Below are positions 1-64,000 of a DNA stretch of 64,000 bases, piece by piece. Location: NCBI GenBank assembly GCA_950295325.1, contig OX485809.1:21328001-21392000 (forward strand), written 5' to 3'. The position numbers were made by a program, and so were the translations under genes. Below the pieces are notes generated by a model. It was not told the DNA's origin. It saw nothing but the letters and a program-made list of their open reading frames with translations, and searched no databases. The DNA comes from Polytrichum commune (Eukaryota > Streptophyta > Polytrichopsida > Polytrichales > Polytrichaceae). The first letter of the stretch is position 1; each line of letters opens with the position of its first letter.

Positions 1-993
1 GTGCAACCCAATGCAAATCAACAAAACACAACACTAATACCAAATTGCAACGTACCTTTATTAAGCATATTAAATTGTTCACAATTTCCAATCTAGAAAT
101 CTCACCTCCCAACCTGGAGACACACACATAACATAACACATGCAACCTTCTTCCCCCAAGCCTTATCATGTCTATCCTAGTATCTAAGAGATACTTTTAA
201 AAGTCTTGGGTCTTGCCAAATGTAGATTGAAGCTTCCTTATCTATAAAGATAGATCGTTTCACTTTATGATCCTCTCTCTTCTAGATAGATAATACTTAC
301 CTAACTTCTCGTTCATCGACTTGTTTTCATCCATGCTCCTTAGCCTTGGACATACATCCTTGCAATTTCCATCATTCTTATTATTCCCAGGTACTTCACT
401 AACAAAATATTAGAAATAAAGTAAGACCTAATATAGGGCACACTTTATTTGTGCAAGCAAATTTTTTGAAAAATATTTAATGTAATATAGCATCGATTCT
501 ATTCACATGTTGCATTATAAATACTATACAGTACGCTATAGTGTCATGTATTTCTTATTTTTTTTAACTAGATATAGGATAATATGTTTAGGATGGTACA
601 ATCTTATGTTAATGGGTTGCCTTATGTTACCAAGTATGTTGATAAAGGGTGCCTTAAATACCACACATACAGTGATTTCAAACAACATAGAAGAGTCATT
701 TTTTGATTTAACAAAGGGTTAAGCTTAGAGGGAAAAAATTTAAGTTGAAAGTACCAAAGGGTGCAAGATAATGGAGGAAAGTAGAAGTAGAAAGAAAAAA
801 ATGGTTCAAGAAAAAGAAATTTCTTAGGCAATTAGCTTCCCAGCCCCCCTCCCCCCCCCCCCCCAAAAAAAATTTTAAAAAAAAAAACGCACATATATAA
901 AACTATGAGATAGGGAAGTACTTGGGTCATTATTCAATTTCCCAATTAGTCCATTACAACATGCCAAAGTTATAGGAGGTCAAAATCAAGACT
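1..993. other. AT-rich spacer, no gene seen
   Basis: No open frame here resembles a known protein. The one notable feature is a homopolymer block near 843-888, a run of C followed by runs of A and T, which may be unreliable in assembly. The stretch ends at the 8-bp target duplication of the inverted-repeat element at 994. Confidence 0.5.
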
Positions 994-1402
994 CACGGGG
1001 AGGTCACTTCATTGTCAAGTTGACACCACGTGCGGACAAAGTTTGCTACCCCTATATTACATGCCATATATATTTTAAAATTTATGATATTTTTTCTACA
1101 TATACATAACCATTGATAGTATCTTTTGTATACTTTTTTGAAATTTTTAGTCATCTTCATTTTTTTTAGTAACTGTTTTAGTTCAATTCTGTGTCATTCG
1201 AGTTAGAAATGGTATGTTTTATGAAAAAACCAAATCATCAAATTTAGTTACCACTTTTGACTATGTCATAGGTACTGTGTATATCTACTCATGAAATTTT
1301 TTTGATAAATTTTTGACCCGTTTTGGTGGTACAACTTACCAAAAGAAGATTTTTTTTGGTCGCATGTGGTGTTCAACTTGACAATGGAGTGATCTACCCG
1401 TG
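994..1402. mobile_element. MITE with hAT-like ends, copy 1 (8-bp TSD)
   Basis: The unit starts CACGGGGAGGTCACTTC and its other end, reverse-complemented, starts CACGGGTAGATCACTCC; the ends pair over about 40 bp. It is flanked on both sides by TCAAGACT (986-993 and 1403-1410), a perfect 8-bp target-site duplication. The 409-bp body is AT-rich and has no coding capacity, so it is a non-autonomous element. An 8-bp duplication with ends starting CA fits the hAT superfamily. The superfamily call is inference because no transposase is carried. A second copy lies at 3085 in the opposite orientation. Confidence 0.85.
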
Positions 1403-1410
1403 TCAAGACT

Positions 1411-3084
1411 CTCTTTCTCAATGGTTGATCACATAGGCCTTCCCAATTGTGTTCACTATCATGATAATCAATGTAGCTATATTCAACCATGCACCTTGAA
1501 GCTTGTGTGTTTGAGGTTGTCAATGGCCATATTTGTGCTTAAAAAAAGCTTATGTAAGATGTTCGGACACTATTTGTTCATTCATAACATTGCTCAACTC
1601 TTTGGTTGCATTCCTAGGGACCATGTAGCATAGTTCTCCTTTAATCTAGGATTCCATGTTTATAGAGAGCACTCAACCTATATACAATAGAGTTTTTGAC
1701 AGGATCTATAAACTTATCAAACTTCTGTACTTGCAAATTTTTTTTTAGAATGAACCATCATCTAGCTGCTTAGTAATGTGGTATTGGTGAAATGCTTTTA
1801 TTCCTTTTTTGGTAGAGAACGATTAGCAAGTCTTTGTCTGGCATGTGTGAAAGGGTTTAGGAGGATCACCCCAAAAATTGGCATGAAAAGTGTTGGGATA
1901 TTTGTCATTATAAAGCCTAAACCCTCTTGCATTGGAAATAAATTGGCTTCAAGTGATTGTTGTGACCCATAATATTGGGCCATTTTGATAAGAAAATAAC
2001 AAATTGAGGGTTGCGTTGGTGAAGTTCAACTTAGATCTCAAACGGAATTTGGATGGTCCAACTAGAACACACAAAGGAGGTTTGGATTTGAAGGCCCAAA
2101 TTGAGGAGTTGACTAACCTTGTGGGTATCAATCATGAACATCAAAGCTTACCAGTAGTGGTTGGGGTTGAAGGTGGGGGTGAAAACTTGGGGGCCAGGAA
2201 ACGCCACCCACAACAAACGTGAAGGCAATGCGGGTTGATTAGAGTAAGGTACTTAGGGGAACCATACGTTGGAGGTTGAATACATGGGCATGGTCACAAC
2301 CATTCTCATGTATGCAAAGCACAAGAGGGCATTGATGAAGATCAAGAAATACAAGGATTTGGGCCCTAGGGGTGGACTCTTTGTACCAAGTGCAAACTAA
2401 CGTGAGTGTAGAAAGGGATATAATTTGAGTTATTAATGCACATAGTATGCATAAGGGAGAGGTATTATTTTTTTTCTAGTGTGTATATTTTAAAAGGCTA
2501 TTAACAAATTTGAAGGAAAGGTAGAGGTTTATATAGAGAAAAAGATGATAATATATGTGTTAGTTTCATCTAATTTACCTTATTTCATCCAAATGTCATG
2601 AGTTTTAGGGTCAGATAATTATGAGTTGCATCCTATGGATGAAAAAATGTTCAATGACTTTCTCATTGTAAAGTGATAGTGGACTTTGTATGTAAGAAAG
2701 GCCTATGTATTTCATGATTCATACTTTGTGTATTTAGCGGAGGCATTTATCACATTAAATTGAAAAGCTTAGTATAATTACATGAGTTCATTTCTAGCTT
2801 ATTGTTAGTATCTATGCAATCATTTTTCTCTTTAAATTTTGCGGATATAGGTGTATAATTTCATAGTCACCCACGCAAGTCATTTTATAGGATTCCAATG
2901 AAGAGTCCACTCCCGGGATTGGGGCAAACAATGGCCCTGATTGTCAACTATTTTCCACCTTATGGCCGTCATTGGATTTCATGTGGCTTGGTAACCTTCC
3001 AAATGGTGACCAACATTGGCCTAGAAGTAATTGGAATATGAGACCGATTTTTAATTCCAATGGGAGACCGTTGTATCATGTTGT
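1411..3084. other. Spacer between two MITE copies, no gene seen
   Basis: Short open frames occur, for example plus strand 2004-2222, but none resembles a known domain. The DNA is AT-rich with scattered better-mixed patches that may be old element remains. Nothing is claimed here. Confidence 0.4.
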
Positions 3085-3473
3085 CACGGGGAGGTCACTC
3101 CATTGTCAAGTTCAAAACCACGTGCAAACAAAAAAAATCTACTTTTTCTAAGTTGCATCAACAAAATGGGTCAAACTTTTATCAAAAAAAATTATGAGTA
3201 CATATACATGGTCTCTATTACACAGTAAAAATTGATAACCAAAATTGATAATTTGTTTTTTCTAGAAAACATACCGTTTCTAACTAGAATGACGCAGAAT
3301 TGAACTAAAAAATCTACTAGAAAAAATGGAGATGAATAAAAAAATATACAAAATATACAAAAGATATTATCAATGGATGTGTATATATAGAAAAATTATC
3401 ATAATTTGTAAAATTATCTATGGCATATAATATAGGGGTAGCAAACTTTGTTTGCACCTTGGTGATCCAAAGG
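3085..3473. mobile_element. MITE of the same family, copy 2 (inverted, one end lost)
   Basis: It starts CACGGGGAGGTCACTCC like the copy at 994, and the interior matches that copy in reverse-complement orientation: a TAGAAACGG-type tract, a TTATCAATGG tract, and near the far end ATAGGGGTAGCAAACTTTG. Similarity stops near 3473, before the terminal CCCCGTG, so the last 30 bases or so are lost or diverged. No target duplication could be identified for this reason. Confidence 0.75.
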
Positions 3474-5344
3474 CGCGTGGATCATTGGCTCTTGTGGTCA
3501 TATGGCCCATCTAAATTGCTTGATATCTCAGATGTAGCGACAATGTCATTGTCCAACATGCAATGCCCCTCTACATCACAAGTTTTATGAGCAATTAGGC
3601 ATGTTGTGGTTGCTATTGTGAGCAATCATATCCCATAAAATATGTGAATCCTCTTGCTTATTGTTGGTAGGCACGGAGGTTTGTTAAGGACCTCCGACTC
3701 TACTGTACAAATCTCATAGACAAGCAAATCACAAGGGCGGCCCATGAGTTTTACCCCAAGTCTACTCTTCAAACCCAAAGTTTCTTAGCATGTGATGGGA
3801 GGCCATGTTGGTGGTGTAGGGGAATTCATCCTAGGCCCTCACCCCCAAGGGTACATTTTTTACTCCCTACGGTAATGTGATAGTGTGGGTACTACCATGC
3901 GAGCCTAATCTTGGTGAGGGGACCACCTGTGAGTTGGAACATGTGTTGGGCATTCAAATGTTTGAGGCCATTGACAAAAGGTAGTATGATGTTGCCAACA
4001 AGGGATCCTTTAATAACACAATGTGTAGGTCCAACTGAATGAGGGGAAATACGTCAATGGCCTTATCCCAACCTTATGGATATTCGGGACGGTTCTATTA
4101 GCCCCAACATGCAAAACATACTTCGTCATTCAACTTCTCTAATAAGGTTGGTCATTGGGAACCGCATGCACACTCCTTCACAAGTGACTAGGGTGAGTGA
4201 AGCAAAGGAGTTTTTTGCCATAAACAAAAGAAGGTGCAAGGCAAGGCGTCATATCCTTCGAGCATGAAATCGAATTGGTGCAAGCTTGAGTTGTAACCCA
4301 ACCATACCTTTGGATAGCAACTCAAAATTTGAATAGCATTTTGGACACATAGTATTGAGATAGGCCAAGTACTATGATCCAAGTAATATGTCCATAAGGC
4401 CGTTGACATATTTCCATTCATTCAACCTAACATGAATCTCTTTGTCATTGAATGACAACTATTCGGTGATGCCTTTCTCCACGCAACAACATGAAATTGA
4501 ATGGGTAGCCATATTCTAAATACATACATCATAAAATTATTATGGCAACTTCTCTACAACATGGTAATAGGGGTGTATAGGGCCTTCAAAATAATCCCAA
4601 TAAAATTCGGGCATGCCTCAAAATGTTGGTCAAAGGGGCATGCTCATGCTCAAGCTTCTCCCATTAGAGCCTTAAAGTTTCTAGACCCTTGTGGCCATTT
4701 GTAGACATGTAAAAAAAATAGATCTTGTCGCAGTCTCTTCATCTAGCAAGGGGGCTACTTAGGTGACACTGCTATGATTTATGTGTTTCAGGGTCAAGAG
4801 CTTCATATTTTGGAGGAGGTTCAAAAAATTTCAAGGCTTTGAGCTTTCAATAATCTATATTGAGCACATTTGCATCCATGGAACCAAAAGAATGTTTTGG
4901 ACCATGGTGCCTGATCCTCACCATGGAATTTGAACCTTATCATGCCATTTTCAAGCCCTCAATTCTTAGATTGGCATCAAGGGCAACACCTACTATAAAC
5001 TTTGAAAATTTGGCATGGCAAGGATACATGGATGTTGATAGTCCATCCATCACCAATGGCATTGTTGACCACACAATCCACAGGTGGCTCAAGGCGTTAA
5101 TTCATATTCAAGGGTGCAACAAGCCAAGACGGCATGAGTCTACACTACATTGTATATGGCATTTAAAGTCACTTACTATTTCAAAATACACTATTCTATA
5201 ACTGTTGAGTGTAGATTCATTTGTTTGTGGAAAGTAAAAGAAACAATGGAAGATCCTGTTCCTGCATTCTCACTGTGCATAAAGACTTGCTATCGGATAG
5301 CAACATTCAGAGATGAACTGAACCAAGGTAGATGGGTCAAAATT
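3474..5344. other. Spacer, no gene recognised
   Basis: Several short open frames (plus 4076-4267, 4501-4704, 4860-5201) lack recognisable domains. The composition is more mixed than at 1-1 kb, which suggests old degraded transposon or gene sequence, but no family could be assigned. Confidence 0.35.
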
Positions 5345-5633
5345 GGTTACCTTTTCCAACAGCCCACTTCTAGGATATGAAACAGGCGCTATTTCCAAGA
5401 TGGTTGAGCAAATCCAAATTGAGAGGCTGCAGTCATTTTCCTCGTAATTTTCGAAATTCTCATGCTAATTGAATTGTCATATATGTCCCCTAAATTATAA
5501 TGACTATTGGGCCTATAATGGTTATCATATTTTGGCCATGCAATCCAATCTCTTTTAAACACATGTCTGTTCTTGGGAGCCACACCAAATCACATACCAC
5601 TCAAATACAGGTGTCCAATTAAGGTGAGTAACC
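5345..5633. repeat. Small dispersed element GGTTAC...GTAACC, copy 1
   Basis: This block aligns in the same orientation with 52051-52378. Shared tracts include CCCACTTCTAGGATATGAA, AGCAAATCCAAATTGAG, AATCTCTTTTAAACACA and ACATACCACTCAAATA. Both copies start GGTTAC and end GTAACC. The copies differ by indels (289 against 328 bp), so they are not a recent duplication. It is non-coding and lies about 520 bp beyond the stop codon of the phosphatase gene. Confidence 0.7.
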
Positions 5634-6154
5634 GAATTTGGCACATCTCCTTTACCTCTGGCACTTAATCATCAAGAATTCTTTCTAGAGCCAGTTCATC
5701 TACCAAATTCTTCTCGAATGACTGATTTCCTCTCATCAGCAGTCTGACACGTCATAATTTACACAAGGCAGTCATGGTGCTTGCTACTAAGGTGACTTTT
5801 AGTCAGCAATTTCCTTTATTAAGAAAACTACCAGGTGGGCGTCACACTACACACAATGAGTCTCGTTTGAGGATCATTCACTTAGATCTACATGATACTC
5901 TATCGACCAAAGAATAACATGGATGCTTTTTTGATGATTTTTTTCCTTGACACGGAGATCCATGTTGGGACAGGGTAGGTAAGGATTCATACCACTCGAC
6001 CCCAAGAATCTCATAAACTCGTCTCTAAAGGGTAGACTATTCACTAAACCGTTGAAACCTGCTGCTTTTGACCTGAAAGGCACAAAGAACAGAAGGCATA
6101 CAAAATTCTTGTCGGCAGATTGTACTGGACTCCAGCTCGTGGAAAGAAAGAACT

Positions 6155-9100
6155 TCACCTCATTGCTAGCCAGCCGATAGGTGCCCTAGTTTTCACCCTC
6201 CATGTAATGGGTACCTCTAGCACTCTAATATCCTTGCCACCTTGAAATCCACAGTTAATCAGCATAATGAATAATTGAATTGCACATGGCATCCATCCTG
6301 AAAACCATGACCATATATATAACTCAGTGACCTGCTCCTTGTAGCACATAGCTTCGTGTACTCGCCCCAAACCTCAGTGTATCACCCACACTTAGTCTCT
6401 GTCTTTCTCCGCTCTTTAACTGCTTGCCATTCAAGAAGGTGCCATGGGCAGATCCCATGTCTTGTATCCTGACTTTCCGGCTTGCCTCACAACTCAGCCT
6501 CGCATGCTGCAAAACAACCACATCACAAATGAGTGTTTACTCTTTACAACGGGTGGCTTAAACCCCAAGGCTTTAACACTTGACCCTAAACCCTGAACCC
6601 CAAAAACCTAAACCCAAGGCCTTAACCCTAAACCCTACCACTATGACCCACCAATATAGTGAACTCAATATATTGGTGAACTTGATATTTTGGTGAACTC
6701 AATATTTTCAACCAACTATGTGGGAAGTCAAGGGCTTGCCCTTGAGGGAGCAGGCTGGCTTGTCCACACCCATTCAAATTGGACCAATCTCCACATTCGA
6801 TTGTTGATTCTTTTGTCTACAGTATAGCTTCCTACCAATGTCAACAGCTAACACACAGTATGCAACACAGCTTAAGTTGGAGGTGCTAAAGAGCTAGAAT
6901 ATGGACCTGGCGAGATATAGATGCATGATCCAGCACAACATCGCATGTAGATGCACGACCAAAGACAAGTTCTCCGTTCTTCCCAGTCAAAGCAACTGTT
7001 CCTACCACAACCCCTCCCTGCAGAGGTTTCCAAAAGCCACCAACAAACAAGTCAGCAAAAGTTGTTATTGTCATTTCAGAGAGTCCAACACAATTCTGAG
7101 CATCTGCATTGAAGGACACATATAACAACAAGTCTCAAAAAAAGCCTGATATCATGCACTTCAACTGTTGAAGTTAGTAGCATGGAACTTAAGGTAGCTT
7201 AGATGATTATAAAATGTAGTCCACCAATGACTTGTGAGGAGAGCGATAATGGCCCATCCTGAAATAGATATAAGGCCATCTACACTGCAATAGACAGATT
7301 AGCCAAGCAACTGTGGAATTGCCACACCTTGTTGTCCAAGTTAAAAAGACAAGGCAGGCCCTGTCAATTATCTACAACAACTTGCGTTCTCATTTGGCCA
7401 AGGTATGAACATAGTAACCTTTAAAAGGCCTTTTAATCTTGAACCCTCTTGATATTTTTAGCTAAAAGTGGCAAAGAGACCCTGTCTAAAACTAGCCTAT
7501 TCATCACATGCATCCTCCAATTGGAGGATACATATAGGTGTAATAAATTATAGGAAGATCTGACCACATATACCTAATCACCGTTATCATGTATGACAAA
7601 AATGATAGGCAAGGCATCATGGTATCTATGTAAACTCATCCATAAGGAAGGTGAAAACTCAGCAAATCATTTATAGCCTTAAATACCTTGTTTTAAACGA
7701 ACCCCAAGCCATACTGGTTCATGTTCGGACAAGTTGTCATGTATCTCATATTAACACACCCTCAGTCCTTTTAAGGGTTAAGGTATACCTTCATTATTTC
7801 CAGATATGCATCTCCTGCCTTCCCTGCAGATCTGCCAGGTGATGACACGCCCGTCATCAGATCTGGTGTCCTTGAGGTGTCTTGAGGTGGCACAGAGGGA
7901 GCTTCTACAGCAGTTGAAAATTGGGATACACGAACATGAGGCTTGGCTGGAGCTAGTCCAAGATCTTCTTCATACTTGTTCAGGGCAGCTAGGAAGCCAT
8001 CATTTGGAGCAACCTGCTTCCTCTGCTCCTTCAAGTATCTGATGTCAAACAAGATGAAACAATTCTATGTTAAGGAGAGAAATATCCAACATTTGCTAAC
8101 AACTGCAGAAGATGATTTGCTGACGAATATACTACTTTCTTACACAGAGAAGGACTGAAAACTACACCAGAGAAGCACAACACAAACAGGAACAAAAGCA
8201 AAGCTGGACGCTGTCCTAGGAAGTCAATTTGCAAACACTACACACTCAAGCAACTCAGGATTACTAACTCGAGAGTCTGTTTGACTTTCCAACGCCGTAC
8301 TCGCATGAGATAGGCAGCACACAGAGTAGCTGAGCGACTTGCACCCGCACCACAATGGATCAGCACTTTGCCTCCCTCACTTTCTGCTTCCTCAACAAAT
8401 TGATAACTGGGTTCAAAATGCTGTGCTATATTAGCACCCGACTCATCTGCAACACCATAAATACATGTGAAATTCCTGGATTCATCAAGAGAAGCTACAA
8501 AATTCCTGTCTTGATTGACAACACCCAACACATGAATCATCACCGTCACAGAGTTGAAGAAATCCAAAAGCTCATCGATCACCAGGAAGTTTCAGAAACC
8601 AGTGTGCACGTGCATGATCTGTAAGATTCTACAAATAAGATAACCAGTGGTTACATCATACCCGCAAGATTGAGAAACAGCTGTTTGAATTTCCCCTTCA
8701 TTGCCAATGGGTCTGTGTGGATAGTAAGGATGTGTGTGATGTGAAGGTCCTCCAAGCGGCTGACAGCTTTAGCATGTTCTAAGTCACCCAAATAAAGTAG
8801 GCCTGGGACAATCTGTCATTCCCCAAAAAGAGGTCCGTTTTAACAACAATGTTGAAACAGGGACCAGGCTTTCACCTCACCTTTGCATTTCCACATCTTA
8901 AGAAAGTTGAAGATACTACTTCACTATACTAGGTGGTGAATAGTAACAATGGAAACGGAAGTAGATTAAGTGATTGACATGCAAGTAAGTTAAAGCCGAA
9001 GACACAATGGTACCTCAGCTGGGTAGCTCGGTATTGTGGCCGCCTTCGTAGACTTCGTCACGAGAAATGGATATGCCCGTGCAAACAATGAAAAGGCATC

Positions 9101-9905
9101 TTTAGACTCCTCTGCAACTCCCAATAACACACAAAACACCACATTCAATCATCTGCTTATAGTAGACCCTAAAACTCTAAAGCCTGATGACTCACACCCT
9201 GAAAATAAAACTCCAGTAGCAAACTACAAGACATTGCACATGAAATCAACAAAGTGAAGGTGCGTTGCACATCCTTTAGGTACTACAGAACATCGAACCA
9301 CTCTCAACTTCCAAAATCTTGACAGTTTTTACCAGTCCTTTTTTCAAGAGAAAATCGGTCACAGGGTGTGCCTCATCGTCCGCTTATAGCAAGCCCTAAA
9401 ACCCTAAACCCTGGATATTCATACCCTGAGAATAAACTCTAGTAGCAAACTACAAAGCATTGCATATGAAATCAACAAGTGAAGGTGCATTGCACATTGT
9501 ACCATTGCCAACTTCCAAAATCTTGACAGATTTTACGAGTCCTTCTTTCAAGAGGAAATCGGTGATAGGGTCTGCCTCATCATCATCTTCTTTTGCGTCA
9601 TTCTTCCGCCTTCTCTTCCGATCCCTCTCCCCCGTCTCATCGTTATCTCCCTTTCGAGTCTTCTCCTCACGTCGCCGGCTGTAATTTGGGGATACTATCA
9701 AAATGTTTCGATCCCACCAGCAATTCTTCGACCATGTTGGAGGCCCTGGACCAGCAATTCTCTCCAGAGTTCGCCCATTCGAGGAGAGCTCCACACACAC
9801 TGATCCTCGGATATGTCGGTCCGCATATGCGCGAGCAGATCTCGTGTCCAACACAAGCAGACGTGAATCCCCCATGAGGGCATTATACGCCCTCCATGCC
9901 ATCAT
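6155..9905 (-). CDS. Rhodanese-like + dual-specificity phosphatase + FHA protein (MKP-like), 8 exons
   Basis: Model exons (plus coordinates): 9905-9513, 9109-9014, 8812-8662, 8446-8269, 8038-7789, 7095-6907, 6506-6332, 6240-6155. All have GT-AG borders and compatible phases, giving 505 residues. Residues 1 to about 163 are rhodanese-like (LLVLDTRSARAYADRHIRGS, later ARAYPFLVT and a YPAE end) with a charged Lys/Arg/Asp/Glu insert. The usual rhodanese catalytic Cys position reads ILIVSPNY, so it is probably a non-catalytic docking module as in animal MAP kinase phosphatases. Residues about 164-300 form a DSP catalytic domain with HCGAGASRSA (Cys about 245, Arg about 251). Residues about 357-455 form an FHA domain (FGRAST, SRQH across a splice, GSAHGTFLNG). 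The predicted role is dephosphorylation of phospho-Tyr/Ser/Thr proteins, probably MAP kinases, with FHA binding phospho-Thr. The first donor (GAA|GTTGGC) is weak and the last exon is the least certain. Confidence 0.82.
6545..6640. repeat. Degenerate CCCTAAA telomere-like tract in an intron
   Basis: The tract holds several imperfect CCCTAAA/CCCTGAA/CCTAAAC units inside the phosphatase intron between exons 6506 and 6907. Similar units recur near 9392-9420. These may be interstitial telomere-like repeats or chance telo-box motifs; the units are too irregular for a telomere. Confidence 0.45.
9152..9590. repeat. Tandem duplication covering the end of phosphatase exon 1 and its intron
   Basis: Two adjacent diverged copies, about 9152-9385 and 9380-9590, share a GCTTATAG...CCCTAAAA start, an AGTAGCAAACTACAA tract, and CTTCCAAAATCTTGACAG (at 9308 and 9512, offset 204). 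The upstream copy encodes the last residues of exon 1. The second, at about 9309-9381 on the minus strand, reads an alternative version of the same stretch (DDEAHPVTDFLLKKGLVK) followed by a possible donor, so it is a pseudo-exon or alternative exon. Confidence 0.75.
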
Positions 9906-9936
9906 TGCCCGCAAGCAAAACCTCCAAAAATCCCAA

Positions 9937-10690
9937 AACCTCTCAAATCTCCCACATTCCTCGTCTTAACCTTCCCAAACCCTTGACCTAAAAACCTAAA
10001 ACTCTCCCCTGTCCTTCCAGCTACCAATCTTACTCTTGTGAAATTCCAAAAGTTACCATGAATGTATCATCATCATTTGAGTCTTTCAATTGAGCTGCCA
10101 CTCCCATTGTCATTCTTCAATACCTGCACACATTCACATGCACACACATCAAAGAAGCGGAGGGAAACATTCGGACTAGGCACAAAACCCTAGGACCATC
10201 TGAGCCCCTCCCAATCTGTTCCGAACACACACTTTGTGAGGATCTGAGAGCAATTCTCCTGTCATCATACATGATATCAAAATCGGACCTCGAATGTATC
10301 ATTAGCACACGAAACCTCTCAAATCTCCCACATTTCGTGATCCGAAAACCCCCCCCCACCCAAAGACCTAAAACTCTCCCCGGTCCTTCCAGCTACCAAT
10401 CTTACTCTTGTGAAATTCCAAAAGCTACCATGAATGTATCATCAGCATTTTAGTCAATAGAGCTGTCACTCCCATTGTCATTCTTCACATTCACATACAC
10501 ACACATCAAGGAAACAGAGGGAAAGATTTCGGACCATGCTCAAAACCCTAGGACCATATGATCCCATCCCAATCTGTGTCTTTCCGAACACACACTTTGT
10601 GAGGATCTGAAGATCTTCTGTCATTAAACATGGTGTCCAAATTGGGACTCGAATGTCTGATGTTGGATACTCTGGTCATGCAGGACGAAG
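9937..10690. repeat. Tandem duplication of about 372-376 bp upstream of the phosphatase start codon
   Basis: AACCTCTCAAATCTCCCACA occurs at 9937 and 10313, and CTACCAATCTTACTCTTGTG at 10021 and 10393. Intervening tracts such as CCGAACACACACTTTGTGAG also repeat. The copies are roughly 85-90 percent alike by eye. The proximal copy begins about 30 bp upstream of the proposed ATG at 9905, so the duplication covers 5' UTR and promoter DNA. Confidence 0.8.
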
Positions 10691-10699
10691 AACTCAGTA

Positions 10700-13600
10700 A
10701 TTCAGTAGGTATCGGCCACAGTGCGATTTGCATATCATATCTAAATTTAGTAGTGAAGTTGGGGGTTGTATTTGAGGCCCAAGAAGCTGAGAGAAGTACA
10801 GTTAAGAATGCGTCCAAGAACCCCCCTTCTTGAACCCAACAATTAGGTTACAATCTCAAAACCAAGCTTTTGAAATTCTTCATATTTTCAATTTTACTAG
10901 GACAGCTTTTCAAAGAAACCCACTTCAGAATCCTTAACCTTTATTATTCCTGAAGTTTTATGTATTTTCAAGGTCGGTTATAAAGTGAGACTTGCAAGCA
11001 TGTTCTGTGAGACATTCTTGAAAGAAAAGAAAAGAAAAAATAATGCCCGTACCATGTACCGGCATGAATGTGAGCCCGTTAACCCGATGCTGATCATGTT
11101 ACCCATGATGCAGTATGGGGCGTTATGCCTCTTTTTTTTTGCCCACTAGATTCTAGTGTGAATAAGGACAAACCCAACCAAATGTAGAGGGAATCTTGTA
11201 GGGTGACATTCTTGAATTAACTTTGCTGACAAAAAAATCAAAGAATACATTTGAACAGTTGGGATCGTTAATATAGGATGGAAGACATCATACATGGGCC
11301 TTTAAGATTACTTCACGATTCTTGTAGTTCAAGATGTCAAATATGTCTCCATCTAGTTTTTTGCAATTGCATTTCTAACGTTGTTAAAAATATATATATT
11401 GGTATCAAATATAAGAATAGGAATAAGGTAGAGAGGGGTTTGAGGGCTCCTTATGCAATTCCCCATCTTTGCATGTGCTTATCTTGACTAGTTGCAATTG
11501 GAGTTCTTCTATGCTTCTCTTTCAATACATATCACAAAACTCATCCTTTTGGATTCCACTTGTAAGCTTATTACTTTCCAACCATTCATGGTCCATCTCA
11601 AACAAGTACATTTTTCTACCTAGTCTCGTCATGTTACATTATTTCCAATAGTTGACAGATTACAAGATAACAATGCCTTGAAGCTTGGATTGATGTGCCA
11701 TGAACGTAGATTGACATGATTACAAAATGACAACAAAATCCATGAAATAAAAATAAAAATGAAGGCATTAGCATTTTACATTGACTTCAATTTGACAAGT
11801 TGAATCTTACTCATCCTCTCCCTAACAACATGTCACTGTGGGGGGAACAACATTCGCATAGAATTGTCGGAAACGCACCGTCAAGGGTGGGGGGTGCAAC
11901 AAGCACAATGTCTCAACATGTGTGTTTTAGGGCCCAATTCCAATAAATGCATATACTCACTTGATACATTGATCATTTAGATAAATCCCAAATTTTAAGC
12001 TTACATGTGTTTTCGACCCATGATTGGATAATAAAAGCCACTAGATATCTTCAAATATGAGTGTGGAAATAGATAAAGAAAGTTTTAAATGTATGTCACA
12101 TTATTTATGCCCCCAAGCAATTCTTAACTTGAATATGATCAATATCAATAATCATTTGGGAATGATCTATATAGCCAATTGATAGCCAATTTAGTAATGT
12201 TATGCCTTTTGTTACAATTATGATCTGCATGGGTACATTTGAATCCAACATGATAGTGTCTATTTCAAGTGGTTAAAAGAGAATGACAAAAGTTAAAGGA
12301 TTAATGTCCTTGACACACATTGATTATGGTCAATAACATGGACCACACTATCTAGCTTATTTCCACACCCAAAGACATTGGGGGTAGAATTGTGGGTGCA
12401 GACCACTAACGAACCCACATGTATCTAACATCAAAGGTCCACGTTGTAAATTATGGTATTTGCATTCAATTAAAATTAATGTGCATTTATAAAATTTCCA
12501 ACCCAGGGAGGAAAGATGGGTACATTGCACGGGCATGACAAATGTACGTAGAGTTGCACACTATTTGTGTGTGGTGGTGTATGTTGTGAACCGCATTATA
12601 TGGTTACCCAGATAAATCATACTATACATTTGCCCACATTATTTATCATAATCAACGTAGTTGAAAGAGAGATAGGATAAAAAAGAATGGTAGAACGTGA
12701 ATATAAAAGGAACTTATCTAGATTTGAAGATTAAAACATGGTTTGTCTTCAGGTTCCCCGGGTCTTAAAGTAGTGAATAGAAATTTATGAAAAAATATTT
12801 GTGATCATGGAGATGGTCGCCTTGCATCAAAAATTTGTGATTTCAAGCACCACACATCTTATGAATTTTGAACTTTGATTTGAATCTAATATTTACGTGT
12901 ACCAAATGTAGTAAGGCAAGTTAGAGCCATTTACAATTGAGAAGACAATAGGGATGTCATGGTTGCCACTCGAAATTTCCATAAGATTGTTGGACAATAG
13001 GACTACACTAAACATACCAATTAGCAAGGGTGGTACTAATTCAAGTCACATGCACAATCTAGCCAAATCTCAAAGTTGCCGAGGGTTGGAATTCTTACTA
13101 AGTGAGACTAAATTCATGAATGCATGCTCATCTACCATAGATTAAAAGAAAATTAGTGCATGTTTGTGATTAGTGCGTGCCACATGCTTGTCATTGAAAA
13201 TAAAGTCCATTACAATGTCCACTACTAGGTACACTAAATAATCCTATTAGTAAGGGTCACATTTATTCTATAGAGCACACAATTACACGCACAATTATCT
13301 TTAGCCCTTGTCAATTCTCTAATTTAAAACTATGCTAATTATCCAAATAATTGCATGTGGTACTAATGCCCGAAATACACATTGTTTTGCCAAGTCTCAA
13401 AATTAGTACTAAGAGATACTAAAGTCATGGATGCATGCTCACATTTTTACCATACATTTCAAGAAAATTAGTGTGTGTTCTAAGGTGCTTGAGAGTGATT
13501 AAAAAATTTATATGCAAATGCATGCTTGTCAATGAGAAGTGCAAGGCTGAACAATGTCAATATTGTCAATCACTTGTGTTGCTATGAATAGTATTTTTAG

Positions 13601-16600
13601 TGAATAGTGCCGGGATCTTTCTAGATCTTTTGGTGGCACTAGTTCTGTAAAAATAATTAAAATAATTAGTATCACCTTCATTGATTTCCCACACACACGA
13701 TTAACCCTCCTTCACAAAGTGGGGTAATCAATATAGTGCGGGCAATTTCTTTTTCCAAAGAAATTGATGTGGGTGAATATTTATAGTTATACTTATTTTG
13801 ATGTAAGGTGACTATCTTATTTTATGAAAGATGTTGGTTGAAAATCCGAAGAAAATTTGAGGAGATTACCTAGGGTATTGAACTCACATTATCTTCAACC
13901 CGGCTAAACAATTAGAATGACCCACATAAATTGTTCTCACACCAATTCCACCCACACTAAGAGGACTATTTAGTGTAGTTTCGATGGGTACTCAAGGAGG
14001 TACTTAAGGAATGTGAGTACTAAAATGGATCTTGCACACATGCGGCACCATTTTCCTACTTCTCCATTGGGTAACAATGCCATGTGGAGGATTGTAACAT
14101 TCATCTTATTCTCCACACATGAAGGCAAAATTCCACAAGGTTGTATAGTCTATGCTCTTGTGTACTGTAATATAACATTTTAGGACTTCAAATACCCAAA
14201 TTCCACGATCTTATTCTTATTTTCAAACTCTTCATCGAACTCTGATTTCATTGTTGATTATATTACTTGGAGATGGAAACGTCAAAACCATGGAGTTGAA
14301 TCACACTCTCAAACCCTTGATGACATCATTCAGTACCGTCAATTGTGCTTTGTAAAATTTTATAAATCATTTAGTTGGAAAAAAAAGAAAAAAGAAAAGC
14401 AGAAACATCAAATGACGAGATTGTTCAAATTATATTCCACAAGTCTAATTCTATGAATATCTAATTGATGTCTTTATGCAAGAGACTTGGCAAAACACAC
14501 CTAGTGTCAAATTATAAACGCAAACTATACACTCGTACTAGGATAACAAGCAGACATGACAAGCTATGCATTGGGAGGATGGTAAGAATATATCTGAAGT
14601 CATTCTCTCCCATTTGTGGTGTCTCACATAGTTGCCTATTTTGTACTGTACTTGGGAGATATATGGCTGGGGCGAACCAACGAACCATCCTTGGAGGCAA
14701 GGGTTTAGGCATCCAACAAGAAACGAGTGTATGGGTTGGTTTGCCCAAAGCAAGATATATAAAGCATCCATGGGTAAATAACCACTATGATAATTTATGT
14801 GGCAAACGCTAAGGCTCCCCCTACAAACTTTCAAAGGGAGGTGGATAGGGGCGGGGGCCGGTGATTCAACACCTCAGGGCAGCCCCCTCCCCCCAAATTT
14901 TTTTTTATAAAAAATCAAAAAATCAAATCCCAACTGAAAATTGCTACCCGCTCCACCCGACTTTGAAAATAAAACTGCCCTTGCATTCTTGAAGGCAGCT
15001 TGAACCCACATTGAGTGCACTTTATCTTCAAGATCCAAAATCCAATATATATGTTCACTTCAATATATATATCATTGAAAATGTTCCTTTGTGTTCTCAT
15101 CTGCACACCATAGCAAGGCCACATGTACTTAATTTGTAACCTATTCAAAGGTTCCAGTGTCAAACTTTTTTTTGTACCTCTTACAATCGAATTGCATTAG
15201 TTTAATTGAATTTTTATTTAAAAATATATTAAAAATATAAACATTATTCAAGTGCTATTAACCGTTTCTATTCTAATAATTACATGTAAGTGCTTAAAAT
15301 GACAAATTTAGCACCATCTACCTGACCGTAATTATATCAAAATATTAGGAGGTACAGATGTAGATTTTTGTACCCCATAACCAATTCTTCTTTGCATCAA
15401 AGTCGCCCAGAATGTCCATCTTGAAACTAGGCATGTCAAAAGACAAACCGTTGCATTTCATAACCTTCTTGCAAGGTGGTTGCTTTGGGTCCCAAGAGAG
15501 AATCACCCTCACCCTACTAGAAAACTATGCCCCGACATTTTAAAAATACCTTTCAAACGATATATTAAAGTTCAAGAATTTTAAAATTATTGTTGCAAAA
15601 TGGATAAATAAATAAATAAATAAACAAAGTCGTTTAACGACTGCAAATCAAGATGGATAAAAAAATCGTAGCCGTTTTGTTGTAGTTTTTTTAGGTATAG
15701 TTTTCTATTGATGACACAATATTTTTGTGTTTTTTTGTCATGAGTATTTTGTTCATATTAATATTGTGTCCAATGCAAGGCATTTGGGCAACAAATTCTT
15801 TAATTCAAGTTTATATCCCACCCCATGATATGTTGGCGGAACCCTAAAAACTTCAAAACTTACTTAGTTAAATCAAAGACAATAGGTTGACCATTCAAGT
15901 CATAATATATTTTGAGTTATTTATTATTTTGGAACTTATATTTTAAGATATAAATTAAAATTAGCTTATATATTAAAATTCGTATAGTATATTTTAAATT
16001 AAAAACGTTTATTTTTAGAAGCTTGCTACAAATCATTGATTCCAACTTATTGATTGCGGACCAATCTGCCACATGTTAGTTAATGAAGTCCTTTGACTTC
16101 GGCTAGGCTTAAACCTAGAATACAAGGAGCTATGAGCTAGGATTGGATAACTTATCCTATAACGGTTGATCTTGGCCCCCCGAGTGCTCATATGAATACT
16201 TAGGGCGGGTTTAGACTTGGAGTCAAGGCTCAAAAATGGGTTGGGGTGCAAGAAATCCACTCCTCTCATTGGTAGAGAGGTTGGGACTCGCCTCTTCAAG
16301 TTTACACCATGAGTTGGGGCCAATTAACAAATAAATTATTTTATTCATCATGACAATGGCCTCAAGCCTTGGAAAAGAGAGCTCCCAACCTTGTGGACTC
16401 TTTCCCTCTAGTTGAGGCCATTGTCAGAGCTTTTATTTGCTTGTAGTAGTTTATTCTTTGAGCATTAAATAGGAGGGGAGAAATTTTAAATTTATTATAC
16501 TTTAATCATTATCCATAGAATAGTTCATGAGTACGTTGGAGCCCTCTCATAATTGCAGCCTCCAAATGGCTCCAACCCCACCTAAATAGGTTTACACATG

Positions 16601-17489
16601 AAAGCAATGAATGGAGTTAGGTTACTTTCTTATTACCGTATGTGATAGGCCAGTTCAACGATAATTAAGTTATTTAAATAATTGTTGAATTTTTTTATTA
16701 TTAAAAGGCCCAGCTGTCGAAAAGCGAAATAATCGTTGGCGGACTCGCCGAAATTTGTCTGTTGTCACATCTTTCCGCTCCCGCCCTCTCTCGCCACCGC
16801 CTGCGTCATCGCGCCTTCCTTCCAAAATCCTAGTTGGCAGACCTCGAGGCTCCCCAGGTGGTCCTTCACACCACCATGGACGACATCACCGTGGAGGTAT
16901 GCACTTTCATGTTTGGCATCTTGGGCATGTTGGGTAGAACAAGAGGTTGATGATGTTGTTGCGGAGGTTGTCTGTCAAAAGCTCTCGCCTTTGTTCAAGA
17001 ATGGCCTTGGGGGCCCATTTGCATGCCACATGGGACATATTGGCCTTCGTTCACCAATGGCCCTGGCCCCAAGTCTAAACATGCCCTTAAAATGAGCCTC
17101 AACACTTAGATTTTATACACATCATGTAAATTCTATTGATAAATTATCGCAAGAAGGAGGCTACTAGTTTGGAAATAAAACATGTTTTTATTAAAATTCA
17201 CTTGAGTAATATTCTCAAGTTGAAATCTTGTTACTTTGAGCTTGCCGAGTTCCTGGTAGATTGGTTCTCCCTAGTCCCCATAAACTAGGCGGTTCCTGGC
17301 CTTAAATGACATCCCATCTTTTAAGTATTTTTGGGGCCACTTATTAAGTAAGAAGGGATCTCACCCTGATGTAGAACCGTGTGAAGATTTTTTTTTCTAA
17401 AGCCCTCACCATTTAACATTTTTTAGCCTTTACTTATTATAACAAAGGCTTATGAGAATAAATGATAATCACGTTGAATTTATTTATAA
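10700..17489. other. Gene-poor AT-rich region
   Basis: No supported gene was found in about 6.8 kb. A GC-richer patch at 16730-17095 contains ATGGACGACATCACCGTGGAG followed by GTATGC, which could be a first coding exon with a splice donor (MDDITVE). No downstream exon was recognised, so this could equally be a captured gene fragment. Poly-T/A tracts and short repeats are common; none could be assigned to an element family. Confidence 0.4.
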
Positions 17490-17494
17490 TTTAA

Positions 17495-20400
17495 TGTCGT
17501 AGCACGGTGGTGGCGTATTCATTAAATTAACCTGATAAACGCGTAACACATCACAGCCGCGCCAAGTTCGTTCCCACGAAGAACCTGCGGTCGTTCACAA
17601 CACAGAGGGGGGAAAACTTTCACTCACACACATACACAAGAAACACCAAAAACTAAGTTAACACAAATCGGATTAAGAAATCCGGGATATTACGGAAATT
17701 GTATAGCACGGAAATTTCCGCATTTCCGGTAGTGGACCGAGGTAGGGAACACAACACAAAGTATGGACAAGCTCCCGCCCTAGAGTAGTAACAACAATAG
17801 ACTCAACGTCCCGAATCCATAGTTTAACAACTATATACACTCCATTCTAAGATTCCTTATTACGGGTCATGACTTCCGGGATAAGGTTTCCGCGATAGAG
17901 GTAGCGGATATAACATGTATTTCCACTATCCACTAGATTTTCGACTGTGTCACAAGGACCATAATTCTAGTGTTTTAGGCTAGAATGCTCAGAGAGACTT
18001 GGTAGTTGTTCATCAGGATTTCACCCTTTGAGTTGATTTCTTAGGGTTGTCTCCCTATCTCCACTTCCTCTTTCTAACTACTATTCCCTTAGACTAGTGT
18101 TTCGATGGGGACAACCCTCCCTCGGGAAGGTGTCCCGCTCAAGTATCCGACGCGTGCCACCCCCTTTGACGGGGGAAAAAATGGAGGAAGTTTTGGGTCT
18201 ACAAAACCAGCCTGATCCGTTTTCCGTGATGGCACAATTTCCACTATACCACACACGGAAACCAAATCCTCCCTCGAGAAAGGTGGAAAGACAACATCTT
18301 CGCTCCTATCCTCACAATGGGTAGCTTGTGCTGTTTCACAGGTCACACATGATAGGACCTAAGGTCTGTTGAATTCCGTGACGGCGGGGCTAACATAGGG
18401 ATGGGGCTACCACGCCTACCATCCGTGGTGGGAACCAAACGCCAGTCGCGGCAGGTGCACGAGTGTTCTAGACCATTCCGTTACTGCTGATCGGTGTGAT
18501 CCACCTCCAGGTCACGGCAAGCAGAAGACGTAAACTAGAACTCTCCCCCTACTATTAGACATGTCTATCCACTGCTTCTCATTGTCGGTCCCTAGTTGGA
18601 CGGAGTAAGTGGGGAAGAACCGACCGTGTGTGTGGAACTTCCCTTGCCCAACAACCCCACGGTGGGGTTCTTTCCCCTTGCTCGGCCAATCCTTTCCTCC
18701 TTTCCGCGCTTAAGATTCCTCCGCCCATCACCTACTCACACAGGGGCGTTTTAACCACACGCACCTCGGGGTATTACTAACCCCCTGTCCTATCACGGAA
18801 TACTAACCTAATTAACCTACACAATGATAGGGAATGGCGGAAAACTCGGAAACCTCAAGTACGGAAAAGAGGGACCACTTGCATTACACATGGACTTAAG
18901 ACTCAACTCAAACCGAAGGTGAAGTAAAGCATAAGGTCCGAATTGAACAAAAGAACACTTGTATTGTAAAATGATGAGAGAAACACCGAAGTGTTCTCCC
19001 TTTAAAAACCAAACTAACACCCACATGCCATGGTTTCCATGCCGGAAATCGCGGGCCACGTGGCAGTCCTGACAATCCACCTCATGGAGAGGTCAAAACC
19101 TAAACAAAGAAAAATGACGAAACACACAACTCGAGGCCAACTAACTACTTGCCCCAAAACAACCCAAAATGAAATCCTAACTAAAATCTACTCCTTATCC
19201 TTCCAATTCTTCAACTTAGCTTCCTTCTTATTCTACTTCCGCTTCTCGCGGCGGTCCGCGCTGTCCGTTGCCAAAAATGGAGCACGTGGTGGCGCCACTT
19301 GCACATCGTGAGCATTCGGCGCGGACCTCACTCCCACGCGGTCCACCGTTTCCACAACGTCCGGTGCCAGTGGTGCGGACAGTTGGTTGTCCGGCGGAAA
19401 TTCCGGAGCAAGAATGGCAAGTGGCGGCGGATCCCGGACAACCACTTGGAAGTCCGTGGCAAGGGTTGGAGTTGAGACCTCGGCCACGTGACAATCACCC
19501 AAGGTTTCCTCTCCAATCGCGGCGGAAACTGGGGTGGCCTTGGGAACTAACACCTCAGTGGTGGAAACTGGGAGAGCCGTGATCGCCATGATATCCTCCA
19601 CCTGGTCCACCTCTTCCGCATGTTGGTTTCCACCTTCCACCGCGACACCTTGAATTTCCACCATGTCATGAGGGGTCAAGTCGGAGTAGTCGGATGAAGA
19701 CTCCCTCTCCTCCGATGACTCAACTACCACAGGAAACAACTCCGTGCAACTAGCAATGAGGGCCTTCATTGCTTTCAAGGATGCGTTCATCTTACTCCCT
19801 TGATCCATGATGAAGGTAACCATCTTCGACCCGGAAACGTGGCCCGCGTTCTTCAATTCCGCGTCGAATATCTTGGCTTTCCACCACACGTTCTCCGGGA
19901 TTTCCAACATATCACTCAACTTTGTACCGTGAAAGTGGTATCATTTATCTGCTTAAGGAGCTTCTCTCGCTCCACTTCCAACTTCCGCACTCGCTCCGCG
20001 GACTTCCGCTTTTCCGCGGTAAGGTGGTCTACTTTACGCTCTATCTCCCGCAACCGACGCAGATCTTGGATGGTCTCCTTTATTGCGGCAACCAAACTCT
20101 CCCGCGGCGGGTTGCCCACCAATTCCCCTACTTAGTGCATTTGTAGTTCATAGTCCACAATTCGGGACCGTACTCCCTCCAAGTCGCGGATAATGAAGTC
20201 CACCGGATTGTCCTCCAAGGACAAGGTGGAGGTTCCACCTCCCACCGCCTTGGTGGCGGACTTAGTCCGCGTCGCACGATTTTCCAATATTAGTTTCCGC
20301 TTCTTGGTCACGGGTCGCTCTTCGTCGCTCATCTCCACCACGTCTTTCTCCTTCGAATCCTTATGGCCCATCTCCGGCTCCGAGTCGGTAGTCTGGAGCT

Positions 20401-21322
20401 CCCGCATAAACTGATGCGATGTCTATAGGGTGTCCTCTTCATCCGTGAGTAGGTTTTCGTGTGCGTAAAGGTGGAAGAGGAAAGGCCCTATGTAGGAAGG
20501 TTGGCCGCGTTTAGTGTTGGTTGCCAATTTGTGCACCAACTCTCCAATGATGCTCCCCCAATCCACCACCTTCTTCTCGGAGTATGCAAGAAGTAAGGTG
20601 GTGGCAAGTGTAAGAATGATGTTATAAGGCTTTTCCGGGCTAAAGATAGGCACTAGAAAAGCTAACATCCTCCTTTCCCTCTCATCTTTACAATCTTTCA
20701 CAAAATATCCATACTTGGGGTCTAGCCTCTGGAAGAATTTGTCCCTCGTACAATCTTCTCTCTTAGTGGTCATACCTTCCCCTCCTTGCTCGAAGCCGTA
20801 TATCCGACTCCACAATTTCGCATTCCACCTATCCGGTCGGCCCCGGATGGTGGAAGCGTAAACGTGGTCCACCTCTCCCATGACTAACTCCCTCACCATC
20901 CCCTCAGAGCGTACTCTCCACGATTTTTTTCATAACCCGAGGCAGCCCATGCGCCTCAAGTCTGCCTCCAACTCATCGTTCTCCTCTCTACCAGTGGGGG
21001 TGACCACGTGCACCTTGCGGAGGACTAGCGGTTTGTCCGCGATCCGCTTCCGTGTTTGGGTGGCCATAGTGGTTGCGGCCCGCCGTCGCCGGTGCGGTCC
21101 GCTCCGCTGTAAGGTTTCCGAGTTGAAACGGAATTCCTAACACTAACTCAATTCGGTATTTTTAACTACTTTAATGATTTTAGTTTTTCTCCTCAATTCT
21201 AACTAGCCTACCTAACTATCTACCAATAGAGTACTCTACTTACTATGTTTTCCTCGCTCAAATCTATTCCTTAATCTTAAAACAAGGTTTCTTAAGATTT
21301 TAAGAAAAGGCGGGCCGCGACA
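17495..21322. mobile_element. 3.8-kb TGTCG...CGACA unit with 5-bp TSD, LTR-like ends
   Basis: The left end begins TGTCGTAGCACGG and the right end finishes GGGCCGCGACA. TTTAA flanks both sides (17490-17494 and 21323-21327). TG...CA ends with a 5-bp duplication are the hallmark of LTR retrotransposon integration. No second LTR copy, primer-binding site, reverse transcriptase or integrase was found inside. The unit could be a very long solo LTR with internal coding sequence, or a non-autonomous retroelement. It is GC-richer than its surroundings, with many TTCCG/CGGAA motifs. The left 1.7 kb (17495-19232) has no recognised gene. Confidence 0.7.
19233..21067 (-). pseudogene. Decayed element protein (plant-mobile-domain-like, uncertain)
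   Basis: From ATG at 21067 a single minus frame runs through stops near 20933 (TGA), 20423 (TAG), 20132 (TAA) and 19916. A frame change then leads into a 228-residue segment ending at 19233, about 610 codons in all. The N-terminal part contains VDHVYASTIRGRPDRWNAKL and hydrophobic TLATTLLLAY, which recall plant mobile or gag-like domains of transposon proteins. A basic nuclear-localisation-like stretch (TKKRKL) follows, then a charged coiled-coil segment, then a Pro/Val-rich acidic tail. Family assignment is tentative; I do not recognise a specific gene. Four interruptions make it non-functional unless the stops are spliced out. Confidence 0.55.
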
Positions 21323-21327
21323 TTTAA

Positions 21328-24300
21328 TAAATTCAACTTTACGAGGTTACTTTTTTAATATGACCGACAGCCGAAAGAAATAAATTTGATTTCTCCAAGC
21401 ATTCTATGTGTTCTACATAAAATCAATCACATCAGCTATGGTTGTGGCCTAACCCTATAATGACCTAGCATTTTTATTGATAAAAGTATGCAAAAATTTC
21501 CTCATATTTCTTTGTAAAAAGTGATTTTTAATATATATATATATATATAAAATTGAGGACATAGATATAAGTTTTAAAACCTAATGTAGAGACTTGTCTT
21601 GGAGTTTGTTGTGATATTAGGCATATGATAAGAGTCATCTTATCAAAACCGTTACACAAGGTTAGTCATTTACAAAAAAAACTACAGTTGGAATAATAAT
21701 GTCCAATGTCCAAAGGTACAATGCATTAATCTTTAATTGGCAGAAGTTTTTTTATTCAAAATTTAAAACATCTTGTCAAATTTTCATTTTTTATGTTGTT
21801 AGATGTCCATTTTTATTGGTGATTAATTACAAGAGAATAGACTGAATTTAAGAAATCCCTAGTTTAATTCAAATTTTCAAGAAAATTACCTATCATTTTA
21901 AATAAATCTATAAAATACACTTCAAATGCATAAAAAATATATTGAAAGATGTCAACATATCATTAGTTGAATTTATAATTATTAGAATATAAGTCGACCT
22001 TAAATCCTAAATCTTAAACTGGCTAAATAAAATGATGCATAATTCCAACATGATTGTCATAAACTTTAATTTTTTGTGTCTTCCTCTTCTCTCCTAATTT
22101 TTTTTGTTCATATTCAAGGTTCTAGTGTGTTGTCATTTGACCTACTATAGCTGAACTATTCGGCATTTTTCAAAAAATTATCTATCAAAGGCCTTAGGAC
22201 AATTGGTTCTTAAAAATAACTATAATACTTAAACTCTAGATTTTGATTCTCTAGTTCTTCGCCTTGATGTTAAATTGCTAGTGATTCTTTGTAGTTTTAT
22301 ACCACTTATAGATGTTTTCCATATTTTTAACACTTGAACCCAACGCTTGATGACTTTGAAATAATAAATCACGAATCTTAATAGAAGGTGCTTTATGGAA
22401 TGTTTCGTGAAGATGTAGTTACAACCTTCGAAGAATCCTATTTTAAAAAAAATTGCGCTATGGTGATCTCTATAGTCTCAAGGGGCCTCTCAAAATTCTA
22501 TGAATGCCTTTTATATATCGAAGATCAAGCGCGCTATACAATCTGCGAGCATCATAGACCTTGTCTACATGCACAACAAGTATCTCAATTCTAGTATTTG
22601 TCAAACGCGAACATTAGATAAGAGGGATCATTCTTGTCCAAATTCAAAGCAAGATTGTCATTCAAGTATGTCTAATCAACATTGTCCTCATAATGACGGA
22701 CATATCATTGAGAATAGCCTTAGGTTTCACCAACAACACATGATGAATCATTTCTTGGTAAATTTAAACATTTTTCATATACGAGTTGGTTTTTAATGGA
22801 AATTTAGTCAAACCGAAGTCTTTGATATTAAACATTTCGTATACTATTCCAGCCAAAACTTAGATATGATGAGGGATGAATTAGAAGATGGCCACCCCAT
22901 CTAAATATAGATATAGTGTCTTAATATTAAGTCGAATTTTGTAGCGTATCACGTAAACGTCCATCATATCAATATATCGTTCAACTAAATGATTTATTAT
23001 TAGTTCGGCATTCAATATAGTTCATTTCATGTTAAAAAAATAAATTCGAAAGACTTTTGAGCCACTTTGATGGGTAACTTTGATCATTGCTTGAACATGT
23101 ACATTGATTTAATTTTTAAACAAAACGAGATCGTTGTTGTTATTAATAAGGGTGGAGGTGTGGTGTTCTCAAAAACATAAGATGATAGAATCTTTGGTTG
23201 TTTGTCTATGTTGCTCATTGTTGTCACTGTAAACTCTGGTTGCCGTTGAATTAGAACTGACATAAATCCAGTTGTTGAAGGCATCATCATTCTTTTTTAT
23301 TAATCGGTTGGATGGGCGAACTATATTATCTAGCAAAAGATGTAATTTCAGAGTACACATAAGCATACATTCTGCATCCAATCAAATTTATGAAATCATT
23401 AAAATGACCCCTACATTGGCAATCTCTGGTGAAATTGGATCACTTTTTATTTGGACAAAGGATACAATTGGATCCCCCAAATGGTGGAGAGGCTTTTGAA
23501 AATTGTTGATTATCCATCATTGTAGGATCTCCATGAGTTATATTCACCGACATATACTCTATAGGTCATTTCAATTCTGACATAGCTATGTTCGGGTTGC
23601 TCTTTAATGTATATTATCTATCCAAACTATTCTCTGGTGAAACAATAGCCGTCTCATTGAGCGATACTCCAACAATGACTGCTATATATGTCTATCTAGA
23701 GAAGAGCCATATCAACATTTTACCCCCTTCCGAAATATATTTATATTTATGATTAAGCTATCCCATAATAAAATAAATAAGGATTTGAATTATGTGTTTA
23801 GGAAATTTATGAGAAGAAAAAACATGTAATCAATATTTTTATATCATATATTAGTTTCGTGGTGAAATTTACTTTAAGTTTATTTTAATAATATTTTATA
23901 AAAAATCTAAATTTTATGAGGATGTAAATTGGTTTAGGGTTCTTAAAATTTAATTTTTAGAAGAAAAAACTATAGTACCATAAAATAGAAAATAATTTTC
24001 AAATAAAATAAAACAAAACAAAATAAAACAATTGTATTCATATGGAATGGTGCCATTGAAGCAACAACAACGGTGGAACAACTCCCAGCAACACATAACT
24101 ATATATATATGTACATTGTAAAGTGATCGATCCAATATTTGATGTTGAAGAAATCGCCAAATATCTAATTGTTTTCTAGATGTTCCATAATATGAGTGTA
24201 CATGCATGCAAATGCAAGTATTTTAATATCATGTCAGATAGATAGAAACTCCGGTCCCTGGGGTAGGGGCCGGCGTGAATAAAGTGTCCGTTCGTAATGC

Positions 24301-25311
24301 CAATAACCCGATGCCCACATGACAAAGGGAAATTGGGGCTATACTACTCTCCCCTTTCGAGGATGGACACTATAGTAGTCAGAAACCGAATAAAGAAAGC
24401 TAGCTGCAACTAGCAGCCGTTTACTGTTGTTTTGTTGGTGTTATAAGGTGTGATTTTGTCGCGTTGGTGTTTGCCAAGTCATGTTTCCTCGGTTGGTTGA
24501 GGGAGGATGTTATCAGAGACTATGCATCAAGTTCGTTGTTTCAAGAGCAAATTTCCTAACCACTTTGCGTTCACACTTGAACGTTACTAGTTCTTAGGTG
24601 TATTTGGTTCTATCTTTGGTCCATTCTATGTTAATGTGGATGTTAACTGTAGTTATGCGTTACTAGTTATTGGTCTATTTGGTCTTTTCTATTTTTGCTC
24701 TATTCTATTTTAATGTGGATGTTAACTGTAGTTATATGTTACTAGGTCTTGGTCTATTTGGTCCTTTCAATTTTTGGTCCGTTCCATTTTAATGTGGATA
24801 TTATCCATTCGAAGTTAATGTGGATGTTAACTATAGTTACACATATATAGTTACATATATTATATGTATCTAGTAAAGTATGTTTGTTTCTTAAATGACT
24901 TCTTCAATTACTAGCCAATTTTAAAATTTATTATTTTTTGGGTTACGTAACTTCTTTTTACACTTTAATTACTAATGATTAGGCAAAAAAGGTGTCCAAG
25001 TTGCTTGAGAGCTATATTATTAAAAAATTTAATTATATATAGTTATGAACATGTTGCGTTCAACTTTTAATTAATTATATATAATTATAATTAATTGAAT
25101 ATTTTAGCAAACCAAATTTAAACCACTATAGTTAAGATATTTGGAACTACCAGTTGAAAGGAGTCTTGACTCATAGTTGTATGTAATATATAAGCCCTGG
25201 GGTTGGGTGGAGCATGCCTCTTTAACCTCATTATTGTGATATTCGCCTTCGCATCTTTTACTCTTGTGTCTATTCCATTACTGTTTTTTGCTTTTGTAAT
25301 CTGTTGTAAAT
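21328..25311. other. AT-rich gene-poor region
   Basis: No supported gene. A (TA)n tract lies at about 21532-21549. Short open frames near 22388-22796 and 23169-23499 have no recognised domain. Towards 25100-25311 the DNA probably passes into the 3' untranslated region of the LINE at 26282, but the LINE terminus could not be fixed. Confidence 0.4.
24583..24830. repeat. Three imperfect ~80-bp tandem units
   Basis: Units share GTTACTAG, GGTCTATTTGGT, TTTTAATGTGGATGTTAACT and TGTAGTTAT, spaced about 80 bp. They are non-coding and AT-rich and lie in the spacer before the LINE. Confidence 0.65.
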
Positions 25312-26252
25312 TACCTCTAAGTATGTTTTTTTGCAAAAACCGCTATTTATGTAAAAACGTTTTACCTCTAAGTATGTTTTTTGCAAAAACCGCTATTTAT
25401 GTAAAAACATTTTACCTCTAAATATGTTTTTTGCAAAAACCGCTATTTATGTAAAAACATTTTACCTCTAAGTATGTTTTTCGCAAAAACCGTTATTTAT
25501 GTAAAACATTTTACCACTAAGTATGTTTTTTGCAAAAACCGCTATTTATGTAAAAACGTTTTACCTCTAAATATGTTTTTTGCAAAAACCGCTATTTATG
25601 TAGAAACATTCTACCTCTAAATATGTTTTTTGCAAAAACCGCTATTTATGTAAAAACGTTTTATCTCTAAGTATGTTTTTCGCAAAAACCGCTATTTATG
25701 TAAAATATTTTACCTCTAAGTATGTTTTTTGCAAAAACCGCTATTTATGTAAAAACGTTTTACCTCTAAGTATGTTTTTCGCAAAAACCGCTATTTATGT
25801 AAAAAAATTTACCTGTAAGTATGTTTTTTTGCAAAAACCGCTATTTATGTAAAAACGTTTTACCTCTAAGTATGTTTTTTTGCAAAAACCGCTATTTATG
25901 TAAAAACGTTTTACCTCTAAATATGTTTTTTGCAAAAACCGCTATTTATGTAAAAATGTTTTACCTCTAAGTATGTTTTTTGCAAAAACCGCTATTTATG
26001 TAAAACATTTTACCTCTAAGTATGTTTTTTTTGCAAAAACCGCTATTTATGTAAAAATGTTTTACCTCTAAATATGTTTTTTGCAAAAACCGCTATTTAT
26101 GTAAAAACGTTTTACCTCTAAGTATGGTTTTTGCAAAAACCGCTATTTATGTAAAAACATTTTACCTCTAAGTATGTTTTTTACAAAAACCGCTATTTAT
26201 GTAGAAACGTTTTACCTCTAAGTATGTTTTTTGCAAAAACCGCTATTTATGT
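25312..26252. repeat. 50-bp minisatellite, about 19 copies, just after the LINE stop codon
   Basis: The unit contains TACCTCTAAGTATGTTTT, GCAAAAACCGCTATTTATG and TAAAAACGTTT. The marker CCGCTATTTATG (one copy CCGTTATTTATG) occurs 19 times at 48-51 bp spacing. Units differ mainly in homopolymer length and at the CG/CA position in AAAACGTTT. GTAAAAACGTTTTAC is nearly self-complementary. The array starts about 30 bp past the LINE stop (26282, minus strand), so it sits where the LINE 3' untranslated region should be. Confidence 0.95.
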
Positions 26253-26281
26253 CTTTATTTGTTTTCTTTGTCTTGGCTCAT

Positions 26282-29200
26282 TTATTCTGTGGGGATTGCT
26301 TGATTGTTTTCTATACGTCTCTTGTGTAGGAGGATTGAGCTAGCAAATTGTATGGCAATAGTGTTTATTGCTTTGAATGTATTTTTAACATTATTTTCGG
26401 GTATTTTAAATGTTTGTTCAAGTTGTTTCATTGATGGGATGTGCGTGGTTCCTCTAGCTCCTGCTGTTATGACTATAAGTGGGTCTACTTTCCATCCTTG
26501 TTGGGTGATGTCGTTAATTAATGGTTGGTATTTTTGGATTTTGTTGTTGATTGTATCTTATGAGAATCTATCATTAGTGTATGTAAATTCGATGAATTGT
26601 ACCGTTAGGTTGTTGGTTGGGTGTGGTGGTGGGGTGCTTTGGTGCGGGAGTTCTTTTATATATAGAAGGTTAGGTTTGAGTCTAGCGTTGCAGTGGCATC
26701 TTTGTTGTATACATGTACATGTTAGAAGCCATGTTGGGACTGTATTTTCTTGTGGGTTGTTGTTAAATGTTCCTGCGTTTATGAGGGTGTAGCATCTTGA
26801 CTTTTGTGATGATAGGATTAGTTTTCTTAATTCCCATATTGCTTTGTTATGTCTTTTGGTTCTGAGGGAGTGTATGTGATGTTGGTTGCATTTTAATAGT
26901 ACGTGTAGCCATGTGTCTGCATCTGGTGAGTTACAGATTGGGCATGTAATGGATGAGAATCTTTCTCTGCCAAAGAATAGTTGTTTTCTAGCGTTACCCA
27001 TATATTGTCCGGTACTGAATTTTAGGATACTAGTCTTTTATGAATCTGTTATTGTGGGGTTAGACCAAAAGTGATTAGATATTTCGTTGTCTATGTCTGG
27101 GTTTGTTGTTCATTTATTAATGTTGGGGAATTGTATTGCCAATTTTTTTAGGTTGTTATCTTTATCGTGTTTAGTGAGGTATGTTTCAAGGCATCGGACT
27201 GGGCCTTTATCAGGTCTTTTGTTTGGTCCCGTCCATGTGTCTTTTTGGAAGTAGTATGGTGTGGTATGTGTAAATTCATATGTTTTGGCAACAAACCTAT
27301 ATTGTTTTTTAGTGCCTTGTTTTGCAAGTTGGTCAGCTTGTTCATTTCCGTCAATGTTTATGTGTGTTTTTACTTTATATATCGTAGTGGGTTGTGTTCG
27401 GTTTTTTAACATTTCAACCATAGATGTCAGTATGATTTTGTCAGCATGGTTATTATGATGAGTTGGGTGTTTTATTTGTGTGTTGATTACATATAGGCAG
27501 TTTAGACAGTCTGTAAATATGTGTGCAGGTTCGTTCGGGTATTTGGTTGTGATTATTTTGAGGGTTTTGTATATGGCCATTAATTCGGCTCTAAAGCTGG
27601 TTTGTAGGCCGGACAGTCTTTTTGATATACGTATGTCTATTTTCGTTGGGTTATAGATACCATATCCAGTTTTTTCTTTCTTCCATTGCCCGTCATTAGC
27701 TTTCATGGGTGGGATAAACGAACCGTCGGTGTAATAGCTATATTGTGGTAGGAATTTTAATGTGTGTTGGGTTTCGTAGTTTGGTATTGGTGGTATGGGT
27801 GTAATTGATGAGTTATTATGTGGTGGGTAGAGTAGTTTGTTCCATTTAGTGTTCTTGTTTACGGGTGTATTATTTGGTGTGGGTGGGGTTGTTTGTATAT
27901 GGTATTGTGCTATTTGTAGGTTTTCTATTGTTGTTTTGATTGTGTCTATTTGGTTGGGAGTGCCAAGATTATTGTGTTGGTGGTGGATGCAGAGTATATG
28001 TATTGCTAATGGTTCTATTTGTGGTTTATTGAGGTTTTGAGGGTTTGTTGGTACATCGTATGTAATGGTATCTGCGGCGAAATGGGCTAGGACATATGTG
28101 TCTGGGAACGGTCCTGTATGTGGTGAGTAGTTTTGGTACCAATTTGTGTCTGGTGTGACTATTAGTGTGACGGTGTCTGGGTCATTTCTGGCTGCTAGGC
28201 GTGCCCAGTGTATTGCTTGTTGAGTCATTTCTTCGTTTTGTGGGTGGGCATAGCCAATTCCGTGCCATTTGTATTGGAAAGCAGTGCCTAATGATCCAAA
28301 ATTTTTATCTCTTGTGAATGGTGAGAAATATTTTGTAATATGTGTAGAGCATGTCATTGGTGAAGAGAAGTAGGAGTGTGAAATGTTAAATGCTTTTGTA
28401 ATGGAGTCAAGGAGGTTTTGTGGGAGAGTGTATGGAGATGTTTTAAGTGGATTTTTTTTTGGTATTTTAGAGTTATATCTTTGATATAGCCAGACTACCT
28501 TAGTTTCGAATGGTTGTGGGGGTGGTATTAGGCCGTATGTCCTGTAGGTGTCTTTGTTATATTGTTGTCATAGCCAATTTAGTCTGGTGGTTGGGATGGT
28601 TATGAGATATCTCCCTGTGTCTTCGTATATGTGTGTTATTTCGTTTTGTATTTGTATAGTATGTTTCGTTGTATTAATGTCTCTTTCTGGGTTGCATTCT
28701 ATTATTGATATTTGGGTGTGTGGTGTTATTGTAGGTGGTGATATGAATCTTGGGTCTTTGATTTGTATGGGGGTTATATGGGTATGAATTAGTTTGTTAT
28801 AGTGGTTGTGTTGTTGTCTTGTATAATATTCTTTTAGTAGGTTTATGTTGTGTTCGATTACTGAGGGATGGTTTGGTGGGAATAGTTCTTTTTGTGGCAT
28901 CCACTTGTAGTATGTTGCGTTGTTTTGGAGTGACCATTGGCATAGGTATGTGTTAATTTTTTTTGTTATTTTATATTTGTCTTTCGTTATGTTTGCTTTG
29001 TGCTTTAGTATGTTGTATATGGGGAATTTGATTGGGTTATTTGTTATGTTGGGGGGTGGGTTTGGTTGTTGGGGTTGTTGTGTTGGTGGCGGGTGTAAGG
29101 GGTTGTCTAAGATTCTGGGTAGTAATTCTCTATTATCTGATATGTATTTTTCTTGGAGTGTGCGGGCTTGTGGGTGTCTATTACATTGGATTGGACAGTT

Positions 29201-29487
29201 TTGGTTACAACTTTGTTGACAGAAAAATTGTTCTGCTATGTGTAGTGCGCTTTTTATTAGTTTTGTCGGGGTTTTATAGTAGGTTTGAAAGTCTTTTGGT
29301 GACATTAAGTGTGTGCCATTGGGAAGGGAAATGTGTTTTATTTTTTGTATGTTTAGTGTTAGGAGTTTATATAGTAGTTTAAGAGATAGTTCTTTGTTTA
29401 GTTGTGGTAGTACGACTGTGGCCTGGGATTTCCATTCTGTTTCAAGTTCAGTTGCATGGAGCTGGAAATTTGTTTCTATGCTTTTGA
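26282..29487 (-). pseudogene. LINE ORF2, C-terminal part with RNase H
   Basis: This is one continuous minus frame with stops at 28568 (TGA), 27110 (TGA), near 27050 (TAA) and 26558 (TAA), then the apparent natural stop at 26282. No frameshift was found. An RNase H type I domain lies at about 27300-27760, with YYTDGSF, FRAELMAIYK, HIFTDCLNCL and VKTHINIDGNEQAD supplying the expected Asp-Glu-Asp-Asp carboxylates. Downstream are a CPIC...HVLLKC Cys/His segment, the Cys-rich CTCIQQRCHC, and the conserved tail ending LLHKRRIE. Upstream is a His/Cys cluster (CQQSCNQNCPIQCNRH). The stops make this copy unable to encode a full ORF2. Confidence 0.8.
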
Positions 29488-29640
29488 CACTACAAGGAAA
29501 TGGCTGTCAAATTGACTGAAAGTTGACAAAAAATTGTCCGAATTGACGAATGTCGTATTTTGGTGCTGAGTTTTGTCAACTTCGGAATTTTTCAAAGCAG
29601 TTGACAAATTTTTGTCAACTGCTCATGACGATTACAGCGT
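29488..29640. promoter_or_regulatory. CACTA left terminal inverted repeat and subterminal motifs
   Basis: After CACTACAAG come clustered copies in both orientations of a TTGACA/TTGTCAA motif, for example AAGTTGACAAAAAATTGTC, TTTTGTCAACTT, and GTTGACAAATTTTTGTCAAC, which is a near-perfect palindrome. In En/Spm, TnpA binds short subterminal repeats to bring the ends together; these motifs are the obvious candidates here, by inference. Confidence 0.7.
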
Positions 29641-30728
29641 GGATTTACTAGAAGGGCTTTAATTCAAAATATTATCGTTTTTACTGAAAGGATTCATTTT
29701 TCTTAACATACCCGAATTTACTAGTTGCTTTGAATGCATGTACTTCATTTTGAACATGCGCATGGAGTCTACATAGGGTAACCAAGAATAAAATGTACGG
29801 TTCAATATATAACATGTCTTTTCATTACATGCATGTTGTGTAATATGTAATATCATTTACAAGTGCATCGTTATTGACTACGTTTACCCAACATATTTTT
29901 GAAATCAAAATTCTATAATTGTATGTGAGGTCATTTATTCATAAGTAAACTGCATGCCATCCCATTTGTCTGTTACAATGTGTTACAATATTCTAAGGTA
30001 CTTCTGTAGTTGTTCTATTAATATTCCCTTCATATACTACATTCTTATTGTACTTGAATTTCAAACATTGACAACTTATCAATCACGCAAAACAAAATAT
30101 ATGTACATGCACGTAACAAATGTTAAGTCTTCCAAACTCAGAGTATGATTTTTTGAGTGGTTTAGGCAACATAAGGCCTACAATCTTCCGTCCACCAAAA
30201 AAAAATTAGTATTGCCAAATCTCTCATTTATAAATTCCTGTCATTGTTTATGCAAATAAGCAAAAATCAAAATATTCATGTTCCTAAAATTCTGAGACAA
30301 TAACCTTTTGCGGACATCCCCCTATCTTAACGATCTCCAAGGAGTATAAAGATCCCATCCTCCACACTTCTGGGCATTGTAGTATTCCGCAATATCTGTA
30401 GTATTGTCGATAATTCGGATGCTCTCTCATGTTCCCTGTCCAAATTAACGTCCATCCAGGGCTTAAGGTCATTGCACATACATTGCTATGGTTTTTGAAC
30501 TGTTATGTCAATGTAGTACAACAAAGTGTGCCTTAATCTTAACATGTAACCGACCTTACGGTCCCTGGATATACTTATGAGCAATTACACTAATGTGGTA
30601 TGAATATTACGGTGTTTTGTTACTTCAAAATGTAAGGCACAGTAGGAAACAATTGATAAATGTCCACTCCCTCCCGACTATAACCACATTCAAAATTGTA
30701 CTACTGGGTTTTTCATCAACCTTACCTC

Positions 30729-33700
30729 TCAATCTTCGTTTAGCTCTGACTCAGTTAAAGACGCTTCTGAAGTCGAATCTTCTGTAGAACTTGCGGCTTC
30801 CTCAGAATTGGTGGCCTCGTTGCTGTCAATGTCTTCTTCCGCATGACGTCTTCGGCGTATGTTTCGGTGTTCCTGGTCTTCATTTTGTGCTCTCGTTCTC
30901 CTACGAGCTTCTGGTCCCCTGTACCGTCTTCCCTCTTCCTGTAATTCATCCTCTCCGCTCCCTACATTGTTTTCGTTCACTTCTGGTAGGGGTATGTCCA
31001 TGCCAACACGTCTGCCACGTCTGCCTCGTCCACCACGTCCACCACGTCCACGACCCCCCCGGCCCCTTCTTGTTACCCTGTTCCTTCTCATGACTGGTTG
31101 CAATATTATGTCTTCCCCTGTTTCTGCCATTTCTACCTCTTGCTCCCCCACTTCGCGATCCGGGCGCAACCCTTCAAAATCTTCATCTTGCCCCATTGCG
31201 AACAACTGTGCGTCCTCATTGTCTTCATTATTTGGTATAACTCTTCTCCCTCTCACCTCTTTCCTTAGCACTACTCTCCATCCTGGTGACTCCTTATCTC
31301 TTGAGAAAAACACTTGTTCACAGTGTCTAGGAAATGCAAAACTATCGAGGCAAATAGTTCCGTATCTCCTGTCATAGTTTGCTAGTGTGAAGCCCCATTT
31401 ATCTCGTTTTATTGTTGCATTTTCGCCTACATAGTTTGCCTTCACAAAATCGCACACTAAAACTACTACACAGTGGCGTCTATAATTCAATTCTAAAATT
31501 TCTTCAATGTGCCCTACATATTCTACATTTGCATTCACGGGGTTAACATCTCTGGTACCGTTTCTGCAAACTTGTTTAAATGTGGCAGCAACTCCACTAT
31601 CACAAGTTTTCAAAGGTTGCTCTGAACTAAGAACTCTATAATGATTTCCAAATGCGTACATTGATTTGTAAGCATGTGCTACGTTTAATGGACCTCTAGC
31701 TGTGTCTACTACCATTGGATTCAGTATGGCCCCTACCTGCTGATCACGTCTCACCTCCTCAATTACCCACTGTGCAAACTCTGGAATTTTGGAGAGTGAA
31801 GCTGGGTACGCAAACCTGGTTCTCCTCCCACGTCGACGTTGTTCACGTCGATACTGCTCCCGTTCCTGCCCTCTTTCAGTCACAACTTCCTCATACCTCC
31901 TGTAAAGCATTACAAGATTTTAGACAATTTTCCTTCTACATATAGCCTCTGCATTATTTAATATTGCGATACGAACGAACAAAACTAATGAAGCATCTCG
32001 AACTCATTCTGAAATACTAGAAATTGCTAGTAATTCTAGAAGTAAATGCCATTGATTAGAAGAAAAAGGAAAAAAAATATTAAAGATTCGTGTAATTAAA
32101 GCTAAGCTTGCTATTTTTGAGGCGACAAAAAGAAAAGCAATGACGGGTGTAGGGGAGTTAGAATCGAAATGAAGATTACTCATTCTTTTCTTTCATTCAA
32201 AACTGTGCATGAAATTTTCATTTCACACAGCTCCTAAGTAATAAAAATTTATATTATTACTTTCCTCGTGTGTGTGTAAAAAAAAACTATAAATAAATTT
32301 ATTGAAATTAAACTTTACGAGGAATCCTGTTTTATTGATTTTTCTAATAAATATACTGACTTAAAAAAATTATGTTAAAAAAATTAATAACAAATTTAAA
32401 ATAAAGAAAGAAATCATCTAATTTTCTTCATTTTTATAGTCATCATTTTTTATTTTGCTATCGTTTAGGACTTACAACTCTCCAAAATTGACTGTGACCG
32501 ATCTACATCATCCTACGAACTCCCTGAGTAACATACATTGTTCACACAAAACAGAAGAACTACATGAAAATACTTAAGTACTTATAGAATACTATGATAA
32601 AGCTTACCTTCTATACGGCTCCATGTGCTCCGTGTTGTCCAACACAAACCCATGGATGAGTTTCTGGAACTGTGGTGTCATCATACGGACTCGGTTGGCG
32701 CCTTCCAATATTTCATCATACATTGCAGGTTCCTCCTTATCATCCCAGGCACGCTTTGTTGTAGGAGTATATTCCGAGAGATATTCATTCAAAAATCCTA
32801 TGGACTCTTCCCTCAAATACCCGTAAGCCATACTACCTTCAGGTCTAGCTTTGTTTTTCACAAACCCTTTTAATCCCTTCATGTACCTCTCAAAGGGGTA
32901 CATCCACCGCGTGTGTACGGGACCACATATATACAATTCCTCAACCAAATGTATTGGAAGATGCATCATGATTACAAACACAGATGGTGGCAACTCTTTC
33001 TCAAGAGTGCAAATTGTTTCCGCAACCTCTTCTAGCATGGACAATTTTTTATCGGCCTCTATCACCTTTGCACAAATTTTTCTAAACAACCGACTAACCC
33101 GCATGACAGCTCCAACTACTTTTGGATGTCCAATATTCCTCAAGCACAGGGGTAATACCTGTTGCAGTAAAACGTGGAAATCATGGGTTTTCAAGCCACG
33201 TAACTTTCCGTCTTGAATTCTCCTGCTCAAGGATCCTACGTAATTGGAAGGAAACTTCAATTCCCGAAGCGTACTCATAAATTCCTGTTGATGTTGTTTC
33301 GACAATACGTATGGTGCATCCGGCTTGAAGTATGTTTGCCCATCCGCATTTCGTTGCAAGTGTAGATGTTGCCGTATGCCTCGTGCTCGCATATCCTCTC
33401 GAGATTTTGCACCATCTGTTTCACCGAACAGAGTACGAAGCAAATTGTCGCATACATTTTTCTCACAATGCATTGCGTCCAATGTATGACGGGTTGGGAG
33501 TTTCTGTCCACAATGCACAGTAACGGCTTTACTTTAGCACAGTGCCCCTTCGCCAAATCTGCCTACTTCCGTTACAGTATGCAATTTCTTTGAGAACACT
33601 ACACTGTTCTACTCGACTAGTATATTCAATTCCCAAACACGCATGACAGTCATGCTGCGGACTCCACACTCCTGCACTGTGAGACTTATTACCGCAAATC

Positions 33701-35949
33701 ATAAACCTCGCGTGTACAGTTATTCTCCACAATAATACTTGATCCGTGAATGTACTAAATTCGATACCTAGTATAATATTTAGCAGAAAACACAAATATA
33801 GTAAATATGGAGGAACTAAAAGCAAGCACAATCGATCTCACTCACATCCTAGTGGAAACTGCATACCTGTACTGTTCAAGCAAAATCACATCCACTACAT
33901 CTCCCGTTCCACACGAGCAATGCAAACTAAGTGCATACTTCCCACTAAGAAACTAAGATTACATCCTACATAACCCACATATGAACTAATAACTTTCATT
34001 ACGAATATCCCCCACAAAATAATTTTTTATAAAATAATTTTACCTCCCAATACGGTAGTTCAAAGAAGATGCTAATTCTTTTGACACCGGTTTTCTTTAC
34101 TGGATCGTGCTTCGCATTTGGACGGCCGCCGAGTTCCAGGTATGTCGTTCTCCAGGCTCCTCGTTGTATCACTGTCAATCCTGTCTGTCTATGTGGTGCC
34201 TCGTCATAGTTCGGACGTCCGTTGAATGCCGCTCGAGCTGCTCTCCAACGATGATTACGCCGCAGCCACCTGCGATTTCCTAAAAAAACTGTCTTGTGCG
34301 CATGTCTGGAATGCTCAGCAAATGTCCCTTCCCCGCAGATAGGACATCCAGCATATCCTTTCCCTGACTGACCAGAAATTAACGTATAGGCAGGGTAATC
34401 GTGTATAGTCCATATAAGCATTCCTCGCATGTTGAAGTTTCTTTCCTGTCCAACTGGTTTAGACATGTCAACCGTAGGTACGCCCACCCACAACTTCTTG
34501 AGCTCATGCACAAGTGGTTGTAAATATACATCGATTGTGTCTTCAGATGGAGAGTTAGGGCCGGGTATAATCATACTTAAACAAATGAAAAACCTCTTAG
34601 TCACTAGATAAGGTGGTAGATTGTACAACACTAACATCACGGGCCAGACTGAATGCTTTGATGACTGATGGCTATGGGGATTTACTCCGTCTAGGGCTAG
34701 GCCCATCCTAATGTTTCTATCTTCCCTACTAAACACAGGAAAATTATTTTCTATAAATCCCCATTGCTCACTATCTACAACAGATCTCATTTTTCTATCT
34801 ACAGAATGATTTGTCCTGTGCCACCGCAGATGTTTAGCCAGTTCAGGACACCTAAACATTCTTCGCAACCTTTTTATGACTGAAAAATAGCGTAACACTC
34901 GTGTAGGAATAGAACTAGACCCTGGTATGTACCTTGAATTTTGGCATTTTGGACAGTGGTCTAAGTTTAGGTTTTCTTTCCAATATAGGGTTTTACCACA
35001 CTGACAACAGTGAATTGTTTCATGTGACAATCCTAGTTTCAGCAGTAGACGCTTCATCTCATACGACGATTTCGGACAGGTATTGTCAGCAGGCAAGACA
35101 TCATACTTCAAGAAGGTTAATATCTCGTCCAAGCAATGATGGCTGACAGAATACAAGGTGCACAACGACATGAGAATAATGCTGAATTGTAACCTGCTGG
35201 ATTGTGACCCCTGAAACAATGGCTCCGCAGATTCTCTAAGTAATTCCTCCATTAAGGGTGTCATGTCTGGTTGTTCATCTTCAGATGAGAAGTCCTCGAA
35301 ATCCAAAACACAGTCCTCCTCATCTCGTTCTTGTTGATGAATCTCGTCCACCCGGGCGAAATAGTTTTCAGCCATCTCCTCGAAATTAATGTTTGTGTTT
35401 GGAGGGACTCCTTCAAACTCGTCCATATCTTGAGCATCTAGATAAATTTCCTCCTCTTCTACAACATTGCTTTCTTCAGGAAGTTCGTCACCGATTTCTT
35501 GTGGCAATACATCACCGCCTTCTTCACCGGAGTTCTCCCGCTGTTCTACACGGCGGTTCGGATTCCTCTGCAGAACGGGTGCTCAATTTGCAAAGTACTT
35601 GAAGCGAAAAACAATTACAGTGATGAGTGGATGACAAAATTCTGCACCTTCTACTTCTCGCTAATTTATGTGCACACAATGAACATAACTGTCATGCACA
35701 CAACCTCACGGGATATGCAGCTCCACGTACACAGTAATGGTAAGAAAATTAAAGTCCAGAACTCACAAGAAGAGGTTCCACAAGCTCGGTGTCGCGTCCA
35801 TACTTTCGATGATGAGTTTCTACTGTCTGCACCGACTGCGTTTTAAATCCATGGCACTTTTCACATGCACATGGATACCTTGTTATTCCTTGTCGCGCTG
35901 CCAGGGCCCTCTCTATGTGGTAGGCCTGTCCAAGTGGTGTTGGCCTCAT
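30729..35949 (-). CDS. TNP2-type CACTA transposase (TnpD-like), 4 exons, uninterrupted
   Basis: Exons are 35949-35767, 35567-34044, 33503-32608 and 31899-30729, with GT-AG borders and matching phases. They give 1257 residues with no internal stop. Exon 1 carries the transposase-associated N-terminal domain (YPCACEKC, then HHRKYGRD). Exon 2 opens with a long acidic stretch, then a zinc-ribbon-like CCQCGKTL...CPKC, then the TNP2 catalytic core ([41 protein letters not shown]). Exon 3 has [15 protein letters not shown] and the DUF4218-like region ([20 protein letters not shown]). Exon 4 has a DUF4216-like segment ([21 protein letters not shown]), an Arg/Gly-rich stretch and an acidic Ser/Glu tail. 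The protein cuts and joins element ends in the nucleus. The ATG at 35949 is the first in frame. The upstream GTG-initiated extension to 36015 was not used. Confidence 0.88.
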
Positions 35950-36399
35950 CTTGTAGGTCTCTGCAGTGTAACAATACTGTGTGATTATTCTGCTTGAAAA
36001 AATTCCCAAACACACGTGCCTATGTAATTCTGCCTATGTAGCGTTGCTGAGAAAACAAAGATTATATTGACAGAGTTCATGATGCTAGATTAATAGTATG
36101 ATCACTATAGGAAGATTTCGTTCCAACTACACTGAACATGTTTAATTTGCTCTACCCTGTAAAAGACGCATGCAATCACATCTTGAGAAATTTTGTACAG
36201 TATAGAGATCTTCTTTGAAATTAAGTGGTTGTTGTCATTAAACCCTAATCCTGCCTGAGTTGACAACACAAGCTCCACAGTATTTACTGCTACGGCAAGG
36301 AGGGCGCATTCTGAATTCTGTAGAAAGCTGTACAGATTTCCGTAGGTAAGTTCTAACCCTACTCTTCCACTGCAGAACATGCGACGAGGGTTTTAGAGC

Positions 36400-37990
36400 G
36401 GTCTTACCTTAGCAAACTCCTCTTCAGGTATTAAACATTCCAAGCAGAAACTTCTCGTCTATGTTAATCTGTATATTCATGACGAGTCTAAGATATATTC
36501 ACCAATTTCTCATCACCTCCTCATGTCCTAGTCAGCAAATGGTCAAGAAGTTTATGTAGTCGTCTAGATACCTTGAGCAATTCCTGAACAAACACAACTG
36601 CGCACGATGCTAAGTAAGCTCACCAATCTCTTCGCTTCCTATGTCCTCATGGTAAGGAAAAGATCAAGATTTTATAGTGACTTCTTCTACCTCGAAAATT
36701 TCCTGAACGAGCATCACCTTAAAAATTTATGCCAAATGATGGTGCATCATGTGCGATCCATGAGAGAAAGATGATGCCGGCCGTAGGTCGGCATGAATAG
36801 GCAAGAGATTCTTAGACCATGAGCATTGTCTCTACTCGTACATTAACTCCTATGTGAGGCAGAGGCGGGCTGGGCTGTTACAATCTGTTGAATCTTCAGA
36901 GCCAGAACTCTACCGTTGGTGGGCACACTTGGACTGGGGCCTCTTCGTCGACTCACCTGCCTCCTGTTTCAAAGCATGCCAATGACTACAAGTGTCAGTA
37001 TTGATTTCACATAAAATGCAAGTCAAGATTGATGAAGTAGCTGCTGTGCCTACATCATAAACAGACAATTCTCGATGACATACTTCCCATTCTTTGAGGT
37101 TTCTGCACAGCATTCAGGATACCAAGAGTCTTACCTCTGAATTACCGCAATTACCACACGTGTAACTATTGACTTCACATTAACAAGCAATTCAAGATTG
37201 ACGAAGTAGCTGCCTTTCCTACATCATAAATAGACAATTTTTGATAACATGCTTCCAATTCTTCCAGGTTTCAGCATTCAAGAATGTCGAGAGTCCTACC
37301 TCTTAATTCTCTCTGTCACAAAAGGCAATCCACAATGGTGACGTGTTACAATGGTGTTCTGTAACATTGTGACAAGTGAAGCAGAGTGGGTAAGTAGCTC
37401 TACTACGACACACATCGAGTTTGAAAAGCTGTGTAAATTTTAGATTCTCAATTTCTTCATCTCAATGCTGACTCCTAAACCATTTTCCTACTTTTCCACT
37501 TGACAATGCTACCTTCAAGTTGCAATGAATTTTTAATTCTGCATGGCACGAATGATTTGATGTGAAAATGTTTGATTGATTTCTCTCATTCTGCAGGATT
37601 TTCTCAGTTTCTGAATCTCTAAATACCAACCCTACTTTTCCACCTGACACCTTCCAGTTGTAATAAGTTTCTAATTCCGCATGGCATGAGTGATGTGATG
37701 GGAAACTAGTTTGATGAATCGCTCTCATTCTGCATGAATTTCCTAATATCCTGAATCCCTAAGCCCTAACTTGCTTTTCCACTTGACAATGATACCTTCT
37801 AATTGCAATGAGTTTCTAATTCTGCATTGATTCCTCAGTTTCTGAAACTCCAAATGCTACTTTTCCACTCAATGGAAAACTCTTCATGTCTCTCATTCTG
37901 AATCCATGAGCCCTCAGCCTACTCTTCCCACTTGACAATATGCCTCCCGGTTGCAATGTGTACTTGCATGGCATGAGCAATGTGATGCAA
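36400..37990. repeat. Tandem-repeat-rich centre of the CACTA element
   Basis: Three repeat blocks lie between the divergent genes. Around 36430-36730, units share TCACCAATCTCTTCG/TCACC...CCTCATG and AATTCCTGAAC. Around 36990-37310 two units of about 180 bp share GATTGATGAAGTAGCTGC, CCTACATCATAAA and CAGACAATT. At 37480-37990, four to five units start CTTTTCCACTTGACAAT and share TTCTAATTCTGCAT and TCTCATTCTG. The TTGACAA core recurs here and at the element ends, so this region may be a promoter or enhancer for both genes and a TnpA-binding cluster; that is inference. The short open frame at 37940-38350 is not supported as a gene. Confidence 0.7.
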
Positions 37991-38716
37991 TGTTTTGCAA
38001 AACTATTTGATAAATCAACTCCAGATTTACTTTGTTGGGGGTGTTGGAACAGGTGTTGTGTTGTGTGCACACTTGAAGTGGGCGAGTTCATTGAAAATGA
38101 CGAGTCGGCATGTTTGATAGGGCTCCTCCCTCACACACCCCTGCACATTGAGATTCAACTCAACACAGAGTCCAAATTCCCCCTGGTGCGTGGAGTGACT
38201 GCGTTTCAGCAGGTTCTGGGTGCAGTGCAACCACCTGTCCCTGTTAAATTTGGTCTCAGATGCTACATACCCCGCGACATTACTGGCGCGAAAAAGTTCA
38301 AGGGTTTTGTTTGTATTCTTCTCCCTCGCACAATTCCTGAACAAGCATGACACCTAAATGTCGAGGACTGAATTTCGTCACCAGGCACTTGGTGAGAGAC
38401 TCTTAGACCCTCGGCGCCATTGTCTCTACTCGATCCCCTGTGAGCACATACGAGATGCTACAATACTTAATCATGCAGATTCGTGTACCACTTGCCAATT
38501 AATCCACTCATGCTACTGGCTACCACAGCCTCACAACCTCACCAAATTGCGAAGGAAACACACCCAATTCATCACACTATACCGAAATCTCAAGCAACGT
38601 GGACACAAAACCACATCATCGACTATATATCTGCCCACTCCATCCTGTGCATGCACACAATGACTTAACCCTCCACCGCACGCAGCGCATCACGAATCAA
38701 CCCCGAAAAACATCAC

Positions 38717-38718
<2 letters not shown>

Positions 38719-38753
<35 letters not shown>
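38719..38753. repeat. (CT)n microsatellite
   Basis: A pure CT dinucleotide run of about 17 units lies inside the CACTA element between the divergent genes. Confidence 0.95.
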
Positions 38754-38755
<2 letters not shown>

Positions 38756-39167
38756 ATGATTTTTCATTAGGTACAGAATCTCAAAACCTTGGTGGAACTC
38801 GAGCAGAATGAGGAACATTGAATGGATATATGATATTGGGAGGCTGAGAACAGTAGTGGGTGGTGGGGGGCGCACCTTAACCCGAAGTTGCAGTAATTAA
38901 TGAATTGCAATTTTTTTGTCGTCATTGAGTTGTGTGTTGTGTAACAGATGGTGTTACCCGCAGTAGAGTGCAATAATCGTGTTGTTGTCGTTGTGGCAGT
39001 GGCCAAGCAAACCGCGGCCACCATCGCCATGCCACGATTGTTGTGTCGTCCAGGGAGAATTCGGGAAATGCTAACGTGGGGTCTGCTCATGCATGGTATT
39101 CGGGATGTTAAACTAGGGTTTCATCCATTTATATTGACAGAGTTCGGATGAATAGGGATATGTTTGG

Positions 39168-39950
39168 ATGAAAAGTGGTGTACAGTCATGCAAGTGGAGG
39201 CACAAACTTCGAGGTTTTCTGAGTCTCTCTGTCAGTAGTTTTGTCACAGCAGTAGTCAGCACTTCTCGCGCAGATTTTGTGGTCTTAGAGGAAGCCAGAA
39301 CAGCCCTATCAACAGTGGAGATTAGAACCCCCTCCAATGCAAGTCCAGGGGCATCTGAAGCCGAGGATGAAGACGAGGAAGTAGCGGCGACGTCCCTTGC
39401 AACAAGTAGTTCTGAGCCAGCAAGCTGTGGGAAAGAATATGGCCAAAGCATATCGGAAGAGTACAACTCCGACAGTGCGGCCTCTTTGGAAGATAACACT
39501 GATACTAGTTCTGGTGAGAGGAGCAGGGGATGCACGGACTCAGTGAATGAGGAAGAATCCACAACCGCTGACACCACTACCTCCGATTTCAGTTCAAGCG
39601 GCGACAAAGAAGACAGTAGTTGCACCCTCGACAGTGCGTCCACTGACGATAACCATAAGGTAACATGTTTGTATGTTTGTAGGCAGAGCGTTCGTAGTTA
39701 CTTAGTGAACCAGATTGTTACTCCTGGCTCTAATGAAAGGAGTAGCAGTGTCTTGTTGCCAGTTACCCACAGAATTTCTGGGGAGGAAATAGTGACATAT
39801 AAATTTGAGCTAAAGGTTACACGAGGATCAAATCGGCGAGGAGGCCACATGAACAGACGCTTCAAGAGGGGTTTTCAAGATCCTGAGATGTTTGACGGAT
39901 ACTCGTCATGTGTGTCGACAACAACTCACCATTGGATAAGCTTCATGTGA
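39168..39950 (+). CDS. Acidic Ser/Thr-rich ORF in the CACTA element, unrecognised
   Basis: A 260-codon frame with an acidic Ser/Glu/Asp/Thr-rich body (AEDEDEEVAATS, EEYNSDSAAS) and a basic tail (TRGSNRRGGHMNRRFKRG). A possible donor AAG|GTAACA lies at 39659, so the later part may be intronic. It lies on the same strand as the TnpA-like gene and could be its 5' exon or a separate accessory gene. Composition bias also gives a long antisense frame here, which lowers confidence. No family was recognised. Confidence 0.4.
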   Translation: MKSGVQSCKWRHKLRGFLSLSVSSFVTAVVSTSRADFVVLEEARTALSTVEIRTPSNASPGASEAEDEDEEVAATSLATSSSEPASCGKEYGQSISEEYNSDSAASLEDNTDTSSGERSRGCTDSVNEEESTTADTTTSDFSSSGDKEDSSCTLDSASTDDNHKVTCLYVCRQSVRSYLVNQIVTPGSNERSSSVLLPVTHRISGEEIVTYKFELKVTRGSNRRGGHMNRRFKRGFQDPEMFDGYSSCVSTTTHHWISFM

Positions 39951-40819
39951 CTGGGCACTCCACAATTTGTCATCCCTACCCTCTTGGTCGCTTGAGAAGG
40001 CGGAGTTCGCGACGACAAGTACTTCATCGACTACACCGGTGATGTCCTGCATGAACAGGTGCATTGAGCCTAGTTCATCGCAAGATTTTCGATTTCTCTG
40101 CTTTACATGTGAAATTTAATGTTGTACAGCTGATCTAATGTTCATTTACCTTTACTGCTGCAGAAATTGGAATCTATAATCACTTAGTTAGGTCATGAGT
40201 AAAATCACTGGCAGAAAGTGTGCTATAGTCAAGGCATCTCCGATGTCTGTAGGTTGAATCACGTGATGTTTACATGATGTGGGCTTCTGTTGAGCAGCTT
40301 AATCAGTTGAGCAAAGTACAGGGAGGTGAATAATCAAGCATTCCCAAATTCGGTGCAGGGACGTCCAAACGGCCTTTACAACATCTCACGTCGATGGACA
40401 TGGTGAGAACTGGAACTCGTTCTCACTGGCCCATTCTTTCCGGACTCAGCTCATATGTTAAATCTACTTTTAAGGAGATTCTAGTGGATCACACTGGTGG
40501 TCTTGGATGTTCAATTCCGGTGTACAAACAGCTTATAGCTGCTGAAGCGGACGAAGCCTTACAATTGACGTCAGCCACCGATGGATCATCTACTTCTTTT
40601 TGCTTTCAACTCAACCGATTGTTAGCTGAAATACTTGATAGCTGTGCAAAGGACCCTAAGATAACCCTAAGTGGAACCACAGTGAAACTATAGTATATTG
40701 CCATGTATAACATCCATTGATAGATGAAAATCCAAGTTTAACGAATACGGTACTCAAGAGTGAAATGTGAGGAGGGTGAATTGAAGTTGCTAATCTGTAT
40801 AAGCTGATTGAATCAGCTT

Positions 40820-43800
40820 ATGGCACCTCCTACTGTTTCTGGGAAACAGAGAGAGGATTTTGTGAGGTGGAAGGAAGCACCCAAGTCCATGGAGAGAGAT
40901 CAAGCCAATGTTGGAGGCAGATCTCCGTTGGTTGCCAAGAGGAAGGTACATGCATCACGGCCACGACCCATTGTCATGGAGGACGCAGACTTGCAGAGGA
41001 TGAGTGAGTCTACCCAAGTGCCCCAAAACCAGAGAGCGAGCGATTGTGAGCGTGAAACTGAACCTGAAGTTGGTGCTTTGTTGAAACGGCCCCCACAAAT
41101 CCCTAAATATGCATCTCCTTACAAGTTCGTGCCGCCTCGAGCGACTGGTCCGTCACCATCTGTAGTCCCAGTCGTGCCGCCTCAAGCCATCTCGTCGCCA
41201 CAAGGCCGCCCATCGAAGAGGGTGCAACAACAAAGAGAAGAAAATGTGCATGATGTACCATGCATTGAGCTACACAATATTGGCCCTCATACGTCTGCAA
41301 AGAACCATGAAGGTAAGTGCAAGTCATTTCAACACCAGATTTGAATCAGAAATATGATTTGAGTACCTAGGCAAGGCAGTCGCAAAATTTTATTAAACCA
41401 TGTGAGAAAGAATGTAGGCTATTTTTTAGGCATTTGTGATAAATGCACTACAATTCTTTGATATAATGAAGGACCTCATCAATTATAAAGTTGTGTGATT
41501 AAAAAAATAAGGGTATAATGCATCAATTAATCTAAATATTTTAATTCAAATTAAGGTTCGTAATAGTAGGTAGAGGAAGAAATATTGAGGCAGAGGTATT
41601 GTGCTTTCCAAGATAGAGTGTTGTAGAGGATGAAGGCATACAAAGACCTAAGTTGCATCCATTAGTGTATTTGGTTCAGACATGAGAACTATGTACTTAT
41701 TAGTATAGTACCCTACGTCTTTAAATGTACAAGGAACTTCTACTGTGATTATTGTAGGGGCAACAGATGTCACGAGAGCAGAAGTGCAATCCCGCGGTCC
41801 CACTGGAAGACCCAGTAGTTCTTCACCACAACCACGCGAGGTAATGGCTGGATCAGGATCAAGCTTGCGAACTTCTTCTACAATTCGAGGAAGTACAGTG
41901 CAAGCACAAAAGATGGCAGAAAGGTCTCCCCAAACTCAACCTCGAGGCTCTAAGATGACCCAGGACATGGGAGACAGCAGTAGGCAGCGAAGTCCGATTT
42001 ACACCCTACCAGACATTCATCGCGCCCAAGAACACCGCAGAGGATGCGGAAGTCTGTCAACCACGGGCACAGACAGAGAGGTATATATCTTCTCATTATC
42101 AGCGTGCATGGGACTATATTTGCCCCTCTAATGTGATAGGCGAATTTCCTGGAATGAATCATGTTGTATTGCGTATGAAAATGGTTTGTTTACCGTACAT
42201 GTAGGTCGCAGGTGGGGTATGGACAGTTACTGGAGGTATTGGTAATTCGCACAGTCTATCCTTCACAGGCAAAAACAATTGATGAAGTGAATGTGACTGG
42301 GTTGACACAATGATATGGGGGACCGTTCTGAAATGTTGATAGTGGGAATAATCAGAATTGTGGAGAATGTTGTAGAGAAGAACGTTAACGTTTTGTTGGA
42401 ATGCGATTTCAGGAAAGTGATATTAATGTTGCAGAGGGCGGTAGAGAGAGAGAGGGCAGGTATCGATGAGGGCCACAAAATCAGCCACATGCATTTTCCT
42501 TCTACAACCACGATGACAACGACATCGAATGTAGCGAGGACAGCGGAGACGAAGAATCAGAGCACGAGAATCCTAAAGAGCTGCAAAGATCAGAAGAGCC
42601 AACAGACATTGAAACTAATGAGCATGATCTGTATCCAACGGAAACCGAGAAGAGGAGAGAACGTAGACACGCCCAAGCATCTAGAGAAAGAGAGGGAGTC
42701 AGGCGTAGCCGTGAGGGACTACCAAGAAACTATTTATTAGTGGACGAGCATAGCAGAGAGCCATACGGGCAGGGTGTGAGTAGCTGGAGAAAAGAGCTAA
42801 TGCTATTATCGAGGAAGCTTGACCCAGCCATAGGCAACATCAACAGACAACCACAGGACGTTTTGAAAGAAATAGTGGACTGGATTCAGCACACGTGGGA
42901 GTACAGTGGGCCGATTAAGGACAGGTATGTGAAGGAAGTTATTGCTCGAGGTGTGACGTTGAGGCGCTCTGAATTGTGGAAGAAAATTCGGTTGGAGGAG
43001 CCTAAGCCGGAAGACGTGTCTGACAGAACTTGGCGCTCTTTGGCAAGGCAGCTTGAGAGCCCAGCAACAATACGGAAAGTTGAGATCTGCAGCCGGGCCA
43101 ATGCTAGTCGTGTAAACTTTGGAAGAACTGGCCCTTCAGGAGAGGTTGGAGTGCGGGAAAGACTACGTAGACAATTGAAGAGGTCACCCGATCCTGAGGA
43201 GGTAAGATTTGAGATGGCACGGAACAAGGGTTACAGCGGCCGGTCTAAACGTAATAAAACAAGTGATAATATTATGCATGGGAGTTGGAATGCAGGAGTT
43301 CATTTGGAGGATGAAGAAATGCGTCATAATTCCCAACATACACAAGGGATATCTCCTCGACATGATAGGAGTGCTCCAGGAAGGAGTGACGAACGCGCCC
43401 AGTTTAATGACGACAATGCAACTTGTTTGCAACCTGCAAGAAAGATTGTTGTTCAGTCTGGAATTATGTCCATCTCGGAAGAACAACTTGCACAACACCC
43501 AATGGTACTGAAACTGATGCACAGGTTGGAGGCGTTAGAGGCCCTGAAAAGGCAGAGTGCGGTCGTGAAAGAAGCAGTTGGAGGTCAGAGCAACTCTAAA
43601 GCAGCAGTAGAAGAGATACCGGAGCAAGTACCATGTGAAGATGACTTGGTGGACCAGGGTCTAGGTGCACAGAACTCACAAGCACTAGAGGTGGGACTTC
43701 AAATAGCTGTGAGGAGCATGGTATATTTTGTCATGTCATTTTTGGGTACCACAATTGAATGTTTGTAACATCTAGCTCAACATATTATGTACAGGAAAAT

Positions 43801-43933
43801 GTGTAATTTTTAAGTATAATATGAATGGGCGTATTCTCTTTGCGTATAGGGTGGAGAAGAGGCTGAACAGCCAGGAGAAAGCCAAGAAATTCGCAGGTCG
43901 GGTCGGTCGATAAAGAAAGCAAAGCGTTCATGA
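40820..43933 (+). CDS. TnpA-like CACTA DNA-binding protein (transposase_24 / Ptta-En/Spm type), 4 exons
   Basis: Exons 40820-41312, 41758-42080, 42485-43690 and 43850-43933 join in phase to give 701 residues. The first two exons are Pro/Ser/Arg-rich and low in structure. The third holds an acidic then Arg-rich stretch, followed at about residues 395-520 by the plant En/Spm-associated domain (DRYVKEVIARGVTLRRSELW, VSDRTWRSLARQLESP, NASRVNFGRTGPSG, then an EEVRFEMARNKGYSGR tail). A likely helical segment follows (HPMVLKLMHRLEALEALK), and the last exon ends basic (RRSGRSIKKAKRS). The role of such proteins is binding subterminal repeats and assisting TNP2. The first ATG could be preceded by more exons, including the acidic frame at 39168. 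Confidence 0.72.
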
Positions 43934-44949
43934 GAAACTGTAAGTTCTGATGAATGATCCTATGCCACATCTTTACACTAATTTACAGTAACAAATGTTG
44001 CTGACAAGGTATTTCCTGGCTTAATAAACTTTGTAGTTCATGGCGTCACATATGTGCACGTCTACTGAGGAAGGTAATGAACTATGAAAGAACGTTATAC
44101 TTAAATTAAATACACAACCTATGAGAGGTCTCTGAATCAATAAATTGTGTTTCATTCTATTTCATAAAATATGAACATCATGACGTATGTCATCCTGATA
44201 CAACTTTGATTTTGTATCTTGAAACAGGAACAACAGTTTCAAATTACGCTTGTGACTTGAAGGACTTCAAGGAGCAATACATGAGGTAGTGGAGGACTAC
44301 GAAGATTCCCCATGGAAAATTTGGGTTGGCGCTAAACAAGGAGAGAAGACCAGGGGTTTTTTTTTCCGATGTATGGGCATTTTTTGTGATGTGAAATTTG
44401 TTCATCACACACCTTGTAGTAAAGTAGGTTTTCGGCACACAATGTAATTAGATTGTTGTGAGTATATTCACATCACCATGATGTACAAGCTTTCACAACA
44501 GCTATTAGTCAGGGATGGTACTAAGAATTAGTGGTAAGTTCAGAAGAAGTAATACAGGATTTATATGTGCAACAGGTGCATGTAAATTTTGTGAAAACCG
44601 GATAACGCTAGCTGCAACCATGGATTCTATGGTGGTGTAAATGTACTGTATGGAAATAAATCCACGGGCACTATAATTTCCCATTTTTATATACCGCTTA
44701 TTATTCATTCCAAGAATGTCATTGGTGTACAATAAACCACGTCGACAGACGCGAAAATAATGTGGAATATTTTTACCAAAATTCCAAGACTAGCCACTGG
44801 TCCAAGTGTCAGATTGTTGTCACAGTAAGGCACAGTAGGAAACTTCAAGGAAACTGAGACAAATGTTTTACGTAGTGGTTCAATTTTAACCTCTTCATTC
44901 GGGAAAGTATACTTTACATTTACTAGGACGGGTAATTCCACCGTGGCAA

Positions 44950-45115
44950 CACCCGAAGAAGTGGTGGCAGTTGACGTGTATTTTTGTCCGATTTGACTGC
45001 CAAATTAACGTAATTATGTCAACTAAGTGTCCGAATCAGGGTCTCCTAATTGACGGAACAGCTGACATAACTTTGTCAAAATTTTGTCAATTAGGTCACA
45101 TAGATTCTTGTAGTG
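44950..45115. promoter_or_regulatory. CACTA right terminal inverted repeat and subterminal motifs
   Basis: This end carries TTTTTGTCCGATTTGACTG, ATTATGTCAACTAAG, TTGACGGAACAGCTGACAT and AAAATTTTGTCAATTAG before CTTGTAGTG. These are the same TTGACA/TTGTCAA and TTGTCCGA words as at the left end, in mixed orientation, as expected for TnpA-type binding sites. Confidence 0.7.
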
Positions 45116-45632
45116 TGAGGTGAGCTCCTCCTTCTTTTTCCATAAGAAATAGTGTTCGTGGTGTAGGTGATCTTGTGCAGTCGTGGTATTTGATTCTTTG
45201 TATGTCTTCTGCGCCTCCATATTTTGCAAGGATATGTTGTATAAGTCCTTTGTAGATTATGCCAAGTCTGCCGGGATTATTAAGTGCATTTTTGAGTTGT
45301 TCGCTAATACATCTTAGGTAGGCGTTTTTTAATGAGAAGGCTTCTAGTCCAAACAAGTCGTGTGGTAGTTGGGTTATTATGTTTGTTGTACATTTAGGTA
45401 GACCACATATTATTTTTTAGATTTCTATAATTTTTTTGTCTAATTTTTTGATAGCTGGCATTGAGTATGGGACTGCATAAAAGCTATATGCTATACCGGC
45501 TCTGATGACAGTGTCTACCATACTTATTTTTTGTTTGATTGTGGCTAGGCAGTTTGTTAGTAGTTTGCATTGGTTTATCATTTTAGTTGTGGTGATGTGT
45601 GTTTGGAGTTTCCATTTTAATGATGGTACTTA
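45116..45632 (-). pseudogene. LINE reverse transcriptase, C-terminal fragment
   Basis: This minus-strand frame reads toward the CACTA insertion: VDTVIRAGIAYSFYAVPYSM, then a TAA stop near 45418, then FGLEAFSLKNAYLRCISEQL, LGIIYKGLIQHILAKYGG and RSPTPRTLFLMEKEGGAHL. This is the thumb/connector region of a LINE RT; the catalytic fingers and palm are absent. The frame continues into 29487 once the CACTA element is removed. The boundary near 45632 is where the coding resemblance ends. Confidence 0.75.
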
Positions 45633-46250
45633 ATATCATGTCACATCAAGGTGACAAGCAATTTCAATCACTTCAATTAGACCCGACTCTAGAGTTTGTA
45701 CCTTAGGGCGATCACACCCCCTTACATTTCGTTACCACGTGCAATAATGAGGTGTCTAGTGGGGGGGATCTATGCAACTCTTAATATCTTTTTTCCTCTC
45801 TATTTGTAGATAAAAAAATTACTTCGATGTATTTTTTAGCATCTTATATTTATTTGTAATTGTTTAGCACAATGTTTTTCTTATAAACCCAACCGCCGTT
45901 GAGGAGAACAACACATTTTAATATATACTTTTAATGTGCAAGTTTTTGGATTTGTTGGACATGAGAACATTTGTTTGCTTTGTGATTACTCAGACCATTG
46001 TAAGACCACAACTTGTACTTAAGAGTTTGAATAGGTTTTCATGTTAGTGTGACCATGGAAAATAGTATGGTCACCTGTCAAATAGTAAGTTTCTAAAATA
46101 AAATATGACTACAATGGTCAACCTAGTGTCTTTGGCTTGACTAGGTAGGTTTTAAGGTTTCCAAGGTACTGCCAACATATCATGGGTAGGGGTAGAAACT
46201 TCAAGAGCATTTAATAATAATGCAAAATAATATATTGCAAGACATACATT

Positions 46251-46284
<34 letters not shown>

Positions 46285-46909
46285 ATTATGTCAATCTCAC
46301 AAAACATTGTTATGGATTTGAATGATGTTACGAGCTTTGCAACCCTTACAAATTATAATAAAAACCGAAAGCCAATGCTTGAAGTCCCCTCACAATACAA
46401 GACCCCACAAACTTAAAATACTCTCACGTTTCCCGATGCATGGGCAAGTTTGTCCGGGCTGTTGTTATGTTCAAGAAAAAATTATTTTTTCTTGATCCGA
46501 TTCTCATTCACCCAACGAAAAACTTAATGTTTGTAGCTGATTCATCCCAACAATTCAATATTGTATATCACTTGTGGGATTTTTGAATATAACATTACAC
46601 AACTCCATAGCTGCATTTGGTGGGACCATGTATCACATGAACATGATTCTTTTTTAGTTTTGAAATTCCCCGTTTATGGGGAGCATTCATGTTGTATATT
46701 GTGCACTTTTCGACAAGCACATGCAAATTATCATAATATTTTAATTATAACCTTAATGTTTTTGGTTGTTGGAAAGAGACCATCATGTAGATGATTAGGG
46801 CCACTTCACACATGAGACTGAGAGCCCGTGACCGTTATACTTCAAGCACTCTCATTGGTGAAAAAGGCGGAGCTAATCCAAATTTGCTTCATACTGTGTT
46901 TGAGGGACC
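45633..46909. other. AT-rich spacer with (TA)n tract
   Basis: No gene was recognised. A (TA)n microsatellite lies at about 46253-46282. A segment at 46839-46870 (AAGCACTCTCATTGGTGAAA and onward to GGCGGAGCT) closely resembles 58136-58166 inside the pogo-like element. Confidence 0.5.
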
Positions 46910-47284
46910 AACGGAGTCTCGGGGGGTGCATTGTACTAAACATGTACGAGTATACGTGAGTGCACATGAGGGGTATTGATTTGGACCTTGCCGTATTACG
47001 TATACATATGGTATACATGTTATAATTTATAGTTATGTACATATACGGAAGGCCTTTAAAAAGTATACAATAATTGTACTTGTATGGTAGTGTTACTATA
47101 CTACATATCATAAGTTTTCATATTGGATGAAATTAGGATTAACTAGGATTAACGATTTTTGTTAGCAACCTTATAGGGTAGTATGAACCATGTACAAGGT
47201 ATCAAGGTAATATCGGGGAAAGAGGCAGTATTAGGGTTCTGAAATGATTCGTTCATCTCAAAGTAACAAGGACCCTTTTCCCCT

Positions 47285-47395
47285 CCCATCCCTAGGTTTT
47301 TGTTTTCTCTTTTTGTCGGGCGCTGAAGGTTTTTGTTTTCTCTTCTAGTTGGGCGCCGAAGGTTTTTGTTTTCTCTTCTTGCATAGCTTGCTTCT
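47285..47395. repeat. Three ~36-bp tandem units upstream of the 211-codon gene
   Basis: GGTTTTTGTTTTCTCTT recurs three times, separated by TGTCGGGCGCTGAA / CTAGTTGGGCGCCGAA. The copies lie about 75-180 bp before the ATG at 47468, so they are probably 5' untranslated or promoter sequence of the element gene. Confidence 0.8.
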
Positions 47396-47467
47396 TTTGC
47401 CGACAACTGCTTTACTTTTCCTTCTTTCACCAGTTGCTTCCAGCGCTTCTCAGCGTCCCTGCAGTTA

Positions 47468-48103
47468 ATGTTGCCGTGGGAATCACCGAAAGTCCTGACA
47501 TTGTCATGGCCTCGTTCTGAAATTCCCTCTCTATCAAATGCAAATTCAGTTGTGGCTTATGTAATGGTAGGGAAGTCTAGAATTTTTAAAAGTACACTTG
47601 TTAGTCAATTGAATGGCAATCCTTCTTTGTGTAAAGATCGGTTGACTCGAATTAGAGCTGGCATATTATATATGAAGCCTAAGCTCCTGAGTGTTGGAAA
47701 CCATGACACTTTGTTAAAGCTTGGTTGTGATTGTGTTGTGTGTTTTTTGAACACACCTGCAGATAAAACTGTGAAAAAACGACGTAGGCCAAAAAAATCT
47801 ACTCGAGTTAAGGTTTGGTTTGTTGGGAGAGTTTATAGGATGCGGAGGAAGTTTGGTAATCGTGGGGTGGAGTATAGGGATCCAATTGACTTGATGGACC
47901 GTCCATCAAATGTGGAGATTGGTTTATGTTGGTATCAAAAAGGGGCTAACAACAAGTGGACATATGATCTTACTGATCATTTGATGGTAGATTTAGAGAC
48001 AATAATTGCATTGGCTATAATGACATATATTGGTGAATCAAATGTTTATGAGTTACATCCGGGAGATGAAAAAGTTTTCAACGACTTTGCTAATGAAAGC
48101 TAG
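47468..48103 (+). CDS. Unrecognised 211-residue basic protein of the TIR element
   Basis: ATG at 47468 and TAG at 48101-48103 bound one open frame inside the 1.43-kb element. I do not recognise the family. Visible features are a CDCVVC cysteine cluster at about residues 88-93, a strongly basic nuclear-localisation-like stretch (KKRRRPKKSTR), a Trp/Arg-rich segment (VWFVGRVYRMRRKFGNRGVE), then EYRDPIDLMDRP and a C-terminal YELHPGDEKVFNDF. It could be a DNA-binding accessory protein or the remnant of a larger transposase. A possible acceptor (CCCTGCAG|TTAATG) just before the ATG leaves room for an upstream exon. Absence of stops suggests it was intact recently. Confidence 0.6.
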   Translation: MLPWESPKVLTLSWPRSEIPSLSNANSVVAYVMVGKSRIFKSTLVSQLNGNPSLCKDRLTRIRAGILYMKPKLLSVGNHDTLLKLGCDCVVCFLNTPADKTVKKRRRPKKSTRVKVWFVGRVYRMRRKFGNRGVEYRDPIDLMDRPSNVEIGLCWYQKGANNKWTYDLTDHLMVDLETIIALAIMTYIGESNVYELHPGDEKVFNDFANES

Positions 48104-48354
48104 GATATTTTGTTATACATATTATAGGGGTTGATTATTGTTCAAAAATATATTTGTATACTTGTGTTAATGACTATATATGAATGGATGTTTTTTTTGT
48201 GTATACATATTGTTACTTGTATATTTATTGTTGCAATTGTATGTGTATTACTTCATTTCACAAAAAAAACTTGTATATAGGGGGTTTTTAGAGTATGTAG
48301 TGAACACACGTGATTCTAGGTTTTAATGAAAGGTGCACCCCCCGAGAACGGAGT

Positions 48355-48910
48355 ATGTGAATGCAAGATGGATGTGAAGTCTACATGGATTCCTACATGG
48401 CATCAAATGGATCATGTTTCATGGTCACTTGGATTATTTTCAAAAGCCACCTCTTGGAGGTAGGCCAGACATGAAACCCGGAGACCATGGCACTCTGAAC
48501 TCTCACAACCGTTGATTTATTCTATTTTATCATGTGTGAGGATCTGCATGAATAGAAGTTCATTGAAATAACATTTGGTTTAGGGGCTGGTGACGTATGA
48601 TTTCACACTACACTTGAGGGTCTATGACCACACTACATGATTTTAGAGGTGTCTTGGGACGGCCTTTGGACACTTTCTTTTGGGCTCTCACAATTTCTTG
48701 GTCATGGCTCTTGGCTTGTGTGTGAAGTGGCCCTTAGTAATGTTACAAAGCTAATTCCGGTGTCAAATCAACTAAAGAAAGAGTTCTTATGTTGCATGAA
48801 TGGGAGGTACACTATGTAGTTCGAGAGGAAATTCTCTTTGAACTTGCATGTGGCCCAGGTACGCCTGACAAAACATCGGGAATCGTGAGTGAAAGATCAT
48901 TTACCTACGT
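48355..48910. other. Spacer, no gene seen
   Basis: This stretch lies between the TIR element and the hAT-derived repeat. No open frame has a recognisable domain. Confidence 0.45.
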
Positions 48911-49332
48911 GCACAGTCCGGGGAGTTTTATACAAAAATCGGTACATTTCCGATCTTTTATAAAGACATTCGGATTTTTATTTTTTTGCTCGGAAGCTAC
49001 CTAAATCCAATTTTTATTCTCGGTTAAAAACCGATATTTAACTTTATCATTCGGTAATTTTCCGACTTTCTGAATTTCATTTCGGTATGTTTCCGAAGAT
49101 TTGTATTGTATGTCGGATTTTTTTTTAAAACATTGTAAAAAAAAATTGGTGTTATGCTTTTAAAGGGGTGAATTTGTGTTCATAGAAAATCCAAGTATCC
49201 TTGGAAGGATTTGAACCTTGCCAAGCCCCCACCAACTTGGGGCCAAGGATTTAGCCTTTAAAAATATATATAAATCCAAAAAATGTTCATACGTTATTTA
49301 GAGGCTAGTTAGTACAACAATACATGCAACTT

Positions 49333-49566
49333 TTAAACATCCGTATCCTCATAATTAGAAAACATAGTTGATTTTATTGAACAAGATGCATCACTTGTAG
49401 AAGACACATAACGTGAAGGATTAGCATATAAAAACCGGTATTTGATTCCAATTTTCCACAAAGGAATTGCCTCTTCAATAATATTATCAAAGTTTTCATT
49501 TGGTCCTTCTAAAGCAATTCTAAGCATAGCTTCCAAATTTTTACTTCCAAGTTTGTTTCTCACTCA
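49333..49566 (-). pseudogene. hAT transposase C-terminal fragment, copy 1
   Basis: The frame reads RNKLGSKNLEAMLRIALEGP, then NFDNIIEEAIPLWK and YRFLYANPSRYVSS, ending in an acidic tail. The RN-L-x(3)-LEAMLRI-x-LEGP pattern followed by EAI-LW matches the end of plant hAT transposases, after the dimerisation region. The remaining catalytic parts are absent from this repeat. The same frame recurs at 62355-62588 with only a few substitutions. Confidence 0.7.
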
Positions 49567-49899
49567 TGTTTTTATTAAATTTTCAGAGTGTCACATTGAA
49601 ATTTTAGAAATAGTTTCTACCTTGTCAAAACAAGGTGCTCCGGGTGTACACGAAGGAAGGCACCAAATAGTGGCGGCTGAGAGAAACTTCATCCCATGCT
49701 CTGTACTTCACAGCGCCATGCACAAAACAACAGTGTGATGTCACTGTGAAGTCTCAGAATCGCTCTGAGAAATCCAGGAGATTCAAGAATCGTTGTGAGA
49801 GATTCAAGAGATCCAGGAGACGAGCATTGGTTCCGCACAAGTTTGTTTCCTACTCTTCAAGACTTATCTACATGATTTCAAGAGATTTGCGACCTCCGA

Positions 49900-50150
49900 A
49901 ACAAATGTCTCCGATTGGATCGCAGTGGATCGCCGTACTAAACTAGACCTCCGAACTGGACCTTCACCCTGGACCTCCGAAACATATATCTCCAACTGGA
50001 TCGCAGTGGATCGCCGTACTAAACTAGACCTCCGAACTGGACCTCTGAAATAGATGTCACCAACTAGATCGTAGGTGGATCGCCGCACCAAACTGGACCT
50101 CCAAAACAGATGTCTCCAACGAGATCGCAGGTGGATGCAGAAACAAAGAG
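49900..50150. repeat. Minisatellite with GGATCGC...GACCTCCGAA units, copy 1
   Basis: About four imperfect units of 55-65 bp share GACCTCCGAAACA, ATGTCTCCAAC and GATCGCAGTGGATCGCCG. The same array with a different unit order occurs at 62885-63150. Confidence 0.75.
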
Positions 50151-50728
50151 AAGCGGAAGAGCAGTAGTGAAAGAGCACAGAGAGAAATCCCAGTAGAGGA
50201 GTGAGATACTTTGCATAAGGGACTCAAACTCCTTATACTCGTGAGGGAGGGTCCTTGGGTGCTTAGAGCCTCAAAACCCTAATCGGCCCAGTGAATGGAA
50301 CCAACCCTAAATTAATTAGCCTCCATGGTTCTTGACCTTATGAGTCATGACTCTAGTATTACCCTAGTAGAAATTTCCGCCCTATCCCTAGTCCCTTCAA
50401 CTACTTGCCTAAAATTTAAAAATTGGCTCAGTAAATATCCTAAAATATGATGCCTCAACCGGCTATATTGCCGATCTTTTCTCATTTGAACCGGTCAATT
50501 TCCAACCTTAACAATTTGAAGTCGGTACCTCGTCCGAATCATCGCGAACTCATTCGGAAATCTCCAAAAAATTTCGGCTAGCTCGTAACTAAAGTTCGGT
50601 ACTCCCCGTTCATTGATGTGAAGTGGTAAGTCCCAACTTCCATGCTCTCTACGGCTAAGATTGGATAGATTGACCTCAAGTGACTTGGGACTTGGGACTT
50701 AGGTCTTGGGACCCATGTGAACTGGCCC

Positions 50729-53700
50729 TTAACCTGAGTTCCGTGTCAAACCAGATGGCCGGATGTCTTCTTGAGGTGTTACTACAGGGTTGGGAATTAC
50801 GGTTCCATCTGATTTTTTTCCTTCTACTTTAAAGGCTCTGGTTGCTTTCTGTAAGGTTTCCTCCCATTTCATGTCTTCCTTATGTAGGTTGACAGAATCA
50901 TCTTTTTTCGCCGGTTCCTGAGCCAGATTGTTGACCTTCTCATTTGGGAAGGTCAAGTCTGTAACAAGGAACACACCGGCTTCATCTGCCATACTAGCAG
51001 AAGAGACAAGATGAGGAGTTCCAATCCTCACTGCAACACCTTCTTCGGTACAAGTTTCTTGGATCGCAGACTTCGCATCGTTAGATAATTTCTCATCGTG
51101 AAGCCTATCATAGCTGTTTGACTGCAGCATGTCATCTGACACCAATTGCACCTGCAACAAAATACACCCCAACAGTTACTTGATGGACTAAATATTTCCT
51201 GCCAATATTGCAATACCAACAGCATTAATGACTAAAAATGAATCCATCCACCGGGAAACAATATTAAGACTATGTGAACAATTCACATAATGACCGATGA
51301 AAACAGTAAGTCATATGATGTAGAAAAGAATAAGGTATTGAAAGTGGCATCAAACGAATGCAGTTTATGAAACAAAGAAACTGGACAAGTGTAAAGAGCA
51401 AGGATAGAGCTTTCTTGTGTAAGCAATTTGCAGGTATTTAAAGTAAGATATCATTGATTTTGCAACAAGTAGAACTTTACCTTGGCCATGGTCAGGTCAG
51501 CCCCACTTTCAACAAGAATTTTCACAAGCGTCTCGAAGTTCTCAGGACTTGGCCGGTAATGCCCGCTATGTGCCTCCATTAGCTATGACCACAATAATGA
51601 ACAAAACATTAGTCCAAGCCACTGACAACACAATTTGCACACCAAAATACAGATTTTAATGCTCTGAAATATTCCCAAAAATTTCTAATCATGACCAGTG
51701 TTGTGTGTCAAACAGGGAAAGTAGCTTATATGGGTATTCTAACCTCCAATCTCCCACGATTAACCTTCAGTCGACCTGCTGCTGTTGTTGCACCCCCAGC
51801 TAAAAAGCTGGAGTGCTGAAATGAGCCCTTCACCTTCTGTGTAAATGCATTGCCACACCTTGTGTGAGACTCACTGCCATGAGATGTGACGTGTAGTGGT
51901 GAGGGCACGTCATTTGGCTGATGTGTCTATTTCTGATTGGATTCGAGGAGGCACATTATCACCTGTATATGATTATCCTACCATGGCTTGACCACTAGCT
52001 TGGTAATAGACGGGTGCCGCCAAGCCATCAGCTCTAGTAAGGTCTTAAATGGTTACTTTTTCCGACTAGCCCACTTCTAGGATATGAACTTTGGGATTAC
52101 GAAGTAGTTAGCAAATCCAAATTGAGGTTGTAGGCACTTCTCTCATAATTTTTGAAGCTCACATGAATATCTTATTCAATATCAAAGCAAAGAGTCTTGT
52201 GTTCATTAAATGGTCACATAGGTCTCCCAATTATGTTGACTATTGAGCCTAGAGTAATTATCATATTTTTGAGAATGCAATCTAATCTCTTTTAAACACA
52301 AGTTTTTGGTATTCGTTCTTAATGCCACACCACACCACATACCACTCAAATATGGATGTCCAATTAAGATAAGTAACCAAATTAGGCATGTCTACCTTGG
52401 GCACCCGATATCTACCTCATCCCTAGGGCAACACCACAGCCCATGGTAGAACTCCTCGCATTCATTACCTGGTTCTTAGTGGTCTCTGAGATTAGGTAGT
52501 GATAGTAACATGCAGTGGAAATGATGACGTGTCATACCTTGCCAACATATAGTTTTCCAAAAGGGCTCATGACAAAAATCCAGCGATCGGTTCCAGGGGT
52601 GTGAACAAGCTCGTTAGATAGTCTGAAATACAGCTTGCCATTGTATATTGCTACCTCATAATGCTTTCGTTGGTCCTGAAATTCATCAATCTTTGATCAG
52701 CAACCCAGGTATGTCTTACATGAAAATAATCTGGTCAACTTCCCTTTGAAACGTTCAAGCACATGCACATGTTTTCAACTAAAAGGCAATACAATCACAT
52801 GGGAGAGAAGCTGATTATTACAGGGCTCAGATACTTGATTAGTTGTTTCTGGAGTTTCGACCTTGGACACTTCTCTACTTCCACTTCTATGCCATCCCCA
52901 ACATCCAACCTGCCCAAAACATGCAATTAAGGGTCAAATTCCTTTTCAGAGGTTACAGTCTTATACCAAGTTCAATAAGGATCTGTAGGTTGAAAAGAGT
53001 ACCAATAGAAGAATGGCTCATGCGTGTCACAATTAATCCAACGAAGATAATAGTGGTGCAAGTTCTGTCCATATCTGTGCCTTGCATCTACCTGCAATCC
53101 AGTGAAATAAGCAAGAAAGACAAGAGGAACAAAGTAAGTCGAAGCTGGTGCACATCTAAAGCAAATGAAACTCCAGAGGGCTCCCAGACAGGAGGACACT
53201 AGCATTTTGATGAGAAGTAGTACTCTAACAAGAAATGCCCACAAAATTGATGCTTCAAGGTGTGCTGATGCAAAGTGTTGTAATTGAGCAGACACACAAA
53301 TTAATTTATTAATTAAAAAATTAAAAAACACACACACAAACGATGAACTTCGTTGTTGAAAGTACTTAGCAAGTTGCACCGAATCAAGCATTGGACGGCC
53401 ATTGTAAGTGGATTCTTACAGCTTCGAGCCAATGTTGCAAAGCGAGTTTGAGGGCCTTATGGTCTTTGGACAGACCTTTTCCAATCTGCAATCCAATCCC
53501 GCCAACCTTCTTCTCAACTTATACAGAAATGGGAAAGTACATGTTGCGGATCATCACCTACATGACATTCTCAAGCTCTAGAAACCCTCACTAAACGCAT
53601 GTTCTCTAAAGAGGCAACCATCCTTCACAAAGGGTAGAGTTTGAAGTTTGGCGTCTTCACAATTTGACGGTGCTCACTGTCTAAACCTTATCATAGAATA

Positions 53701-54679
53701 ATCAGTACGAGCTAACAGTTATACAAGCCTTGCGTACATTTGAGAATAATCAGAGCTTCCTCAACAGTTTAACAACAAGACAACTTCAAGCTGTACACCA
53801 AAGCAATAAAAATCCAGCATTATTATGCTCAGTACAAACAAATCCTGGATCGACAAGCTTTTGTGGTTGACAGGATGGAAGATAACATCAAGAAATCAAT
53901 GGCACCTTGGAGGCCTTCCGTTTCAAACGATTCCACTTATCACTGGATTTCCAAGCCTTACTGTGTGCGTAGAAATCTTGGGTAGTATGCTGCAGAACCA
54001 CAGCATCGACTATATTCCACCTGTTTCTCCAATCCAAAATCCCCTCATTATGGTTACAACCAATGTACATCTGGTATATAGGTGAATGCATGGGTATCAA
54101 TAATCAACATCATTTATGGCATCAAAGAACCTACCCGTGGGCATCAAAATTGTAATACTAGTCACATATTGATATTTGGCAGGTATGTCAAGGTGAGAGA
54201 ATCCTTGTATACCCCAGTTATTAATTCGCTCAATACCATTCTAAACTCTAAAACCATATTAATACTAGGACGATTTCGCCAGGCAAAAAAGTTCCTGCAT
54301 GGTATATAGAACCGAATGGTATCGAAAACAAAAGTTTCGTCAAATGCCCATACCCTACTGGGATCAAAAAAACACGCAATGGGTTTACATGCTCAAAGCT
54401 GAACAGCGCTCAAGATATCCTGACATGCATAATCCTAATTCTGAAGTATGACACGCCTTAAGAGCCCCATTTTGTTTCTTTCAAAGGAGAGGGTAACCTG
54501 GCAGTTTACTGGGCAGCTGGAGCTCACCATCCATATTGTTTAGCCATGATTGCAGCATATGCAAGCTTGCGCCGGGCACGGTAGCCTCGGTATGTCTTCT
54601 GAATCATTATAGCTGCGGCATTTTCTGAAGAAGCTGAAGATTCTAGTGGCGCAGTTTGTTGTGCCTCGTGAGTCGCCAT
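50729..54679 (-). CDS. IQM: IQM family calmodulin-binding protein, 9 exons
   Basis: Exons: 54679-54528, 54020-53906, 53485-53420, 53091-53003, 52909-52822, 52675-52538, 51836-51744, 51582-51481, 51151-50729. All borders are GT-AG with matching phases, giving 421 residues. Residues about 21-39 form an IQ motif ([18 protein letters not shown]) that binds calmodulin. The conserved IQM body follows: [115 protein letters not shown] and [20 protein letters not shown]. The last exon (140 residues) is a Lys/Glu-rich tail of little conservation. Plant IQMs are Ca2+-independent calmodulin binders linked to stress and stomatal responses. Length is close to the shorter family members. A copia retrotransposon sits about 560 bp upstream. 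Confidence 0.92.
52051..52378. repeat. Small dispersed element GGTTAC...GTAACC, copy 2, in an IQM intron
   Basis: This copy matches 5345-5633 in the same orientation, with the same GGTTAC start and GTAACC end. AAAT flanks it on both sides (52047-52050 and 52379-52382), a possible 4-bp target duplication. It lies in the intron between exons 52675-52538 and 51836-51744. Confidence 0.7.
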
Positions 54680-55239
54680 GGTAATAATGCTTTCCGACCT
54701 GCCCTTGCCGCCAAAACGATGTTTGGTGGCTAATTCGCCCAGTGCTTGATCTTAAACTGTGATTTGGGAAAGAGAGTACATCTTCAATTTCGATAAAATA
54801 CCCAAGAATGTGTTCTGTACAAAGTAGAAAAAGAGTGGGTCGTTCTGAAAGTTGGAAAGACCTAAGATGACCTCCACGCCATTTGGAAATGCCATTTAAG
54901 TTGTCTCCAATGGGATTTCGGGGAGCTCTGATCGGAAACAGAAAGAAGAAGGAAGTACCGTATTCTAAGTTATCGGCAATAGGTAGTGGTCTAGACACAG
55001 TAACCATGCAAGTTCATTAAACTAGTTTGATCACTTCAATTGATATAGTGCTCTGAGCCCATTGATAGGTTCTTAAATACGCAACCTCAGCAGATTCAAG
55101 ATGAATGAATGGGTCAAAGCCATCGCCAGTAGTACGCAAGGTATTTTTCGATGTTCGTTGTCACCTTCCACTTCATCCAACTCGCAGAAACTGGAAACCA
55201 CTCAAACCGAGACATACCATCACGCGTTGCCCCTAGCTA
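54680..55239. promoter_or_regulatory. Probable IQM promoter and 5' UTR
   Basis: This is the 560 bp between the IQM ATG (minus strand) and the copia target duplication. No core motif is claimed. Whatever promoter lies further upstream is now displaced by about 6.6 kb. Confidence 0.45.
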
Positions 55240-55244
55240 ACCCA

Positions 55245-55587
55245 TATTGGAGTATATACGTTTCGCATTGATTACGTTGTTCAAGATTAGTCACTTGATT
55301 AGTCAAGAGTAGTTAGATTGATTAGTGATAGAAGTTTCCTCTTCCACTTCAGTAGATGAATAAGACAAAGTCACTTCGTTCGCGGGTGGTAGTTGTATGC
55401 AAGATGTCTGCGAGTGTTTGAGTGCAAGAAACCTGTGAGTGTATGTGAGCAAAGAATCTCAATAAAGAAGTTGTGATGAATTAGGCGTGAGCAATGTAAA
55501 TGTGAGCTTGTGAATTATGTGTGTGATTGTGTTAGTAGGTAAATGAGTTTCATTGTTGAGCGTTCTGAAATAATATTGTAAACAACA
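55245..55587 (+). repeat. copia 5' LTR
   Basis: It starts TATTGGAGTATATACG, probably a TGTTGGAG start with one substitution, and ends GTAAACAACA. It is preceded by ACCCA and followed directly by the primer-binding site. The same start occurs in the 3' LTR, so the substitution predates this insertion. Confidence 0.92.
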
Positions 55588-55615
55588 GGTTATGGGCCCA
55601 CCACGCTTCCGCTGC
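55588..55615 (+). other. Primer-binding site complementary to the 5' half of initiator tRNA-Met
   Basis: Immediately after the LTR, GGTTATGGGCCCACCACGC and nine further bases are the reverse complement of the plant initiator tRNA-Met from the D-arm region through the CAU anticodon loop (GTGGGCCCATAACC). Complementarity runs 28 bases by comparison with the plant tRNA as I remember it. Most plant copia elements instead use the tRNA 3' end (TGGTATCAGAGC). Half-tRNA priming is known from Drosophila copia. Confidence 0.8.
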
Positions 55616-57507
55616 ATAGCCGGTCATACAACTTTTGTTGAAGGTTTTGGTGACATGGCCATAGAGATATTCATTCGCAATCAGTGGGAGCGCGGTGTTC
55701 TTACAGATGTCCTGTTCGTTCCGACTTTACAAAGAAATCTTTTCTCTGTCTCTTCAACAACGCTCAAGAATATCAATACGATGTACACCAACACGGGCTG
55801 CCAAATGCTTGCTGATGGAATTGTGTTCATGGAAGGCTCCTTAGAGGGGATGCTCTATAAACTTCATATCAGAGCAATTCCTTCCTCCCCTCATGCCAAT
55901 TTGATCCAATCTCTAGGTACTAGTTCAATTGCTGATGGTACTCGTAGCTTGGAGATTTGGCATCAACGGTTGTGCCATCTTAACTATCAAACTATCTTGG
56001 CTATGGACTGAACTGATGCAGTTACTGGGATGAAGAGCCTACTGCACCACTTCTTCTTACCCCAGGGACTGTAGCAGATCATCCAAATTACCAAGCACAG
56101 ACACATGTTCGGCTATGGCTCTTAACTGAGCTTGATGATGTTACCCCCACCTCATCGTCTTCAACTGCTTCCCTTTCATTGGCTCATGCACACCTAGCCA
56201 ATAGTCCTGGAGATTTTTCTGGACAACTTCAGAACCCTGCGACAGTGCGCTTCCCGAGCGACTACGACCATGATAGTGACTCAACAGTCTCTTCTCCGCC
56301 CCCGCCACACCCTATCATTGCAGATATTTCTCTTGATGATCCCTTAACATTTCAAGATGCTCTGCAAAGTCCTGACGCCGCTCAATGGCTGCATGCCATG
56401 ACCAATGAGATTGGTTCTTTAATTTGAAAGAAAACAAGACTTGGGAGTTGGTTCGCCTTCCTGATGGTTGCAAAGCCATCAAATGCAAATGGGTTTTCAA
56501 AACCAAGTATCTACCCAACGGGAATGTCAACAAATTCAAAGCCTGTTTGGTTGCCAAGGGTTGCACCCAGAAAGCTAGGATTGACTATACTGAAACATTT
56601 TCACCTGTTGTTAAGTTTGAAATTGTCCGTGTGATCATGGCTATCACCGCCGCTGATGACCTGGAGATAATTCAATTTGATATCAAGACGGCGTTCTTGC
56701 ATGGTGACATTGCTGAAATTCTCTACATGGAGCAACCTGAAGGGTTTGTTGATTCTACTCACCCTCACTATGTTTGCCTCCTTCGGAAAGCCCTTTATGG
56801 ACTCAAACAAGCTTCCCGCAACTGGAATCACAAATTTCATCAGTTTCTTCTCAAATTTGGTCTTCAACCTAGTGATGTTGATCCGTGGCCTACTACTCTT
56901 GTCAAGGTGGCCAAACAATGATTCTTCTCATCTATGTTGACGATGGGCTTGCTTGCTTGCTTCACTCGCGGCACCAATATTGATCATATTTTGAATTCCA
57001 TGGATGAAGCTTTCTCTAATACTCGAGGGCTTGCCGGCTGTTATGTTGGACTCATAATTACTCGTCACCGAACGACTCACGAGCTCTTCTTGGATCAAAC
57101 TCATTATCTTACAAAGCTAGTTCGCAGATTTGGGTTTCAAGTTTATGTCCCTCTATCTGTCCCAGCTAATCCTCACACCCATTTGAGTTTTCTCTTATTT
57201 GCAGACTGCTCTTCTAATCCCGTTTTTCCTTATCAAACTATAGTTGGTTGCCTCCAATTTGCCTGCATTGGAACTCGCCCTGATCTTTCATATGCGGTTA
57301 GTGTTGCAACAAAATACTATGCTCATCCTTCTTCTGCACATTGTAATGCTTTTCATTGGATTCTCAAATATCTTGCCGGGACTCTGCAACTTGGCCTTTC
57401 CTTCTCAGGGACTGATCATCATGTTTCCCTCACCGCCTATAGCGATGCCGACTTTGCCATGGATCTCGACAACCGACGCTCTTGCTCTGGGTTCATATTT
57501 TTGTGAA
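55592..57507 (+). pseudogene. copia polyprotein remnants (protease edge, gag-pre-integrase, RT, RNase H start)
   Basis: 55592-56011 reads DVLFVPTLQRNLFSVS and IWHQRLCHLN, the copia protease/gag-pre-integrase junction. The frame opens inside the primer-binding site, so gag is deleted. A stop and a decayed joint follow, with no integrase DDE core. 56424-56921 is the first part of the RT (NKTWELVRLP, KCKWVFKTK, FDIKTAFLHGDI, YGLKQASRNWN). Around 56920-57506 come IYVDDG (the catalytic Asp pair), YLTKLVRRFG, IGTRPDLSYAV and RNase H SDADFA. Frameshifts and stops separate the pieces. Confidence 0.85.
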
Positions 57508-57545
57508 TCATGGTCATGTTCTTTGGGCTTCCCGAAAACAAGCTA

Positions 57546-60500
57546 CCGTACCTTAGGGGCAGCTTCGGCAAATAATAATTCCAAATAGTAATGTCGGAAT
57601 AAAAAAAAAAATTATGCAACCAATTTGCCAGAAAGTTAGGAAATTAATTTAGGTGAATGGCGAAATGTCCTAAAAATCCAGCTCATGAATAAGAAATAAA
57701 AAACTGTAGGTCTAATCACATGAAGTCCATTAGGTCCTCACGAGCCCCTTGCTTACTTAATAATAGACAAACTTCAAACTCATTAAGGAACACAAGGTTG
57801 GCACAAGTCTCTTGCCTACTCAATAATAGGTAAAAATCAAATCCATTATGGAGCACAAGGCTGGCAGTGGCAGTGAATAAGCAAAAGGGATTGCAACGGC
57901 AAGTCTTATTCTGGCCTCTTGCTCGCACATAAGTTAGTGCCTCTTCCTCTCAGATCTTCTCTTCGCTTCGAGTTTGGAGTTCTGGGATTTCGAAGGGACT
58001 CGACTGTTTAGGGTTTGTAGCACCTGTGAGTTTCTCTTGGGAAGGACGAGAGGAGCAAGAGGTGACTTGATTTGGTGTTATTGCACAATGAGATCTTACA
58101 GGCTCTTTGAACTTGATATAGATATAGATATAGATAAGCACTCGCATTGGTGGAAAAGGCAGAGCTGGTATAAGTTTGTTTTACAAGTCTGAATCATCTA
58201 AACTGCATCTTGCTTTGAACGTGCAGTCTATAACTAGAGGAAATCAAGGCTTGCCCACAAATTTGAATCTGCTAGATTGATTGGGGATGAACAGTTGCAA
58301 GAACCCGTATCCAAAGATGTGTGCTCCAACTTGTCAATCTTCATTCAACTTGTCCATTCTTGAAACATTCTTTTGTGCACTTGATTTCCTACTCCGTTGT
58401 CTCTTATCTTTCGTACCCTGATCAATGTCGTGCTTGTCATCTGCGTGTAGGGTTCTGGCATAGGATAAAATTCAAATTGTAGGCAGTTAGTCTTGGTAAG
58501 AAAATTACAAGTTTATGGCAATAAAAAGATCTCACATTTTAACACTTCAGATGTAACTTCAACTTTTTCTTTGAACTTGTTTGGAATGAACATACCTTTT
58601 TCTGGCTCGATCTTTCATGGTTGTCACTACAGATCTTTTATTTTCCCTTGTAGCAGCAACAAGAGATAGATTCTTCTCCATTATGGCTTCAATACTTTCG
58701 TCTGGATCTGTTTCGTCATCCTTTTCCTTGCAAATTTCTTCTGCACCTTGTACTTCGTTGAACAGTGAACTCTTCATGTGTTCCTCTATAGCAGATGTCT
58801 GAAATGATGATTCAAATGCTTGATCTAAGCCACACATGCTCCATCCTCGTTTAATCATGTCTTTTTTGTTGATATGTTGCCATGCTTGATACAACCAGCT
58901 GCACAGCAAAGGCTTAAGCACTGACATTTTTGTATTTAACTCTACATCTTGTAATTCCTTCTCGTCAATCTGTTTGCCAATATTTTCAGAAGTGTAATTG
59001 TCAAACTGCTGTCTGAAACCATGCTTGAATGGGCGCTGTAAAATCACATCTGCTGGCTGAAAAACGCTGGTGCAATTTGCAGGGACAAAGATAAGTAGAA
59101 TCTGTGGATGTGATATCTTCAACCAACAAATGAAGTCCTTAGAAATATGAACACTCCAACAGTCCAGCAACCATATCAACTTTGTTTCTTCATCTAATCC
59201 CATCTCTTGCACTTGTTTTCTTCTATAAGGTTGTAAAATTCGTTCAACAAATTGCTTGCAAGTGGTCAAGTTGCTCCAATGATTGCTGCTATATGTTAAA
59301 TGCCAACCAGCATCTTCACACATTTGGCGACCTTCATTTCGAGGTGGGGGAGATCTATCTGTAGTCCCTGTAAAGACAAGTTGAAAAGGTAACAAGTTTC
59401 CTGCAGCTGAAGAAGACACTGAAACTGTAATTTGTCTTTTGTCTTCCATACCTAAGATTTGTACATGTTGGACCCTTTCTCTACCCAAGTGCGTGCACCT
59501 CCCGCTGGTACCAGATGTATCCCTGTTTGGTCAGTGTTTATGACCAGTTCTGGTGCAATGGAATGGGCTTTGACAAAGTAGGTTGTCCGTTGTGCCATTT
59601 GCAAACCCTGATGCTCCCAATCTTTTGGTAGTTTTCTAGCTGCTCCTGTTCCTTTCCTAAAGCTCCAATTCAAATTCGTTCTCACAAAATCTCGTGTCCA
59701 CTCTAAAGAAACCCTAAATCCACTTGGACTTTCAAAATTGAGAAGGTTGGGCTCTCTCTTTTGAATGAGGGTTCGAATTAAGTTCCTCACAGTAGAAGCA
59801 AAAAGAGGTTGACCTACTTCACGATGTGCCTTCAACAAGGTAATTATCTCTTCCTCCAATTCACGATGGCTAGAAAGAACATAAGCATGTTGAATTCCAC
59901 CTGTGTAAGCTGCTGTTTCTTTGAATATTGTTTGTTTTGTACCATCTTTTAGTTCCCCTGTCTTAGTGAACCATTCTCTCATGGAACCTCTGGTTAAATC
60001 ATCATAAACACTCTTGGTTTGTCCAGGCAACTTGTATTTCGTTTGCAAATACTTCAAAGCATGACCAATACTTCTATGATGTGTTACAGCTGCATAGATA
60101 GGATCCCAGAGAGATGGTACAAACCAATTCTTGTATGGTCCTCTAGTTTTTTTCCTCTTTGGTGTTGTGTCACATTTCTCCTCTTTGATTGGAACAAGTA
60201 CAGCTTCGATCTCCCTCTTAGGCCTCCCCACTGGACGTTTCTGAACTTCTTTCTTGATTGATTTCTCCAACTCCATCTTCACATGTAGCTGAGCAAAGTC
60301 ACGCTCAACCCTATCTTCCATTTCCTCTTTGTCTATGACTGTGAACATATTGCTCAAAACTTGTTGTTTACCCATGCTCTCAATCACTCATTGGCAAGAC
60401 ACTTAACCTTATAAGCACTTACAAGAATCAAAGCAATGTTGCAAACTTCTCACAAGTCCCTTGACAAACTAGCATTTGCACAAATAGGCCCCCATGGTAA

Positions 60501-60769
60501 ACATTGAGATTAGGGTTAGTTAAGCAAACTTAAGTGAACATTTAGGTTAAGTTAAAGTAAAGGTTGGCTGCCACTTTCAAAACATCATAATGAAGTAGCA
60601 AACAAATAATGAAACGCCATGAATTGTTAATGAAAGTCGAACCTATAGTTATTTATTTTTTCAAAAAGTCGAATTCTTAAATATTACTTTTTTTTTTCTG
60701 CCGGACATTAAAATTTGAAATTAATTAATTATTCGACCACGAGTTGCCAAAGCTGCCCCTAAGGTACGG
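57546..60769 (-). mobile_element. pogo-like DNA transposon (Tc1/mariner superfamily) nested in copia RNase H
   Basis: Ends start CCGTACCTTAGGGGCAGCTT on both strands, a 26-bp inverted repeat with one mismatch. TA flanks each side (57544-57545 and 60770-60771). Removing the 3224-bp unit with one TA rejoins the copia RNase H codons in frame, which fixes the borders better than the repeat alone. It carries a DDE/DDD transposase on the minus strand with one frameshift. The 57,550-58,550 part is non-coding and contains a diverged ~60-bp tandem pair near 57740-57870. Confidence 0.9.
58559..60375 (-). pseudogene. pogo-like transposase, one frameshift
   Basis: ATG at 60375 opens a frame of about 307 codons ending at 59452. 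A second frame, overlapping near 59488, continues to 59 aa-rich Lys/Arg end at 58559. The two overlap in a stretch where family members read straight through, so one base appears lost. The N-terminal half has an AT-hook-like KRPVGRPKRE, and an HTH/CENP-B-type DNA-binding region. Catalytic motifs are INTDQTGIHLVP in the first part and WLLDCWSVHISKDF plus VFQPADVILQRPFK in the second, giving a DDD triad as in pogo/Tigger. The total is about 605 residues. One frameshift suggests recent inactivation. Confidence 0.82.
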
Positions 60770-61480
60770 TAGTTGTGCTAGCAACACCATTGAAGCAGAA
60801 TATCTTGCAGCATCCTCCACTACTAAAGAGATTATCTGGCACAGACGCTTGCTCTCTGGCTTGGGGGGGTAATCATTGGTTGGAGTAGCAATACACGTGC
60901 GAACAAATGATAGGGTATTTTAAAAACATGGGAGCAAAAAATTATAATTGGGCTTAAGAGTAATATAGGGTATCAAAAATGGCACTGGACATCTTTAAAG
61001 TACTATAGGGTATGGAATAATAGGTAATTTGGAATCATAAGTAATGCAAGCCATTTTTCTATTAACCCAAAGTAGAAATTTACATAATGATAGCATGTGA
61101 AAAAAAGAAGAGAATTGAAAGTAATACCCCCTATAAAATAGTGGTTGTTCGCACCTATATCCTTAACTTTTTAACACACTGCCCCCCCCCCCCGCTCTCT
61201 GGTCTTGGCAAAACCCTTTAATTTCTTCTCCTACAATTTTATTCACTAACAATCAGAGTGCCTTGCGTCTTATTAAGAACACTAAATTCCATCGACGGAC
61301 TAAGCACATCGATGTTCAGTATCACGTCATCCGCGAAGCCTTTTTAGCCGATGTCATCCTCCCTTCTTTTGTCTCCACTCATGATTAATTGGCTGATATC
61401 TTCACTAAGGCACTTCCCAAGGAGATTTTTCAACACCTGCGCCATCATCTTGGCATATGTTTAGTTGAGCATTGAGTGGG
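60770..61480 (+). pseudogene. copia RNase H C-terminal remnant
   Basis: This continues the copia RNase H after the pogo-like insertion: IEAEYLAAS and EIIWHRRLL, interrupted at 60860-61193 by a second insertion, then HIDVQYHVIREAF and LADIFTKALPKEIFQHLR, the classic copia C-terminus. One internal TAA near 61386 interrupts the frame. The end lies just before the polypurine tract. Confidence 0.85.
60860..61193. mobile_element. 334-bp non-autonomous element with 9-bp TSD (Mutator-like)
   Basis: GCTCTCTGG flanks both sides (60851-60859 and 61194-61202), splitting a copia codon run that is otherwise continuous. The ends are G-rich on the left (TTGGGGGGGTAAT) and C-rich on the right. GTGCGAACAA occurs near both ends in inverted orientation. 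A 9-bp duplication fits Mutator-like elements, but the terminal repeats are poor. The poly-C run may be miscounted. Confidence 0.75.
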
Positions 61481-61508
61481 AGAATTAGATACCTTTTTCA
61501 ATGCTCAA

Positions 61509-61518
61509 CGAGTGGGAG
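61509..61518 (+). other. copia polypurine tract
   Basis: CGAGTGGGAG lies directly before the 3' LTR start TATTGGAG, the position where plus-strand priming occurs in LTR elements. Confidence 0.75.
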
Positions 61519-61861
61519 TATTGGAGTATATACGTTTCGCATTGATTACGTTGTTCAAGATTAGTCACTTGATTAGTCAAGAGTAGTTAGATTGATTAGT
61601 GATAGAAGTTTCCTCTTCCACTTCAGTAAATGAATAAGACAAAGTCACTTCGCTTGCGGGTGGTAGTTGTATGCAAGATGTCTGCGAGTGTTTGAGTGCA
61701 AGAAACCTATGAGTGTATGTGAGCAAAGAATCTCAATAAAGAAGTTGTGATGAATTAGGCGTGAGCAATGTAAATGTGAGCTTGTGAATAATGTGTGTGA
61801 TTGTGTTAGTAGGTAAATAAGTTTCATTGTTGAGCATTCTGAAATAATATTGTAAACAACA
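61519..61861 (+). repeat. copia 3' LTR
   Basis: It is 343 bp long, the same as the 5' LTR, with about seven substitutions, mostly transitions. It is followed by ACCCA, the target duplication. Confidence 0.92.
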
Positions 61862-62354
61862 ACCCATCTGTACCGACGCAGCAACTTTCGGTTGTCTTCA
61901 CATTCCCATACACCCTGAGCAAGTGACTCACCGGCACAGTCCGGGGAGTTTTATACAAAAATCGGTACATTTCCGATCTTTTATAAAGACATTCGGATTT
62001 TTATTTTTTTGCTAGGAAGCTACCTAAATCCAATTTTTATTCTCGGTTAAAAACTGATATTTAACTTTATCATTCGGTAATTTTCCGACTTTCTGAATTT
62101 CATTTCGGTATGTTTCCGAAGATTTGTATTGTATGTCGGATTTTTTTTTAAAACATTGTTAAAAAAATTGGTGTTATGCTTTTAAAGGGGTGAATTTGTG
62201 TTCATAGAAAATCCAAGTATCCTTGGAAGGATTTGAACCTTGCCAAGCCCCCACCACCTTGGGGCCAAGGATTTAGCCTTTAAAAATATATATAAATCCA
62301 AAAAATGTTCATACATTATTTAGAGGCTAGTTAGTACAACAATACATGCAACTT

Positions 62355-62588
62355 TTAAACATCCGTATCCTCATAATTAGAAAACATAGTTGAACTTACT
62401 GAACAAGATGCATCACTTGCAGAAGACACATAACGTGAAGGATTAGCATATAAAAATCGGTATTTGATTCCAGTTTTCCACAAAGGAGTTGCCTCTTCAA
62501 TAATATTATCAAAGTTTTCATCTGGTCCTTCTAAAGCAATTCTAAGCATAGCTTCCAAATTTTTACTTCCAAGTTTGTTTCTCACTCA
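62355..62588 (-). pseudogene. hAT transposase C-terminal fragment, copy 2
   Basis: The same frame as 49333-49566 with a few replacements (for example EGPDENF for EGPNENF, and KTGIKYRF for KIGIKYRF). It shares RNKLGSKNLEAMLRIALEGP. Conservation of an open frame in both copies may reflect recency rather than selection. Confidence 0.7.
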
Positions 62589-62884
62589 TGTTTTTATTAA
62601 ATTTTCAGAGTGTCACATTGAAATTTTAGAAATAGTTTCTACCTTGTCAAAACAAGGTGTTGCGGGTGTACACGAAGGAAGGCACCAAATAGTGGCGGCT
62701 GAGAGAAACTTCATCCCACGCTCTGTACTTCACGGCGCCATGCACAAAACTGCAGTGTGATGTCACTGTGAAGTCTCAGAATCGCTGTGAGATATCTAGG
62801 AGATTCAAGAGATCCAGGAGACGAGCATTGGTTCCGCACAAGTTTGTTTCCTACTCTTCAAGGCTTATGTACAGAATTTCAAGA

Positions 62885-63155
62885 GATTTACGACCTCCGA
62901 AACAAATGTCTCCGATTGGATCGCAGTGGATCGCCGTACTAAACTAGACCTCCGAACTGGACCTTCACCCTGGACCTCCGAAACAGATATCTCCAACAGG
63001 ATCGCAGTGGATCGCCGCACCGAAATGGACCTTCACCCTAGACCTCCGAAATAGATGTCACCAACTAGATCGTAGGTGGATCGCCGCACCAAACTGGACC
63101 TCCGAAACAGATGTCTCCAACTAGATCGCAGGTGGATCACCGCAGGTGGATGCAA
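62885..63155. repeat. Minisatellite, copy 2
   Basis: It holds GACCTCCGAAACAGAT/GGATCGCCGCACC units equivalent to 49900-50150, with an altered unit order and number. It can be used to follow unequal exchange between the two copies. Confidence 0.7.
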
Positions 63156-63602
63156 AAACAAAGAGAAGCGGAAGAGCAGTAGTGAAATAGCACAGAGAGA
63201 AATCCCAGTAGAGGAGTGAGATACTTTGCACAAGGGACTCAAACTCCTTATACTCGTGAGGGAGGGTCCTTGGGTGCTTAGAGCCTCAAAACCCTAATCG
63301 GCCCAGTGAACGGATGCAACCTTAAAGTAATTAGCCTCCATGGTTCTTGACCTTATGAGTCATGACTCTAGTATTACCCTAGTAGAAATTTCTACCCTAT
63401 CCCTAGTCCCTTCGGCTACTTGCCTAAAATTTAAAAATTGGCTTAGTAAATATCCTAAAATATGATGCCTCAACCGGCTATATTGCCAATCTTTTCTCAT
63501 TTGAACCGGTCAATTTCCAACCTTAACAATTTGAAGTCGGTACCTCGTCCGAATCATCGCAAACTCATTCGGAAATCTCCAAAAAATTTCGGCTAGCTCG
63601 TA

Positions 63603-63991
63603 AGGTAGGGGTGGCAATTTCCGTGCGGGTCCTAAAGTCGACCCCTATGTCGGAAGCACCTTTTTAGGTGCTTTTACATGGGTTTACAAAAGCACCTATC
63701 AAGGTGTTTTTACCGTTCACAGCGCTGCCAGCAGTCGGTTTAATGCTACCAGCGGTCGGTTTTAGAAATCCATCCAATGGATATACCACGTACCCTATGT
63801 GCGAGTGTTGGTCACTCTACAAGGTTTCCTTTAAAAATTTGTAGGAAATCATAAACATGCCGGAAATTTTGATTTTTTCATAGTTGCTCTTGCACCAACT
63901 TTGCGGAGCGCTCAAAATTTATAAAAAAAAATAGTTTCAGCATCCCAACTAGGCACATCTGAAATTTGGACGGAAATAGCCACCCCTACCT
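63603..63991. mobile_element. 389-bp TA-flanked MITE (AGGTAGGGGTGGC ends)
   Basis: The left end is AGGTAGGGGTGGCAATTTCC and the right end, reverse-complemented, AGGTAGGGGTGGCTATTTCC: a 21-bp inverted repeat with one mismatch. TA lies on both sides (63601-63602 and 63992-63993). Removing the unit with one TA gives the uninterrupted sequence seen in copy 1 of the host repeat (GCTCGTAACTAAAG at 50581). It is non-coding. A TA duplication indicates the Tc1/mariner superfamily. Confidence 0.92.
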
Positions 63992-64000
63992 TAACTAAAG

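Follow-up and report, generated by a model that had tools for sequence, protein, structure and literature searches.

The 64,000-nt stretch of Polytrichum commune DNA analysed here (the window) contains a transposon bounded by terminal inverted repeats (TIRs) and a target-site duplication (TSD), with one open reading frame flanked by non-coding parts (Table 1). The perfect 13-bp inverted repeat and perfect 8-bp duplication described in the first-pass annotation are both exact; in the family consensus the TIR is 14 bp long (CTCGGGGGGTGCAC), and in the window copy its 14th base is mutated at the 5' end. The flanks have an uninserted paralogue (L057) with a single target, AATGGAGT. The joined window flanks match L057:3152-2789 unbroken (86% over 364 bp), in a stretch that adjoins another copy, and the single AATGGAGT thus represents an empty site, which shows precise insertion with an 8-bp duplication.

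Table 1. Features of the transposon, and a short relic elsewhere in the window (window positions)
Feature	Position	Strand	Remarks
Whole TIR transposon	46918-48346		exact TIRs and 8-bp TSD
Left TSD, AACGGAGT	46910-46917	none	exact
5' TIR, CTCGGGGGGTGCA	46918-46930	+	exact, 13 bp; 14 bp in family consensus
Four clustered GTATAC palindromes, 5' subterminal	46950-47068	+	at 46950, 47000, 47011 and 47063
Pyrimidine-rich tandem repeat	47294-47381	+	33-bp unit, 2.7 units
211-aa frame	47468-48103	+	conserved protein region approximately 47516-48103
AT-hook position	47774-47797	+	KKRGRPKK in most copies, KKRRRPKK in window copy
3' non-coding trailer	48104-48333	+	GTATAC at 48156 and 48201
3' TIR, TGCACCCCCCGAG on + strand	48334-48346	-	exact
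Right TSD, AACGGAGT	48347-48354	none	exact
Short relic like the gene's C-terminal codons	2611-2661	+	17 aa, 76%, E 7.5e-4 (window-only search)

The genome (408 Mb in seven chromosome-sized contigs) was searched for the ends and the copies were aligned, as the first-pass annotation had proposed. The 40 best candidates scored included 39 near-full copies, those other than the window copy being 92-97% identical to it, and the possibility raised at first, that no other copies share these ends, does not apply. The exact 14-bp consensus end occurs 721 times compared to seven for a reversed-pattern control (5359 and 990, respectively, with up to two mismatches), and is followed by a pyrimidine in 708 of the 721 occurrences; the window element ends likewise (CACT or CACC). 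The ends were placed automatically in 35 distinct copies, and in 28 of them a perfect 8-bp TSD adjoins these borders directly; the remaining seven comprise three TSDs matching at 7 of 8 positions, three borders misplaced by one base and one truncated copy. The target sequence differs from insertion to insertion in these 35 copies.

Pairing of the first 100 exact ends (C1:0.3-50.1 Mb) resulted in 27 adjacent facing pairs, all of which span 271, 702-720, 784-787, 1167, 1269-1270, 1383-1428, 1604 or 1752 bp. No pair exceeded 1752 bp, and the larger same-end relative with a DDE protein that the first-pass annotation had in mind was not found among these 27. The many exact-end pairs of 271-1752 bp and the lack of larger ones argue for a non-autonomous family moved in trans. 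Two length classes, 1396 and 1429 bp, differ by 33 bp, i.e. the tandem-repeat unit, and the shorter class mostly has one unit fewer. The copies diverge from their own consensus by 1.1-3.2%, so the amplification burst was recent. Moreover, transitions in CG and CHG contexts are approximately 80% saturated compared to 29% for CHH, and this cytosine decay suggests a footprint of plant-type methylation, with the host methylating the family heavily. In the consensus, six GTATAC sites lie within the two 300-bp ends and none in the middle; six GTATAC were reached in one of 1000 shuffles, and some palindromic 6-mer did so in 43 of 1000.

The first-pass annotation described a clean frame for a 211-residue protein without transposase motif. 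The frame is present, and continues open upstream of the ATG (238 codons). The ATG itself is private to the window copy (35 copies compared), and relatives share the frame from about codon 15-26 onwards. A frameshift origin of the start (ATGGCCTCG plus TCTGAA) was rejected, ATGGCCTCNTCTGAAATTCCCTC being absent from the genome at up to two mismatches. The absence of a transposase motif was borne out by the profile searches then suggested: the window-copy protein had no match in Pfam, NCBIfam or PDB, a profile built from ten copies had none in PDB, and the only match among the copies was to the Pfam AT_hook (8 of 10 intact copies), which is weak with a best E-value of 0.029. Hence no recognisable transposase is encoded, and one of a wholly unknown type is still conceivable. 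The AT-hook motif KKRGRPKK, which the window copy no longer has, suggests that the family protein may bind DNA. No relatives of the protein were detected in viral and prokaryote contigs, a literature search for the TIR sequence and conserved peptides gave no match, and an AlphaFold model of the single sequence (pLDDT 31) was set aside.

To evaluate selection on the frame in the 35 copies we derived the expected numbers of changes from rates in the element's own non-coding part, taking cytosine context into account. Non-synonymous changes numbered 126 (138.5 expected), synonymous changes 28 (46.9 expected) and stops 14 (9.2 expected), and variable sites were distributed over the three codon positions as 58/51/42, with the third position the lowest. 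With no signal of purifying selection, the frame is not maintained in the 1.4-kb subfamily; to this extent it is not the clean gene first described, and the window copy carries it as a passenger in decay. In four relatives at 65-67% identity the frame is free of stops and of net gaps (552 bp for 184 residues each) and, as judged from their coordinates only, it was probably under constraint longer ago.

Relatives of the protein are present at 150 or more places in the genome, with identities from 100% down to 51%. Next to a 53%-identical relative (C1:5371960-5372502, minus strand) we detected the end CTTGGGGGGTGCACT at C1:5371718, i.e. 242 bp beyond the C-terminal codon; the corresponding spacing in the window is 249 bp and the 716-bp class has equal spacing. 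With five divergent C1 relatives, the probability that any one of them has an end so placed and oriented by chance is approximately 7e-5; the association was seen once, with no end of the type searched for at the other divergent C1 relatives. That gene and 3' end occur together across approximately 47% protein divergence argues against recent capture and, together with the open frames of the 65-67% relatives, identifies the gene as an old resident of this TIR family. Two closer relatives, of 92% (C4:55013324-55013908) and 88% identity (C7:18135632-18136222), form part of longer open frames (796 and 505 aa, respectively), which could represent host fusions or a longer transposon gene.

With respect to the transposase that might move the family, no autonomous element with the family's ends was seen, and no hAT transposase (hATC, DUF659) is present inside the window element. 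On C1, matches to hATC and MULE domains were not close to exact ends, among the matches listed, and were no nearer to divergent relatives than expected by chance; a MULE or hATC partner identified by proximity was therefore rejected. A profile search revealed a DUF659 (hAT) gene with an open frame of 455 aa (C1:54641878-54642336, minus strand), convergent with and 1.2 kb from a 67% relative (C1:54640126-54640677, plus strand). By chance, such a pair would be expected with a probability of approximately 0.05 when the divergent set is considered and of 0.18 when all listed relatives are; the three other relatives of 65-67% identity have no DUF659 match nearby, and no CTYRGGGGGTGCACT end was found near C1:54640126. 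We regard this neighbour as a lead only for the autonomous partner. Dozens of near-identical copies of one hAT family, with 1084-aa frames that are intact, are also present in the genome (e.g. C7:27951530, C4:5519248 and C1:14053436), and this family is probably still, or was recently, active; none of these genes was seen between a facing exact-end pair on C1. Genome searches with KDZ (PF18758) and P-type RNase-H (PF21787) profiles gave no match, and the controls were equally silent.

As stated in the first-pass annotation, the ends are unlike those of standard hAT elements: nearly all copies begin with CTCGG and not with the classical C/TA-GNG. Likewise, the target shows T at position 2 in 13 of 33 cases and A at position 7 in 10 of 33, with a weak GnTnnAnC-like palindrome instead of nTnnnnAn. 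Although an 8-bp TSD would fit, the misfit of terminal bases and target preference kept us from filing the element as hAT.

Other repeats are present around the element, and the surrounding sequence and genome have Copia, CACTA and hAT content, which together with the methylation footprint points to a plant host. On the minus strand of the window, CACTA pieces lie at 30729-35582 in the order Transposase_21, DUF4218, DUF4216, and a Pogo/Tigger-like DDE_1 transposase, a type uncommon in plant genomes, is present as two overlapping frames at 58559-60387. Two long frames with RNase_H and PCIF1_WW (methyltransferase-related) matches at 26558-29506 (minus strand) are part of a 4-kb stretch whose strand asymmetry is extreme, with a GC skew of approximately +0.4 and an AT skew of approximately -0.33; they are adjoined by a 50-bp tandem array (25311-26252), and the region is possibly an unusual retroelement. 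A short degenerate interstitial array with the telomere-like unit ACCCTAA is located at 6583-6637.

The data can be read in more than one way. One is that the gene is a host gene fragment taken up by Pack-type capture and has no role in transposition. A frame that has no transposase-like motif and is not under selection among the 1.4-kb copies would agree with this, and the 796- and 505-aa frames (C4:55013324; C7:18135632) could be host genes. However, a gene-to-end spacing common to the 53% relative means that any capture is old, and the range of identities across so many places is what a family of transposon genes would show, which makes capture unlikely. We find it harder still to place the element among MULEs, with an 8-bp TSD, short TIRs and a mudrB-like second gene. 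MULE duplications do vary around 9 bp, and the second gene of maize MuDR, which is convergent, encodes approximately 207 aa. Against this, the TIR is only 14 bp, the TSD is consistently 8 bp and not 9, and no MULE domain (PF10551) matches linked to exact ends or relatives were found beyond chance; we consider this reading improbable. Least credible is that the gene encodes a compact transposase of unrecognised type, in which case either the 1.4-kb element or one of its intact relatives would be autonomous. It is the sole gene of the element, intact frames exist at all levels of divergence, and no known transposase linked to the exact ends was found; yet with approximately 195 aa the protein is small, it matches none of the transposase profiles of Pfam or NCBIfam and nothing in PDB, its frame is unconstrained with stops common in amplified copies, and relatives of 271 and 716 bp have moved too, and the idea appears very improbable.

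We therefore favour the view that this is a non-autonomous cut-and-paste transposon carrying the remnant of an accessory gene from a larger, possibly hAT-like element, and we consider this to be probably correct. TIRs, a TSD with an empty site, dispersed copies and no known transposase, i.e. everything by which a non-autonomous TIR element is recognised, were found; its mobility is ordinary and the gene is its sole unusual part. Of the two outcomes envisaged in the first-pass annotation, the derivative with a retained accessory gene agrees best with the data, given the association of gene and 3' end over such divergence, while a new element type finds no support in ordinary mobility, an unconstrained frame and the lack of a larger same-end relative. 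A transposase encoded elsewhere would bind the TIRs, and perhaps the clustered GTATAC sites, and would excise and reinsert the element in trans with an 8-bp stagger. Internal deletions of a larger element would have given the size series, and the gene would be a leftover second, non-transposase gene of the full element. Its product, a basic AT-hook protein of DNA-binding type with approximately 195 aa, probably once aided transposition or expression. Among the recently amplified 1.4-kb copies the gene has become dispensable and is decaying. The autonomous partner is possibly hAT-like, considering the 8-bp TSD, the abundant intact hAT genes and the one relative located by a convergent hAT gene.

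Tentatively, and as a possibility rather than as a likelihood, the gene may encode the putative second chromatin- or DNA-binding protein of a hAT-like element that has two genes in convergent orientation. It would combine the AT-hook with a conserved domain of approximately 170 aa that is new to Pfam, and, in analogy to MURB or VANC, would act as an accessory or anti-silencing factor reading the GTATAC end sites, with deletion derivatives as its present-day parasites. Should such an accessory factor be maintained, it would join the small number of proteins other than transposases that are known from plant DNA transposons and, with the heavy methylation suggested above, might be a lineage-specific counter to silencing; if not, the element exemplifies a deletion derivative with a dead gene.

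Compared to known systems, the element resembles non-autonomous hAT elements (Ds/nDart-like) and their MITEs in its 8-bp TSD, short TIRs, deletion size classes, empty sites and lack of a transposase, but differs from Ds/nDart-like hAT elements in its CTCGG ends (not C/TA-GNG), in having no T2/A7 preference and in the unrelated gene aboard. In maize, mudrB of MuDR encodes MURB, which is small and is the second, non-transposase protein of this element, and the gene described here would likewise be that of a small second, non-transposase protein; the TIRs of MuDR, however, are long and its TSD is 9 bp. The VANC proteins of Arabidopsis VANDAL elements are element-encoded, DNA-binding accessory proteins with an anti-silencing function (PMC5735166). 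As in that system, a short motif is repeated in the non-coding DNA of the element (GTATAC, at both ends), whereas VANC motifs form dense arrays and GTATAC is present at six sites. Finally, the element is like Pack-type elements in being non-autonomous and carrying an unselected, non-transposase frame, but its gene is old and family-wide and not a recent capture.
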